NCBI RefSeq assembly: GCF_001438845.1 | Contig: NZ_JQCL01000098.1 | Location: 55,187 to 99,905 of the forward strand | From: Lactiplantibacillus xiangfangensis | Lineage (GTDB): Bacteria; Bacillota; Bacilli; Lactobacillales; Lactobacillaceae | DNA: 44,719 nt | Direction of reading: 5' to 3' | Part shown: one piece after another, positions 1 through 44,719 of the stretch | Position numbering within the stretch: position 1 is the first letter of the stretch | Layout of the letters: every line of letters starts with the position of its first letter | Made by a program: the position numbers and the translations under genes | Notes under the pieces: generated by a model | The model's database searches: none | What the model saw: the letters and a program-made list of their open reading frames with translations, nothing else | Told to the model about the DNA's origin: nothing

Positions 1-607
1 AGCAGTTAGCTCATAAGCGAGTCGTGAATAGGAATAATGCAACTAAGGGCGGTCGTTACGTTGCAATGAGAGCCAAATTGCAACGTGATTATCGTAAAGT
101 TGCCAACATCCAGCATGATATCATACAAAAATTTACGATAAAACTTGTCAATAGTTACGATAAAATCGTGATTGAAGACCTGTCCGTTAAGGTGATGCAG
201 ATGAGCCATGTTGCTTCTAAAGGCTTACAACGCTCAATGTTTGGTTACTTTCGTCAAACGTTGAGCTATAAGTGTGAGTGGTACGGCAAGAAACTGATAC
301 TTGCGAATAGCCAATATCCTTCAACGCAGCGGTGTTCAAAATGTGGCCATATCAAATCTGGGAACGATAAAATCACATTAAAAGGTAATACAACACATCA
401 GACTAAGCATAGTGAATATGTTTGTTATAGTTGTGGCGTAGTGCTCGATCGTGATGAAAATGCCGTTGCTAATTTACTAGATTTAATCTAAAAATAAAAA
501 CTAAACGGGGCTGGCTAAGTCCTTAAGCTGTCATAGTTGGTCAATGCGATTACTCCCTAGTGGAATATCGGAATACCGGTGCAATAACGGCAGCAAGCAA
601 AAATCAA
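1..607 (+). mobile_element. IS200/IS605-type element, right part
   Basis: The element consists of the partial tnpB plus about 115 non-coding bases. Its probable right boundary is TCAA at 604-607, the same tetranucleotide as the IS608-type right cleavage site. Thirteen bases before it is a small hairpin, CCGGT 576-580 with AACGG 586-590, which is where the right-end imperfect palindrome of this family is expected. The segment 492-607 would also hold the 3' part of an omega RNA. The sequence immediately after 607 starts with a good Shine-Dalgarno sequence, which fits host DNA resuming there. The exact boundary is inferred. Confidence 0.55.
3..491 (+). CDS. tnpB: TnpB-type protein of an IS200/IS605-family element, C-terminal part (cut by window edge)
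   Basis: The reading frame is open from the first codon in the window, so the true start lies to the left; an internal GTG at 24 is probably not the start. The visible ~160 residues are the C-terminal half of an OrfB/TnpB RNA-guided nuclease. IVIEDLSV carries the Glu of the second RuvC block. Two CxxC pairs (CSKCG and CYSCG) form the zinc ribbon. DRDENAVANL carries the last RuvC Asp. The catalytic C-terminus is therefore intact as far as can be seen. TnpB is known to cut DNA under guidance of an omega RNA that runs from the gene's 3' end into the element's right end. No tnpA is visible in the window. Confidence 0.85.
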   Translation, partial: QLAHKRVVNRNNATKGGRYVAMRAKLQRDYRKVANIQHDIIQKFTIKLVNSYDKIVIEDLSVKVMQMSHVASKGLQRSMFGYFRQTLSYKCEWYGKKLILANSQYPSTQRCSKCGHIKSGNDKITLKGNTTHQTKHSEYVCYSCGVVLDRDENAVANLLDLI

Positions 608-619
608 GAAAGGAAATAT

Positions 620-688
620 GTAATCTTTCTAAATGTAGAAATTAGCCATGATTTTCTACATTTCTCTATATTTTGCATAGCAGATTAC
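620..688. repeat. 69-bp nested inverted-repeat element between a lost start and the EIIB gene
   Basis: The terminal repeats GTAATCT (620-626) and AGATTAC (682-688) enclose a perfect 11-bp inner inverted repeat, AAATGTAGAAA (631-641) with TTTCTACATTT (653-663). Immediately upstream is a Shine-Dalgarno sequence AGAAAGGA and an ATG at 618 that is followed at once by TAA. The EIIB start codon at 693 has no ribosome site of its own. The simplest reading is that a small hairpin element separated the original ribosome site and start from the gene. No target duplication could be defined. Confidence 0.5.
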
Positions 689-692
689 TACG

Positions 693-1019
693 ATGGCTGA
701 AAAAATTATTATGTTGGCATGCTCCGCGGGGATGTCAACGTCGCTCTTAGTTTCAAAGATGCAAGCCGCTGCTAAGGCTGACGGCGTGGACTACGAAATC
801 TTCGCAAAGTCCGCATCGGAAATCCCGGCACAGTTGGAATCTGATAAGAAGCCGGACGTTTTATTGCTCGGACCACAGATTCGCTACATGTTTAACGACG
901 TTAAGAAGCGGACGGATGCCGCTGGAATTCCGATGGACATTATTAATATGTCCGATTACGGCATGATGAACGGTGAGAACGTTTTGCAAACTGCTGAAAA
1001 AATGCTTGGCGATAAGTAA
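693..1019 (+). CDS. PTS lactose/cellobiose-family EIIB component
   Basis: This 108-residue protein is full length for the family. It has the phosphocysteine loop at its N-terminus (LACSAGMSTSLLV, Cys10 in the usual position) and the PDVLLLGPQIRYM segment typical of CelA-like EIIB. Such proteins pass phosphate from EIIA to the sugar bound by EIIC on the inner face of the membrane. There is no EIIC or functional EIIA beside it. A lactose/cellobiose-type EIIC without its own EIIB lies at 16592, so the two could work together (inference). The ATG at 693 lacks a Shine-Dalgarno sequence because of the upstream insertion, so expression may be reduced. Confidence 0.9.
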   Translation: MAEKIIMLACSAGMSTSLLVSKMQAAAKADGVDYEIFAKSASEIPAQLESDKKPDVLLLGPQIRYMFNDVKKRTDAAGIPMDIINMSDYGMMNGENVLQTAEKMLGDK

Positions 1020-1041
1020 GATCAGGTCGGGAGGGTCAAAA

Positions 1042-1284
1042 ATGAGTGTTGTTACGGTTAAAACTTTTGAAAAGGATCATCATACTTACGTTGTCGGCGC
1101 AGATGACGCTGGTCAAGTCCACGTTGCCGTCGATGGTGGCCCAGACGCGAAGGGTTACTATTTCGGTGGAACGGTCCGTTTTCCCAAGGGTTTACACATT
1201 GGGGAACAAATACAAATGTCACTGACCCTTGACTGTGATGCTGAAATTCAAAAAGGTTTTGCAGCGGCCAAACAGGCTAACTAA
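1042..1284 (+). CDS. small hypothetical protein in the EIIB operon
   Basis: The start at 1042 is chosen because GGGAGGG lies 7-8 bases upstream; an in-frame upstream ATG at 973 sits inside the EIIB gene and has no ribosome site. The product is 80 residues, soluble, with no signal peptide or membrane segment and no motif I recognise. It lies 22 bp after EIIB and before a strong terminator, so the two form a short transcription unit. It may assist the PTS component, but no function can be assigned. Confidence 0.7.
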   Translation: MSVVTVKTFEKDHHTYVVGADDAGQVHVAVDGGPDAKGYYFGGTVRFPKGLHIGEQIQMSLTLDCDAEIQKGFAAAKQAN

Positions 1285-1312
1285 CCCTAGATAGTTAGGC
1301 TTGTCGCAAAAT

Positions 1313-1352
1313 AAAAATCACTCTGAGACGATCGTCTTGGAGTGATTTTTTT
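1313..1352 (+). terminator. Rho-independent terminator after the EIIB unit
   Basis: The perfect 11-bp stem AAAAATCACTC / GAGTGATTTTT is followed by a T run. The loop itself contains the palindrome AGACGATCGTCT. Confidence 0.9.
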
Positions 1353-1465
1353 AGTAATTGAAATAGTTTTTTTATAAAAGGCTTGACCTGGAACCCGTTT
1401 GATAACGTAGGATGACCTTGTAGAGAAGTAATGGCGGGTCACTTAATCAACGGGAGGGTTATATT

Positions 1466-1900
1466 ATGGGATTATTTTCATTTGGTAAAAGAGTAAAATT
1501 GTACGCGCCGGTTGACGGAAAACTAACCGATTTAGCGGAAAATACTGGATTTTCAGTTGAACCAAGTAATCATCATATTTATAGTCCGGTGACCGGGACG
1601 GTAAGCACCCTTGCGCCAGAGCAAAACGTGATTGAGTTAATGAGCGGCAAGGTGCTGGTGCGCGTCCGGTGTAGTCAGCCGTTAGCGGGAGAAACAGCGA
1701 CGTACGTTCACGAAGGGGATACGGTGACGCCCGCAACACCAATTGCATTTATGGATCAAGATGCGCTTGAAGAAGCTGACGAAGACGCGACTGTCAGGGT
1801 GACTGTGGATAAAACGGCAAATTGGATCAAGAAACTAAAGTTATCCACCAGTGGACAAGTGATCCATGACCAAAAAGTGGGTAAGTTAATTGCAAGGTAA
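1466..1900 (+). CDS. EIIA-Glc-like domain protein lacking both catalytic histidines
   Basis: The 144 residues align along their whole length with the crr/EIIA-Glc fold. The matches include LYAPVDGKL at the N-terminus, SPVTGTV in place of APVDGTI, an EGDTVTPATPI segment, and a C-terminal SGQVIHDQKVGKLI. The phosphorylated His and its partner His of the active family sit in NHAFSI and FVHFGID in E. coli; here the corresponding places read QNVIEL and VRVRCSQ. The protein therefore cannot carry phosphate in the normal way. It stands alone with its own ribosome site (GGGAGGG before 1466) and a terminator. A regulatory or binding role for an inactive paralogue is an inference. Confidence 0.8.
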   Translation: MGLFSFGKRVKLYAPVDGKLTDLAENTGFSVEPSNHHIYSPVTGTVSTLAPEQNVIELMSGKVLVRVRCSQPLAGETATYVHEGDTVTPATPIAFMDQDALEEADEDATVRVTVDKTANWIKKLKLSTSGQVIHDQKVGKLIAR

Positions 1901-1946
1901 GCGGAATAAACTGCCTTTTGGGCCACGTTTCGACCAGAGAGGAAAG

Positions 1947-1981
1947 CCATTCAGAAATTTGATGTTTCTGAATGGTTTTTT
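1947..1981 (+). terminator. Rho-independent terminator
   Basis: The perfect 11-bp stem CCATTCAGAAA / TTTCTGAATGG has a 7-base loop and is followed by seven T residues. Confidence 0.9.
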
Positions 1982-2026
1982 TAGACATCAGATGTGGTTA
2001 ATAATAATTTAGTGAGTATTGTGAAA

Positions 2027-2161
2027 ATGGTAACAATATCGATTGACAATAAAATTAGTTACGATAAGCTGATTATAAATGAAGACGATTACAATGCGAG
2101 CACATCAGTGTTATTAGCCGTAATCGATTCGACAACTAAACCTGCGCGCAGGGTCGCGTAA
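2027..2161 (+). CDS. possible 44-residue small ORF
   Basis: An uninterrupted frame runs from ATG 2027 (or GTG 2021) to TAA 2159-2161, in what would otherwise be a 310-bp intergenic stretch. The product would be soluble and start MVTISIDNK. There is no convincing Shine-Dalgarno sequence and I recognise no relative. It could be a small gene or chance; it is listed because the rest of the gap after the terminator shows nothing else. Confidence 0.25.
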   Translation: MVTISIDNKISYDKLIINEDDYNASTSVLLAVIDSTTKPARRVA

Positions 2162-2210
2162 CCATGGGGATGGAGGCGACTTTGTGACACTAATTTTGGA
2201 GGGGTTCAGC

Positions 2211-2660
2211 ATGCAGAAGTTTAAATCGGGGCCTTTTTGGGCCACCAACGTCATTGTGTCGTTCGGGATGGCGTCAGTGATGAGTACCGTGACGCCGTTG
2301 CTATTAGGCGCGCCCTTAATTTGGGACAGCACCCGCTTTCTTATTTTGTCCACAGGGTGTGTGGCGCTGTTTTCCACAACCTGTTTACCATTACACGCGT
2401 TGAGTCACTGGATTATTCACTTATTCACAGGACGGCAATTGTCCCTGTTAGAAGATATTATTTTTACGCTGTTTATTACGGCCATTATGGCAACGTCGGC
2501 GCAAATCTTGATGGGCCAAGTCCAGTTAGTTTTCTGGGTGGGGTTAGCAAAGATCTTCCCAATATTAGTTGTGATTGCATTCTTTAGCGTTATGCTTTTT
2601 AAAAAAATAGCCGATGTTATTGTAGGGGCGGTGGTAGCACGCCACAAACGCGTCATTTGA
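2211..2660 (+). CDS. four-helix integral membrane protein, unknown function
   Basis: ATG 2211 is preceded by GGAGGGG at a good distance. An alternative GTG at 2184 also has a GGAGG sequence and would add nine residues. The product is 149 residues with four hydrophobic segments arranged as two similar helical pairs, with His residues in the linker after helix 2 (LPLHALSHW). The general look recalls DUF2798-type small membrane proteins in tandem, but that assignment is weak. It ends 6 bp before a bidirectional terminator. Confidence 0.75.
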   Translation: MQKFKSGPFWATNVIVSFGMASVMSTVTPLLLGAPLIWDSTRFLILSTGCVALFSTTCLPLHALSHWIIHLFTGRQLSLLEDIIFTLFITAIMATSAQILMGQVQLVFWVGLAKIFPILVVIAFFSVMLFKKIADVIVGAVVARHKRVI

Positions 2661-2665
2661 GGCTA

Positions 2666-2708
2666 AAAAACGAATTCAACTTCATTTCAGAGTGTTGAAT
2701 TCGTTTTT
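2666..2708. terminator. bidirectional terminator between convergent genes
   Basis: The perfect 15-bp inverted repeat AAAAACGAATTCAAC / GTTGAATTCGTTTTT works on both strands. The last codons of the minus-strand XRE gene lie inside the right arm. Confidence 0.9.
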
Positions 2709-3475
2709 GTTTGGCGTTGTTTTTTCAATGCTGCTTGGTAGTCTGCGTTGATGTCGTTGAGTTGTTGATGAAAAGTGGTGATCAACGCGTTCATCTTTTG
2801 TTGATAGTTCTGGTCGATATCGTAGCCACCAGTAACATCAGTCGCCGCATTCAAGTAGTGCGCTAATGCGGGGTCGTCACCAAGCTTTTCGTATAAGTCA
2901 ACGTTGTCTAGCAACCGGATGATCCGGTTATACTTGCCGGTAAAAGTACGTCGAATGAGTTGAATTCGTTTCCGAAAGCGATCACAGGCGCTGTTGATAA
3001 CAGCGGATGGTTCCGGATAGGCACTAGCAGAAAAGTCACGCAGTACCGCTGGTAAAACTTGGTTAATTGCAGTATCGATAATGGGATCGATATTGGTACT
3101 AACAACGTTTTTACCTTGTTCATGTGACTGAGAATTAAAAACGTCACCGGATAGAATACCGGGATTGGTCGTGGTCAAATCGACGTATTCCCATAGCAGA
3201 ACGTTAAACTCAGGATTGTTAAGGCCATCGTCTTTTAGGACGTTGAACACATAGTCCTTTAAGTCCCCGTGTTGTAAAAAGTTAACGGAGGTATCAAGCG
3301 CTTGGGCAATTTTGACTAATCGCTCACCATGGGGGCGAGTGCGTCCTTTTTCCCAGTCGTTAATCGTACTTTTGCCAGCAACGCCAACCATGGTTGCAAG
3401 GGTGGCCATACTAAAATGATTGGCTTGCCGCAACGTTTTGATGCGGCGCCCGACTGCGGTTTTATCGTTTGTCAC
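2687..3475 (-). CDS. XRE-family helix-turn-helix regulator with long C-terminal region
   Basis: GTG at 3475 is taken as the start because AAGGAAGG lies eight bases upstream; a further 15 in-frame codons to 3520 would overlap that ribosome site. Residues ~5-65 form a Cro/CI-type helix-turn-helix (VGRRIKTLRQANHFSMATLA, then STINDWEKGRTRP). The remaining ~200 residues are soluble and alpha-helical with no motif I know. They contain a basic RRTFTGKYNRIIRLLD stretch and end in a charged helix. It stands alone, so the target is unknown. Confidence 0.8.
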   Translation of the reverse strand: MTNDKTAVGRRIKTLRQANHFSMATLATMVGVAGKSTINDWEKGRTRPHGERLVKIAQALDTSVNFLQHGDLKDYVFNVLKDDGLNNPEFNVLLWEYVDLTTTNPGILSGDVFNSQSHEQGKNVVSTNIDPIIDTAINQVLPAVLRDFSASAYPEPSAVINSACDRFRKRIQLIRRTFTGKYNRIIRLLDNVDLYEKLGDDPALAHYLNAATDVTGGYDIDQNYQQKMNALITTFHQQLNDINADYQAALKKQRQTKTNSTL

Positions 3476-3605
3476 CAGACACACCTTCCTTGATATTGAA
3501 TACAAGTTCAATTTTAGCATATGGGGTGTGGATAATTAATGGTGACAAAGGTTTATTAAACAAAAAAATTGTGTGACGATGCTAGTCATAGCCGACTGTT
3601 ATCAT

Positions 3606-3932
3606 TTAGATGAAGTCGCGAATGGCTTGAATCATGGTTGGCCCGGTATTGACGGTGTGACCATCCAACGTAATATCGTAAGCTTGATTGCTATGCTGCT
3701 GGACGGTACCTAAGACCGCTAATTTTTCATCGTGGTTGTGGATAATTAAGATAAAGTGGGGTTGGTCGAGCAGAATCGTAATGCGTGCGTCCAAGAGGCG
3801 GGTGAGTTCGTTGATTAAGTCGAGTTTAACGGTGTGAAGGCCACTAAAACCATCTTGAACGATGGCGTGTAAGCAAGTTTCTAAATGAATAAATGGTGCG
3901 TTGGCGCTGAGCCGTACAGGTAAGTGTGACAT
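3606..3932 (-). CDS. hypothetical protein, 108 residues
   Basis: The ATG at 3932 has a GGGGGAT ribosome site. The product is soluble, mixed alpha/beta, with no signal peptide and no motif I recognise. It lies alone between the XRE gene and the divergent phosphoesterase gene, sharing the 177-bp upstream region with the latter. Codon use and ribosome site support it being real. Confidence 0.65.
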   Translation of the reverse strand: MSHLPVRLSANAPFIHLETCLHAIVQDGFSGLHTVKLDLINELTRLLDARITILLDQPHFILIIHNHDEKLAVLGTVQQHSNQAYDITLDGHTVNTGPTMIQAIRDFI

Positions 3933-4109
3933 GATAAATCCCCCAATCTATTCGGTTGTCATTAATACTAATCATAATTTATTCTTATCTTGGCGCCTAT
4001 TAGTTGACCTTTTACAATGAAATTAATAAGTTTTATTTACGTTTAGAAAAATGAACTTCTTAAGGGGTTCGGCGTATACTAAAACTATCAACTAAAGGAA
4101 GTGGGCACG

Positions 4110-4943
4110 ATGTTACGAAAAATTGCGGTGTTGGCAGACGTTCACGGGAATCTATCCGCATTACGGGCAGTGCTGGCGGATGCCCAGCGTGCGGGAGCAA
4201 CTGATTATTGGTTTTTAGGAGATTTATTTTTACCCGGCCCAGGAACGCAGGATTTGTACGACGCGTTGAAGGCGGTTCAGCCACAAGTCTGGTTACAAGG
4301 AAACTGGGAACAGGGGATTGACTTTGTAGTTACTGGGCAGGGACATTGGGACGACGAGTCAAAAGTTTACTTCGCACGTTTGACGATGTATTTAATCAAA
4401 CGCTTGGCGTCAGCGGATTACCAAGCGTTAGTGCACCGTCCGATTGCGACGACGATGGTGGTCAACGGACTGAACTTTGGGCTTTCTCATAACCAGCCCG
4501 AGCGGTCGACGGGACACGATTTGTACCCTGCGGAGGCGCAGGAAAACTTTGATCACTTGGCGAAGGACCATGACGTCGCCATCTATGGACACACGCATCA
4601 ACAGCTCATGCGGACGTCTTCGAGCGGACAGCTGATCATCAACCCGGGTGCAACCGGACAGCCGTACAGTCCATATCCGAAGCTGATGGCGGACCAACGC
4701 GCACACTACGCGTTACTAACCGTCACCGATGCGGGTCAACTGGCTGTCGATTTTCGAAAAGTTGCGTATGATATCGATGCTGAAATTGCGGCAGCCAAGG
4801 CCGTGCAATTACCGTACGCCGATTTATATGCGCACTTACGCCAGACCGGCTTTACCATTACTCACGATCAGGACTTATTACGGCGCGTTAATGCTGCCCA
4901 CGGCTACTTGGCGGAAGTGCGGGAATTTTTCAAGCATGATTAA
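4110..4943 (+). CDS. metallophosphoesterase, YfcE/MJ0936-like
   Basis: ATG 4110 has AAAGGAAG eight bases before it. The 277-residue product shows the calcineurin-like metal-binding blocks in order: DVHGN (residues ~9-13), GDLF (~37), GNWE (~71), SHNQ (~126) and GHTHQ (~157). These hold two metal ions and cleave phosphodiesters. The ~90 residues after GHTH are longer than in the smallest YfcE proteins and may shape substrate choice. The substrate cannot be told from sequence. It is transcribed alone. Confidence 0.88.
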   Translation: MLRKIAVLADVHGNLSALRAVLADAQRAGATDYWFLGDLFLPGPGTQDLYDALKAVQPQVWLQGNWEQGIDFVVTGQGHWDDESKVYFARLTMYLIKRLASADYQALVHRPIATTMVVNGLNFGLSHNQPERSTGHDLYPAEAQENFDHLAKDHDVAIYGHTHQQLMRTSSSGQLIINPGATGQPYSPYPKLMADQRAHYALLTVTDAGQLAVDFRKVAYDIDAEIAAAKAVQLPYADLYAHLRQTGFTITHDQDLLRRVNAAHGYLAEVREFFKHD

Positions 4944-4976
4944 CCATAGTTTTCAAAACGACAATCCGCTTCAAGT

Positions 4977-5006
4977 TTGACGAACCAGCAAGCCGGCCCG
5001 TATAAT
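4977..5006 (+). promoter_or_regulatory. sigma-A promoter for the small membrane protein gene
   Basis: TTGACG at 4977-4982 and TATAAT at 5001-5006 are separated by 18 bp; the gene starts 35 bp downstream. Confidence 0.8.
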
Positions 5007-5040
5007 GGACTTTAATTGTTTTTTATAAGGAGGGGCTGAT

Positions 5041-5403
5041 GTGAACTTTGGGTGGTCCGAGTGGTTTGGCTTTAGAAGCCGGGTCAAAGAAAACATGATT
5101 TTTACAAAGACAGTTAATGGTGAAACAATCACTAAAAAAGTTTACGGCTCATTTAATTGGTGGGCCTTACTGTTTACGTGGTTTTATGCGTTATTCAGCG
5201 TCCGCTGCCGAACACCATACTTTATGATTAAATCGGCCGTGCCGTTTTTAGCCCTAATATTGGTCAATATGGTTGCGCAACTCCTGTTTTCAGAAAACGT
5301 CAGCCTGATTATTAACCTGCTTGGTGCAATTTGGTATGGCACGATGTTTGAAACTTGGTTTAAAAATCAACTTGTAGATAATGGCTATCAACGCGAACAG
5401 TAA
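5041..5403 (+). CDS. small membrane protein, DUF2628-like
   Basis: The start is GTG 5041 with a strong AAGGAGGGG site. The product is 120 residues: a soluble N-terminal part containing KTVNGETITKKVYGSFNWWA, then two or three hydrophobic segments. The GSFNWWALLFTWFYALF block followed by a second hydrophobic pair resembles the DUF2628 family of inner-membrane proteins. Function is unknown. A clear promoter precedes it and a terminator follows, so it is a single-gene unit. Confidence 0.75.
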   Translation: MNFGWSEWFGFRSRVKENMIFTKTVNGETITKKVYGSFNWWALLFTWFYALFSVRCRTPYFMIKSAVPFLALILVNMVAQLLFSENVSLIINLLGAIWYGTMFETWFKNQLVDNGYQREQ

Positions 5404-5412
5404 TCGATGAAT

Positions 5413-5443
5413 AAGGTGCCTACCGAACAGGGGGCACCTTTTT
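5413..5443 (+). terminator. Rho-independent terminator
   Basis: The stem AAGGTGCC / GGCACCTT is followed by TTTTT. Confidence 0.85.
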
Positions 5444-5626
5444 GCTTGCCTAAATCGTGACATACTAGCATTAACTAATGACTGTAATTATTAGTGTGCG
5501 GTTATCTCGACACAAACTATATCTTTTCTTTACATGGTTCGCTATGAATAATTTACATTAGTTCTTTATGCTTGTTTTCATGGTTATGAAAGTAATCATA
5601 ATAAACTATTTGGAGTGATAACTTTA

Positions 5627-8600
5627 ATGAAGCCGCGAGTTTTAACGACCTTATTAATCTGTTCATCTATTTTGACAACGACGGTAACCCCCGCCGTTGC
5701 CGCCGTAACAAATTCAAACGAATCATCTGCAACGATGGTGAAGTCTGCCGCTGCGACTAAGGCAAAAGCGGATACCCCAACAACGACGAATGCTGTCTCT
5801 GATTCAGCGTTTGTTGATTTGCAGGTAAAGAATGGCCAATTGACTGATTTAAAGGGCCAGACTAATTGGGTTAAGAAGGGTAACCCTACGACAACCACGG
5901 ATCCTGAATTACCGGGTGAAGTCCACAACTTTGACGGAAAATCGGGCTTTTACACGGTCTTTTCATCCGCACAGTTTGATAAGCTGAAAAATGGTATGGC
6001 AATTGAAGCGTACTTTAAGTACGATCCAGCGGCCGATACTGCTCATGAACATGAAATTTTTTCTAGCCAAGAAAGTGGTGGGCTTGGTTTAGGCGTCCAA
6101 AATGGTAAAGTCACGTTTTTTGCGAACGACGGTCATAGCTATAAGGAGCCAAGTGGAGATTTACGTGTCGGACATTGGGTACATGCGGTCGGTGTGATTG
6201 ATAAAAATAAGACGGCTAGCTTGTACTTAGACGGGAAGTTAGTTCAATCATTGCCGATGCCTGGAAACCTGCGTTTAGCCCAGGGTACGAATGATTTTGT
6301 TTTGGGTGGCGATGCGCATCCTGGTACCCATGTGCAATCACAAATGACGGGGAAAGTTAAATCGGCCCGGTTATACGACCACACACTAACTGCTGAACAA
6401 GTAGCGGCTTTGAATAAAGAAGCTTCTGCTGAAACGCATGAAGTGTTCCTTGGAAACCAAGCAGTTGAAACAATGATGACCGGCGCAAAAGCAGTTGCGA
6501 TTGGACATACATACGGGCTAAAAGTGCATGCACGCCAAGTTAAAGCAGGCGAGCCGGGCGAAACGGCAATAGACGTCGTATTCGATCCGACCATGTTACA
6601 ATTCGACAACGCTGAACGAACTTTGGGTGGGTCTAAAACCGTTGTTAAGCACGTTGCTGACGGGCGGCTCCAAATTACGTCGACAGCTGCTTTAACAACG
6701 GACGCTTTTATCAAATATGCCAAGACCCGGTTGGCGCATGTGAACTTTACTGCCAAGAAGGCTGGTACCACGAAAGTAAGTTTTGAACAGATAACTGAAA
6801 GTGGTAAGACACAACTAGGAACCCCACAAACGATTCAAATCCATGGCAAAAAGGCGTTGGACTTTAACGGCGATGGTGTCATTGGGGTTGGTGATATTAT
6901 CAAAGCACCCGACGCTCAAAAAGCAGCAGTTGCTAAGAATGCTGAAATCAGGCCTTATAAGCACGTGGTCGTATTAACAACTGATGGCGGTGGTAATTCC
7001 TGGGATCCTAAGGGGATGTACCATGCGAAAGGAACGGGCACCCCTGCGTGGACAACGGACCCTAACATCTTAGCTAAGCGGAAAAATCCGTATTTATTGG
7101 ACCTGTTCAATAATAAGTTTGCAATGAGTACGACTGCGAAATCCGTGCAACCAGCAATTTCAGCGCAAAACTACATTTCCATGTTGCATGGTCGTCCGTG
7201 GGGAACGCTACCAAAGGAATATCAAGGAACCAATACAAGCATGGGAGAAAACTATTTTGCAGATTTTGGTAAGGAAAAGCCACAATTTCCTTCAGTTTTC
7301 AAAATTTTGCAAGATAATAACCCAACTCAGGGGGCAGCAGCCTTTGCTGAATGGGGGCAAATCGTCAATGCTATTGTTGAACCCGATGCTTCCGTAAAAA
7401 CGAAGAATTCTCAGTCATTAAAGTCATTTGATGACGTTGCTGATTATATTGGAACTTCCGCATTTGATAGTACGTCCATGGTTTACATGCAAAGTGACTT
7501 CATGGATCATACGGGTCATGGTAGCGGTTGGTTTAACGATAATTATTGGAGCAAATACTCACAATATGATGGTATGTTCAAAAAAGTTATGGATCAACTT
7601 GAAAAGACCGGGCACATTCATGATACGTTAGTGATTGCCAATGCCGATCACGGTGGTGCTGGTACTAATCATGGTGCTAATAATGGTCCTAACCACGATA
7701 TTTTTATTGCACTTGGTGGTGAAACTGTGGACAGCGGTCGGCGTTTAAAGGGTGGTAGTAACTCTGATATCACGGCTTTAGTTTTAGACGCGTTACAAGT
7801 ACCAAACGTACCACACATGCAAGATAGCAAGGTCTTCGACAAATCTGCCTTCTTATCACAAGCTGAATTAGCTAAAAAGAAGCGTGGCAACGTTAAAAAG
7901 GTAAACTTGCACCGTCAAGGTAACAAGGCAATCATCGATATTGCGGATAACAATGACAAGCGTGCATTGGGTGCCGTTGACATGGAAGTTAAGCTTGATG
8001 GTCGTGATATTGATAGTATCGAGGCAGCAAGTGGCGTAAAGATTTTACGTAAGGACGTTGAAAATGGTGTCTTGAAGTTAACGGTCAGTTTTGATAAGCA
8101 ACCAGCTGGTAAGTTAGCAACCATTAATTTCAAATCTGTCGCACGTGCAGCTAGCAAAGTGAGTCTTGAAAAAGCCATGGCTGCAAGTCAAGATGGTACG
8201 GAAATCCTTGCCGACTTGGCGACTGATGATACTACGCCAGAACAACCAGGGACGGAAGTTAAACCAGGTATTGATGGTGAACAACCAAGCACAGATGGCA
8301 AGCCAGGTCCAGATGGTCAACCAGGTACGGATGGCAAGCCAGGTCCAGATGGTCAACCAGGTACGGATGGCAAGCCGGGAACAGATGGTCAACCAGGTAC
8401 GGATGGCAAACCAGGAACAGACGGTAAGCCAGGAACAGATGGCAAGCCAGGAACAGATGGCAAACCAGGTCCAGATGGTCAACCGGGTGCAGATGGCAAG
8501 CCAGGTCCAGATGGTCAACCAGGTACGGATGGCAAGCCGGGAACAGATGGTCAACCAGGTACGGATGGCAAACCAGGCTCAGACGGTAAACCAGGAACAG

Positions 8601-9283
8601 ATGGTAAACCAGGAACAGATGGTAAACCAGGAACAGATGGTCAACCGGGTCCAGATGGCAAACCGGGTGCAGACGGTAAGCCAGGAACAGATGGTCAACC
8701 AGGCGCAGACGGTAAACCAGGTGCAGACGGTAAGCCAGGCGCAGACGGTAAGCCAGGTGTAGATGGCATGCCAGCCACCTCAGGACAAGCAGGCACTGAT
8801 GGCAAACCGGGCGCAGACGGTAAACCAGGTGTAGATGGTAAGTCAGGTGCAGACGGCAAACCAGGTCCAGATGGCAAGCCAGGAGTAGACGGTAAACCAG
8901 GTCCAGATGGCAAGCCAGGAGTAGACGGTAAACCAGGTCAGCCAGGCACAGACGGCAAGCCGGGTCCAGATGGCAAACCGGGTGTAGATGGTCAACCAGG
9001 CGCAGACGGTCAGTCAGGTGCTAAGGGTCAAGATGGTGACAAAGGTTCAGCAGGTACTGGCATCCAAGCTGGCTCCAGCAGCCAATCAACCACAACCGGC
9101 CAAGCAGAAGCAACTGCAACGCCAACTGATCAAGCTAGCTCAAGCAGCACAACTAGCCAATCATCAACTGGTTGGTTACCACAAACCGGCGAACAAGTTC
9201 AGAAATGGCTTGGAATTGCTGGGTTAGCATTATTAGCTGCAACTAGTGGTGTTGTGATGTGGTTCCGTAAACGCCGCGTTTAA
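5627..9283 (+). CDS. LPQTG-anchored surface protein with LamG-, cohesin/dockerin-, alkaline phosphatase- and collagen-like regions
   Basis: ATG 5627 is used with TTGGAG upstream; a GTG at 5615 overlaps that site. The 1218-residue product has, in order: a signal peptide (to ~residue 28); a LamG/concanavalin-like domain (~80-255); a cohesin-like beta domain (~265-400); a dockerin-like calcium loop [12 protein letters not shown] (~411); and an alkaline-phosphatase/sulfatase superfamily domain (~445-750). The last shows TTDGGGN, a likely nucleophile in [22 protein letters not shown] and NHDIF. These are followed by a second cohesin-like domain (~755-865), roughly 80 Gly-X-Y collagen-like triplets (~890-1135), a Ser/Thr linker, and LPQTG (~1183) with helix and RKRR tail. 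Sortase would link it to the wall, with the collagen-like stalk holding a phosphatase or phosphodiesterase outward. The substrate is unknown. Confidence 0.88.
8296..9040 (+). repeat. 18-bp-periodic coding repeats for collagen-like Gly-X-Y
   Basis: Units of nine bases encode GKPG-xD and GQPG-xD triplets in near-perfect tandem. One break, ATS in place of a Gly triplet, occurs near 8770. Such DNA is prone to change in length by slippage. Confidence 0.9.
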
Positions 9284-9318
9284 ATTTGTTTCCTTATTTT
9301 TAAAGTAAAATACCATAA

Positions 9319-9353
9319 AGAGTCTTCCAAATAGTTTTTGGGAGGCTTTTTTT
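9319..9353 (+). terminator. Rho-independent terminator of the surface protein gene
   Basis: The stem AGTCTTCCA / TGGGAGGCT (with G-U pairs) is followed by seven T residues. Confidence 0.8.
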
Positions 9354-9449
9354 GCGACTAATGGGGAATAAGCCAAGTGTTTTGAATGAATGCTGGATTT
9401 ATTTACCCACAAATCATGGATCATTGGTGATGACTTGAAGATCAGCACT

Positions 9450-9478
9450 TAACTTAATCCGGATTATCGGATAGAATG
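9450..9478 (+). promoter_or_regulatory. possible promoter of a small RNA
   Basis: TTAACT at 9450-9455 and TAGAAT at 9473-9478 have a 17-bp spacer. The -35 box is weak. No gene starts downstream before the terminator at 9527-9564. Confidence 0.35.
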
Positions 9479-9484
9479 GGATTG

Positions 9485-9564
9485 CCTTGGGAGGCGCGCT
9501 TTCAATAGTTAAAGCGGCGTGTAAAGAAGCACTTCGGACGAATTAATGGTCTGGAGTGCTTTTT
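9485..9564 (+). ncRNA. candidate small RNA with its own terminator
   Basis: The segment lies in the 370-bp gap between the surface protein and the CadD-like gene. It contains a first hairpin, GCGCGCTTT / AAAGCGGCGT, and ends in a terminator, AAGCACT (9527-9533) with AGTGCTT (9555-9561) and T residues. No open frame is present. It could be a short trans-acting RNA or the leftover 3' end of a lost gene; the possible promoter just upstream favours the first. Confidence 0.4.
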
Positions 9565-9655
9565 AGCGTCTAAAATCGAAAGGTCAGTTTAATTTGTCCT
9601 TTACATATTACATATGCGACATTTAATATATATTAAAGAGAGTGAGGGATGCAAT

Positions 9656-10219
9656 TTGAATTATGGATTATTGGCGTTAACATTTTTGAGTGTTAACTTG
9701 GATTTCTTTTTCATGATGATCTTTTTACTAAAGAAGTACCGGGTTTGGCAAGTATTAGTCGGGTACCTGCTAGGAAACCTACTATTATTAACGGCGAGCT
9801 TCTTTATCGGTAAGACGCTGGCTTTATTCTTACCAGAGTGGTTACTGGGAATACTTGGCTTTTTGCCGATTTGGATGGCCTTTCGCGATGATGACGATGA
9901 TGACGGGGACAAGACGAGTCGTTCGCCTGTTTTGAGTGTGTTAGTCACTTACTTATCAGTCTGTGCGGGGTGTAATCTGTCCATCTTTTTACCAGTTTTA
10001 GTTGGGGAAACGATGGGACACTTTTTAATGACTTTAGGGTTCATTGGTGTTTTGACGATTATCGTGGTCTTTTTGATTAAACTAGTGGCGGATATTCCGG
10101 CCGTGGAACGGGTCATGACGGCCCACGGTGAGCGGTTGATGAAGATTTGCTACGTCTTGATTGGATTGTACGTCTTTTGGGATAGCGGCTTAATTAGTCA
10201 TTTAATGGCATTGATATAG
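9656..10219 (+). CDS. CadD/LysE-type heavy-metal exporter-like membrane protein
   Basis: The start is taken as TTG 9656, seven bases after GTGAGGG; an upstream ATG at 9614 lacks a ribosome site. The 188-residue product has about five or six hydrophobic helices and matches the CadD cadmium-resistance family. The matches are a helix-1 SVNLDFFF motif where CadD proteins have NIDD, a short acidic run of six Asp in the middle loop, and CAGCNLSIFLP in place of NxSIYIP. The altered metal-site residues and the neighbouring Zn/Co-type ArsR sensor make a metal other than cadmium plausible (inference). It forms a unit with the regulator 17 bp downstream. Confidence 0.75.
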   Translation: MNYGLLALTFLSVNLDFFFMMIFLLKKYRVWQVLVGYLLGNLLLLTASFFIGKTLALFLPEWLLGILGFLPIWMAFRDDDDDDGDKTSRSPVLSVLVTYLSVCAGCNLSIFLPVLVGETMGHFLMTLGFIGVLTIIVVFLIKLVADIPAVERVMTAHGERLMKICYVLIGLYVFWDSGLISHLMALI

Positions 10220-10236
10220 GAACGGAGGATGCTTAG

Positions 10237-10560
10237 ATGGATGTTAGTGAACCGATTTTAGCGGAAGCCGTTAAAATTTATAAGGTGCTTAGCAATGTGA
10301 ACCGGATTAAAATTTTGTACTTCTTGGAAAATAATGAAGCTGATGTTTCAAGTATTGTGGACCATGTCCAGCTAGCGCAGCCGATTGTGTCGCACCAATT
10401 AGCCATTTTATTTCGATATCAGTTGGTCACGCGGAGTAAACGGGGCAAACACGTCTATTACTGTCTGGATGACCCGCACATCTTAGAAATGGTCAACGCA
10501 ATGTTGGGTCACGTGGCGCATGAAATTAAGCACGCGCCCCATCCAGGACGCTCTATTTAG
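10237..10560 (+). CDS. ArsR/SmtB-family metal sensor with an alpha-5 site
   Basis: The 107-residue winged-helix protein has the recognition region ADVSSIVDHVQLAQPIVSHQL. It carries no Cys in the alpha-3 ELCVCDL position used by CadC/ArsR. In the last helix it has D-x-H-x10-H-x2-H (DPHILEMVNAMLGHVAH), the complete alpha-5 site known from CzrA, SmtB and NmtR sensors of Zn or Co/Ni. It probably represses the CadD-like gene upstream and itself until metal binds. GGAGG precedes the ATG. Confidence 0.88.
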   Translation: MDVSEPILAEAVKIYKVLSNVNRIKILYFLENNEADVSSIVDHVQLAQPIVSHQLAILFRYQLVTRSKRGKHVYYCLDDPHILEMVNAMLGHVAHEIKHAPHPGRSI

Positions 10561-10651
10561 TTATTTATGGTGTTTACCGTGTAATTGATTGCCAGCAGGT
10601 CTAATATTAGTGATAATAAGGATATTATCAAAACCAACGGGGGCGTAGCCG

Positions 10652-11329
10652 GTGAAAGTCAGCTTATCAAAACATCAGTTGATCAGTGTGGCCGCAGTAC
10701 TGGCGGCGCTACTGATCGTACTGCTAGCAATTCGGTACCACGGTACATGGGAGATGTTACGTGAACAAGTCTTTGACCAGGCAGCAATCGTGGCCCAAGT
10801 TCGGCGTCATCGGGCCGTCGATATTTTATTAGTGGTTCCGCTACTGATTTGTTTTTCAATCATTCCCGGTGCACCGGTGGCGACCATTAGCGTGATTGCG
10901 GGGATCTGTTTTGGTAAGGGCCTGGGTGCCGTCCTCAACATTATCGGAATTACGCTAGGCAACTTGATTGCCCAACGGGTCTTTAACCGCGTGACTGAAA
11001 AACAGACCGCTAAACCGAGTAAGATTGTTGATGCGATTGAAAACATGCGACACCCATTACTAGGAATTATTATTGGGTACACGATTCCATTCATTCCAAC
11101 GTCATTAGTGAGTTTGGCGGCAATCAAGACGGGGGTGACGCCACGTAAACTCGCACTGGCAACGTTGGTCGGAAGTATTCCAACCGCCGTGATCTACGCT
11201 TGTGGCGGGGATGAACTCATCAAGGCCCACTTTAAAAATGCGTTGGGATTAGCCGTCATCGTTGTGTTATTGATCGGGTTACTCTGGTTGATTCGCCACG
11301 ACCGGCGTGCAAATACTAAAACTGAATAA
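10652..11329 (+). CDS. TVP38/TMEM64-family (DedA superfamily) membrane protein
   Basis: The start is GTG 10652 after ACGGGGGC. The 225-residue product has five or six helices and the VTT-domain signature: a re-entrant segment SIIPGAPVATISVIAGICFG, LGNLIAQR, and a second half YTIPFIPTSLVSLAAIKTGV. Members are thought to move lipids or ions across the membrane; the role here is unknown. It sits 91 bp after the ArsR gene and ends before a terminator. Confidence 0.85.
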   Translation: MKVSLSKHQLISVAAVLAALLIVLLAIRYHGTWEMLREQVFDQAAIVAQVRRHRAVDILLVVPLLICFSIIPGAPVATISVIAGICFGKGLGAVLNIIGITLGNLIAQRVFNRVTEKQTAKPSKIVDAIENMRHPLLGIIIGYTIPFIPTSLVSLAAIKTGVTPRKLALATLVGSIPTAVIYACGGDELIKAHFKNALGLAVIVVLLIGLLWLIRHDRRANTKTE

Positions 11330-11331
11330 CT

Positions 11332-11380
11332 AAAATACCGATTGTAAGTCATTAAAATGATGACCCGCAATCGGTATTTT
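11332..11380 (+). terminator. Rho-independent terminator
   Basis: The perfect 13-bp stem AAAATACCGATTG / CAATCGGTATTTT also serves the convergent small gene on the other strand. Confidence 0.85.
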
Positions 11381-11396
11381 GGTTAATAGAACGCAA

Positions 11397-11675
11397 TTAT
11401 TGCATGACTGGTGGATTATTGTGGTGCTTTAAATCATTAATTTGCTCAGCGGTCAATGGGATCGTTTTGAGCGGTAGAAAGTGTTCCGAGAGTTCAGTAC
11501 TAGGATCTGCTTTGAAAATGATGACTGCCATATTTTCTAAATCTAACCGATAAACTAACCGTTGTTGCACCGTTTTGACGTAAACCGCCGTATCTGTAAA
11601 TGGTCGCCACGTGAATTCAGTGGTGGGTAAAAGGTACCACCGTTCTAATGCATCGTAAGTCTCGTTTGGGGTCAA
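11397..11675 (-). CDS. hypothetical protein, 92 residues, TTG start
   Basis: TTG at 11675 follows AAAGGAG by nine bases. The soluble product (DALERWYLLPTTEFTWRPF near its N-terminus) has no known motif, signal peptide or membrane helix. It is alone on the minus strand between two terminators. Ribosome site and codon use support a real gene of unknown function. Confidence 0.6.
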   Translation of the reverse strand: MTPNETYDALERWYLLPTTEFTWRPFTDTAVYVKTVQQRLVYRLDLENMAVIIFKADPSTELSEHFLPLKTIPLTAEQINDLKHHNNPPVMQ

Positions 11676-11776
11676 TTCTGAACGCTCCTTTCAATCCTTA
11701 ACACAAGGTCATTATAAGACGTTTAGGAATAATATTCAATTAAAGTTCACCACACCTAAAATAATTATAATCAAAT

Positions 11777-11817
11777 AAAAAGATCTTACAATCTCAACGG
11801 ATTGCAAGATCTTTTTT
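11777..11817 (-). terminator. terminator of the mntH-usp operon
   Basis: AAAAAGATCTT plus CAATC pair with GATTG plus AAGATCTTTTT. The T run is on either strand; the only gene reading into it closely is usp on the minus strand. Confidence 0.85.
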
Positions 11818-11827
11818 AGTCGTGAAT

Positions 11828-12259
11828 TTAGCGAATCACTAATACGGCAATTGGGGCATATTTAGCCATGTAAGCGGCTTGGCTCCCAAAGTGCTTCGCA
11901 ATGCCCTTTTTCGCAAGGGACCCGATGATTAAAAGGTCGGGCTGAACGTGGGGAATCACTTCTTTAACGATGGTTTCACCAGGTTCACCTTCAGCGATGA
12001 CCGTGCGAACCTTTGTCAGACCAGCATCTTGAGCTTGTTTTTGGTATTTGGCCAGGTGTTGTTCGAGTTCATCACGTTCACCGTGTACGTAGTCTTTACT
12101 CAAAGCTTGATAGACGTTCATGTCATCATTTTCCAAAATAGAAACGATGATCAATTCAGCGTCGTCTTGCTTAGCTTGGTGAATGGCGTAGTTGAAGGCG
12201 AGTAGGGCGTCGGCTGAGTCGTCGACCCCGACCAGAATTCGTTTAAATTTTGTAGCCAT
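11828..12259 (-). CDS. universal stress protein, UspA family
   Basis: The 143-residue product has the N-terminal strand and first loop ILVGVDDSADA. It also has the C-terminal nucleotide-loop region IIGSLAKKGIAKHFGSQAAY, which keeps the final Gly-Ser but not the full G-x2-G-x9-G pattern, so ATP binding is uncertain. Its ATG overlaps the mntH stop codon by one base (TAATG), with AAAGGAGAG inside the end of mntH. The two genes are thus one translationally coupled operon, implying a role in manganese-linked stress physiology (inference). Confidence 0.9.
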   Translation of the reverse strand: MATKFKRILVGVDDSADALLAFNYAIHQAKQDDAELIIVSILENDDMNVYQALSKDYVHGERDELEQHLAKYQKQAQDAGLTKVRTVIAEGEPGETIVKEVIPHVQPDLLIIGSLAKKGIAKHFGSQAAYMAKYAPIAVLVIR

Positions 12260-13848
12260 TATTCAGCACTCTCCTTTGCTTTGGCGGCCAGTTTAGCCGC
12301 GTAACGTTGGTTGCCACGGTGCAAGTCATAGATGGTCCAAACTAAGAGGGCGAGAACCGCCGCAATTAGAAGCCAAGCAATGACATTAGCTAAATCAGTT
12401 TGTGTCGCGGTCGGATTGCTACCGAAGAAGGCGGCAATCTGGTCGGGTAGACCAATCAAGTTTAAGACGGTTAAACCAATGACGGAGACCCAACCACAAA
12501 CTTTTAACCACAGACTGTTCTTAAAACGATGGCCCATTTCAGCCGCACTGTCGGTCATCATCAGTAATGGTAACATCGAGAACGGTAAGGCAAAGGCCAG
12601 GAACACTTGCGAATTATTCATTAAATCATTTAACGCCGTATGTTCGTCAATGGCGCTCTTGCCACTAGTTAAGGCCACACAGATCAAGACGGGAATCACA
12701 GAAATCAACCGGGTGACTAAGCGGCGTAACCATAGTGGCATCCGCATGTGGACGAAACCTTCCATAATCACTTGCCCGGTCAAAGTCCCAGTAATGGTTG
12801 AGTTTTGACCAGAGGCTAATAGGGCGATGGCGAATAAGGCTGAAAGCACACCGGATTTTGCAACGTTGATTAAGATTCCGTTACTGAGCATTGATGTATC
12901 AGATAATGCGTGATACAACCCGAAAAATGAAGGGTCTCTAACCGCGCCACTCTTGAAGACGGCAACCCCCATGATAAGTAGGAGGGCGTTAACGAAGAAG
13001 GCCGCTGTCAGTTGAATGTTTGAATCCCAGCTGGCAAACTTAACGGTCCGCGCCACGTCTGCTTCATCGCTGTGATCAATTTTTCGAGTTTGCGAAATCG
13101 CAGAGTGCAAGTAAAGGTTATGTGGCATGACCGTTGCCCCAATGATCCCAAGTGAACCGGACAGTGGGGTCATCCCATTGACGGAACGAGCCGTTGAGAA
13201 GGTGGCAGCTGTTGGCACGAGGCCTTTAATCACACCACCCCAATCAGGGTTAGATAAAGCAACTTGATAAACAAAGACAAATAGGATAACTAAGATTAAA
13301 CAAACAACGATGGCTTCAATTTTCCGGAAACCAATTTTAGTTAATAACAATAAGAGCAAAACATCAAAAACGGTAATAAAAACTGAAATTACTAAAGGAA
13401 TTCCGAATAATAGATATAACGCAATGGCAGCCCCGATAACTTCCGCAATATCGGTTGCCATGATGGCAAATTCAGTTAAAATCCACAAAACAATTCCGAG
13501 GGACTTACTCGTCCGGGCACGGATGGCTTGGGCCAAATCCATCTGACTCACGATACCAAGTTTAGCGGCCATGTATTGAAGCAACATCGCAATCAAACTT
13601 GATATCAAGATGACAGACATTAACATGTACTGATAGTTTTGCCCACCAGTAATGGAAGTTGACCAGTTGCCGGGATCCATGTAACCAACGGCAACTAAGG
13701 CGCCAGGGCCTGAATAGGCAAACAGTGTTTTCCAGAAATTAAGGTTCTTAGGAACTTCGATCGTACCGTTAATTTCTTCTAGGGATGGGCCGTTCGCATA
13801 TTCAATCAGTTTATGCTTGCGGGTTGGGATAGTTTCTTTTTCACTCAA
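12259..13848 (-). CDS. mntH: Nramp-type divalent metal (Mn2+/H+) transporter MntH, copy 1
   Basis: The family signatures are clear: GYMDPGNWSTSITGG in helix 1 (metal-binding DPGN), MPHNLYLHS in helix 6 (MPH) and about 11 membrane helices. TTG 13848 is preferred as the start because AAAGGTGG lies eight bases upstream; the same arrangement occurs at the second mntH. GTG 13860 would overlap the ribosome site. The product is 529 residues. The promoter on the minus strand has TACAAT at 13899-13894 and an MntR-type operator just upstream of the -35 region. The transporter imports manganese, of which lactobacilli hold very large amounts. Confidence 0.93.
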   Translation of the reverse strand: MSEKETIPTRKHKLIEYANGPSLEEINGTIEVPKNLNFWKTLFAYSGPGALVAVGYMDPGNWSTSITGGQNYQYMLMSVILISSLIAMLLQYMAAKLGIVSQMDLAQAIRARTSKSLGIVLWILTEFAIMATDIAEVIGAAIALYLLFGIPLVISVFITVFDVLLLLLLTKIGFRKIEAIVVCLILVILFVFVYQVALSNPDWGGVIKGLVPTAATFSTARSVNGMTPLSGSLGIIGATVMPHNLYLHSAISQTRKIDHSDEADVARTVKFASWDSNIQLTAAFFVNALLLIMGVAVFKSGAVRDPSFFGLYHALSDTSMLSNGILINVAKSGVLSALFAIALLASGQNSTITGTLTGQVIMEGFVHMRMPLWLRRLVTRLISVIPVLICVALTSGKSAIDEHTALNDLMNNSQVFLAFALPFSMLPLLMMTDSAAEMGHRFKNSLWLKVCGWVSVIGLTVLNLIGLPDQIAAFFGSNPTATQTDLANVIAWLLIAAVLALLVWTIYDLHRGNQRYAAKLAAKAKESAE

Positions 13849-13927
13849 GTGCAATTCCACCTTTCTCTATTTCAAAACATTTGAACAATTGTTATTGTAC
13901 AATAAAAAATACAAAACTGAAATACTT

Positions 13928-13945
13928 TTTTAGGTAGACCTACAA
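13928..13945. promoter_or_regulatory. MntR/DtxR-type operator upstream of mntH copy 1
   Basis: The inverted repeat TAGGT-AG-ACCTA at 13931-13942, with T/A flanks, matches the known pattern of manganese-dependent DtxR-family operators (TTAGGTNNACCTAA). It lies 6 bp upstream of the putative -35 element of mntH. Confidence 0.7.
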
Positions 13946-14255
13946 AATTCGAATTTAGCGGTTAACAAAATAGCTACGGCTTGGATTCGAATTTCGTGGT
14001 AGTAAATCGGGCCCGTTATTAGGATGAAAAGGTAAGCTTTTAAGTAGTGAGCTAACTAATTTATTGTTTAATTTTTAAAATTGGTATAGGTGTAAAATCG
14101 ACGTTAAAAACATAAATTATATCGGCAGTTTGTAAGTTAACCAACGGTATAATCAATAATTGGGTTGTAAAATTGGTTAAACACTTAATATAATGGTAAA
14201 CATCTTTTTATATTTAATTTTTTATACAATACTTTTTGATTTGTTTAAAATGTTC

Positions 14256-14284
14256 TTGATTGTATATACAATATCGCTTAAAAT
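14256..14284 (+). promoter_or_regulatory. promoter of the glycosylasparaginase-PTS operon
   Basis: TTGATT at 14256-14261 and TAAAAT at 14279-14284 have a 17-bp spacer. The spacer is mostly occupied by a palindrome, and a cre site covers the expected start point. Confidence 0.7.
14259..14272. promoter_or_regulatory. HutC-type GntR operator
   Basis: A perfect 14-bp palindrome, ATTGTATATACAAT, has the core GTATATAC, which fits the HutC-subfamily pattern GT-M-TA-K-AC. It lies between the -35 and -10 boxes of the operon that encodes a HutC-type regulator two genes later, so autoregulation by steric block is likely (inference). Confidence 0.65.
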
Positions 14285-14290
14285 AGTGGG

Positions 14291-14304
14291 TGAAAACGAT
14301 TACA
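14291..14304 (+). promoter_or_regulatory. cre site (CcpA operator)
   Basis: TGAAAACGATTACA matches the consensus TGWAANCGNTNWCA at every position. It lies over the expected transcription start, the position typical for catabolite repression. Confidence 0.8.
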
Positions 14305-14333
14305 ACGTTAAAAATCAAAAGGAGTGATGAGTA

Positions 14334-15287
14334 ATGGCAATTGCAATGATTGGAACTTGGCGGATGGCTTATGAAGGCCTAGAAAAAGGCCTTGAAGCAA
14401 TGAAAAAAGGGCAATCCAGTGGTGATGCCGTGGAAACGGCAATTACGACCGTTGAGGATTACCCATATTTTAAATCGGTGGGCTATGGTGGCTTGCCAAA
14501 TGCAAATGGTCTAGTTGAAATGGACGCGGCCTTCATGGATGGAGATACCTTCGCAGTTGGTGCCGTAGCGGGTATTAGTGATGTGAAAAATCCGGTCAGT
14601 GTTGCCAGAAAGTTAAGTCATGACCACTTTAATAGTTTTTTGGTTGGAACCGGAGCATCGGAATACGCCGCGTTAAATGGGTTCGAACGGAAAAGTATGT
14701 TAACCGAACGAGCACAAAAAATTTGGGCGAAACGCAAACGTGAAATTGAAACTAAGGGATTGAGCCCGTATGACGGCCATGACACGGTTGGAATGGTCAG
14801 TTTGGACCAGCAAGGCTCAATGAGTGTTGGGACGTCAACTTCTGGGTTATTTATGAAGAAACCAGGCCGGACTGGGGATTCCGCTTTAGTCGGCGACGGG
14901 TATTACTGTGACAGCGAAATCGGTGGCGCAGCGGCGACTGGACTTGGCGAAGATATTATGAAGGGCTGTTTGTGTTATGAAATCGTGCGCTTAATGGGAA
15001 CGGGATTATCCCCACAAGCCGCGTGTGACCAAGCAGTTTATCCGTTTGTTGAGAAATTAAAGAAACGTTATGGTAAAGCGGGCGAATTCTCATTGATTGC
15101 GCTGAATAAGGCGGGTGAATGGGGTGTCGCAACGAACGTTGAATTCACTTTTGCCGTTGGTGATGAAACTCATCCGGCGAAGGTGATGATGGCTAATCCA
15201 GGTGAGAATGGAACGACAACCATCGAGCCGATTACACAAGCTTGGATGGACGCTTATGCTAAGCGGATTAAGGCACCAATTGATTAG
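14334..15287 (+). CDS. glycosylasparaginase/isoaspartyl peptidase-like Ntn hydrolase
   Basis: The 317-residue product belongs to the T2 threonine-peptidase family, which matures by self-cleavage before a catalytic Thr. That Thr is in GHDTVGMV (about residue 152), followed by the family blocks GTSTSG and RTGDSALVGDGYY. The best overall resemblance is to N4-(beta-N-acetylglucosaminyl)-L-asparaginase rather than plant-type asparaginase. There is no signal peptide, so it acts in the cytosol. AAAGGAG lies before the ATG. It is the first gene of an operon with a PTS EIIC and dipeptidase, which suggests an imported glycosylated amino acid or peptide as substrate (inference). Confidence 0.85.
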   Translation: MAIAMIGTWRMAYEGLEKGLEAMKKGQSSGDAVETAITTVEDYPYFKSVGYGGLPNANGLVEMDAAFMDGDTFAVGAVAGISDVKNPVSVARKLSHDHFNSFLVGTGASEYAALNGFERKSMLTERAQKIWAKRKREIETKGLSPYDGHDTVGMVSLDQQGSMSVGTSTSGLFMKKPGRTGDSALVGDGYYCDSEIGGAAATGLGEDIMKGCLCYEIVRLMGTGLSPQAACDQAVYPFVEKLKKRYGKAGEFSLIALNKAGEWGVATNVEFTFAVGDETHPAKVMMANPGENGTTTIEPITQAWMDAYAKRIKAPID

Positions 15288-15305
15288 TTAAGGGACGTGG
15301 AATGG

Positions 15306-16028
15306 GTGAAAAAATATTTATACGAACAGGTGGCGGAGCAGTTAGCCGTTGCGATTCGAAAAGGAAACTATGCGGATCATCAGAAATTACCCGCTGAAAG
15401 TGACTTAGCCAAGAAGTACGGTACAAGTCGGTTAACGATGCGCAAGGCAATTGACGTCTTACAACGACAACACGTTGTAGTCAAAGACCGCAACCGCGGG
15501 ACTTACGTGTTGGCACCCATGATGCCGGAAAAGATCTCAAGTGGGGTCGATGGGTTGTCCGGTTTTACGGAAGTGGCCTTAAAGATGCATTTGCACCCGG
15601 AGACGCGGGTCCTACGGCTGACCAAATTAACGGTTGTCCCCGAACACGTTCAAGCGGCGCTACAAGTTGCCGGTGATGAACCGTTATGGCGAATCGAACG
15701 GCTACGGTTGATTGATCAGCAGCCCATGACGGTGGAACAACTGTACGTGCGGATTGCGACTTTGCCGGATCTGACAATTAGTGAGGCGAGTGGGTCGCTG
15801 TACGCACAGTTGGAGGAAACGCTGACGATTGGGTACGCTAGCCAAGAGCTGGAAGCCATTTTAATGGATGCACGGATTGCTAACTTGTTAACGGTACCCA
15901 CGGGCGCTGCGGGATTCTTATCCCACGCCGTGACTTTCTCAGTGGATGGCTATCCTATCTTGTACGACGATTCGTATTACCGTTCTGATAAATATACCTT
16001 CCATAATATCTTGTACAGACATCATTAG
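15306..16028 (+). CDS. GntR-family regulator, HutC subfamily
   Basis: GTG 15306 is preferred with AAGGGA about ten bases before; GTG 15297 sits too close to it. The 240-residue product has a winged helix-turn-helix (YADHQKLPAESDLAKKYGTSRLTMRKAIDVLQ, residues ~20-55). It is followed by a UTRA effector domain with the usual LWRIERLRLIDQQPM and YPILYDDSYYR. Effectors of this subfamily are often sugar phosphates. A matching operator is in the operon promoter. It lies 18 bp after the hydrolase gene. Confidence 0.9.
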   Translation: MKKYLYEQVAEQLAVAIRKGNYADHQKLPAESDLAKKYGTSRLTMRKAIDVLQRQHVVVKDRNRGTYVLAPMMPEKISSGVDGLSGFTEVALKMHLHPETRVLRLTKLTVVPEHVQAALQVAGDEPLWRIERLRLIDQQPMTVEQLYVRIATLPDLTISEASGSLYAQLEETLTIGYASQELEAILMDARIANLLTVPTGAAGFLSHAVTFSVDGYPILYDDSYYRSDKYTFHNILYRHH

Positions 16029-16045
16029 AAAGTAGGTTAAATCGT

Positions 16046-16570
16046 ATGAAAGTCATTGTTTTGTTAGACCAGATTCAAGCTGGGCTAGGAGGTAAGGAAA
16101 AGGCGGACACCGAGTTAGGCGGGAAAAAGCTTGCCATGGGGGCTGCGGATACCTTAGCTAAAGACCTTAAGCAACAAAAAGGCGACGTGATGGCAACCTT
16201 TTATTGTGGCACCGGCTACTATGCGGATAATCGTGAACTCGTGCAGGGAAAGGTTATGCGGATGTGCAAAAAAATGGCGCCCGATGTTTTACTTGTAGGC
16301 CCAACTTATGATTACCCAGAGTTTGCGCAGATGGCCTGTGAAGTCGGTCTGGCGGTCCAAAGTGGCTCCGACGTGCCGGTAGTTGCCATGGTTGCGCGGG
16401 AAAAGAACGCGGACCTTCTGGCTGAGTATCAGCGTCAACTAGATATTGTTAAGATGCCGAAAAAAGGTGGGACGGGCTTATCCGACGCCATTGAACATGG
16501 TCTGACCCTGTGTGCGAAAAAGGCTAACAAGGAAGATGCTACGGACTATATTAGTAAATATTGTTATTAA
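16046..16570 (+). CDS. GrdB-like protein (glycine/sarcosine/betaine reductase component B N-terminal fold), no selenocysteine
   Basis: The 174 residues resemble the N-terminal half of GrdB: an opening strand then AGLGGKEKADTELGG, FYCGTGYYADN, and PDVLLVGPTYDYPEFAQMACEVGLAVQ. True GrdB proteins are ~430 residues and use selenocysteine further on. This one ends at a TAA, has no in-frame TGA and is less than half the length, so it is not a classical reductase subunit. It lies 17 bp after the regulator and 21 bp before EIIC. Its role in the operon is unknown; redox handling or deglycation of the imported substrate is speculation. Confidence 0.7.
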   Translation: MKVIVLLDQIQAGLGGKEKADTELGGKKLAMGAADTLAKDLKQQKGDVMATFYCGTGYYADNRELVQGKVMRMCKKMAPDVLLVGPTYDYPEFAQMACEVGLAVQSGSDVPVVAMVAREKNADLLAEYQRQLDIVKMPKKGGTGLSDAIEHGLTLCAKKANKEDATDYISKYCY

Positions 16571-16591
16571 TAGAATGAGGAGGCAAGCACT

Positions 16592-17905
16592 ATGCAAAGA
16601 AAGTTTGAACAAGTGTTAATGCCGGTTGCAACCAAAATTGGTAATAACGTTGTACTCCGCTCGTTACGTGATGGTTTTTTAGTCATCATGCCACTGATCA
16701 TTGTGACATCAATGTTTCTATTGTTCGGAAACTTCCCGATTCCTGGTTGGGCAGACTTCTGGACGGGGATTTTAGGGCAACATTGGACCGAATGGTTTAG
16801 TGCCGTTTCTAACTCAGTTTTTAATTTTACTGGATTATTATCTTGTTTCGGGATTGCTTACGCTTATGGTAAGAATCGCGGGCTACACGCCGTTAACTCC
16901 GCGGCCGTTGCTATTATTTCTTTCTTAATTTTGACCCCAACGACCCTTGAAGTGGGTAAAAAATCGTATAGCGCTGTTGAAACGGTCTTTCTTGGCCCCA
17001 ACGGCGTTTTCTTAGGGATCATTACGGCCATTCTTAGTGTTGAAATTTTTAAATTTGCGGTTAAACGGAACTGGACGATTAAAATGCCTGACGGGGTACC
17101 GCCGGCCGTTAGTGAATCGTTTGACGCCTTAATTCCTAGTGCGTTAGTTGTGCTGGCCTTTTTCCTTGTCCGGGTCCTTTTCAGCTTAACCGACTTTAAT
17201 ACCGCCTATAACTTTATTTACGCTGTCTTACAAGCACCGCTGACCCACGTTGGGAACTCCTTAGGATCAGCAACCTTGTATAACTTCTTAGCCTCATTAC
17301 TCTGGTGCTTCGGGATCAATGGCCCAACCATCACTAACAGTGTTTGGTCGCCAATCTTCTTCGTCTTGTCACAAGATAACTTGAAAGCTTGGCAAGCCGG
17401 GGACAAGATTCCTCATATTTACAACCAACAATTTATTGATATGTTCACCACGTATGGTGGGGGTGGGAGTACCTTATCCTTACTGATTATTATGTTGACG
17501 ATTTGTCGTTCAAAACGGGTCCGAGAACTGGCTAAATTAGCCATTGTTCCTGGAATCTTTGGGATTAACGAACCCGTGATCTTTGGGTTGCCAGTTGTTT
17601 TGAACCCAATCATTGCGATTCCATTCATTATCGCGCCCGTTGTTAACACGGTTATTTCCGGGATCGTCTTCTCGTTAGGATGGGTCCCACTGACGAATGG
17701 GGTTATGCTGACCTGGACCACGCCACCACTGATATCGGGATGGTTGTCGACCGGTAGCTGGCTTGGTTCGGCATTGCAGCTGTTTGAAATGGTGCTGGAC
17801 CTCTTTATTTACTACCCATTCATTAAAACTTTAGATAATCAATATTTACGCGACGAGAAAGCCGCCGAATTGAAGGACGTTGATATCGATTTCAGTAACA
17901 TTTAA
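16592..17905 (+). CDS. PTS lactose/cellobiose-family EIIC transporter
   Basis: The 437-residue membrane protein has about ten helices. Its conserved loop is GIFGINEPVIFGLPVVLNPI, the hallmark of CelB/LacE-type EIIC, with the Glu that contacts the sugar. GAGGAGG precedes the ATG. Neither EIIA nor EIIB is encoded in this operon; the orphan EIIB at 693 is of the right family. The presence of an Ntn asparaginase and a dipeptidase in the same operon points to a substrate containing an amino acid or peptide. Confidence 0.92.
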   Translation: MQRKFEQVLMPVATKIGNNVVLRSLRDGFLVIMPLIIVTSMFLLFGNFPIPGWADFWTGILGQHWTEWFSAVSNSVFNFTGLLSCFGIAYAYGKNRGLHAVNSAAVAIISFLILTPTTLEVGKKSYSAVETVFLGPNGVFLGIITAILSVEIFKFAVKRNWTIKMPDGVPPAVSESFDALIPSALVVLAFFLVRVLFSLTDFNTAYNFIYAVLQAPLTHVGNSLGSATLYNFLASLLWCFGINGPTITNSVWSPIFFVLSQDNLKAWQAGDKIPHIYNQQFIDMFTTYGGGGSTLSLLIIMLTICRSKRVRELAKLAIVPGIFGINEPVIFGLPVVLNPIIAIPFIIAPVVNTVISGIVFSLGWVPLTNGVMLTWTTPPLISGWLSTGSWLGSALQLFEMVLDLFIYYPFIKTLDNQYLRDEKAAELKDVDIDFSNI

Positions 17906-17916
17906 GGGGCATGAAT

Positions 17917-19227
17917 ATGCAAGCGCTTAGACCAGAATTTGAACAATTATTTAATAGCCACGCAGATGATTTTTTAGCGGATTTAAACGGCTTATTACGG
18001 ATTCCCAGTGTCAACAGCCACGCGACCTTTGAAGCACCGTTTGGAATTGGCCCGCAACGTGCCGTTGCGTACATGCTAGATTTAGCGAAAAAGATGGGCT
18101 TCCGGACGGGCTTAGCCGGCAATTGTGTCGGTTGGGCTGAAGCGGGGCCTGCCGATGCGCCGGAATACTTTGGCGTGTTAGGCCACGTGGACGTGGTCGA
18201 TGTTGAAAACGACTGGCACTACCCACCGTATCAACTGACGCAGGTTGGAAATATGATGTATGGCCGGGGTATCTTGGACAACAAGGGCCCACTACTCTCA
18301 ACGTTGATTGCGCTGTATTTGATCAAATTGCGTGGGACGACCCTCAAAAAGCGGGTCCGCATCATGTTCGGCAGTGACGAAGAGGGTGGCAGTCGGGATT
18401 TGCCTCACTATTTAGCAGAGCAACCCGCGCCAGTTGTCGGAATCACACCGGACTGCAAGTTCCCCATCGTTTATGGCGAACGGGGCTTGCTGGACGTGAC
18501 GCTGAAGTTGAAGCCCAACGATGGGTCGTTGGACCAAATCACATCAATTAGTGGCCCGTTTGACCGCAGTTATTTGCCAGCCGCAGCCACTGTGACTTTG
18601 GCTGACGGGACGGTTCAACAGTTTAATGGTAAGAAAGCACCCAGTAACGCACCTGATTTAGCGGATAACGTCGTTCCACAAGCCGCGTCGTTTCTGGCCA
18701 AATTGAGTGGCCAAACGGGTCAGTTCTTCGACTGGCTTGCGACTAAGATTGGTCATCAGTATGACGGGCATAATCTTGGGATTGATTTTGAAGACGCCGC
18801 CTCGGGGAAATTACAGCTATCACTGTACGCCGTTGCTAAAAGTGATGTCGCCCTCACGGCTAATTTTTCGATGCGTTATCCGATTTCAGTCAGTGAAGAT
18901 CAATTGATGGATCAGTTGTGCTCTGTCTTGCCGAGTGATGCTGAATTGATCATTAACCGCCGTTTCCCGTCGACCGTTAAAGATCAGAACCAACCGTTCA
19001 TCAAACGGTTTTCAGCGATTTATCAGCAGGATACCGGCCTGGACGGCACACCCGTAACCACGACGGGTGTCACGTATGCCCGGGGAATGCCTAACACCGT
19101 TGCGTTTGGCCCGTCATTTCCTGGTCAAAAGGGAATTGCGCACAAGGGCGACGAGTGGATTCAGTACAGCGATTGGCAAATGATGACCGAAATCTACTAC
19201 GATTGTTTTTTGGCAGAATTAAGTTAA
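17917..19227 (+). CDS. M20-family dipeptidase, PepV-like
   Basis: ATG 17917 is chosen because AAGGGG lies seven bases before it; ATG 17911 is too close. The 436-residue product has the co-catalytic zinc motifs GHVDVV (~residue 88), GRGILDNKGP (~117) and GSDEEGGS (~152), and the late His in KGIAHKGDEW. PepV removes N-terminal residues from dipeptides, including beta-Ala and D-Ala peptides. As the last gene of the operon it probably splits a peptide released after the hydrolase or PTS step (inference). The stop codon is followed by a structured repeat and a terminator. Confidence 0.88.
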   Translation: MQALRPEFEQLFNSHADDFLADLNGLLRIPSVNSHATFEAPFGIGPQRAVAYMLDLAKKMGFRTGLAGNCVGWAEAGPADAPEYFGVLGHVDVVDVENDWHYPPYQLTQVGNMMYGRGILDNKGPLLSTLIALYLIKLRGTTLKKRVRIMFGSDEEGGSRDLPHYLAEQPAPVVGITPDCKFPIVYGERGLLDVTLKLKPNDGSLDQITSISGPFDRSYLPAAATVTLADGTVQQFNGKKAPSNAPDLADNVVPQAASFLAKLSGQTGQFFDWLATKIGHQYDGHNLGIDFEDAASGKLQLSLYAVAKSDVALTANFSMRYPISVSEDQLMDQLCSVLPSDAELIINRRFPSTVKDQNQPFIKRFSAIYQQDTGLDGTPVTTTGVTYARGMPNTVAFGPSFPGQKGIAHKGDEWIQYSDWQMMTEIYYDCFLAELS

Positions 19228-19243
19228 GACTAAATCGCTCGCT

Positions 19244-19411
19244 TCGCCGTGCAGAAACGGTGTGCTATGAGGGACGGCCCCAGCCGAGGGGCGGTCTGGG
19301 CCCTCGATTCAAAGCCGAAAAGTCACGTCTTTGAATCGCCCGGCAATATTAACCGGCAAAGGACCACCGGTTAATATTGCCACCACGGCACACCAATTCT
19401 GCCCGTCTTCG
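19244..19411. repeat. multi-hairpin repeat, copy A
   Basis: An outer stem, CAGAA plus GGTGTGC (19252-19265) with GCACACC plus TTCTG (19388-19401), encloses three hairpins. The first is the core, GAGGG/CCCTC plus CCCAG/CTGGG. The second is GATTCAAAG/CTTTGAATC (9 bp). The third is GGCAATATTAACCGG/CCGGTTAATATTGCC (15 bp perfect). Related copies lie at 24321 and 26012. It is much more G+C-rich than its surroundings. It occupies most of the 436-bp gap before the LysR gene; the rest holds a terminator. Confidence 0.75.
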
Positions 19412-19460
19412 CTAATACAACAGTATTTAGTTATAAGTTTCAATTTTCAAATAAACTCAT

Positions 19461-19508
19461 AAAACAATGAAGAGACTGTGCTAATAAAGACAGTCTCTTC
19501 ATTGTTTT
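19461..19508 (+). terminator. Rho-independent terminator
   Basis: A perfect 19-bp stem has AAAACAATGAAGAGACTGT on its left arm and a 10-base loop, ending in TTTT. It probably ends transcripts of the PTS-dipeptidase operon. Confidence 0.85.
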
Positions 19509-19663
19509 CAATCTTGTGTGTCAAAACAGCGCAACACCGCTAATCAATCCGTTAGCCTGAAACCAGGTTTAGCTATATGATGGTAGTAATAATTATAAAC
19601 GTCCACCAGTTTGCTTAGGGCGTGAAGGAATGCACGAACGTATAAGAAAGGAACTGATCCACC

Positions 19664-20545
19664 GTGAATACTCGTGATTTAGCGCTTTTTCGGGCCGTTG
19701 TGAAGTATAAAAATTATACTTACGTCGCCGAAAAGTTCGCCGTTTCACAGCCAGCCGTCACGCAGGCCGTGAAACGATTAGAAAAAGAGTTTGATGCTCA
19801 GCTCGTACAACAAGATCACGCACACCAACAGATGCTGATTACTGAATCTGGACAGCTGCTATACCGGAACTCGCAAGTGATGAGTGACAGTCTTGAATTG
19901 ACGCACCGTGAAATTGAAGCTGCCAAACAACCGAAAATTCGATTCGGTTTACCGCCTATCCTTGGGGCGCTCTTTTTCCCCCAAGTAGCAAAGCACCTAT
20001 TAGCATGGGGCTGGTTGAAGCAGCTGAAGGTCGTGGAAGAGGGGTCCGCACAGGTCCTCAATGACCTAGCAAAGGGCAAGCTCGACATTGCGCTGATTGC
20101 TTCCGCGCACCCGTTGCATTTGCGGGAGATTCAGACCACTGCGCTGGGCGACCGGCCGTTTGAAGTGATCGTTAGTGAAAATAGCCCGTTTGCGAAACGG
20201 GGAAAGATTAGTTTTCAAGAGCTTGACCAACAGAAGTTTATTGGGATGGACGACAGTTTTATTCACCCCCAAGCTTTTCGTGATTATTGCCAAGCTGCCG
20301 GTGTTAAACCGGAAGTGATCTATCGAACTTCAGACATCACCTGGATGAAGAGCATTGTCCGCACTAATTTGGGGCTAGGGTTCCTTGTCAAGGACGCCAT
20401 TTTACCGGGTGAAGGGTTAGTCGGATTGAAAATTGATGATCCGTTACGCGAAGCCTTTCATATCTCGGTAGCGTATCGTAAAAATACAAAATTGAGTTCA
20501 AACGAAGCAAGCCTTCTACAAATTTTATTAAAAATAAAAGTATAG
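19664..20545 (+). CDS. LysR-family transcriptional regulator
   Basis: The start is GTG 19664 with AGAAAGGAACTG upstream. The 293-residue product has the LysR N-terminal helix-turn-helix (YTYVAEKFAVSQPAVTQAVKRLEKEF) and a periplasmic-binding-protein-like effector domain from residue ~90. It precedes the pyruvate oxidase gene on the same strand but is separated by a terminator, so it is a separate transcript. Control of pox by this regulator is possible from position only. Confidence 0.9.
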   Translation: MNTRDLALFRAVVKYKNYTYVAEKFAVSQPAVTQAVKRLEKEFDAQLVQQDHAHQQMLITESGQLLYRNSQVMSDSLELTHREIEAAKQPKIRFGLPPILGALFFPQVAKHLLAWGWLKQLKVVEEGSAQVLNDLAKGKLDIALIASAHPLHLREIQTTALGDRPFEVIVSENSPFAKRGKISFQELDQQKFIGMDDSFIHPQAFRDYCQAAGVKPEVIYRTSDITWMKSIVRTNLGLGFLVKDAILPGEGLVGLKIDDPLREAFHISVAYRKNTKLSSNEASLLQILLKIKV

Positions 20546-20591
20546 ATAGAGAATGCTTATCAATAGACTAATCGAAATTTATTGCTTTCTG

Positions 20592-20630
20592 AAAGAAAGA
20601 ATCCAGTTTACGCTGAGTTCTTTCTTTTTG
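20592..20630 (+). terminator. terminator after the LysR gene
   Basis: AAAGAAAGAA (20592-20601) pairs with TTCTTTCTTT (20618-20627) and T residues follow. Confidence 0.75.
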
Positions 20631-20759
20631 ATTTAATATTAGAATATTTCAAATTCTTTTAAGAATCTTTTGAGTTAAATTTTACTTGTTAAAAGTGTAA
20701 CAGCGCCTAATCGTAGTGACAGCGGTTTTAATAAGAAAACATTTGGTCGAACAACTGAT

Positions 20760-20789
20760 TTGCTTATACCAATGGACGGGCTCTATTAT
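20760..20789 (+). promoter_or_regulatory. pox promoter
   Basis: TTGCTT at 20760-20765 and TATTAT at 20784-20789 have an 18-bp spacer, 94 bp before the pox start codon. Confidence 0.55.
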
Positions 20790-20794
20790 AACGT

Positions 20795-20808
20795 TGTAAG
20801 CGATTACA
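20795..20808 (+). promoter_or_regulatory. cre site in the pox promoter
   Basis: TGTAAGCGATTACA matches the CcpA consensus TGWAANCGNTNWCA at every position and covers the expected start point. Glucose repression of pyruvate oxidase genes is known in L. plantarum. Confidence 0.85.
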
Positions 20809-20882
20809 ACAACAAATTAGCAAATAAACAACTTTACATCCCAATCGATGCGAAGCGAAAATTGGATGGGAGAGATTATATT

Positions 20883-22625
20883 ATGGCTGACAAAATTAGT
20901 GGCTCAGATGCCGTACTGAACGTTATTCAATCTTGGGGAGTAGATCATATCTATGGTTATCCGGGTGGTTCATTTGATTCAACTATGAATGCACTTTATA
21001 ACCAAAAGGATCATTTCAAGTTTATCCAAGTTCGTCACGAAGAAGCAGGTGCCATTGCGGCCGCTGCTGATTCAAAGCTAACTGGTCAAATTGGGGTTTG
21101 CTTCGGTTCTGCTGGCCCTGGCGCGGTTCATTTATTAAATGGATTATACGATGCCAAGGTTGACCGGACACCGGTGCTCGCAATTGTGGCACAAGTTCCA
21201 ACTAGCCGGATGAACATTGACTTCTTCCAAGCAATGAACGAAGAACCAATCTTCGATGACGTTGCTGTCTGGAACCGGACCGCAATGACGGCTGAGAGCT
21301 TACCAAAATTAGTCGACGAAGCCATCCAAGAAGCCTACGAAAAGAAGGGCGTTGCCGTTCTAACCATTCCTAAGGACTTCGGCTGGGCAGAAATTGATGA
21401 CACTTATGTTTCAGCTGCTAACACGCACGTTGAACCAGTTTATCCAGAACCAGCTAAGGAAAGTGTCGATCAAGCCGTTAAAATGATCAAGGACGCTAAG
21501 TCCCCAATGATCTACTTCGGGATTGGTGCTAAGGATGCTGCCGATGAATTAAAGGAAGCTTCTGAAAAATTCAAGATGCCATTAGTTTCATCAGTATTGG
21601 CTAAAGGTATTCTTGACGAAGATTACCCAGCATACTTAGGTTCAACCGGTCGGGTTGCACCTAAGCCTGGGGCTGAAATTGGTTTCGCCACTGACTTGAT
21701 CGTTTGGGTTGGTAACGATGTACCATTCAGTATCTTCCTCTTCAATCGCAAAGCTAAAATTATTCAAATTGATATTGAAAGTGCTAAGTTAGGCAAACGT
21801 CATCACGTTGATGTACCGATGTTAGCCGATTCTAAGAAAGCCTTACGGGCAATGATCGATGCTGGTGAAGCTAAATCAGACGTTGCCTTCTACGATGCTT
21901 CTATCGCTGACAAGAAGAACTGGGTTGAATGGCAAGATAGCTTCAAAGACAGTGATCAAATGCCAGTTCGTCCAGAACCAATCTTCGATGTTTTGAACAA
22001 GACTGCTAGTGACCGTGCCGTCTTCGGTGTGGATGTTGGTAACGTCAACATTAACTTCGAACGCTTAGTTGATATTCATGGTGATCAAAAGTGGGTTACC
22101 TCTGGGAAGTACGCAACGATGGGCTTTGGCTTACCAGCTGCAATTGCTGCCAAGGTTGTTTACCCAGACCGCGATGTTTACAGCTTGAGTGGTGATGGTG
22201 GTTTCGCAATGTTAATGGAAGAAATTCTGACCCAAGTTAAATACGGGTTACACATTGTCAACGTGGTCTTCTCCAATGAAACGTTAGGCTTTATTGAAGC
22301 AGAACAAACTGACGATAGCAAACAACCATTGTCAGGTGTTGATTTGCCAGCTACTGACTGGGCAACCGCTGCCAAAGGGATGGGCGCAGAAGCCTTCACC
22401 GCTCGGACAAAGGCTGAATTCCAGGAAGCTATGGATGCTGCTAAGAACACGGACAAGCCTGTTTTGATTGACGTTAAGTTAACCCACGAGATGCCATTCA
22501 CAACTGAGCACATGTTCATTGACTCATCATGGCAAGATCAAACTAAGATTGATGAATTCGTTAAAAAGTACCAAGCACAAGACTTGAAACCATTTAGCTA
22601 CTTCTTGAAGCAAGCTAGCAAATAA
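20883..22625 (+). CDS. pox: pyruvate oxidase (acetyl-phosphate and H2O2 forming)
   Basis: ATG 20883 follows GGGAGAG; the frame remains open upstream but without a ribosome site and across the promoter. The 580-residue product has the three-domain ThDP fold: a Pyr domain with the catalytic Glu in VRHEEAGAIAAA, a central FAD domain, and a PP domain with the ThDP-Mg motif GDGGFAMLMEEILTQ ending in an Asn-containing SNETLGF. Pox converts pyruvate, phosphate and oxygen to acetyl phosphate, CO2 and hydrogen peroxide, giving extra ATP in aerobic stationary phase. A RibF-like gene follows, which fits its need for FAD. Confidence 0.95.
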   Translation: MADKISGSDAVLNVIQSWGVDHIYGYPGGSFDSTMNALYNQKDHFKFIQVRHEEAGAIAAAADSKLTGQIGVCFGSAGPGAVHLLNGLYDAKVDRTPVLAIVAQVPTSRMNIDFFQAMNEEPIFDDVAVWNRTAMTAESLPKLVDEAIQEAYEKKGVAVLTIPKDFGWAEIDDTYVSAANTHVEPVYPEPAKESVDQAVKMIKDAKSPMIYFGIGAKDAADELKEASEKFKMPLVSSVLAKGILDEDYPAYLGSTGRVAPKPGAEIGFATDLIVWVGNDVPFSIFLFNRKAKIIQIDIESAKLGKRHHVDVPMLADSKKALRAMIDAGEAKSDVAFYDASIADKKNWVEWQDSFKDSDQMPVRPEPIFDVLNKTASDRAVFGVDVGNVNINFERLVDIHGDQKWVTSGKYATMGFGLPAAIAAKVVYPDRDVYSLSGDGGFAMLMEEILTQVKYGLHIVNVVFSNETLGFIEAEQTDDSKQPLSGVDLPATDWATAAKGMGAEAFTARTKAEFQEAMDAAKNTDKPVLIDVKLTHEMPFTTEHMFIDSSWQDQTKIDEFVKKYQAQDLKPFSYFLKQASK

Positions 22626-22647
22626 GCCTAGGCTTAATTAGAGTACC

Positions 22648-22688
22648 GAACAAGGACGTCCGCGGCGTATGCTCGGACGTCTTTGTTC
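22648..22688 (+). terminator. 15-bp hairpin after pox
   Basis: GAACAAGGACGTCCG (22648-22662) pairs with CGGACGTCTTTGTTC (22674-22688), with one G-U pair. No T run follows directly, so it may be a weak terminator or an mRNA-stabilising stem between pox and the FAD synthetase-like gene. Confidence 0.55.
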
Positions 22689-22712
22689 GTCAGAGATTGG
22701 GAGGAAATTATC

Positions 22713-23582
22713 GTGAAAGTAGTTCGGTTAAACCCACATAAATTAGCAATGATGTCCAAACCGGTGCGACAGGTGATCGCCCTCGGGTTTTTTGACGGGG
22801 TCCATCAGGGCCACCAGCACGTGATTGCGCGGGCACGTCAATTAGCGCACGAACGGCACTTACCGCTCGCCGTTATGACGTTTAACCGGCACGTTTCACG
22901 GGTTTTCAATACCAGTCGGCAAACGGATTTTCGGTACTTGAACACCATTAGTCAGAAACTGGCCTTATTAGCGCAAAATCAAGTCGATACGACCTATGTG
23001 GTTGACTTTGACCGCGACTTTGCCGGCATCGCACCGGAAAAGTTTGTACGGGATTACTTGATGGCACTCAATGCGGATGTTGTGGTTGGCGGCTTCGACT
23101 ATACGTTTGGTCGTGGCGGTCAGGCAACGATTGCGGACATGCCGCGCTATAATCACGATGCGTTTGACGTGGTCGTCGTCTCGGAGCTAGCTCAAGATCA
23201 ACAAAAGATCGGGTCGACTCAGATTCGGCGGTTAATCAAGTTTGGCCATATCGAACAGGCCAATGAATTACTGGGGCACCAGTACGCGTTAGCGGGGCAG
23301 TTAGTTCAGTCGCGTCAGGACGAACCACTTCAGTTTCGGCCTGCTAGTCGGCTACAACAACTTCCACCGCAGGGCACCTACGACTGCCAGTTGACGGTTG
23401 GAACAATGGAACTTACCGGAAAGTTGAGTGTTAACCGGCGGGGCTTGTCCGTCACGATTGCTGATTTAAAAGCCAGTCGAATGGTGCTCAGTACCGGCAG
23501 TCAAACGGTTGAACTGGGGCTTTTAAAGCGGCGCGTCGCCCGGTCGCAACAGGTGACATCTGCCCAAGTAATCGCAATTTAG
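22713..23582 (+). CDS. RibF-like FAD synthetase with degenerate riboflavin-kinase half
   Basis: GTG 22713 follows GGGAGGAAA. The N-terminal ~185 residues are an FMN adenylyltransferase domain: GFFDGVHQGHQHVI (the HxGH nucleotide loop), GFDYTFGRGG and STQIRRLIKFG. The C-terminal ~100 residues occupy the riboflavin-kinase position. The ATP/flavin motif, normally G-x-GR-LGFPTAN, reads QFRPASRLQ, so kinase activity is probably lost. The enzyme would make FAD from FMN, and its place beside the FAD enzyme Pox suggests local supply (inference). A normal RibF is expected elsewhere in the genome. Confidence 0.8.
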   Translation: MKVVRLNPHKLAMMSKPVRQVIALGFFDGVHQGHQHVIARARQLAHERHLPLAVMTFNRHVSRVFNTSRQTDFRYLNTISQKLALLAQNQVDTTYVVDFDRDFAGIAPEKFVRDYLMALNADVVVGGFDYTFGRGGQATIADMPRYNHDAFDVVVVSELAQDQQKIGSTQIRRLIKFGHIEQANELLGHQYALAGQLVQSRQDEPLQFRPASRLQQLPPQGTYDCQLTVGTMELTGKLSVNRRGLSVTIADLKASRMVLSTGSQTVELGLLKRRVARSQQVTSAQVIAI

Positions 23583-23738
23583 TTTTTGGATTCGGCCATC
23601 TTTTTCACGGAGATTGAGTGTCATAGGGAACGTTGTGCTAAACTTATTAATGAGAGTTGGAATGTTGGTCAATGCCAATTTGCATTAGGCATAATAAAAG
23701 GCCAATACCCTATAACTGGATTGAAAGGTGTGAGGACG

Positions 23739-24227
23739 ATGACTAAACCAAAAACAACTAGTGAATTGACCCCTGATACGGAAATGACGGCGGAGGAAAT
23801 GCTTGAACCCATCGCTGATTTGGATGCTGAGCTGGCTTCGCCGAAGAAACAGACCAGAAATCAGGCGGTTCGGTACGTCCTCTGGGGACTCATCAGTGTT
23901 GCCGTTAACTTTGTGACTTTTTATTTGATGGACCAAGTTTTTAAGGTTGAATATCAAGTCGCTAACGCAACGGCATGGATCATTAGTGTTCAGGTGGCTT
24001 TCTGGGTGGACCGCTTGCTTGTTTTTAAGCATCATTCTGCCCATCCGTTTCGTGAAATGGGCAAGTTTTACGGCACACGGATTGCGACTTACTTGATTGA
24101 AGCCCTAGTATTGTGGATTACGATTTCACTAGTTGGCACTTCGGCACCCATTGCCAAACTTATTGGTCAACTTTGTGCGATTATTGGAAACTTCTTTTTA
24201 TCAAAACTATTTGTTTTTCGTAAGTAA
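23739..24227 (+). CDS. GtrA-like four-helix membrane protein
   Basis: ATG 23739 follows GTGTGAGGA; the long upstream open frame lacks start signals. The 162-residue product has a charged N-terminal tail (~45 residues) and four membrane helices. The GtrA signature is clear: RYVLWGLISVAVNFVTFY at helix 1, NATAWIISVQVAFWVDRLLVF, and a final NFFLSKLFVFRK. The family helps move lipid-linked sugars for wall or teichoic acid glycosylation. It stands alone before a terminator. Confidence 0.88.
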   Translation: MTKPKTTSELTPDTEMTAEEMLEPIADLDAELASPKKQTRNQAVRYVLWGLISVAVNFVTFYLMDQVFKVEYQVANATAWIISVQVAFWVDRLLVFKHHSAHPFREMGKFYGTRIATYLIEALVLWITISLVGTSAPIAKLIGQLCAIIGNFFLSKLFVFRK

Positions 24228-24237
24228 AATCCTTCAA

Positions 24238-24280
24238 CGACAATTACGGTCGATTATTTGACCGTGATTGCCGTTTTTTT
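24238..24280 (+). terminator. Rho-independent terminator
   Basis: CGACAATTACGGTC (24238-24251) pairs with GACCGTGATTGCCG (24260-24273) and seven T residues follow. Confidence 0.9.
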
Positions 24281-24320
24281 ACGGACTTTTAAACTGAGAA
24301 ACTAAAAATCTAAATGTGCC

Positions 24321-24493
24321 GCTCTGTCGGACAGAACCGCTGTGCTGTGGGGGACGGACGCAGCCATAGTGCGGTCTGCGCCCTCGATTTAAAGCCGGTA
24401 ACCCACGTATTTAAATCGCCCCGCAATATCAGACCGGCCAGGAACGCCAGACTGACATTGCCGACACAGCACACCGATTCTGCCGACTCCGCT
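24321..24493. repeat. multi-hairpin repeat, copy B
   Basis: It has the same layout as copy A. The outer stem is CAGAA (24332) plus TGTGCTGT with ACAGCACA plus TTCTG (24478-24482). The core hairpin is GGGGG/CCCTC and CGCAG/CTGCG with the conserved GCGGT loop end. The second hairpin is GATTTAAA/TTTAAATC. The third is an imperfect stem GCAAT...ATTGC. Paired bases differ from copy A on both sides while pairing is kept. It fills the middle of the 545-bp gap between the GtrA-like gene and the metzincin; the remaining ~280 bp upstream of the metzincin show no other clear signal. Confidence 0.75.
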
Positions 24494-24772
24494 AAACTCA
24501 ACTTTGACGATAGCTGTTGATTTACGGGAATCAGTTAGATTCATGGAATAGTCTAAGGTTCACCGATAGCCCCGGTCGTGACTAATTACGATACTTTTAG
24601 CTAGTTGTTCGATCACAAAATTCAGTTTCCAATCTGTAGCTGTATAAAGTTTTATTAGGATTATTCGGTTGAGGAACCTTTCAGTGTTCAGTAATTGTAA
24701 AATGGGGGATAATCTAATCGGTATTATGAAACTTACGCAAATCGATGAATTACGCTTAAAGGGGTCACTAAT

Positions 24773-25528
24773 TTGAAAGTCATTAAAAATCTATTTTGGA
24801 CGCTGATCATCATCGTGGCCGTTGGTTGGGGCTATAACAACCGGGCGACCCTCGTACCCCAGGCAGCGACAATTGTCAGTCAGGTGCGCAACAACCTAGT
24901 TGCGGCCTTGTCCGGAAGCTTGTCGAGTCATTTGATGGCGGATGGCGCTACGGCGAAAACGTCATCTTCTGAAACAACTGGCGCTAAACAAGCGACTGAG
25001 GCGAAAGCACAGTCTAACACGAAGAAGCAGTCGGCGAATGCCACACCGATTGAATCGATTGTTCAAAAGACGACACTGTCTAAAACTTACTACTACCACT
25101 TTAACCCGAAACTCTCTGTAACTGGACGAGAAGTATTTGAAGAAGCTGTCACCACCTACAACCAAACTGGGTTAGTTCACTTGGTTGAAGGCAGTGCCCA
25201 GAATCATCAAAACTCGATTACATTCTCGGTCTACTTCAAAAAGATGCCGGCCGGTGATACGACGATTGAATTAGGGCACGGTGGTCCCCAGATTACTAAG
25301 CAAGTTAGCATTCGCGGCATTAAGTATTGGAATAACGCCTCTGCCAGCTTGAACGGGGATTACAGCGCCGCCTTCAGTAAAGCAGTTTCCGTGCACGAAT
25401 TGGGTCACGCCCTGGGACTAGACCACAGCACGTCTACCCAATCCGTCATGTACCCAGTCAGTCAGGGAAAGAGCGTCTTATCTGATGGAGACATTGCGGC
25501 GTTACGGGAAATTTATCAACCTAGCTAG
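24773..25528 (+). CDS. membrane-anchored metzincin (matrixin-like zinc protease)
   Basis: The start is TTG 24773 with AAAGGGG eight to nine bases before. The 251-residue product begins with one membrane helix (residues ~7-22), which should leave the rest outside. A low-complexity Ser/Thr/Ala/Lys linker (~55-95) follows, then a metalloprotease domain. The zinc motif is HELGHALGLDHS (~residue 209), the full HExxHxxGxxH form, followed by the Met-turn SVMYP. This is the matrixin/astacin-type clan. The substrate is unknown. Surface-protein shedding or peptide supply are possibilities. Confidence 0.88.
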   Translation: MKVIKNLFWTLIIIVAVGWGYNNRATLVPQAATIVSQVRNNLVAALSGSLSSHLMADGATAKTSSSETTGAKQATEAKAQSNTKKQSANATPIESIVQKTTLSKTYYYHFNPKLSVTGREVFEEAVTTYNQTGLVHLVEGSAQNHQNSITFSVYFKKMPAGDTTIELGHGGPQITKQVSIRGIKYWNNASASLNGDYSAAFSKAVSVHELGHALGLDHSTSTQSVMYPVSQGKSVLSDGDIAALREIYQPS

Positions 25529-25634
25529 CCGGTGACTTAACAATCTGAAAAAATCCAGACCAATTTCAGTCACTTTCTCAAATTTGCCTTATACTAGAGG
25601 TGTACCAAAAAGTTAGAAAGGAAGTTGTTTTAGT

Positions 25635-25853
25635 ATGGCTGAGAATGTGGAAATGAACAGTTTATTGGATGAAAAGATGTCTGATGTCTTTGATTGGAGT
25701 GACTCCAAGTTACCAGTTCGCGATGCGATTTGGAATCACTTTATGGACGATGACAGCCATGATACTGACAAGACCGCTGATGAAGTCGCGCCTTATATGA
25801 GTATGGATGATGCTAAGCTTAAGAGCGAAGTTGAAAAACTCTTAAAGGCTTAA
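25635..25853 (+). CDS. small acidic protein, 72 residues, unknown function
   Basis: GAAAGGAAG lies 11 bases before the ATG, and a TATACT box at 25590 may be the -10 element. The product is rich in Asp and Glu, soluble and probably helical (DVFDWSDSKLPVRDAIWNHF). It appears to be a lactobacillus-type conserved hypothetical protein, but I know no function. It is a single-gene unit closed by a strong terminator. Confidence 0.75.
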   Translation: MAENVEMNSLLDEKMSDVFDWSDSKLPVRDAIWNHFMDDDSHDTDKTADEVAPYMSMDDAKLKSEVEKLLKA

Positions 25854-25872
25854 CTAACACAACTTGCATCGC

Positions 25873-25910
25873 AAAAAGGACCCGAGACGATTGTCTCGGA
25901 TCCTTTTTTT
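25873..25910 (+). terminator. Rho-independent terminator
   Basis: AAAAAGGA-CCGAGAC pairs with GTCTCGG-TCCTTTTT (one mismatch) and T residues follow. Confidence 0.9.
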
Positions 25911-26011
25911 GTAGCTCGATTTCTAAAGGTTGAAAGTTAAATTTAAGGATTAAGCACTGCTATATCAGTATCTAAGCCAATAAAAATTAGCTGCTTGTAA
26001 GCTATTCCGGT

Positions 26012-26140
26012 TGCCACTGATGACATGCGGTCGTGGGACCGGGGCTAGCCTGGGGAGCGGTCTAGTCCCTCGCCCGGAACGATTGCAAAAGACGCAATTG
26101 TCCCGGACCGTCCGTGGTGTAAGCCCGGCGAAGCGACGAA
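26012..26140. repeat. multi-hairpin repeat, copy C (shorter)
   Basis: It shares the core of copies A and B: GGGAC-x-GG, AGCC, a GCGGT loop end and CCCTCG. The stem is GCTAG/CTAGT, changed on both sides relative to A and B. The second hairpin is CCGG-ACGATTGC / GCAATTGT-CCGG. The outer stem is CGG-x-CG / CG-x-CCG. The third hairpin is missing. It lies in the 430-bp gap before the second mntH, which otherwise holds only the terminator at 25873. Confidence 0.65.
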
Positions 26141-26283
26141 AAACACTAATCTTTTAACGATAAGTAGTATCATGGCAACGATTGAACTAGCTTTAGCACT
26201 TTCAATCTTTAGTTTGATTTTTCAAATGAATCGCAACTCACTACTATGATGGAAGAAATGAGCTGGTTTTATGAAGTTACTGT

Positions 26284-27879
26284 TTAATCTTCAGTTGCTT
26301 CTAAGTGTGCCTGGACTTTTGCGGCGTAACGCTTGTTACCGCGGTAGAGGTCGTAAGTAGTCCAAGCTAATAGTGAGAGCACCCCAGCAATTAAGATGTA
26401 GGCGATGATATTTGCAAGTTGGACTTGTCCGGCCGTGGGATTGTCGCCAAAGAAGGCCTGAATCTGATCGGGTAACCCAATCATGTTCAAATACGTCAGC
26501 CCAATGACAGATACCCAACCGAGAACGCTGACCCAAAGGCTGTTCTTGAACCGTTTTCCCATTTCCACTTCGCTATTAGTCATCATTAATAATGGCAACA
26601 TTGAGAATGGTAGGGCGAAGGCCAGGAAGACTTGGGAATTATTCATTAGATTATTCAAGGCGGTGTGTTCTTGAACCGCCGTTTTCCCACTGGTGAATAG
26701 GACACAGATAAGCACGGGAACCACGGAGATCAGGCGCGTGACCAAGCGACGAACCCATAGTGGTGTGCGCATGTGAATGAAGCCTTCCATGATCACTTGT
26801 CCCGTTAAGGTACCAGTAATAGTTGAGTTTTGGCCAGAAGCGAGTAACGCAACGGCAAACAAGACGGATAAGATTCCCGACTTGGCAACTTCGATCAAGA
26901 GCGGGTTGCTCAAGGTTGAAGCGTCTGACAAAGCTTGGAATAAGCCGAAAAATGACGGATCTTTAACGGCGCCGGTCTTGAAAACGGCCACACCCATGAT
27001 GAGCAGTAGCGCGTTAACGAAGAAGGCAAAAGTCAATTGAATGTTAGAGTCCCAAGCAGTGAATTTCACCGTGCGGGCAACGTCTTCATCATCATCGTGG
27101 TCAATTTTACGTGTTTGTGAAATTGCGGAATGCAAGTACAGGTTATGTGGCATAACCGTTGCCCCGATAATCCCAAGTGAACCAGATAAGGCGGTCATTC
27201 CCCCCACGGGATGATCCGTCGAAAAAGTTGCGGCGCTCGGAACAAGTCCACGAACAACACCGCCCCAGTCAGGGTTTGAGAGGGCAACTTGGTAGACAAA
27301 GACGAATAGAATCACTAGGATTAAGCAGACCACGATGGCTTCGATTTTTCGAAAACCAATCTTGGTCAATAAAAGCAGTACTAAGACGTCAAAGACGGTA
27401 ATGAATACCGCGATGACTAACGGAATATGGAATAGCAAGTACAGCGCAATGGCTGCCCCGATAACTTCAGCAATATCAGTTGCCATGATGGCTAACTCAG
27501 TTAAAATCCATAAAACAACGCCAAGCCCCTTACTTGTACGGGCACGAATGGCTTGGGCCAAATCCATCTGACTCACGATGCCAAGTTTAGCCGCCATGTA
27601 TTGAAGCAACATTGCGATCAAACTTGACATTAAGATAACAGACATCAACATGTACTGGAAATTTTGCCCACCAGTGATTGAAGTTGACCAGTTGCCCGGA
27701 TCCATATACCCCACGGCGACTAACGCGCCCGGACCAGAATAAGCAAACAATGTTTTCATGAAGCCCTTTCCCTTAGGAACTTCAACGGTACCATTAATTT
27801 CTTCCAACGACGGACCGTTCGCATATTCGATTAGCTTATGCTTGGGTTTCGTCGTTTCCCCATTTTTGTGAGAATTCAA
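26284..27879 (-). CDS. mntH: Nramp-type Mn2+/H+ transporter MntH, copy 2
   Basis: It is closely similar along its length to the copy at 12259 (same DPGN and MPH motifs, same KHKLIEYANGPSLEEING N-terminus), so the two are recent or conserved paralogues. TTG 27879 is chosen by analogy: AAAGGTGG lies eight bases upstream, as in copy 1. The product is 531 residues. Unlike copy 1 it has no usp gene behind it and no obvious terminator. TATAAT (minus strand, 27936-27931) is the -10 box and the -35 position lies inside an MntR-type operator. Confidence 0.93.
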   Translation of the reverse strand: MNSHKNGETTKPKHKLIEYANGPSLEEINGTVEVPKGKGFMKTLFAYSGPGALVAVGYMDPGNWSTSITGGQNFQYMLMSVILMSSLIAMLLQYMAAKLGIVSQMDLAQAIRARTSKGLGVVLWILTELAIMATDIAEVIGAAIALYLLFHIPLVIAVFITVFDVLVLLLLTKIGFRKIEAIVVCLILVILFVFVYQVALSNPDWGGVVRGLVPSAATFSTDHPVGGMTALSGSLGIIGATVMPHNLYLHSAISQTRKIDHDDDEDVARTVKFTAWDSNIQLTFAFFVNALLLIMGVAVFKTGAVKDPSFFGLFQALSDASTLSNPLLIEVAKSGILSVLFAVALLASGQNSTITGTLTGQVIMEGFIHMRTPLWVRRLVTRLISVVPVLICVLFTSGKTAVQEHTALNNLMNNSQVFLAFALPFSMLPLLMMTNSEVEMGKRFKNSLWVSVLGWVSVIGLTYLNMIGLPDQIQAFFGDNPTAGQVQLANIIAYILIAGVLSLLAWTTYDLYRGNKRYAAKVQAHLEATED

Positions 27880-27948
27880 TTCAAATTCCACCTTTCTTTA
27901 ACTCTTAAGCCTCTAACAATGTAGCATAAAATTATAGTAAATGAAATA

Positions 27949-27970
27949 TTTTTTAGATGTACCTAAAAAA
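27949..27970. promoter_or_regulatory. MntR/DtxR-type operator of mntH copy 2
   Basis: A 22-bp inverted repeat runs from TTTTTTAG to CTAAAAAA around the core AT-GT-AC, with a single mismatched pair. It overlaps the -35 position of the mntH promoter, so metal-bound repressor would block it directly. Confidence 0.75.
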
Positions 27971-28686
27971 TAATCGCTTAAGATTTTAAAGTGATAATTC
28001 CTTTGATAATAGGGAAATAACTGTGGTTTGAGAGGGGAAAGGAAATAGACCACTTTTGATTATTTAGAGGATCATTCAAATATTCATATATTAATTCTAA
28101 TAAACAATAGTTTTTGTTGAACGAGTTGGATGAGTTGTGCAGCAAAGGACGGGATATTGCAATTGAAATATTTCATTATAAGTAAATGTAATACAAGCAC
28201 CCCATATAATGCAGTTGTAGACAAAGACGCATTTTTGAAAAATGAATGGATGTATAAGCTTTATTCACGAATAGGGAGCTTTTATGTATTATTAATCTGT
28301 AATTGAATCTATATTATAAAGGTTATTGATAGCGGTTGAAATACTAAAACCAAGGTGTTAATTATACGATTCACATCAGTTTATTTATTTTTTGATAAAC
28401 TGTTCACCGTAGATTGTTAACAGCTACGAATGCCCATATATCAAAGAAAGCGCTGGTTATCTTTATTAGCCGTGGGTTGAACTGGAGAATGCATAATGTG
28501 TATTTTCACTTTGAATATGAATTTTTATTTCTTTCAAGAAAAATATTTTTATTGCTGTAATGATTGATGTAGTGCACCTTTATGCAGGGATGATTAGTAT
28601 GCCTTGGTAATAAACGGTTGCCATTAAAGATTAATGTGTTAAATTATAAATATAGAATAAGACGAACAAGGGGATGTACTTTAATT
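27971..28686. other. A+T-rich intergenic region upstream of the WxL cluster
   Basis: About 715 bp without a supported gene. It is strongly A+T-rich, has frequent stops in all frames and only short inverted repeats. A half-match to a cre site (GAAAGCGCTGG near 28448) was seen but is too poor to call. It probably holds the promoter of the WxL cluster, but no box pair stands out. Confidence 0.6.
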
Positions 28687-29475
28687 ATGAAAAAAATGGT
28701 AAGTAGTTTATTAATGACGAGTGCTTTATTATTAGGGGCCGCTGCGCCAGTTGTTGCGAATGCAGCAACTACCGATGCGGGTTCTACCACGACTGGGGTT
28801 ACGTTTACAGCTAATACGGATACGACGAAACCCGTTGATCCAAACAACCCCAATAAAACGTTAGATCCAGATCCAACTGACAATGGTAATAACGGTGGTA
28901 AGCCGGGCGCCGGGTTAGCTTTAGCCTACGCCCCAACTACAATTGACTTTGGGACCCATGAAATTGATTTGATCAATGCACATAAGTACAACGCTAACGG
29001 TGCTGTTGACGGCGCAACTGATGCTAAGGGTAAGGCCGGCAAGGACAGTGCAACTACTAACGGCACTTTCAAATTAGGTTCAGGTGGTGCTAATACTGGT
29101 TCAAAGGTTATTCTTGAAGTTGCTGACGGTCGTGGGACCAACGCTGGCTGGGATTTAAGTGTCACTAGTACGGGTGACATTGCTAGCTTGAAGGGTGCTA
29201 CGATTACCTTACCAGCTGGTAACGTGACCGCTTCTGGTAGTACTGATGGCAACGGTGCTGTTTCTAATGCCGTTACCATCGATGCTGGTAGTGGTAGCGC
29301 AACTGGAACAACTTCTAACGTTGTTTTAACCGCAGCTACGGGCAATGGTGCTGGGGTAACGGTCGATTCTTTAGACCCTGCCAACCTGACGTTAAACGTG
29401 GCTGCTAACACGGCTTCTGCTAAAACTTACGATGGGACTTTGAACTGGAGTTTAAGCGACACCCCATCTAACTAA
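28687..29475 (+). CDS. WxL-domain surface protein (CscB-like)
   Basis: ATG 28687 follows AAGGGG at 11 bases. The 262-residue secreted protein has a signal peptide (to about residue 28, ending ANA-ATT), a short Pro/Asn/Asp linker and a C-terminal WxL domain. Both WxL motifs are visible: GWDLSVT in the middle and LNWSLSD at the very end. WxL domains bind peptidoglycan non-covalently and assemble with DUF916 proteins. It opens a four-gene cluster of the cell-surface complex (csc) type known from L. plantarum, thought to serve carbohydrate or host-surface binding. Confidence 0.9.
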   Translation: MKKMVSSLLMTSALLLGAAAPVVANAATTDAGSTTTGVTFTANTDTTKPVDPNNPNKTLDPDPTDNGNNGGKPGAGLALAYAPTTIDFGTHEIDLINAHKYNANGAVDGATDAKGKAGKDSATTNGTFKLGSGGANTGSKVILEVADGRGTNAGWDLSVTSTGDIASLKGATITLPAGNVTASGSTDGNGAVSNAVTIDAGSGSATGTTSNVVLTAATGNGAGVTVDSLDPANLTLNVAANTASAKTYDGTLNWSLSDTPSN

Positions 29476-29499
29476 TTGTTAATAAGGTAAGATAACTAA

Positions 29500-29539
29500 A
29501 AAGAAGATGGCCATTGCCTTGGTAATGGGCATCTTCTTT
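29500..29539 (+). terminator. hairpin between the first WxL gene and the DUF916 gene
   Basis: AAAGAAGATG-CCATT pairs with AATGG-CATCTTCTTT. The T run is short, so it may act as a partial terminator that lets the first WxL protein be made in excess. Confidence 0.6.
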
Positions 29540-29568
29540 ACATATAATTGAAAGGAGTCGTTACTCAT

Positions 29569-30624
29569 ATGCAGAAATGGCTGAAGAAGTGGGTAGTGAC
29601 GGGGCTACTAGTTGGTTTGGACTTAAGTGTTAGCTTGCCAGCAAAAGCTGCGAAGCACTCGCAAGGGACGCAAGGTAACGTTGGGTTTAGCGTTGCAGCT
29701 AAGATCCCTAAGAACCAAATCAACAAGAAGAATTCCTTTTTTGATTTAAAAATGAAAAAAGGACAAACGGAAACGTTGCGAACGGTTATCTACAACAGCA
29801 CCAATAAAGATATGAAAGTCCAAACGCGCATCAATACGGCGTATACGAATACGAACGGTAGTATTGAATACGTCTCTCCGAAAACTAACTACGATTCATC
29901 ATTGAAGTATAAGATGAGTGATCTGACTAAAATCAATGGCACAAAAACCGTAACGGTTCCCGCTAATGGGTCTAAAACGGTGAGCGCCCAAGTGACGATG
30001 CCTAGCCAGCAAGTCAACGGGGTCATTTTAGGCGGCTGGTACTTTAAGCGGGTCGATGACAAGGTGACTGGCTCCGTCAAAGGTGCCATGAACATGAAGA
30101 GTCAGTATTCTTACGTCATTGGGATGAAGTACACTTCGGGGCAAACGCCCAAGCCTAACATGCTTTTAGGTAACGTTAAAGCTGGCATGATTAATTATCA
30201 CCGGGGGATTATTGCAGAATTGCGGAACCCAACGGCGGTAATGATTCCGAACTTAACGACTAAGACGACGATTACGAGTAAAAGTAATGATCAGGTTGTC
30301 AAAAAAGCGACGCGCAAAGGTGTTCAGATGGCCCCCAATACCCGTTATGATTACCCAATCTTGTTGGGCGATACGAAATTACAAGCGGGTCAATATCATT
30401 TACACATGACGGTTAAAAATAGTGACCATGAATGGACTTTTGATAAAGACTTTACAATTACGGCTGCGGCAGCACAAAAGTATAATAAGGCATCCGTAGA
30501 TAACAACGGGATTAGTATTTGGTGGCTCATTGGGTTGGGTGCACTTGGTATGTTAGTGATTGTTTTACTAGTCCTTTGGTTGATCTTCTTTATCAAAAAA
30601 CGACGACAAAAGAAGAACGCATAA
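29569..30624 (+). CDS. cscA: DUF916/DUF3324 membrane-anchored WxL-binding protein (CscA-like)
   Basis: ATG 29569 follows AAAGGAG. The 351-residue product has a signal peptide (to ~31), an N-terminal DUF916-type beta domain starting with GFSVAAKIPKNQ (~45-160), a second DUF3324-type domain (~165-305), one membrane helix (~320-342) and a Lys/Arg-rich tail. The family bridges the membrane to WxL proteins and peptidoglycan, so it is probably the anchor of this complex. Confidence 0.92.
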   Translation: MQKWLKKWVVTGLLVGLDLSVSLPAKAAKHSQGTQGNVGFSVAAKIPKNQINKKNSFFDLKMKKGQTETLRTVIYNSTNKDMKVQTRINTAYTNTNGSIEYVSPKTNYDSSLKYKMSDLTKINGTKTVTVPANGSKTVSAQVTMPSQQVNGVILGGWYFKRVDDKVTGSVKGAMNMKSQYSYVIGMKYTSGQTPKPNMLLGNVKAGMINYHRGIIAELRNPTAVMIPNLTTKTTITSKSNDQVVKKATRKGVQMAPNTRYDYPILLGDTKLQAGQYHLHMTVKNSDHEWTFDKDFTITAAAAQKYNKASVDNNGISIWWLIGLGALGMLVIVLLVLWLIFFIKKRRQKKNA

Positions 30625-30646
30625 ACTCAATTAAGGGGTGATCAAG

Positions 30647-31036
30647 TTGAAAACAATCAAGCTAGGACTTGCGGGAGCGTTAATGCTCGTGATTGTTTGG
30701 TTGATGCCAGTGGCGGCGTTTGCGCAATCTGAAACGCAGACGGGCGTTAGTTTCACACCAAGTACAAGCACGGTAGTTGATCCGGCGACGATTCAGGCTA
30801 ATCACCATATTCCAACTGGTCAGACAATTCGCCAAACGGACACAGGGAAAGCTAGCAACGCTGGTGCCATGGCCGGAACGTTGCAAAAGACGCTTCAATC
30901 AGGACGCTTACCACAAACGGCGGAAGCTTACGCGTGGTACGTGCGGATTTTGGGTGGCTTATTATTACTTAGCGCTGTTCTGGGCTATTTAGTCTGGCGT
31001 GATGTGCAGCTGACGGAACGGGGGACGACACGATGA
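30647..31036 (+). CDS. cscD: small LPXTG-type surface protein (CscD-like)
   Basis: TTG 30647 is preferred as the start, eight bases after AAGGGG; GTG 30638 overlaps that site. The 129-residue product has a signal peptide, a ~60-residue spacer, a sorting motif LPQTA, a hydrophobic helix and a charged end. LPQTA departs from LPxTG in the last position, so sortase recognition is uncertain, but this variation is usual in lactobacilli. Its stop overlaps the next start (ATGA). Confidence 0.85.
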   Translation: MKTIKLGLAGALMLVIVWLMPVAAFAQSETQTGVSFTPSTSTVVDPATIQANHHIPTGQTIRQTDTGKASNAGAMAGTLQKTLQSGRLPQTAEAYAWYVRILGGLLLLSAVLGYLVWRDVQLTERGTTR

Positions 31037-32553
31037 AAATGAAACAAGTTTGGCGTGTGTTGGCCGTCCTGTTGGTCATCTCTGGTACGGTGTTGTCAGC
31101 TAGTCCAGCAGTTCATGCGGCAACGTTGACGGACGTGACAGCGGGACTAGATTCAATGGGAAGTGGACGGATCCCTAATGAAGGTGGCGACAATGGGAAG
31201 CTATCTTTCTTACAGGAGACGCCAACAGTTACTGTTAAAGCAGACGGTTTAAAACCGTATGGATCTGAAGACCGGATTTCAACTAGTACGACGCAAATTA
31301 ATATTGCAGTTAGTGGAACGATGACGACAACAACCGGGGCAGGACAAAGTAAGCCTGGAAATATTACATCATATTACTTTGACTTGTTGGATAGGAATGG
31401 GAAATCGTTTACTACCCCGTCTCAAGTTATTAGTATCGGGTTTAAAAATACAAGTGTTTCGATTGATCAGAATATTACTTTTAATGTTGATTTGAAAGAT
31501 TTGAAAACTCGTGGTCCTATCTATATTGCTTACTGTTTTACAACCGATTTATCCTCGCACGTTAATAAGTATTACAGTAGTCGAGTGGGCAAAAAATTAC
31601 TTCCAACTATTACGACTTCGCCCGTCACCACTGGAACGACGGTTCTTAATGGAAAAGGGGATCATCCTGGTGATCTTATTAGTAACAATGTTACTGGGGA
31701 TACGACGACGGTTGGTGATGATGGCAAGTGGACGCTAAATTTAACTGGAGATGCACTTAAAAATTCAACGAGCTTAACAGTTGCTGAATCCAATGAATTC
31801 GGGGATTACGGGACGGCATTTTCGTTTGTAACAGTTGCTCCAGTTACGATTGCTGCGGACAAGACGACCCTTAACTTGTCGAGTGATGATGTGACTAAGC
31901 TAGAAGCCATGTCTGACAGTGACTTTGCCGACTGGGTGAAGTCTGAGGCCAATGTTACCGGGAAGAGTTCGTCTGGTAGTAGTGTCGACGTCAAAACGGA
32001 TACGGGCGATTTAGCAGCGGCGTTGAAGAAGGTCGCCGCTAACGACAGTATGCCGATTGATTTCTATGCAACTGACGGGACGAAGAAGTCAGCAATTAAG
32101 ACCATTACCTTAGTCAAACCGGGTACGGTCAAATTCGGCACGATTTCTAGTGGTATTGATTTTGGAAGCCACGGTGTCCCGACAGCAACCGCGTTATACG
32201 GCCCATCTTCACCTTGGAACGTTAACATCAATGACACCCGAACGGCGGGTTCCAAATGGTACCTGTACGCTTCAGCGACCGACTTAACTAGTGGCAGTCA
32301 TAAGCTGCCTGGTTATCTGACTTATCGTGACGCTAATGGTCAGGTGAGTGATTTGACCAAGAGCACCCTGATTGATTCTGGGGATCGTGGCACGTCGAAC
32401 ACGACGGAGGTCACTTCAAATTGGACGACTGATCCTAAGGACACTAGCAAAGCTGGGATCTTCTTAGATGTTGAACCGGGGGTTTTCGCCGATTCAAGCA
32501 TTAAATATTCTGGGGCAGTCAACTGGACATTAAGTGACGTGCCAACGCCTTAG
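31033..32553 (+). CDS. large WxL-domain surface protein (CscC-like)
   Basis: The ATG overlaps the stop of the previous gene by four bases, with GGGGGA upstream. The 506-residue product has a signal peptide (to ~30), an N-terminal beta-rich region (~60-190), Ig-like segments (~195-365) and a C-terminal WxL domain with KWYLYAS (~420) and a final VNWTLSDVP. Together with the two previous proteins it should form a wall-bound complex; the N-terminal region would be the part that binds the outside target (inference). Confidence 0.9.
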   Translation: MKMKQVWRVLAVLLVISGTVLSASPAVHAATLTDVTAGLDSMGSGRIPNEGGDNGKLSFLQETPTVTVKADGLKPYGSEDRISTSTTQINIAVSGTMTTTTGAGQSKPGNITSYYFDLLDRNGKSFTTPSQVISIGFKNTSVSIDQNITFNVDLKDLKTRGPIYIAYCFTTDLSSHVNKYYSSRVGKKLLPTITTSPVTTGTTVLNGKGDHPGDLISNNVTGDTTTVGDDGKWTLNLTGDALKNSTSLTVAESNEFGDYGTAFSFVTVAPVTIAADKTTLNLSSDDVTKLEAMSDSDFADWVKSEANVTGKSSSGSSVDVKTDTGDLAAALKKVAANDSMPIDFYATDGTKKSAIKTITLVKPGTVKFGTISSGIDFGSHGVPTATALYGPSSPWNVNINDTRTAGSKWYLYASATDLTSGSHKLPGYLTYRDANGQVSDLTKSTLIDSGDRGTSNTTEVTSNWTTDPKDTSKAGIFLDVEPGVFADSSIKYSGAVNWTLSDVPTP

Positions 32554-32599
32554 GGCACTATTTAAATTGGAAAATAATAAAATTCTGTGAAAATATTAG

Positions 32600-32628
32600 T
32601 TGACATGAGAATTCTTTAATGATTAACT
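32600..32628 (+). promoter_or_regulatory. probable promoter of the Phe-leader/ABC transporter operon
   Basis: A consensus TTGACA is at 32600-32605. The best -10 with a 17-bp spacer is TTAACT (32623-32628), a weak match. The leader ORF begins 36 bp later. Confidence 0.5.
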
Positions 32629-32663
32629 ATTAATTGTAAATTGAAATGAGAGGAAGACCGCCG

Positions 32664-32726
32664 ATGTCTTTAATTAGTAAACTTCATTTAAATAACCAAT
32701 TTGCCTTTAGCTTTTTCTTTAGATAG
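32664..32726 (+). CDS. phenylalanine-rich leader peptide of an attenuator
   Basis: This 20-codon ORF has AGGAAG seven bases before its ATG. The last eight residues are FAFSFFFR, five of them Phe, immediately before TAG at 32724. This resembles the pheA and pheST leader peptides of enterobacteria in design. The Phe codons (32700-32720) overlap the left arm of the first hairpin of the attenuator, so a ribosome stalled for charged tRNA-Phe would cover it. The peptide itself need have no function. Confidence 0.8.
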   Translation: MSLISKLHLNNQFAFSFFFR

Positions 32727-32903
32727 CGTTTGTATTCATACGATGGATACAAGCGCACGCACGACGCGTTTGTATCTATCGGGAGCTAAAGTTATTTCAC
32801 ATGACTTAAACACCAGATAGGTACGGGTACAATCTATCTGGAAAAATATCGGGCCCGATAAAACACCAGTTAGATTCTATCCTGAATCTAACTGGTGTTT
32901 TTT
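32705..32903 (+). promoter_or_regulatory. transcription attenuator with a chain of alternative hairpins
   Basis: One state: CTTTAGCT (32705) pairs with AGCTAAAG (32784) and GATAG (32722) with CTATC (32776). CCAGATAG (32813) then pairs with CTATCTGG (32834), and the terminator at 32862 forms. Other state: with the leader arm covered by a ribosome, TATCTATCGGG (32773-32783) can pair with CCAGATAGGTA (32813-32823). This frees ATCTATCTGG (32832-32841) to pair with CCAGTTAGAT (32866-32875), the left arm of the terminator. GCGTTTGTAT also occurs twice (32726 and 32766), and both copies can pair with ATACAAGCGC (32747). The outcome would be transcription of the importer when Phe is scarce. Confidence 0.75.
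32862..32903 (+). terminator. attenuator terminator
   Basis: The perfect 16-bp stem AACACCAGTTAGATTC / GAATCTAACTGGTGTT has a 6-base loop and a T-rich tail. It lies 67 bp before the lipoprotein gene and is the end point of the Phe attenuator. Confidence 0.92.
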
Positions 32904-32969
32904 GTTTTCTGAAAGCTTCAATCAAGACGTTGAATGAAGTTATTGATAACCAACTTTGAGGAGAGATTG

Positions 32970-33941
32970 ATGATGAAAAAGACGATGTTAGGAAGCTTAA
33001 TGATTGGGATGGCGTTGATTTTGACCGCTTGTAGCGGAAATGGTAGTGGTAATAATGACAAGACCGTTTCGGTTGGTATCTTGCAGGTCGTTCAACACGG
33101 TTCGCTGGATCAAGCCCGTAAAGGATTTAAAGCGGGGCTAGATCAAGAATTGAAGGCGCATGGTAGTCAAATTAAGGTCAAGTATCACGATTTAAATGCT
33201 CAGGGCGACCAAGCCAATCTGAACACGATGAGCCAACAGTTGGTTCAACAAAAAAATGACTTATTGGTCGGAATCGCAACTCCGGCTGCCCAGGCTTTGG
33301 CGAAGAAGACCACGACGACACCGACGCTGGTCACGGCGGTGACGGATTTGAAAGCCGCTGGGTTAGTGAAAAGTAATCAACAACCACGAACCAACGTCAG
33401 TGGGACCAGCGACTTAATGCCGGTGGGAAAGCAGTTAAAATTACTCAAGAGCATGGCTAAGGGTAACAAGCCGATTGGGATTATGTATAATTCTTCGGAA
33501 GAAAATTCCGTCTTACAAGTTAAAATCGCTAAGCAATACGCGCAACGGTATCAGATTAAACTCAAGGTGGTCAGCGCGACTAGTACTAACGATATTGCCA
33601 GCGTATTGGCCGGCCTAGAAGGCAAAATCTCCGGACTGTACTTACCAACGGATAATTTAATGGCCAGCGCGATGAAGACGATCGGTCAAAAGACTAAGGC
33701 TGCTAAACTGCCCGTTGTGACCGGATCAATCGAAATGGCACAAGACGGTGGAACTGCCACTTACGGTTTAAACTTCTACGAGTTAGGTGAACAGACTGGG
33801 AAGATGGCTTACGACGTCTTGATTAAGAAAAAGAAACCAGCAACTATGGCGGTCCAGACTGCGGATAAAGTACACCTATACGTTAATAAGGCCAATGCCA
33901 AATCAATTGGACTAACGGCTGACCAAATCAAACAACCTTAG
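32970..33941 (+). CDS. ABC importer substrate-binding lipoprotein, TrpX-like (ABC_sub_bind family)
   Basis: ATG 32970 (or 32973) follows GAGGAGAG; an upstream ATG at 32934 has no ribosome site. The 323-residue product has a lipoprotein signal with the lipobox LTAC (Cys ~23) and the ABC_sub_bind fold: SVGILQVVQHGSLDQARKGF, LLVGIATPAAQALA, GIMYNSSEENS and GLYLPTDNLM. Members include the TrpX proteins next to tryptophan T-boxes. Here the leader carries Phe codons, so Phe or a broader set of aromatic amino acids is the likely ligand (inference). Confidence 0.9.
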   Translation: MMKKTMLGSLMIGMALILTACSGNGSGNNDKTVSVGILQVVQHGSLDQARKGFKAGLDQELKAHGSQIKVKYHDLNAQGDQANLNTMSQQLVQQKNDLLVGIATPAAQALAKKTTTTPTLVTAVTDLKAAGLVKSNQQPRTNVSGTSDLMPVGKQLKLLKSMAKGNKPIGIMYNSSEENSVLQVKIAKQYAQRYQIKLKVVSATSTNDIASVLAGLEGKISGLYLPTDNLMASAMKTIGQKTKAAKLPVVTGSIEMAQDGGTATYGLNFYELGEQTGKMAYDVLIKKKKPATMAVQTADKVHLYVNKANAKSIGLTADQIKQP

Positions 33942-33958
33942 AAAGGGGTGCAACGAAC

Positions 33959-34960
33959 ATGTTAATCACAAGTATTGGACAGGGGTTACTTTGGGCCCCG
34001 CTCGTTATCGGGGTGTTCTTGACCTTTCGAATTTTAGATATTCCGGATTTAACCACTGAAGGCAGTTTTCCACTCGGCGCGGCCATTACGATTAGTACCA
34101 TGCTCAACGGCCAGTCCGCTTTAACGGCTAGTCTGTTGGGGTTCCTTGGCGGTTGTGCCGCGGGTTGGGTCACCGGGATGTTGGATACCAAGTTGAAGAT
34201 GCCGTCACTGCTGGCGGGAATCTTGACCATGACCGGGTTATATTCTATCAACATGCACATTATGGGCCGGGCAAACGTGCCATTACTAGATCAAAAAGTA
34301 CTGACGAATTACCTGCCTGCCGGTTGGTCACTGGATGTCCAGACCATCCTAATTGGGGGCATCATCACCACGCTGGTTGTTTTATCCCTCGTTTGGTTGT
34401 TCCAAACACGCTTAGGGTTGTCACTAATGGCAACGGGGAACAACGCCGCAATGAGTGCAGCCAACGGAATTTACACGGATCGAATGGTCATCATTGGCTA
34501 CATGCTATCAAACGGCTTGATTGCGTTATCCGGCGGCCTCATTGCGCAGAGTAATGGTTACGCGGACATCGGCATGGGGATTGGGACCATCGTCATTGGA
34601 CTCGCTTCCGTGTTAGTTGGGGAGATTTTCCTCCATGGACGTAAGATATGGATTCGGTTGACGGGCATGGTCGTCGGAGCGATCATTTATCGCTACTTGC
34701 TGACCCTTGCCATGGGGATGGGCTTTCCGGTTAACGATCTTAAAATCTTGTCAGCCGTCATCCTCGTCATTGTGATTTGCTTACCGATGTTACAGACTAA
34801 ATACCAAACCAAACGTCAATTAAACCGTTACCTCAAACAGATTGGAGTCGAGCAAAATGTCACAAACCGCCATCCTGAACGTACAACAACTACAGAAAGT
34901 CTTCTTCCCGGGAACCAGCAACGAACGGCACGTTTTGAAGAACGTGAACTTGACGATTGA
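33959..34960 (+). CDS. ABC importer permease, TrpY-like
   Basis: ATG 33959 follows GAAAGGGGTG. The 333-residue product has about eight or nine helices and the branched-chain/TrpY permease pattern (DIPDLTTEGSFPLGAAI near the start, GLIALSGGLIAQSNGYADIGMG in the middle). The last ~35 residues are hydrophilic and lie entirely within the start of the ATPase gene in another frame, an overlap of 104 bp. It is the channel of the importer. Confidence 0.9.
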   Translation: MLITSIGQGLLWAPLVIGVFLTFRILDIPDLTTEGSFPLGAAITISTMLNGQSALTASLLGFLGGCAAGWVTGMLDTKLKMPSLLAGILTMTGLYSINMHIMGRANVPLLDQKVLTNYLPAGWSLDVQTILIGGIITTLVVLSLVWLFQTRLGLSLMATGNNAAMSAANGIYTDRMVIIGYMLSNGLIALSGGLIAQSNGYADIGMGIGTIVIGLASVLVGEIFLHGRKIWIRLTGMVVGAIIYRYLLTLAMGMGFPVNDLKILSAVILVIVICLPMLQTKYQTKRQLNRYLKQIGVEQNVTNRHPERTTTTESLLPGNQQRTARFEERELDD

Positions 34961-35624
34961 ACCCGGGGACTTCGTATCCGTCATCGGCAATAATGGTGCG
35001 GGAAAATCAACGCTTTTAAACACGATTGCTGGAACTTTGACGCCAGATGCCGGTGAGTTAATGGTTGCCGGACACCGCGTCACAAAACGGTCGGTAGCCT
35101 ACCGTTCACGGTGGGTGTCACGGGTCTTTCAAGATCCTAAAATGGGAACGGCCGGTGAATTGAGTGTCGCTCAAAATTTAACGTTAGCTGAAAAACATAC
35201 GGGTAGTTTGAGTTTAAGACGTTACCGCCGTGCAGACCAGGCAAAGCGGTACGCCACATTATTGGCCAGCCTAAATATGGGCCTAGAACACCGTTTGACG
35301 ACGCAGGTGAAATACTTATCAGGGGGGCAACGGCAAGCGTTGTCGTTACTGATGGCGACTTTGAGTCAGCCACAATTGTTATTGCTGGATGAGCACACTG
35401 CCGCCTTAGACCCGCAGACGAGCAAGGAAGTCATGGCACTGACGGAAGCCATCGTGACAAAGCAACATTTGACCACGATGATGATTACCCATAAGCTAAG
35501 TGACGCGTTGACTTATGGTAACCGGTTGGTGATGGTCCAAGACGGCCAAATCAAACTGGATGTTCGCGGGGAAGCCAAGGCACGGTTACAAGCCAGTGAC
35601 TTAATGGGGTTATTTAGCGACTAA
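34857..35624 (+). CDS. ABC importer ATPase, TrpZ-like
   Basis: ATG 34857 follows GGAG at ten bases. The 255-residue product has Walker A GNNGAGKST, the Q-loop in RVFQDPKMG, signature LSGGQRQAL, Walker B LLLLDEHTAALD and a switch His in MITHKLSDAL. Its start lies inside the permease gene, suggesting translational coupling. It powers the importer formed with the two previous products. Confidence 0.92.
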   Translation: MSQTAILNVQQLQKVFFPGTSNERHVLKNVNLTIEPGDFVSVIGNNGAGKSTLLNTIAGTLTPDAGELMVAGHRVTKRSVAYRSRWVSRVFQDPKMGTAGELSVAQNLTLAEKHTGSLSLRRYRRADQAKRYATLLASLNMGLEHRLTTQVKYLSGGQRQALSLLMATLSQPQLLLLDEHTAALDPQTSKEVMALTEAIVTKQHLTTMMITHKLSDALTYGNRLVMVQDGQIKLDVRGEAKARLQASDLMGLFSD

Positions 35625-35644
35625 ATGGGAAAATTATCGGACGC

Positions 35645-35688
35645 AAAAGCGGTAGCAAGGTTGTCGTCACAATCTTGCTACCGCTTTT
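35645..35688. terminator. bidirectional terminator between convergent genes
   Basis: The perfect 15-bp stem AAAAGCGGTAGCAAG / CTTGCTACCGCTTTT lies between the ABC operon and the minus-strand surface protein. Confidence 0.88.
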
Positions 35689-35709
35689 AGTTGCTACCAT
35701 TTTGGAGAC

Positions 35710-37017
35710 TTATTTAGTTGTCCAATTTTGGCCATCATAACGGTAAATCGTATGGCCACCGGCGTAGTAATATTGCCAAGTGGTGCCCGTTAGGAATGAG
35801 GCGCTGATTTTTACGACGCTATCGGTAGGTTTGACGTCGCCATAGAAACTGGTGTCAGACAGACTGTAGTAGAAACCAGCGGGGAGCAGGCGGTTATCTG
35901 GGAGTTCTTGGAATTGCCCCTTCATGTAACCGTCTTGGCCGGCGACCTTAACGGGGATGGCGTAGACGTGATCGGAAAGTTCACGAATGCCGTCTGGGTA
36001 AGCCGTTATTGAACTTTCAGTTTTGAGCGTGGTGCTAGCCTGCGTTAAGTTAGCGTCTTTATAAATGGTGGTGTTATCACCGATGTATAAAACGTCTTCG
36101 TGGCGGCCATCAAAAACGGACGGCGTTGTTGAGGTCTGATGCTGACCAGCTTTGAGGTAAGCGCGATTCACCCAGCCGTTAACGGTGCCAGCTGGATTGG
36201 TGACGTGGTAATAAGTATACCTTTTGCCCTTCAAGTAAACGTGACGGGACTGGGTTGCCGTATAGGTGTCACTTGCAGATAATGCCTTGGCGTGGTTCAT
36301 TTTAAGGACTTTATTAGAACCCGTTAACGCGTAAATCTTGCCAGCTTTAGCCCGAATAAAGGTTTGGGCCGCCATCTTTTTAGGTGTCGACATTTGGTAA
36401 TGCTTGCCGGCTTTTAGTGCGCTGGTTTTGACCCAGCCCTTAGCCTTTTTGTTGGCACTAGTGACGTAGTCGTAGTGCACTTTTTTGCCGTGAATGTAGA
36501 GACTCCGTTGCTTGGTTCGGTTGTAAGTCAGGTGGGCTTTTAGGGCGCTACCGGTACGTCGCTTGATAGCTTGATTAGATCCGCTTAACTTAGTGAATTT
36601 AACGGATCTAGCTCGGTAATAGGGGGCGGTTTTAACTGACTTGGTCGTTGTTGCTTGGTAGTTTTTACCGGCCTTGAGATAACTGGCAGCGACCCAGCCA
36701 GTGGCCTTATTTTGGGCATTGGTGACGTGGTAGTAGGTCACTTTTTGACCATGTTTTGTCACGGCCGTTTTAGCCGTGCGGGTCCAAGTAGTGTGCGTGT
36801 AGTTTTTTAACGCGTGGTTAGCTTTGAAGTTGAAATGTTTAATAGATCCGACAAAGCGGTACGTATGCCCCTTCTTGCTCGTGGCGTAGTAAGGCTTGTG
36901 ACTAACATTGACCGTTTTAGTGCGGTGGTAGGTGGTCGCGGCTTGTGCCGGCAAGGCGGTCCCGGCGACCCCTAATAAAATAATGCTAGTCGTGGTGATT
37001 AATTTAGATAAACGCAT
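35710..37017 (-). CDS. secreted basic protein with three ~85-residue SH3/GW-like repeats
   Basis: The ATG at 37017 follows AAAGGAGC. The 435-residue product has a signal peptide (to ~27) and three homologous repeats (~28-120, 121-207, 208-292). Each contains a Tyr-rich strand and ends in the same block (GWVAASYLKAGKNYQ, GWVKTSALKAGKHYQ, GWVNRAYLKAGQH). They are Lys/Arg/His-rich and resemble GW/SH3-type wall-binding modules. The C-terminal ~140 residues are a different beta-rich domain with many Tyr/Trp. There is no anchor motif, so it is probably held to teichoic acids or wall by charge. It could be an adhesin or wall-binding protein. Confidence 0.8.
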   Translation of the reverse strand: MRLSKLITTTSIILLGVAGTALPAQAATTYHRTKTVNVSHKPYYATSKKGHTYRFVGSIKHFNFKANHALKNYTHTTWTRTAKTAVTKHGQKVTYYHVTNAQNKATGWVAASYLKAGKNYQATTTKSVKTAPYYRARSVKFTKLSGSNQAIKRRTGSALKAHLTYNRTKQRSLYIHGKKVHYDYVTSANKKAKGWVKTSALKAGKHYQMSTPKKMAAQTFIRAKAGKIYALTGSNKVLKMNHAKALSASDTYTATQSRHVYLKGKRYTYYHVTNPAGTVNGWVNRAYLKAGQHQTSTTPSVFDGRHEDVLYIGDNTTIYKDANLTQASTTLKTESSITAYPDGIRELSDHVYAIPVKVAGQDGYMKGQFQELPDNRLLPAGFYYSLSDTSFYGDVKPTDSVVKISASFLTGTTWQYYYAGGHTIYRYDGQNWTTK

Positions 37018-37215
37018 TCTAAATAGCTCCTTTTTTGGTTACTGCCCCCAATATACGCCAAAATAAAGGAAACAACTATCGCATCATAAATAAAATTATG
37101 ATGGCTGGTGAAAAAGGCTGTTTAAATAAAAAGTAGGGACGGGTGTCGTTTCGGGCGACAACGGTAGGTTGTAACGGGTAAAATAAATGTAAAACTTAGC
37201 TTGGAGGATCGCTTG

Positions 37216-37569
37216 ATGGATAAAGTACGCTGCATGGTTTATGTAACGGACGTGGAAAAGGTTGTTCAGTTTTGGCAGGATCACCTAGGGGCACGGGTGG
37301 CGGAGATTAACCCGTTGCCAGATGGATCAAATAACGTGGTGTTGAAGATTACCCCGGAAGTTGAACTCGCGTTTTTCTCAAAGGCGTTTATCGCGCAATA
37401 CTCACCAGAAGTTGCCACTAACTTTCCGTCACTAATGTTCTTCAGTGACCAATTCAACACGTTGCATCACCAGATTCCAGGTGCTGGGCCGGTGGTCGAT
37501 AATCACGGTCAGTTAACGTTTAACTTTGCGGATCCGGAAGGGAATTACTTCGTAGTTGCCAAGTCATAA
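37216..37569 (+). CDS. VOC/glyoxalase-like protein
   Basis: ATG 37216 follows TTGGAGGATC. The 117-residue product has the vicinal-oxygen-chelate layout: VRCMVYVTDVEKVVQFWQDHLGA at the start and FADPEGNYFVVAKS at the end. The fold normally forms a metal site from two beta-alpha-beta-beta-beta halves. Members range from glyoxalases to antibiotic-binding proteins; the substrate cannot be told here. Confidence 0.85.
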   Translation: MDKVRCMVYVTDVEKVVQFWQDHLGARVAEINPLPDGSNNVVLKITPEVELAFFSKAFIAQYSPEVATNFPSLMFFSDQFNTLHHQIPGAGPVVDNHGQLTFNFADPEGNYFVVAKS

Positions 37570-37577
37570 GATAATCG

Positions 37578-37608
37578 AAATGCAGTCTGTAAAGATTGCA
37601 TTTTTATT
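37578..37608 (+). terminator. Rho-independent terminator
   Basis: AAATGCAGTC pairs with GATTGCATTT (one G-U pair), and T-rich sequence follows. Confidence 0.75.
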
Positions 37609-37654
37609 TTAATAATAATGTGAAAAATAGCACAATATCAGTTATAATATAGCC

Positions 37655-37887
37655 ATAGTGTGGTAGCTGTTAAAAATGGATTGCCGGTTGTAACATTTGC
37701 TTGTTGACTATAAAAGCTTTTTTATGAGGATGCTAACTGTTTGTGGCTGGTTAGTTCCTCAGCATAGCCTTGTGAATATCGCGACAAAAAGCAACCCGAA
37801 TCAGCAACAACCGGTTATACCGTGCCGTCTGATTTTTAGTTGCCACCTCCTAACCTTTTGGTCCGTGAGAGTCTTCACGGGCTTTTT
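37655..37887 (+). ncRNA. candidate structured RNA of ~230 nt with its own terminator
   Basis: TATAAT at 37643-37648 could start it. Nested stems follow: GGTTAG (37749) with CTAACC (37850), GCAAC (37791) with GTTGC (37839), AATCAG (37799) with CTGATT (37829), and an inner CGG/CCG hairpin. It closes with the terminator CCGTGA/TCACGG and five T residues (37861-37887). The only open frame here has no ribosome site. It fills the 510-bp gap before the MarR gene. I cannot assign an RNA family; a 6S-like RNA is one possibility to test. Confidence 0.45.
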
Positions 37888-37949
37888 GGTTTTGGCCCTA
37901 GTCCGGTTTTCACTGATGGCACGCAGTATAAAAACTAAATAAAAATTGA

Positions 37950-37987
37950 GCGGATCAATCCTGTTAAATCAGGGGTTGTCCGCTTTT
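37950..37987 (+). terminator. second hairpin with T run before the MarR gene
   Basis: GCGGA and CCTG (37950-37963) pair with CAGG and TCCGC (37970-37983), then TTTT follows. It insulates the MarR operon from the candidate RNA. Confidence 0.65.
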
Positions 37988-38009
37988 ATTAACCAATCGA
38001 TTAGAAAAC

Positions 38010-38039
38010 TAGTTAGTTTTTGTTGTATTAGTCTAACTA
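38010..38039. promoter_or_regulatory. possible MarR operator
   Basis: TAGTTAG (38010-38016) and CTAACTA (38033-38039) form a 7-bp inverted repeat around the promoter region of the MarR-ABC operon. MarR proteins usually bind such repeats at their own promoter. Confidence 0.35.
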
Positions 38040-38082
38040 TCGTGCTAACATAATTATCATTCAAGTACAGGAGGTCATTTTT

Positions 38083-38616
38083 ATGACGACAAACAATCGA
38101 GATTTATTTAATAGTTTTGGTAAATTAATGCAAAATCGCGCCTTTCTAATGGCGGTGGCCCATCAACACCACTTTGATGGTCGGGGCTCAGAACGTAACG
38201 GTCGTGGACAAGTTCGTTTGTTACAACTATTAGTCGACTCACCCGCAGGATTAACGAATGCGGAAATTGCAGAGATCTTAGATATCCGGCCGAGTTCGGT
38301 TAGTGCGACGCTCAGTCGGTTAGAGGACGCGGGATTGATCGTTCGTGAGCCTAGTAGTCGGGATAAACGGGTGGTCATTGTCCGTCTAAGCGAAAAAGGG
38401 CAAAAGATGGCCAGTCATCGTGACCAAGGCGTTGCCGATTTGGCGGACCAGTTATTCGGTAATTTGAGTGATGACGAACAAGCAGAATTACAGCGTTTGT
38501 TAGATAAGGTCAGCGTAAACGCCGCTGACTTAGACGTTCAGGATTTAATGCATTTTGGCCATGGTCACGACTGGTCACAACATCCAGGATGGGGTCGCGG
38601 TCGCGGCTGGTTCTAA
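38083..38616 (+). CDS. MarR-family regulator with His-rich tail
   Basis: AGGAGG precedes the ATG. The 177-residue product has the MarR winged helix (LTNAEIAEILDIRPSSVSATLSRLEDAGLIVREPSSRDKR, residues ~65-100). The N-terminal helix carries HQHHFDGRGSERNGRGQ. The last ~20 residues (MHFGHGHDWSQHPGWGRG) are rich in His, Gly and Trp, an uncommon tail that might bind metal. It lies 27 bp before an ABC exporter gene, which it probably represses. Confidence 0.9.
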   Translation: MTTNNRDLFNSFGKLMQNRAFLMAVAHQHHFDGRGSERNGRGQVRLLQLLVDSPAGLTNAEIAEILDIRPSSVSATLSRLEDAGLIVREPSSRDKRVVIVRLSEKGQKMASHRDQGVADLADQLFGNLSDDEQAELQRLLDKVSVNAADLDVQDLMHFGHGHDWSQHPGWGRGRGWF

Positions 38617-38643
38617 TATTAAGAAATTTTGAGGCAGAGAGAA

Positions 38644-40404
38644 ATGGAACGTAGAATGACAGCACCAAGTACCGCTACCCGCGGTAAGTTTGATATGAAG
38701 GGGTTCTTACACCTGATTCGGCAGACCGCGCCGAAATATTGGCAACTTTGGATTGGGTTAGGACTTGGTTTGTTGGCAACCGGTGCCCAACTAATGGTCC
38801 CGAAGTTTGCGCAGACCTTAATTAACGGGTTCAGTCACGGTGTTAACCAGCAGTTATTGGTTGGCGTGATTGGCTTGTTCCTAATTAGTGCGGTAATCAG
38901 TGCCGTGTCGGGAACGCTACTTGGTATCTTTGGTGAAAATGTTGTGGCAAACTTACGCACAACGTTATGGCACCGGCTCGTACGATTACCCGTCAGCTAC
39001 TTTGACGATGTTAAGACCGGTGAAATGACGTCGCGGTTGGTCAACGATTCGACGCAAATTAAGGACTTACTCGCTAATGCGTTTCCACAGATGGTCACGT
39101 CACTGCTGCAACTTGTCGGTGCGTTGGTCATTATGGTTTTGATGGACTGGAAGATGACGGCCATCATGGTTTTAGCGATTCCACTTATCTTACTCGTGAT
39201 GATGCCAATCATGCGTCAGAGTAGTAAGATTGGTCGGCAACGCCAAGATGCGTTAGCTGGGTTTAACGGTACTGCCGACGAAACCCTGAGTGAGATTCGG
39301 CTGGTGAAATCGTCCAATGCCGAACCTTCCGAAACGACGAACGGGTCACAACAAATTACGAAACTTTATCAAATCGGTTTAAAAGAAGCAATGTATGATT
39401 CAGTTGCGGGTCCGGTCATGACAGCTAGCATGATGGCCTTGTTTGTGGGCGTGCTGGTGTACGCTGCGGCGCGGGTCGCTAGTGGCACGATGTTAATGGG
39501 AACGTTGGTCTCATTTCTAATGTACCTGTTCCAAATTATTGGTCCTGTAGGGACATTGGGTCGATTTTTTACCACGTTATCCAAGGCAAACGGCTCAACT
39601 GAACGCATTCGTGACTTGTTGAATGAACCTGAAGAAGCTTTAACGACCGGAACGGACCAGTCCGTAGCTGACCAAACGCTTGCGATGCAACACGTGAACT
39701 TTGCCTACGATGATGACGGTAAAGTGATCTTAAGCGATGTGAGTTTTGAAGCAAAACCAAATACGGTCGTCGCTTTTGCCGGACCATCTGGTGGTGGGAA
39801 ATCCACAATCTTTGGTTTGCTTGAACGCTACTATCAGCCTCAGGGTGGGCAAATTACAATTGGCGACCAGGATGTGAACCAGATTAGCTTAAATGCTTGG
39901 CGGTCCCAAATTGGTTACGTTAGCCAAGATTCCGCAATTATGGCCGGTACCATTCGGGATAACTTAACGTATGGTTCTGACCAAAGCTACAGTGATGAGC
40001 AGTTATGGCACGTCTTGTCGCTGGCTTCCGCTGATAAATTCGTCCGGGCAATGCCGGACGGTTTGGATACGCAAGTTGGTGAGCGGGGCGTGAAGGTCAG
40101 CGGTGGACAACGGCAACGTTTAGCGATTGCCCGGGCATTTCTCCGCAATCCTAAGATTTTAATGCTCGACGAAGCAACGGCTAGTTTGGATTCAGAATCC
40201 GAAGCGATGGTTCAAAAGGCTTTGGGTGAATTGATGAAGGGCCGGACGACTTTAGTGATTGCGCACCGCTTAAGTACGATTATCGATGCGGACCAGATTT
40301 ACTTCATTGAAGGTGGTCGGGTCAGCGGTTCTGGAACCCACCAAGAATTGATGGCCGACGTGCCGCTTTACAGAGACTACGTCAAAATCCAGTTCAAAGA
40401 ATAG
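38644..40404 (+). CDS. ABC multidrug/lipid exporter (fused membrane and ATPase domains)
   Basis: ATG 38644 follows GAGGCAGAGAG. The 586-residue half-transporter has six membrane helices (~30-320) and an ATPase domain: Walker A GPSGGGKST (~384), Q-loop GYVSQDS, signature VSGGQRQR (~488), Walker B LMLDEATASLD (~512) and H-loop IAHRLS. The family (LmrA/MsbA/BmrA-like) works as a dimer to expel hydrophobic drugs or lipids. It forms an operon with the MarR regulator. Confidence 0.93.
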   Translation: MERRMTAPSTATRGKFDMKGFLHLIRQTAPKYWQLWIGLGLGLLATGAQLMVPKFAQTLINGFSHGVNQQLLVGVIGLFLISAVISAVSGTLLGIFGENVVANLRTTLWHRLVRLPVSYFDDVKTGEMTSRLVNDSTQIKDLLANAFPQMVTSLLQLVGALVIMVLMDWKMTAIMVLAIPLILLVMMPIMRQSSKIGRQRQDALAGFNGTADETLSEIRLVKSSNAEPSETTNGSQQITKLYQIGLKEAMYDSVAGPVMTASMMALFVGVLVYAAARVASGTMLMGTLVSFLMYLFQIIGPVGTLGRFFTTLSKANGSTERIRDLLNEPEEALTTGTDQSVADQTLAMQHVNFAYDDDGKVILSDVSFEAKPNTVVAFAGPSGGGKSTIFGLLERYYQPQGGQITIGDQDVNQISLNAWRSQIGYVSQDSAIMAGTIRDNLTYGSDQSYSDEQLWHVLSLASADKFVRAMPDGLDTQVGERGVKVSGGQRQRLAIARAFLRNPKILMLDEATASLDSESEAMVQKALGELMKGRTTLVIAHRLSTIIDADQIYFIEGGRVSGSGTHQELMADVPLYRDYVKIQFKE

Positions 40405-40484
40405 ACCGGCGAACTAATTACTCGCATTTGCCAGCTGACTTCCTTAAAATAAGTGGATAATCTAATTTGAAGAGGTCAGGGACA

Positions 40485-40787
40485 ATGGTCATGCGGGATG
40501 TCAATATTGGAACGAAGGTTGGGTTAGCGTTACTAAATGATCGGTGGTACGCGTTAACGCTCAGTAATTTGGGCCAGCAACCAGCCGACTTTATGGTCTT
40601 GCGCCGGCGTGTGCGGGGCTTAAGCACGTTGAAATTGTTAACGGTACTCGCTAAGATGAGCCAGCTTGGTTTGATTACGGAAAGCGACCACTACCAGTAC
40701 CAATTAACGTCGACCGGTTTAGAATTACAAAAAAGTTTGCAAGCGTTAGAGGCGTGGGGCGACCGAATGATCGTTGCGATGCACTAA
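40485..40787 (+). CDS. HxlR-like winged-helix regulator
   Basis: ATG 40485 (or 40491) follows GAGGTCAGGGA. The ~100-residue product matches the HxlR/YodB pattern: LLNDRWYALTLSNL, RRRVRGLSTLKLLTVLAKMSQLGLI, YQLTSTGLELQKSLQALEAWGDRM. It lacks the N-terminal Cys used by redox-sensing members. The target is unknown; it follows the ABC exporter by 80 bp with its own ribosome site. Confidence 0.8.
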   Translation: MVMRDVNIGTKVGLALLNDRWYALTLSNLGQQPADFMVLRRRVRGLSTLKLLTVLAKMSQLGLITESDHYQYQLTSTGLELQKSLQALEAWGDRMIVAMH

Positions 40788-40825
40788 TGATGCTGTAAAA
40801 AAATTGAGTCTGAGACAGTAGGAAC

Positions 40826-40938
40826 GTGGGCCAAAAGGCAGTTTGTTCCGCTTAAACCGAAAGCAGCGACTATTCCAAACTCAGGAATAATCGCTGCTTT
40901 CACGTTAATGCTCACAAACTAATCGCCTTTTGGCCCAC
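40826..40938. repeat. 113-bp long imperfect hairpin element
   Basis: The outer arms are GTGGGCCAAAAGGC (40826-40839) with GCCTTTTGGCCCAC (40925-40938), perfect over 14 bp, and AGTTTGT with ACAAACT just inside. The inner stem is GAAAGCAGCGA (40859) with TCGCTGCTTTC (40891), topped by TATTCC/GGAATA. It lies between two convergent genes and covers almost the whole gap. It could be a MITE-like element or a strong bidirectional end structure. Confidence 0.7.
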
Positions 40939-40946
40939 TTTTGACG

Positions 40947-41651
40947 TTACGGTGTTGCCGTCTTGGCCATGGTCTGGCCGACTGTCGCGGTATATTCGCG
41001 TTCGCCTAAGGTGTTTGGGTGTAAATTGTCGTCTACGAACCAGTTATCGTTATCTTGACTCATATATAACCAGTCGATCAAGTGGACGTTATTGTATTTC
41101 TTAGCTGCAGCGGCGATCAGCTTATTATTGCTGTCTTGCCATTTCTTACCGGGAACGCGGGTGTTGACCCAGTAGATTTGATGGTCACTGCCGATTTGCT
41201 TGATGATACCGTCAATTGCGGCGGCGTCAGTTGGACCGTTAGTCCCCAAATTGACTAACACGTTTTTTTGAATCGCATCGTTAGCTTTTAATTGACTAAT
41301 GACTGAAGGCGCTGCGGAAACTTGCCGGCCAACCTTAGCGTCGACGTTAAAACTCTTGAAAATCTCCTTCAAATCAGGAGTCGTCCGCACCATGATGGAG
41401 TCGCCAATCCCCGTGACTTTCAGCTGACCTAACGTTTTGATTTCATTTTTAGAAAGTTGGTACTTTTCCCCAAGATCGGTATGGGCCACATTGTGGGTCG
41501 CACCGCTGGTCTTGGTAGCATGTCCCGTAATAATATTACCAATACTGATAACCTGTTTTTTAATGGCTGGGTTTGGGATGATTAATGCGCCGCCAATGAA
41601 GACAACCGCAAAGATCCCAAGCAACCAATAAATTAATTTTTGATGTTTCAT
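40947..41651 (-). CDS. membrane-anchored SGNH-hydrolase domain protein (OatA C-terminal-like)
   Basis: The ATG at 41651 follows AAGGAGGAAA. The 234-residue product has one N-terminal helix (~8-27) and an extracellular SGNH domain: GDSIMVRT with the catalytic Ser (~83), NLGTNGP (~134) and DDNLHPN with the Asp-His pair (~210). This resembles the extracytoplasmic domain of OatA-type peptidoglycan O-acetyltransferases without their acyltransferase membrane part. It may add or remove wall or teichoic acid acyl groups. Confidence 0.85.
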   Translation of the reverse strand: MKHQKLIYWLLGIFAVVFIGGALIIPNPAIKKQVISIGNIITGHATKTSGATHNVAHTDLGEKYQLSKNEIKTLGQLKVTGIGDSIMVRTTPDLKEIFKSFNVDAKVGRQVSAAPSVISQLKANDAIQKNVLVNLGTNGPTDAAAIDGIIKQIGSDHQIYWVNTRVPGKKWQDSNNKLIAAAAKKYNNVHLIDWLYMSQDNDNWFVDDNLHPNTLGEREYTATVGQTMAKTATP

Positions 41652-41674
41652 GCGTTTCCTCCTTGCACGCTATA

Positions 41675-41703
41675 AGATTAGACTAGTCGCGTGACCCTGT
41701 CAA
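41675..41703 (-). promoter_or_regulatory. promoter of the SGNH gene
   Basis: On the minus strand, TTGACA (41703-41698) and TAATCT (41680-41675) are 17 bp apart, just upstream of the ribosome site. The spacer includes the palindrome GACTAGTC. Confidence 0.65.
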
Positions 41704-41740
41704 TTAACCGCGGGCCCCTTTCAAATGGAAAAGATACTTG

Positions 41741-41755
41741 TTAGACTAGGTCTAA
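41741..41755. promoter_or_regulatory. inverted repeat upstream of the EamA transporter
   Basis: TTAGAC-TAG-GTCTAA is a perfect 6-bp inverted repeat, 24 bp before the start codon. A related ATTAGACTAG lies at 41677 in the promoter of the divergent SGNH gene, so one regulator may act on both (inference). Confidence 0.4.
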
Positions 41756-41778
41756 TAAGATCTAGAGGGGGTTACGCA

Positions 41779-42684
41779 ATGGAAAAGAAAACGCTTGGTT
41801 TTGTGCTTGCGAGTGCGGGGCCGTTTTTCTGGGGAAGTTCGGGGACCGTCGCGCAACACTTATTTGATACGACGAATATCTCAACACTGTGGCTCGTTTC
41901 TGTGCGGATGGTCGTGTCGGGGCTCCTGCTACTCATCTACGGTGCCCTGCGACGGGTGCCCGTGATGGCGGTGTTTAAACGACCAGCTGCGGCGGGAAAA
42001 TTAGTCGCGTTCAGCTTGCTAGGAATGGTGGGGACGCAGTTAACGTATTTCATGGCTATCAGCACTGGTAACGCAGCGACAGCGGCCATTTTACAATCAT
42101 TGTCGCCCGTCTTGATCATTCTCTTCTTGGCGGCCCGTTCCTGGCGGGTGCCTAGTAAGATTAACGTGATCTCAGTGGCGTCGGCTCTGATTGGGACCGT
42201 CTTAATCGTGACACAGGGGCATTTGCATTCACTGGCGTTGCCATTGACGGCAGTGATTTGGGGGCTGTTGGCCGCCGTTGGAGCGACGATTTACACGCTC
42301 ATGCCGACGAAACTTATTAAGGATTACGGCGCAACGGCCATCGTTGGCTGGTCGATGCTGATTGGGGGCATGTTCGTGTTTGGCGGGAGTCAGGCGTGGC
42401 GCCACGTCCCCCAATTATCCGCAATGGCTTGGCTGGAAGTTGGCTTTGTAATTGTTTTTGGAACGATGCTAGCTTATTTATTTTTCCTGCAGAGCTTGGA
42501 ATTTATTTTACCGACGACGGCGAGTGTGCTAGGGACGATTGAACCGTTATCCGCAACCATCTTAAGCGTCCTGTTTTTAGGCGTTAACTTTAATTTATTT
42601 GGGATTACGGGTGCCGTTCTCATTGTTGGCGTCACGGTATTACAGTTTATGGCTGCAAAAACGGCCAGTTTTGGGCACGACTAA
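41779..42684 (+). CDS. DMT-superfamily (EamA) transporter
   Basis: ATG 41779 follows AGAGGGGG; the longer upstream frame lacks a ribosome site. The 301-residue product has ten helices in two EamA repeats, with the typical GPFFWGSSGTVAQHL in helix 1 and GTIEPLSATILSVLFLGV in helix 9. Members move amino acids, nucleotides or metabolites out of (or into) the cell; the substrate is unknown. It is divergent from the SGNH gene. Confidence 0.9.
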   Translation: MEKKTLGFVLASAGPFFWGSSGTVAQHLFDTTNISTLWLVSVRMVVSGLLLLIYGALRRVPVMAVFKRPAAAGKLVAFSLLGMVGTQLTYFMAISTGNAATAAILQSLSPVLIILFLAARSWRVPSKINVISVASALIGTVLIVTQGHLHSLALPLTAVIWGLLAAVGATIYTLMPTKLIKDYGATAIVGWSMLIGGMFVFGGSQAWRHVPQLSAMAWLEVGFVIVFGTMLAYLFFLQSLEFILPTTASVLGTIEPLSATILSVLFLGVNFNLFGITGAVLIVGVTVLQFMAAKTASFGHD

Positions 42685-42696
42685 CGCAATTAATTG

Positions 42697-42732
42697 ACCG
42701 GACACGACTGAAAAGCCGATGCCCGGTTTTTC
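42697..42732 (+). terminator. Rho-independent terminator
   Basis: ACCGG-CA-CG pairs imperfectly with CG-TG-CCGGT, then TTTTT follows. Confidence 0.7.
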
Positions 42733-42873
42733 ATTAGTACTGAGACGCTTATTTATAAGTAGAAACTTGTTCAATATAAATTGACTAAGTAACCCAATCC
42801 TTTACAAAGTCTATTGAAAATGACTTTGGCAGGCGTATACTTTTCTTTAGATAAACATAAGGAGGAGTTAACT

Positions 42874-44583
42874 TTGAAATTAGGTAAACGTAGCTGTTAT
42901 TGGCTACTAGGATTAGTAAGCTTTGTCTTACTGTTTGTTTTAAGCCAAGCGATGCCAGCTCAAGCGGCCACTAATTACGATGCGAAGGATTACACAACCT
43001 CGGCATCCGTATTAAACGGTCCAGACTATAAGCATGCCGACACGGTGCAGATTGAATACAACCTTGCATTTGGTGACAAGGCCTTACATGCTGGTGATAC
43101 GATTACGGTTGACTTGCCAGAAAACCTGCGGGCCAAAACGGTGGGGGACGTCTTTGACGTTACCGATGAGGAGACCGGTCAGGTGATTGGGACTGGGAAA
43201 GTGACCTCGGATGGCAAAGTGGTCCTGACCATGAACGAAAACGTTGAAGGCAAGACCAATACCGAAATCCGGCTGAACCTGGCCACTAAGTATCGTTATG
43301 AAGATACTGGTGAAAAAGACGTTGTGTTCAATTTGGAAAACGGTGGCTCGAGCAACTCGGTCATTAATATCGTTTCCAATGAAGCTAACCTATCCAAAAA
43401 GGGTACGATGGACGTCGAAAATGGCCGGATTAAGTGGACGATTCTAGTAAACCGCCAAGAATTAGAGATGGAAGGCTTATCCATTTCGGATACCATTGGT
43501 GATAAGCAAACCATGATCGAAGGCGTTGAAGTCTACAATGGTAAATGGTCTTCGCAAACGACTTATAAGCGGGCGGATAAGATTAGTGAAGATGCTTATA
43601 ATGTAAAATACACCGATAATGGGTTTAACTTAGATTTTAATGATAAGGTCAATAACCTTATTGTAATTGATTACTATACTAAGGTGACGGAACCAGAACT
43701 CATGAATAGTGGCTACCATTTCAAGAACCAAGCCATTATGGAATGGGGCGGCGGCACTAACGGTGACCGGAGTAAAGAAGAAGCTAACGGGAAAGTTTAC
43801 GATAAGAATGAAAACAGTGGCTCTGGTGGCGGAACTAGTTCGTCAAGTTCTAGCTCATCGAGTGTTAGCTCGTCAAGTTCAAGTGTTTCAAGTTCCAGCT
43901 CGTCGAGTGTTAACTCATCAAGTTCCAGTTCGTCAAGTTCTAGCTCGTCGAGTGTTAGTTCGTCAAGCTCAAGTGCTTCAAGTTCCAGTTCTTCAAGTGT
44001 TAGCTCATCAAGCTCAAGTGCTTCAAGTTCAAGTGATTCAAGTGTTAGCTCATCAAGTTCAAGTGCTTCAAGTTCAAGTGATTCAAGTGTTAGCTCATCA
44101 AGTTCAAGTGATTTAAGTTCCAATTCATCAAGTGATAATTCGGCAAGCTCCAGTTCATCTAACGTAACGAGTACGCCAGATGAAAACTCGAATTCTAACG
44201 ATGGAACCGATACTGATACCATCGTTACGGAACCTGATAATCCTGAAGACAATACCGACCCGAACCCAGATATCGATGAAGATACGGGGACGATCGATGT
44301 TGACGGTGGGTTTGAAAACGGAACGGGCGCAGCGACTAGTTCTAGTTCACAGAGTGTTGCTAGTCAGGCACCCGCTCAAAGTTCATCAACACCAGCGACT
44401 AAGAAGTCGAGCGCAAAGACGACGGTTACCCAAGCTGATGCAGCAACGCCAGCCATTCAAACTCGTGGTAAATTACCACAAACTAGTGAATCCGCGGTTG
44501 ATAGCCACGCCTTACGCTCAGTCGGTATTTTATTGGCTGTTTTGACGCTTGGTGGTAGTGCGTTGATCCGGCACTGGTTTTAG
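42874..44583 (+). CDS. LPQTS-anchored adhesin with serine-rich stalk
   Basis: TTG 42874 is the start, with AAGGAGGAG eight bases before; the upstream ATG frames lack ribosome sites. The 569-residue product has a signal peptide (to ~32) and two beta-rich domains of the Gram-positive adhesin type (~33-170 and ~171-300, with GRIKWTILVNRQ). A stalk of SSSSSV, SSSSSA and SSSSDS units follows (~320-430), then an acidic Asp/Asn/Thr stretch, a Ser/Ala/Thr linker and the sorting signal LPQTS plus helix and short tail. The fold order is that of collagen-binding or fibrinogen-binding surface adhesins, but the ligand is unknown. Ser repeats are common glycosylation sites. Confidence 0.85.
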   Translation: MKLGKRSCYWLLGLVSFVLLFVLSQAMPAQAATNYDAKDYTTSASVLNGPDYKHADTVQIEYNLAFGDKALHAGDTITVDLPENLRAKTVGDVFDVTDEETGQVIGTGKVTSDGKVVLTMNENVEGKTNTEIRLNLATKYRYEDTGEKDVVFNLENGGSSNSVINIVSNEANLSKKGTMDVENGRIKWTILVNRQELEMEGLSISDTIGDKQTMIEGVEVYNGKWSSQTTYKRADKISEDAYNVKYTDNGFNLDFNDKVNNLIVIDYYTKVTEPELMNSGYHFKNQAIMEWGGGTNGDRSKEEANGKVYDKNENSGSGGGTSSSSSSSSSVSSSSSSVSSSSSSSVNSSSSSSSSSSSSSVSSSSSSASSSSSSSVSSSSSSASSSSDSSVSSSSSSASSSSDSSVSSSSSSDLSSNSSSDNSASSSSSNVTSTPDENSNSNDGTDTDTIVTEPDNPEDNTDPNPDIDEDTGTIDVDGGFENGTGAATSSSSQSVASQAPAQSSSTPATKKSSAKTTVTQADAATPAIQTRGKLPQTSESAVDSHALRSVGILLAVLTLGGSALIRHWF

Positions 44584-44686
44584 CCGGTCTAAGTAGCAGT
44601 TGAAAGTGTCATTTACAATAAATTAAAATAATTAATTTTGGTCACGCCTGCATAATTGTAAGGCTGCGATAATCCCTTTATGGTTG

Positions 44687-44713
44687 TCAGATGAAATACA
44701 ATAATTCATCTGA
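44687..44713. terminator. hairpin at the right edge of the window
   Basis: TCAGATGAA (44687-44695) pairs with TTCATCTGA (44705-44713). The window ends six bases later, so it is not possible to see whether a T run follows. Confidence 0.4.
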
Positions 44714-44719
44714 TGATTA

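Follow-up and report, generated by a model that had tools for sequence, protein, structure and literature searches.

The window, i.e., the whole stretch of 44,719 nucleotides of Lactiplantibacillus xiangfangensis DNA analysed here, very probably harbours a transcription attenuator of the leader-peptide type, with charged tRNA-Phe as its signal and an ABC importer for phenylalanine-like amino acids as its target. Directly observed for this attenuator are its anatomy, its conservation, the complementarity of its segments and, in folding models, a dependence on ribosome position. In the absence of expression data under starvation, the signal is best read as Phe in the window locus and as Phe or Phe/Tyr across the family. 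Beyond this single locus, an order-wide variant of attenuation is strongly indicated, hidden under the name of an sRNA and larger than the initial annotation of this DNA had claimed, its mechanism being untested by experiment.

Leader ORF and its signals

The leader peptide, MSLISKLHLNNQFAFSFFFR, is encoded on the forward strand at 32664..32726, from an ATG at 32664 through 20 codons to a TAG at 32724-32726, with Phe codons at 32700, 32706, 32712, 32715 and 32718; its ribosome-binding site, GAGGAAG (32650..32656, forward strand), lies seven bases 5' of the ATG. Direct reading confirmed what the initial annotation had seen here, namely a 20-codon ORF with a good ribosome site and an end in FAFSFFFR. 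The leader thereby fulfils one criterion of the attenuator class, which asks for a short ORF with a ribosome site and regulatory codons clustered ahead of the stop. A probable promoter, TTGACA-N17-TTAACT (32600..32628, forward strand), with a TG one base 5' of the second hexamer, was read from the sequence and is absent from the output of a simple promoter scan; in relatives, TTGACA-N17/18-TTTACT stands at the same place, as judged by eye. Further upstream on the same strand, a cluster of secreted or surface-like proteins (28618-32553), presumably WxL-type by its appearance, ends 46 bases 5' of the promoter, and its 506-aa protein has no Pfam or NCBIfam family match. Elsewhere in the window, positions 528-585 match the Transposase-1 RNA of Rfam (RF03014, 48.8 bits).

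RNA segments and alternative pairings

From the Phe codons onwards, the forward strand can be divided into a chain of segments. Segment 1' (32706..32726), comprising Phe codons and the stop, is predicted to pair with segment 3 in ribosome-free RNA. Segment 1 (32726..32739) has segment 2 as its partner, segment 2 (32743..32756) either 1 or 3, segment 3 (32766..32791) either 1', 2 or 4, and segment 4 (32813..32824) either 3 on the antitermination path or 5 on the termination path. Segment 5 (32831..32841) can pair with 4 or, as antiterminator, with the left terminator arm, i.e., segment 6 (32860..32877), and segment 7 (32884..32907) consists of the right terminator arm and a T-rich tail with the predicted 3' end of the short RNA. 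The mutually exclusive pairings put forward in the initial annotation could all be traced by direct reading, every arm being found at its given position: the arm TATCTATCGGG (32773-32783) is complementary to GATAG at 32722-32726 or to CCAGATAGGTA at 32813-32823, and the arm CTATCTGG (32834-32841) to 32813-32820 or to CCAGTTAGAT at 32866-32875, which is part of the left terminator arm. A further alternative, absent from that annotation, concerns 32743-32756: as GCGTTTGTAT is present twice, the partner of this stretch can be either 32726-32739 or 32766-32779.

The terminator (32860-32901) has 18 pairs, a 6-nt loop and a T-rich tail, where shuffled sequences average 0.1 such sites; the terminator itself had been rightly recognised, though not its length, given as a perfect 16 bp. 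Over 271 nt, the leader folds with a z-score of -6.9 against 200 shuffles, none of which was equally stable. Mutually exclusive terminator and antiterminator, another criterion for membership, are present in the window leader. Between segments 5 and 6 lies a perfect 14-base palindrome, TATCGGGCCCGATA (32847-32860), whose GGGCCC is kept, by eye, in 52 of 57 Lactobacillaceae rows; it might act as a pause site, bind a protein or form a loop contact with ACGGGT, the loop of 4:5.

Proposed mechanism

When Phe is plentiful, the ribosome would reach the stop codon and cover segment 1, upon which 2:3, 4:5 and the terminator 6:7 would form, releasing a short transcript of some 270 nt. Without a ribosome, 1' would pair with 3 and enclose 1:2, and once more 4:5 and 6:7 would form. 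When Phe is short, the ribosome would halt on the Phe codons, where 1' could no longer hold 3 and 1:2 would remain; segment 3 would then take 4, leaving 5 free for 6, no terminator would arise and the importer genes would be transcribed. Ribosome stalling, termination, the response to Phe and the substrate are all inferred, no starvation, term-seq or mutant data being at hand. Across the Lactobacillales, leaders of the same family, with Phe/Tyr codons, are located upstream of related importers and of genes for aromatic biosynthesis.

A naive chain, alternating strictly from segment 1, predicts termination on stalling at segment 1 and was rejected by footprint folding: there, 1' is displaced once the ribosome occupies the Phe codons, 1:2 persists, and antitermination is restored.

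Folding with the ribosome at successive codons

With a ribosome footprint masked at each codon and the window transcript folded up to segment 5, 3:4 formed when the A-site was on or near codons 12-18 (FAFSFF being codons 13-18), and did not form with the ribosome further upstream, at the last Phe codon, at the stop or in its absence. The last Phe codon (19) fell on the termination side under all three footprints tried, joined by codon 18 with a 12 nt footprint and by codons 17 and 18 with a 14 nt footprint.

A co-transcriptional test, limited to transcripts up to segment 4, was applied to 55 Lactobacillaceae loci and 73 other distinct loci. In the latter, the median number of 3:4 pairs was 8.0-11.2 at codons -8 to -3, i.e., the aromatic codons, against 0.6 without a ribosome and 3.1 at the stop; five pairs were reached in 64 of the 73 loci, and these fell below half at the stop in 51/64 cases and without a ribosome in 54/64. 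In the Lactobacillaceae, the medians lay between 4.8 and 8.2 for all codons up to -3, with 5.9 in ribosome-free RNA and 1.7 at the stop, and position dependence is only weak in this transcript-to-4 model, upstream positions differing little. Five pairs were reached in 44 of these 55 loci, 40 of which fell below half at the stop; since only 18/44 did so without a ribosome, an off state in ribosome-free RNA cannot be taken as general.

Folding at equilibrium with segment 5 present covered 135 of 139 loci (L107, L118, L121 and L165 were not parsed). In most non-Lactobacillaceae loci, 4:5 was dominant at every ribosome position, so that the switch there would have to be kinetic, i.e., a matter of timing; a dip at the aromatic codons appeared in part of the Lactobacillaceae only, and in others (e.g., L139, L141-L143) 4:5 was missing even without a ribosome. 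The criterion that the position of the ribosome on the regulatory codons sets the fold is met in folding models only, and more weakly at equilibrium and in the Lactobacillaceae. Antitermination through a ribosome stalled at Phe codons, as proposed in the initial annotation, was upheld in both mechanism and direction by the comparative and folding tests.

Duplex energies and helix conservation

Duplex strength was evaluated in 50 Lactobacillaceae and 67 other distinct loci. The informative helices are 1':3, 3:4 and 5:6, the strength of 4:5 and 6:7 being given by construction because both were picked as stable hairpins. In Lactobacillaceae and other loci, respectively, mean energies were -16.8 and -18.5 kcal/mol for 1':3 (shuffles, -6.1 and -6.8), -12.0 and -14.2 kcal/mol for 3:4 (shuffles, -5.5 and -7.1) and -14.3 and -12.0 kcal/mol for 5:6 (shuffles, -3.6 and -5.0). 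The non-neighbour duplexes 3:5, 4:6, 3:6 and 1':4 stayed near shuffle level, 3:6 in Lactobacillaceae being slightly stronger than its shuffles (-6.9 vs -5.6). A locus's own 5:6 pair beat the mean of cross-group chimeras in 50/50 and 61/67 loci and its own 3:4 pair in 46/50 and 51/67, the 3:4 chimeras of the wide set nearly matching the own pairs (-13.3 vs -14.2).

Among 52 distinct close rows, with structures drawn from the window's own sequence and rows L036, L056 and L157 dropped for an early T run, each of the seven helices was kept at 90-100% of cells, compared with 15-54% when the helix was slid by one to three bases as a control. Two-sided pair changes were few, 0-2 per helix and six for 6:7, with 0-3 in slid controls; the support is therefore one of conserved complementarity and not of covariation, the terminator 6:7 excepted. 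The expectation that the Phe codons and alternative pairings should be conserved and covary in relatives was accordingly borne out for conservation alone, covariation not exceeding the controls except in 6:7.

Conservation in close relatives

The FAFSFFFR tail, followed by the stop, was present in 24/24 loci retrieved by the binding protein alone, 212 to 707 bases upstream of the start of the protein match. The refuting condition named in the initial annotation, relatives that keep the importer and lose the Phe codons or the alternative pairings, was decided in that annotation's favour by these 24 loci and by the helix conservation in the 52 rows. Among the carriers of the leader is Lactiplantibacillus plantarum EGD-AQ4 (L005). 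Within the genus, 8 of the 21 genomes encode an importer orthologue (at least 80% identity), and the leader is present in these same 8; the other 13 have only a paralogue of 35-38% identity, itself present in 21/21. A leader pattern search hit 57/397 Lactobacillaceae genomes in 6/40 genera, with no match for the reversed control; the pattern contained FAFSFFFR, which partly fixes the tail by the search. In all 57 loci the leader ORF is in frame, and in 56 the same binding protein lies downstream, the remaining one being at a contig end. Across these Lactobacillaceae loci, the N-terminal half of the peptide drifts and the C-terminal tail is constant. Levilactobacillus-type loci (L007-L013, L015-L017, L020 and L021) have roughly 100-450 extra bases between terminator and importer start, often rich in palindromes and, in a search that left out L016, without any Rfam match at the gathering cutoff.

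An order-wide RNA family

Under a relaxed threshold, the window RNA matches Rfam RF02863, 'Enterococcus sRNA 2410', over 1-196 of 196 positions (E 1.5e-6). The score of 46.6 bits is below the gathering cutoff of 61, and the membership criterion of that family is not met. At E 0.01, RF02863 matches occur in 163/295 Lactobacillales genomes and 52/74 genera, 71 of the 295 genomes having matches above the gathering cutoff, with 0/14 in control genomes. A phylum sample gave 3/398 at E 1e-4, all Lactobacillales and one of them the window's own genome, and a class sample 23/250 at E 0.01, five of them outside the Lactobacillales. In four of these five genomes, with one locus each, the leader is present by eye, ending in RFYFSYF and a stop in three and in YYFSYFR and a stop in one; downstream lies a DAHP synthase in three (one identified by family search, two by a near-identical start) and an importer protein in one.

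Closer inspection concerned 82 RF02863 loci, chosen by score and spread among the matches listed. Their leader tails are of the [FY][FY]FSYFR type with few variants, and downstream stand 61 binding proteins of the window importer's family, 18 aroE genes for shikimate dehydrogenase (6 by family search, 12 by likeness of start), one prephenate dehydratase, one DAHP synthase and one other amino acid binding protein. In one of the 82, L118, the leader before the DAHP synthase has no in-frame start codon and is apparently decayed.

Could the short RNA instead be a free-standing, trans-acting sRNA, as Rfam files the family, its position before importers being incidental or secondary? The full-length match at 46.6 bits speaks for it, and so does sRNA_2410 of Enterococcus faecium, for which the accessible part of the source reports 195 nt, two transcripts and detection by RNA-seq and Northern blot (PMC5593968); in Sinorhizobium, moreover, a terminated leader can act in trans, according to the portion available (PMC8546594). 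From name and length, it is inferred that this sRNA_2410 equals RF02863 or founded it, and the terms leader, attenuat and T-box are absent from the main text of that source (PMC5593968). Against an independent sRNA, importers of the window family or aromatic biosynthesis genes lie downstream in 81/82 loci, the exception being the other binding protein; the leader start, like the ribosome site and positions -6 and -7 counted back from the leader's end, lies outside the RNA model; and a trans role needs neither Phe/Tyr codons nor an antiterminator. We regard this reading as very unlikely compared with attenuation in cis. With respect to the initial statement that no described case of this design was known, no account of aromatic leader-peptide attenuation in Lactobacillales was recognised in the open-licence literature (most subscription journals were outside scope), but the RNA family itself spans the Lactobacillales and is already in Rfam as an sRNA.

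The downstream importer and its likely substrate

On the forward strand, the leader is followed by the substrate-binding lipoprotein of a TrpX-like aromatic amino acid ABC importer (32973..33941, with a start at 32970 or 32973), a permease (33959..34960; PF02653, 1.7e-18) and an ATPase (34857..35624; PF00005, 1e-29). The binding protein matches PF04392 (E 1.8e-68), meeting the gathering cutoff of 25.9 with 231.4 bits, and does not meet the equivalog cutoff of 390 for TrpX (NF041285) with its 310.7 bits. Related solved structures are 6HNI, which we take to be CD0873, 3LFT and 3LKV; Glu and Tyr at the mapped selectivity positions of 6HNI agree with that identity. In the accessible text of PMC6816091, the ligands are given as Tyr for CD0873, Trp for 3LFT and Phe for 3LKV, and two selectivity positions are described, with Glu+Tyr for tyrosine, Ala+Gln for tryptophan and Ala+Tyr for phenylalanine. 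The window protein has S252/F268, i.e., S/F instead of the A/Q of TrpX, and these pocket residues predict an importer that prefers Phe, and perhaps Tyr, to Trp.

More widely, 117/117 leader-bearing loci with an importer protein combine Ser or Ala at the first position with Tyr or Phe at the second (Phe/Tyr-like), the alignment having a gap near the first selectivity position in L094, L112 and L113. One genome (G098) has two importers with what amounts to a natural codon-swap pair, a Tyr-only leader, NTYYSYYR (L116), and a Phe/Tyr leader, TRYYFSYFR (L115). The pocket pairs of these two importers are SY and SF, and a preference for Tyr can thus not be told from one for Phe by these residues.

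A Trp-codon sister leader

In the window's own genome, the TrpX paralogue (L002) is preceded by a sister leader, near 204118-204141 of contig C53 upstream of the L002 match, with an invariant SWQSR containing one Trp codon; it was also found in 19/20 other paralogue loci checked in the genus (the sister-leader loci being L002, L189-L201, L203-L208 and L216-L220). The SWQSR stretch overlaps a GCCGGC-like arm, and the repeat layout and terminator are similar to those of the Phe leader. A pattern search for the sister leader hit 14/151 genomes against 3 for the reversed control. By eye, five of six loci outside the genus look real and L209 is false, two further matches lying outside this inspection. 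These five loci extend the sister leader to two more genera, where it again lies upstream of a protein of this kind. All five paralogues aligned under such a leader have the pocket pair Val + Gln, with the Trp-type Gln. For two sister leaders (L002, L189), simple folding with a ribosome did not bring out a clear switch. A T-box search to E 0.01 in four paralogue loci found none on the leader strand; T-box matches on the opposite strand of these loci probably serve a divergent gene.

Identity of the leader codons

In the 82 RF02863 leaders, the residues were Y72 F9 S1 at position -6, F78 Y3 L1 at -5, Y78 F4 at -3 and F79 Y2 L1 at -2, aromatic positions exchanging almost only between Phe and Tyr. 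The last codons are partly given by the search itself (SYFR) because they are inside the RNA model; positions -6 and -7 are aromatic in 81/82 and 65/82 leaders. Across all 139 leaders, aromatics make up 2.6% of residues upstream of the last eight, and a Shine-Dalgarno-like core stands 5' of the chosen start in 123/139. Conservation of the codons is confounded with RNA pairing, since the same Phe codons form one arm of a helix.

TnaC is a known case of ribosome arrest with Trp as the ligand. By analogy, the tail could stall the ribosome through contacts with the exit tunnel, perhaps with free Phe/Tyr as ligand, and not through a lack of charged tRNA, as might be thought from a FSYFR or FSFFFR tail that is nearly invariant, including a Ser and an Arg meaningless in plain attenuation. 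The constancy of Ser and Arg-stop is, however, explained by RNA, since AGC and AGATAG are pairing arms; in the folding models, a ribosome that has reached the stop codon favours termination, and the aromatic positions tolerate Phe/Tyr exchange, all of which makes an arrest peptide highly improbable. A general slow-down of translation (antibiotic, cold or stringent response) as the signal is hardly tenable either: most aromatic codons do overlap the left arm of 1':3, so that RNA structure alone could have fixed them, but positions -6 and -7 in the wide set, aromatic as counted above, lie largely outside that arm, most changes either exchange Phe and Tyr or are synonymous, the genes that follow are aromatic ones, and the Trp-codon sister leader precedes a paralogue with a Trp-type pocket.

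Search for known regulators

No T-box (RF00230) was found in the window at gathering score, nor in 32500-33000 up to E 5, and a T-box as regulator of the window importer was rejected for want of any covariance model match upstream. None was found at gathering score in 14 other leader loci, a search that would miss T-boxes below the cutoff. The genome has 32 T-box matches elsewhere, of which 13 are over the cutoff, yet both importers of the family are preceded by leader ORFs, with Phe codons in one case and Trp codons in the other. Rfam holds an enterobacterial phe leader family; a leader of that type was rejected, no such family being among the Rfam matches up to E 5.

Implications and comparison with known systems

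Taken as a whole, the leaders probably define a Lactobacillales-wide aromatic regulon run by ribosome-stalling leaders, not by T-boxes, with codons retuned along with the importer pocket (Phe, Phe/Tyr, Tyr, and Trp in the sister), with members also before aroE, prephenate dehydratase and DAHP synthase, and with sRNA 2410 as the terminated product. Work on Bacillus subtilis has led to the view that Gram-positive ribosomes lag behind RNA polymerase. If the reading is true, close coupling of ribosome and RNA polymerase would be implied in these Gram-positive bacteria, offering a ready test of transcription-translation coupling; an orphan Rfam sRNA would gain a mechanism and a regulon, and Phe/Tyr would be named as likely substrates of many importers related to tryptophan transporters.

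Proteobacterial leader-peptide attenuators include trp, his, pheA and pheST. The window leader shares with them a short ORF with regulatory codons and a choice between antiterminator and terminator made by ribosome position, and with the his attenuator a chain of several hairpins. It differs in phylum, in its seven segments and in a stop codon located inside the first helix and, unlike the proteobacterial systems, its ribosome-free RNA would also terminate, through 1':3. RF02863 resembles the window leader by the full-length match and by the 195 nt Northern-blot RNA, as reported in the part of the source available (PMC5593968), which fits a terminated leader; it differs in being filed as an sRNA of unknown role, with the window copy under the family cutoff.

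The view that Phe-rich leaders are mainly proteobacterial needs adjusting, inasmuch as two earlier studies, of 2010 and 2022, predicted leader-peptide attenuation of histidine genes in Firmicutes, according to the accessible portions of both sources (PMC2965389; PMC9413887). There, as here, predicted attenuation replaces T-boxes or a repressor; unlike here, it concerns histidine genes, in Bacillus, Peptostreptococcaceae and Erysipelotrichaceae (PMC2965389; PMC9413887), T-boxes being reported for Lactobacillales in the available text of the later source (PMC9413887). In Streptococcus suis, finally, a Trp T-box has been shown for trpXYZ, on the evidence of the part of the article accessible (PMC9382623): as proposed for the window, an importer of the same family is subject to transcription attenuation by amino acid shortage, but the T-box senses the tRNA directly, and the amino acid is Trp, not Phe/Tyr.
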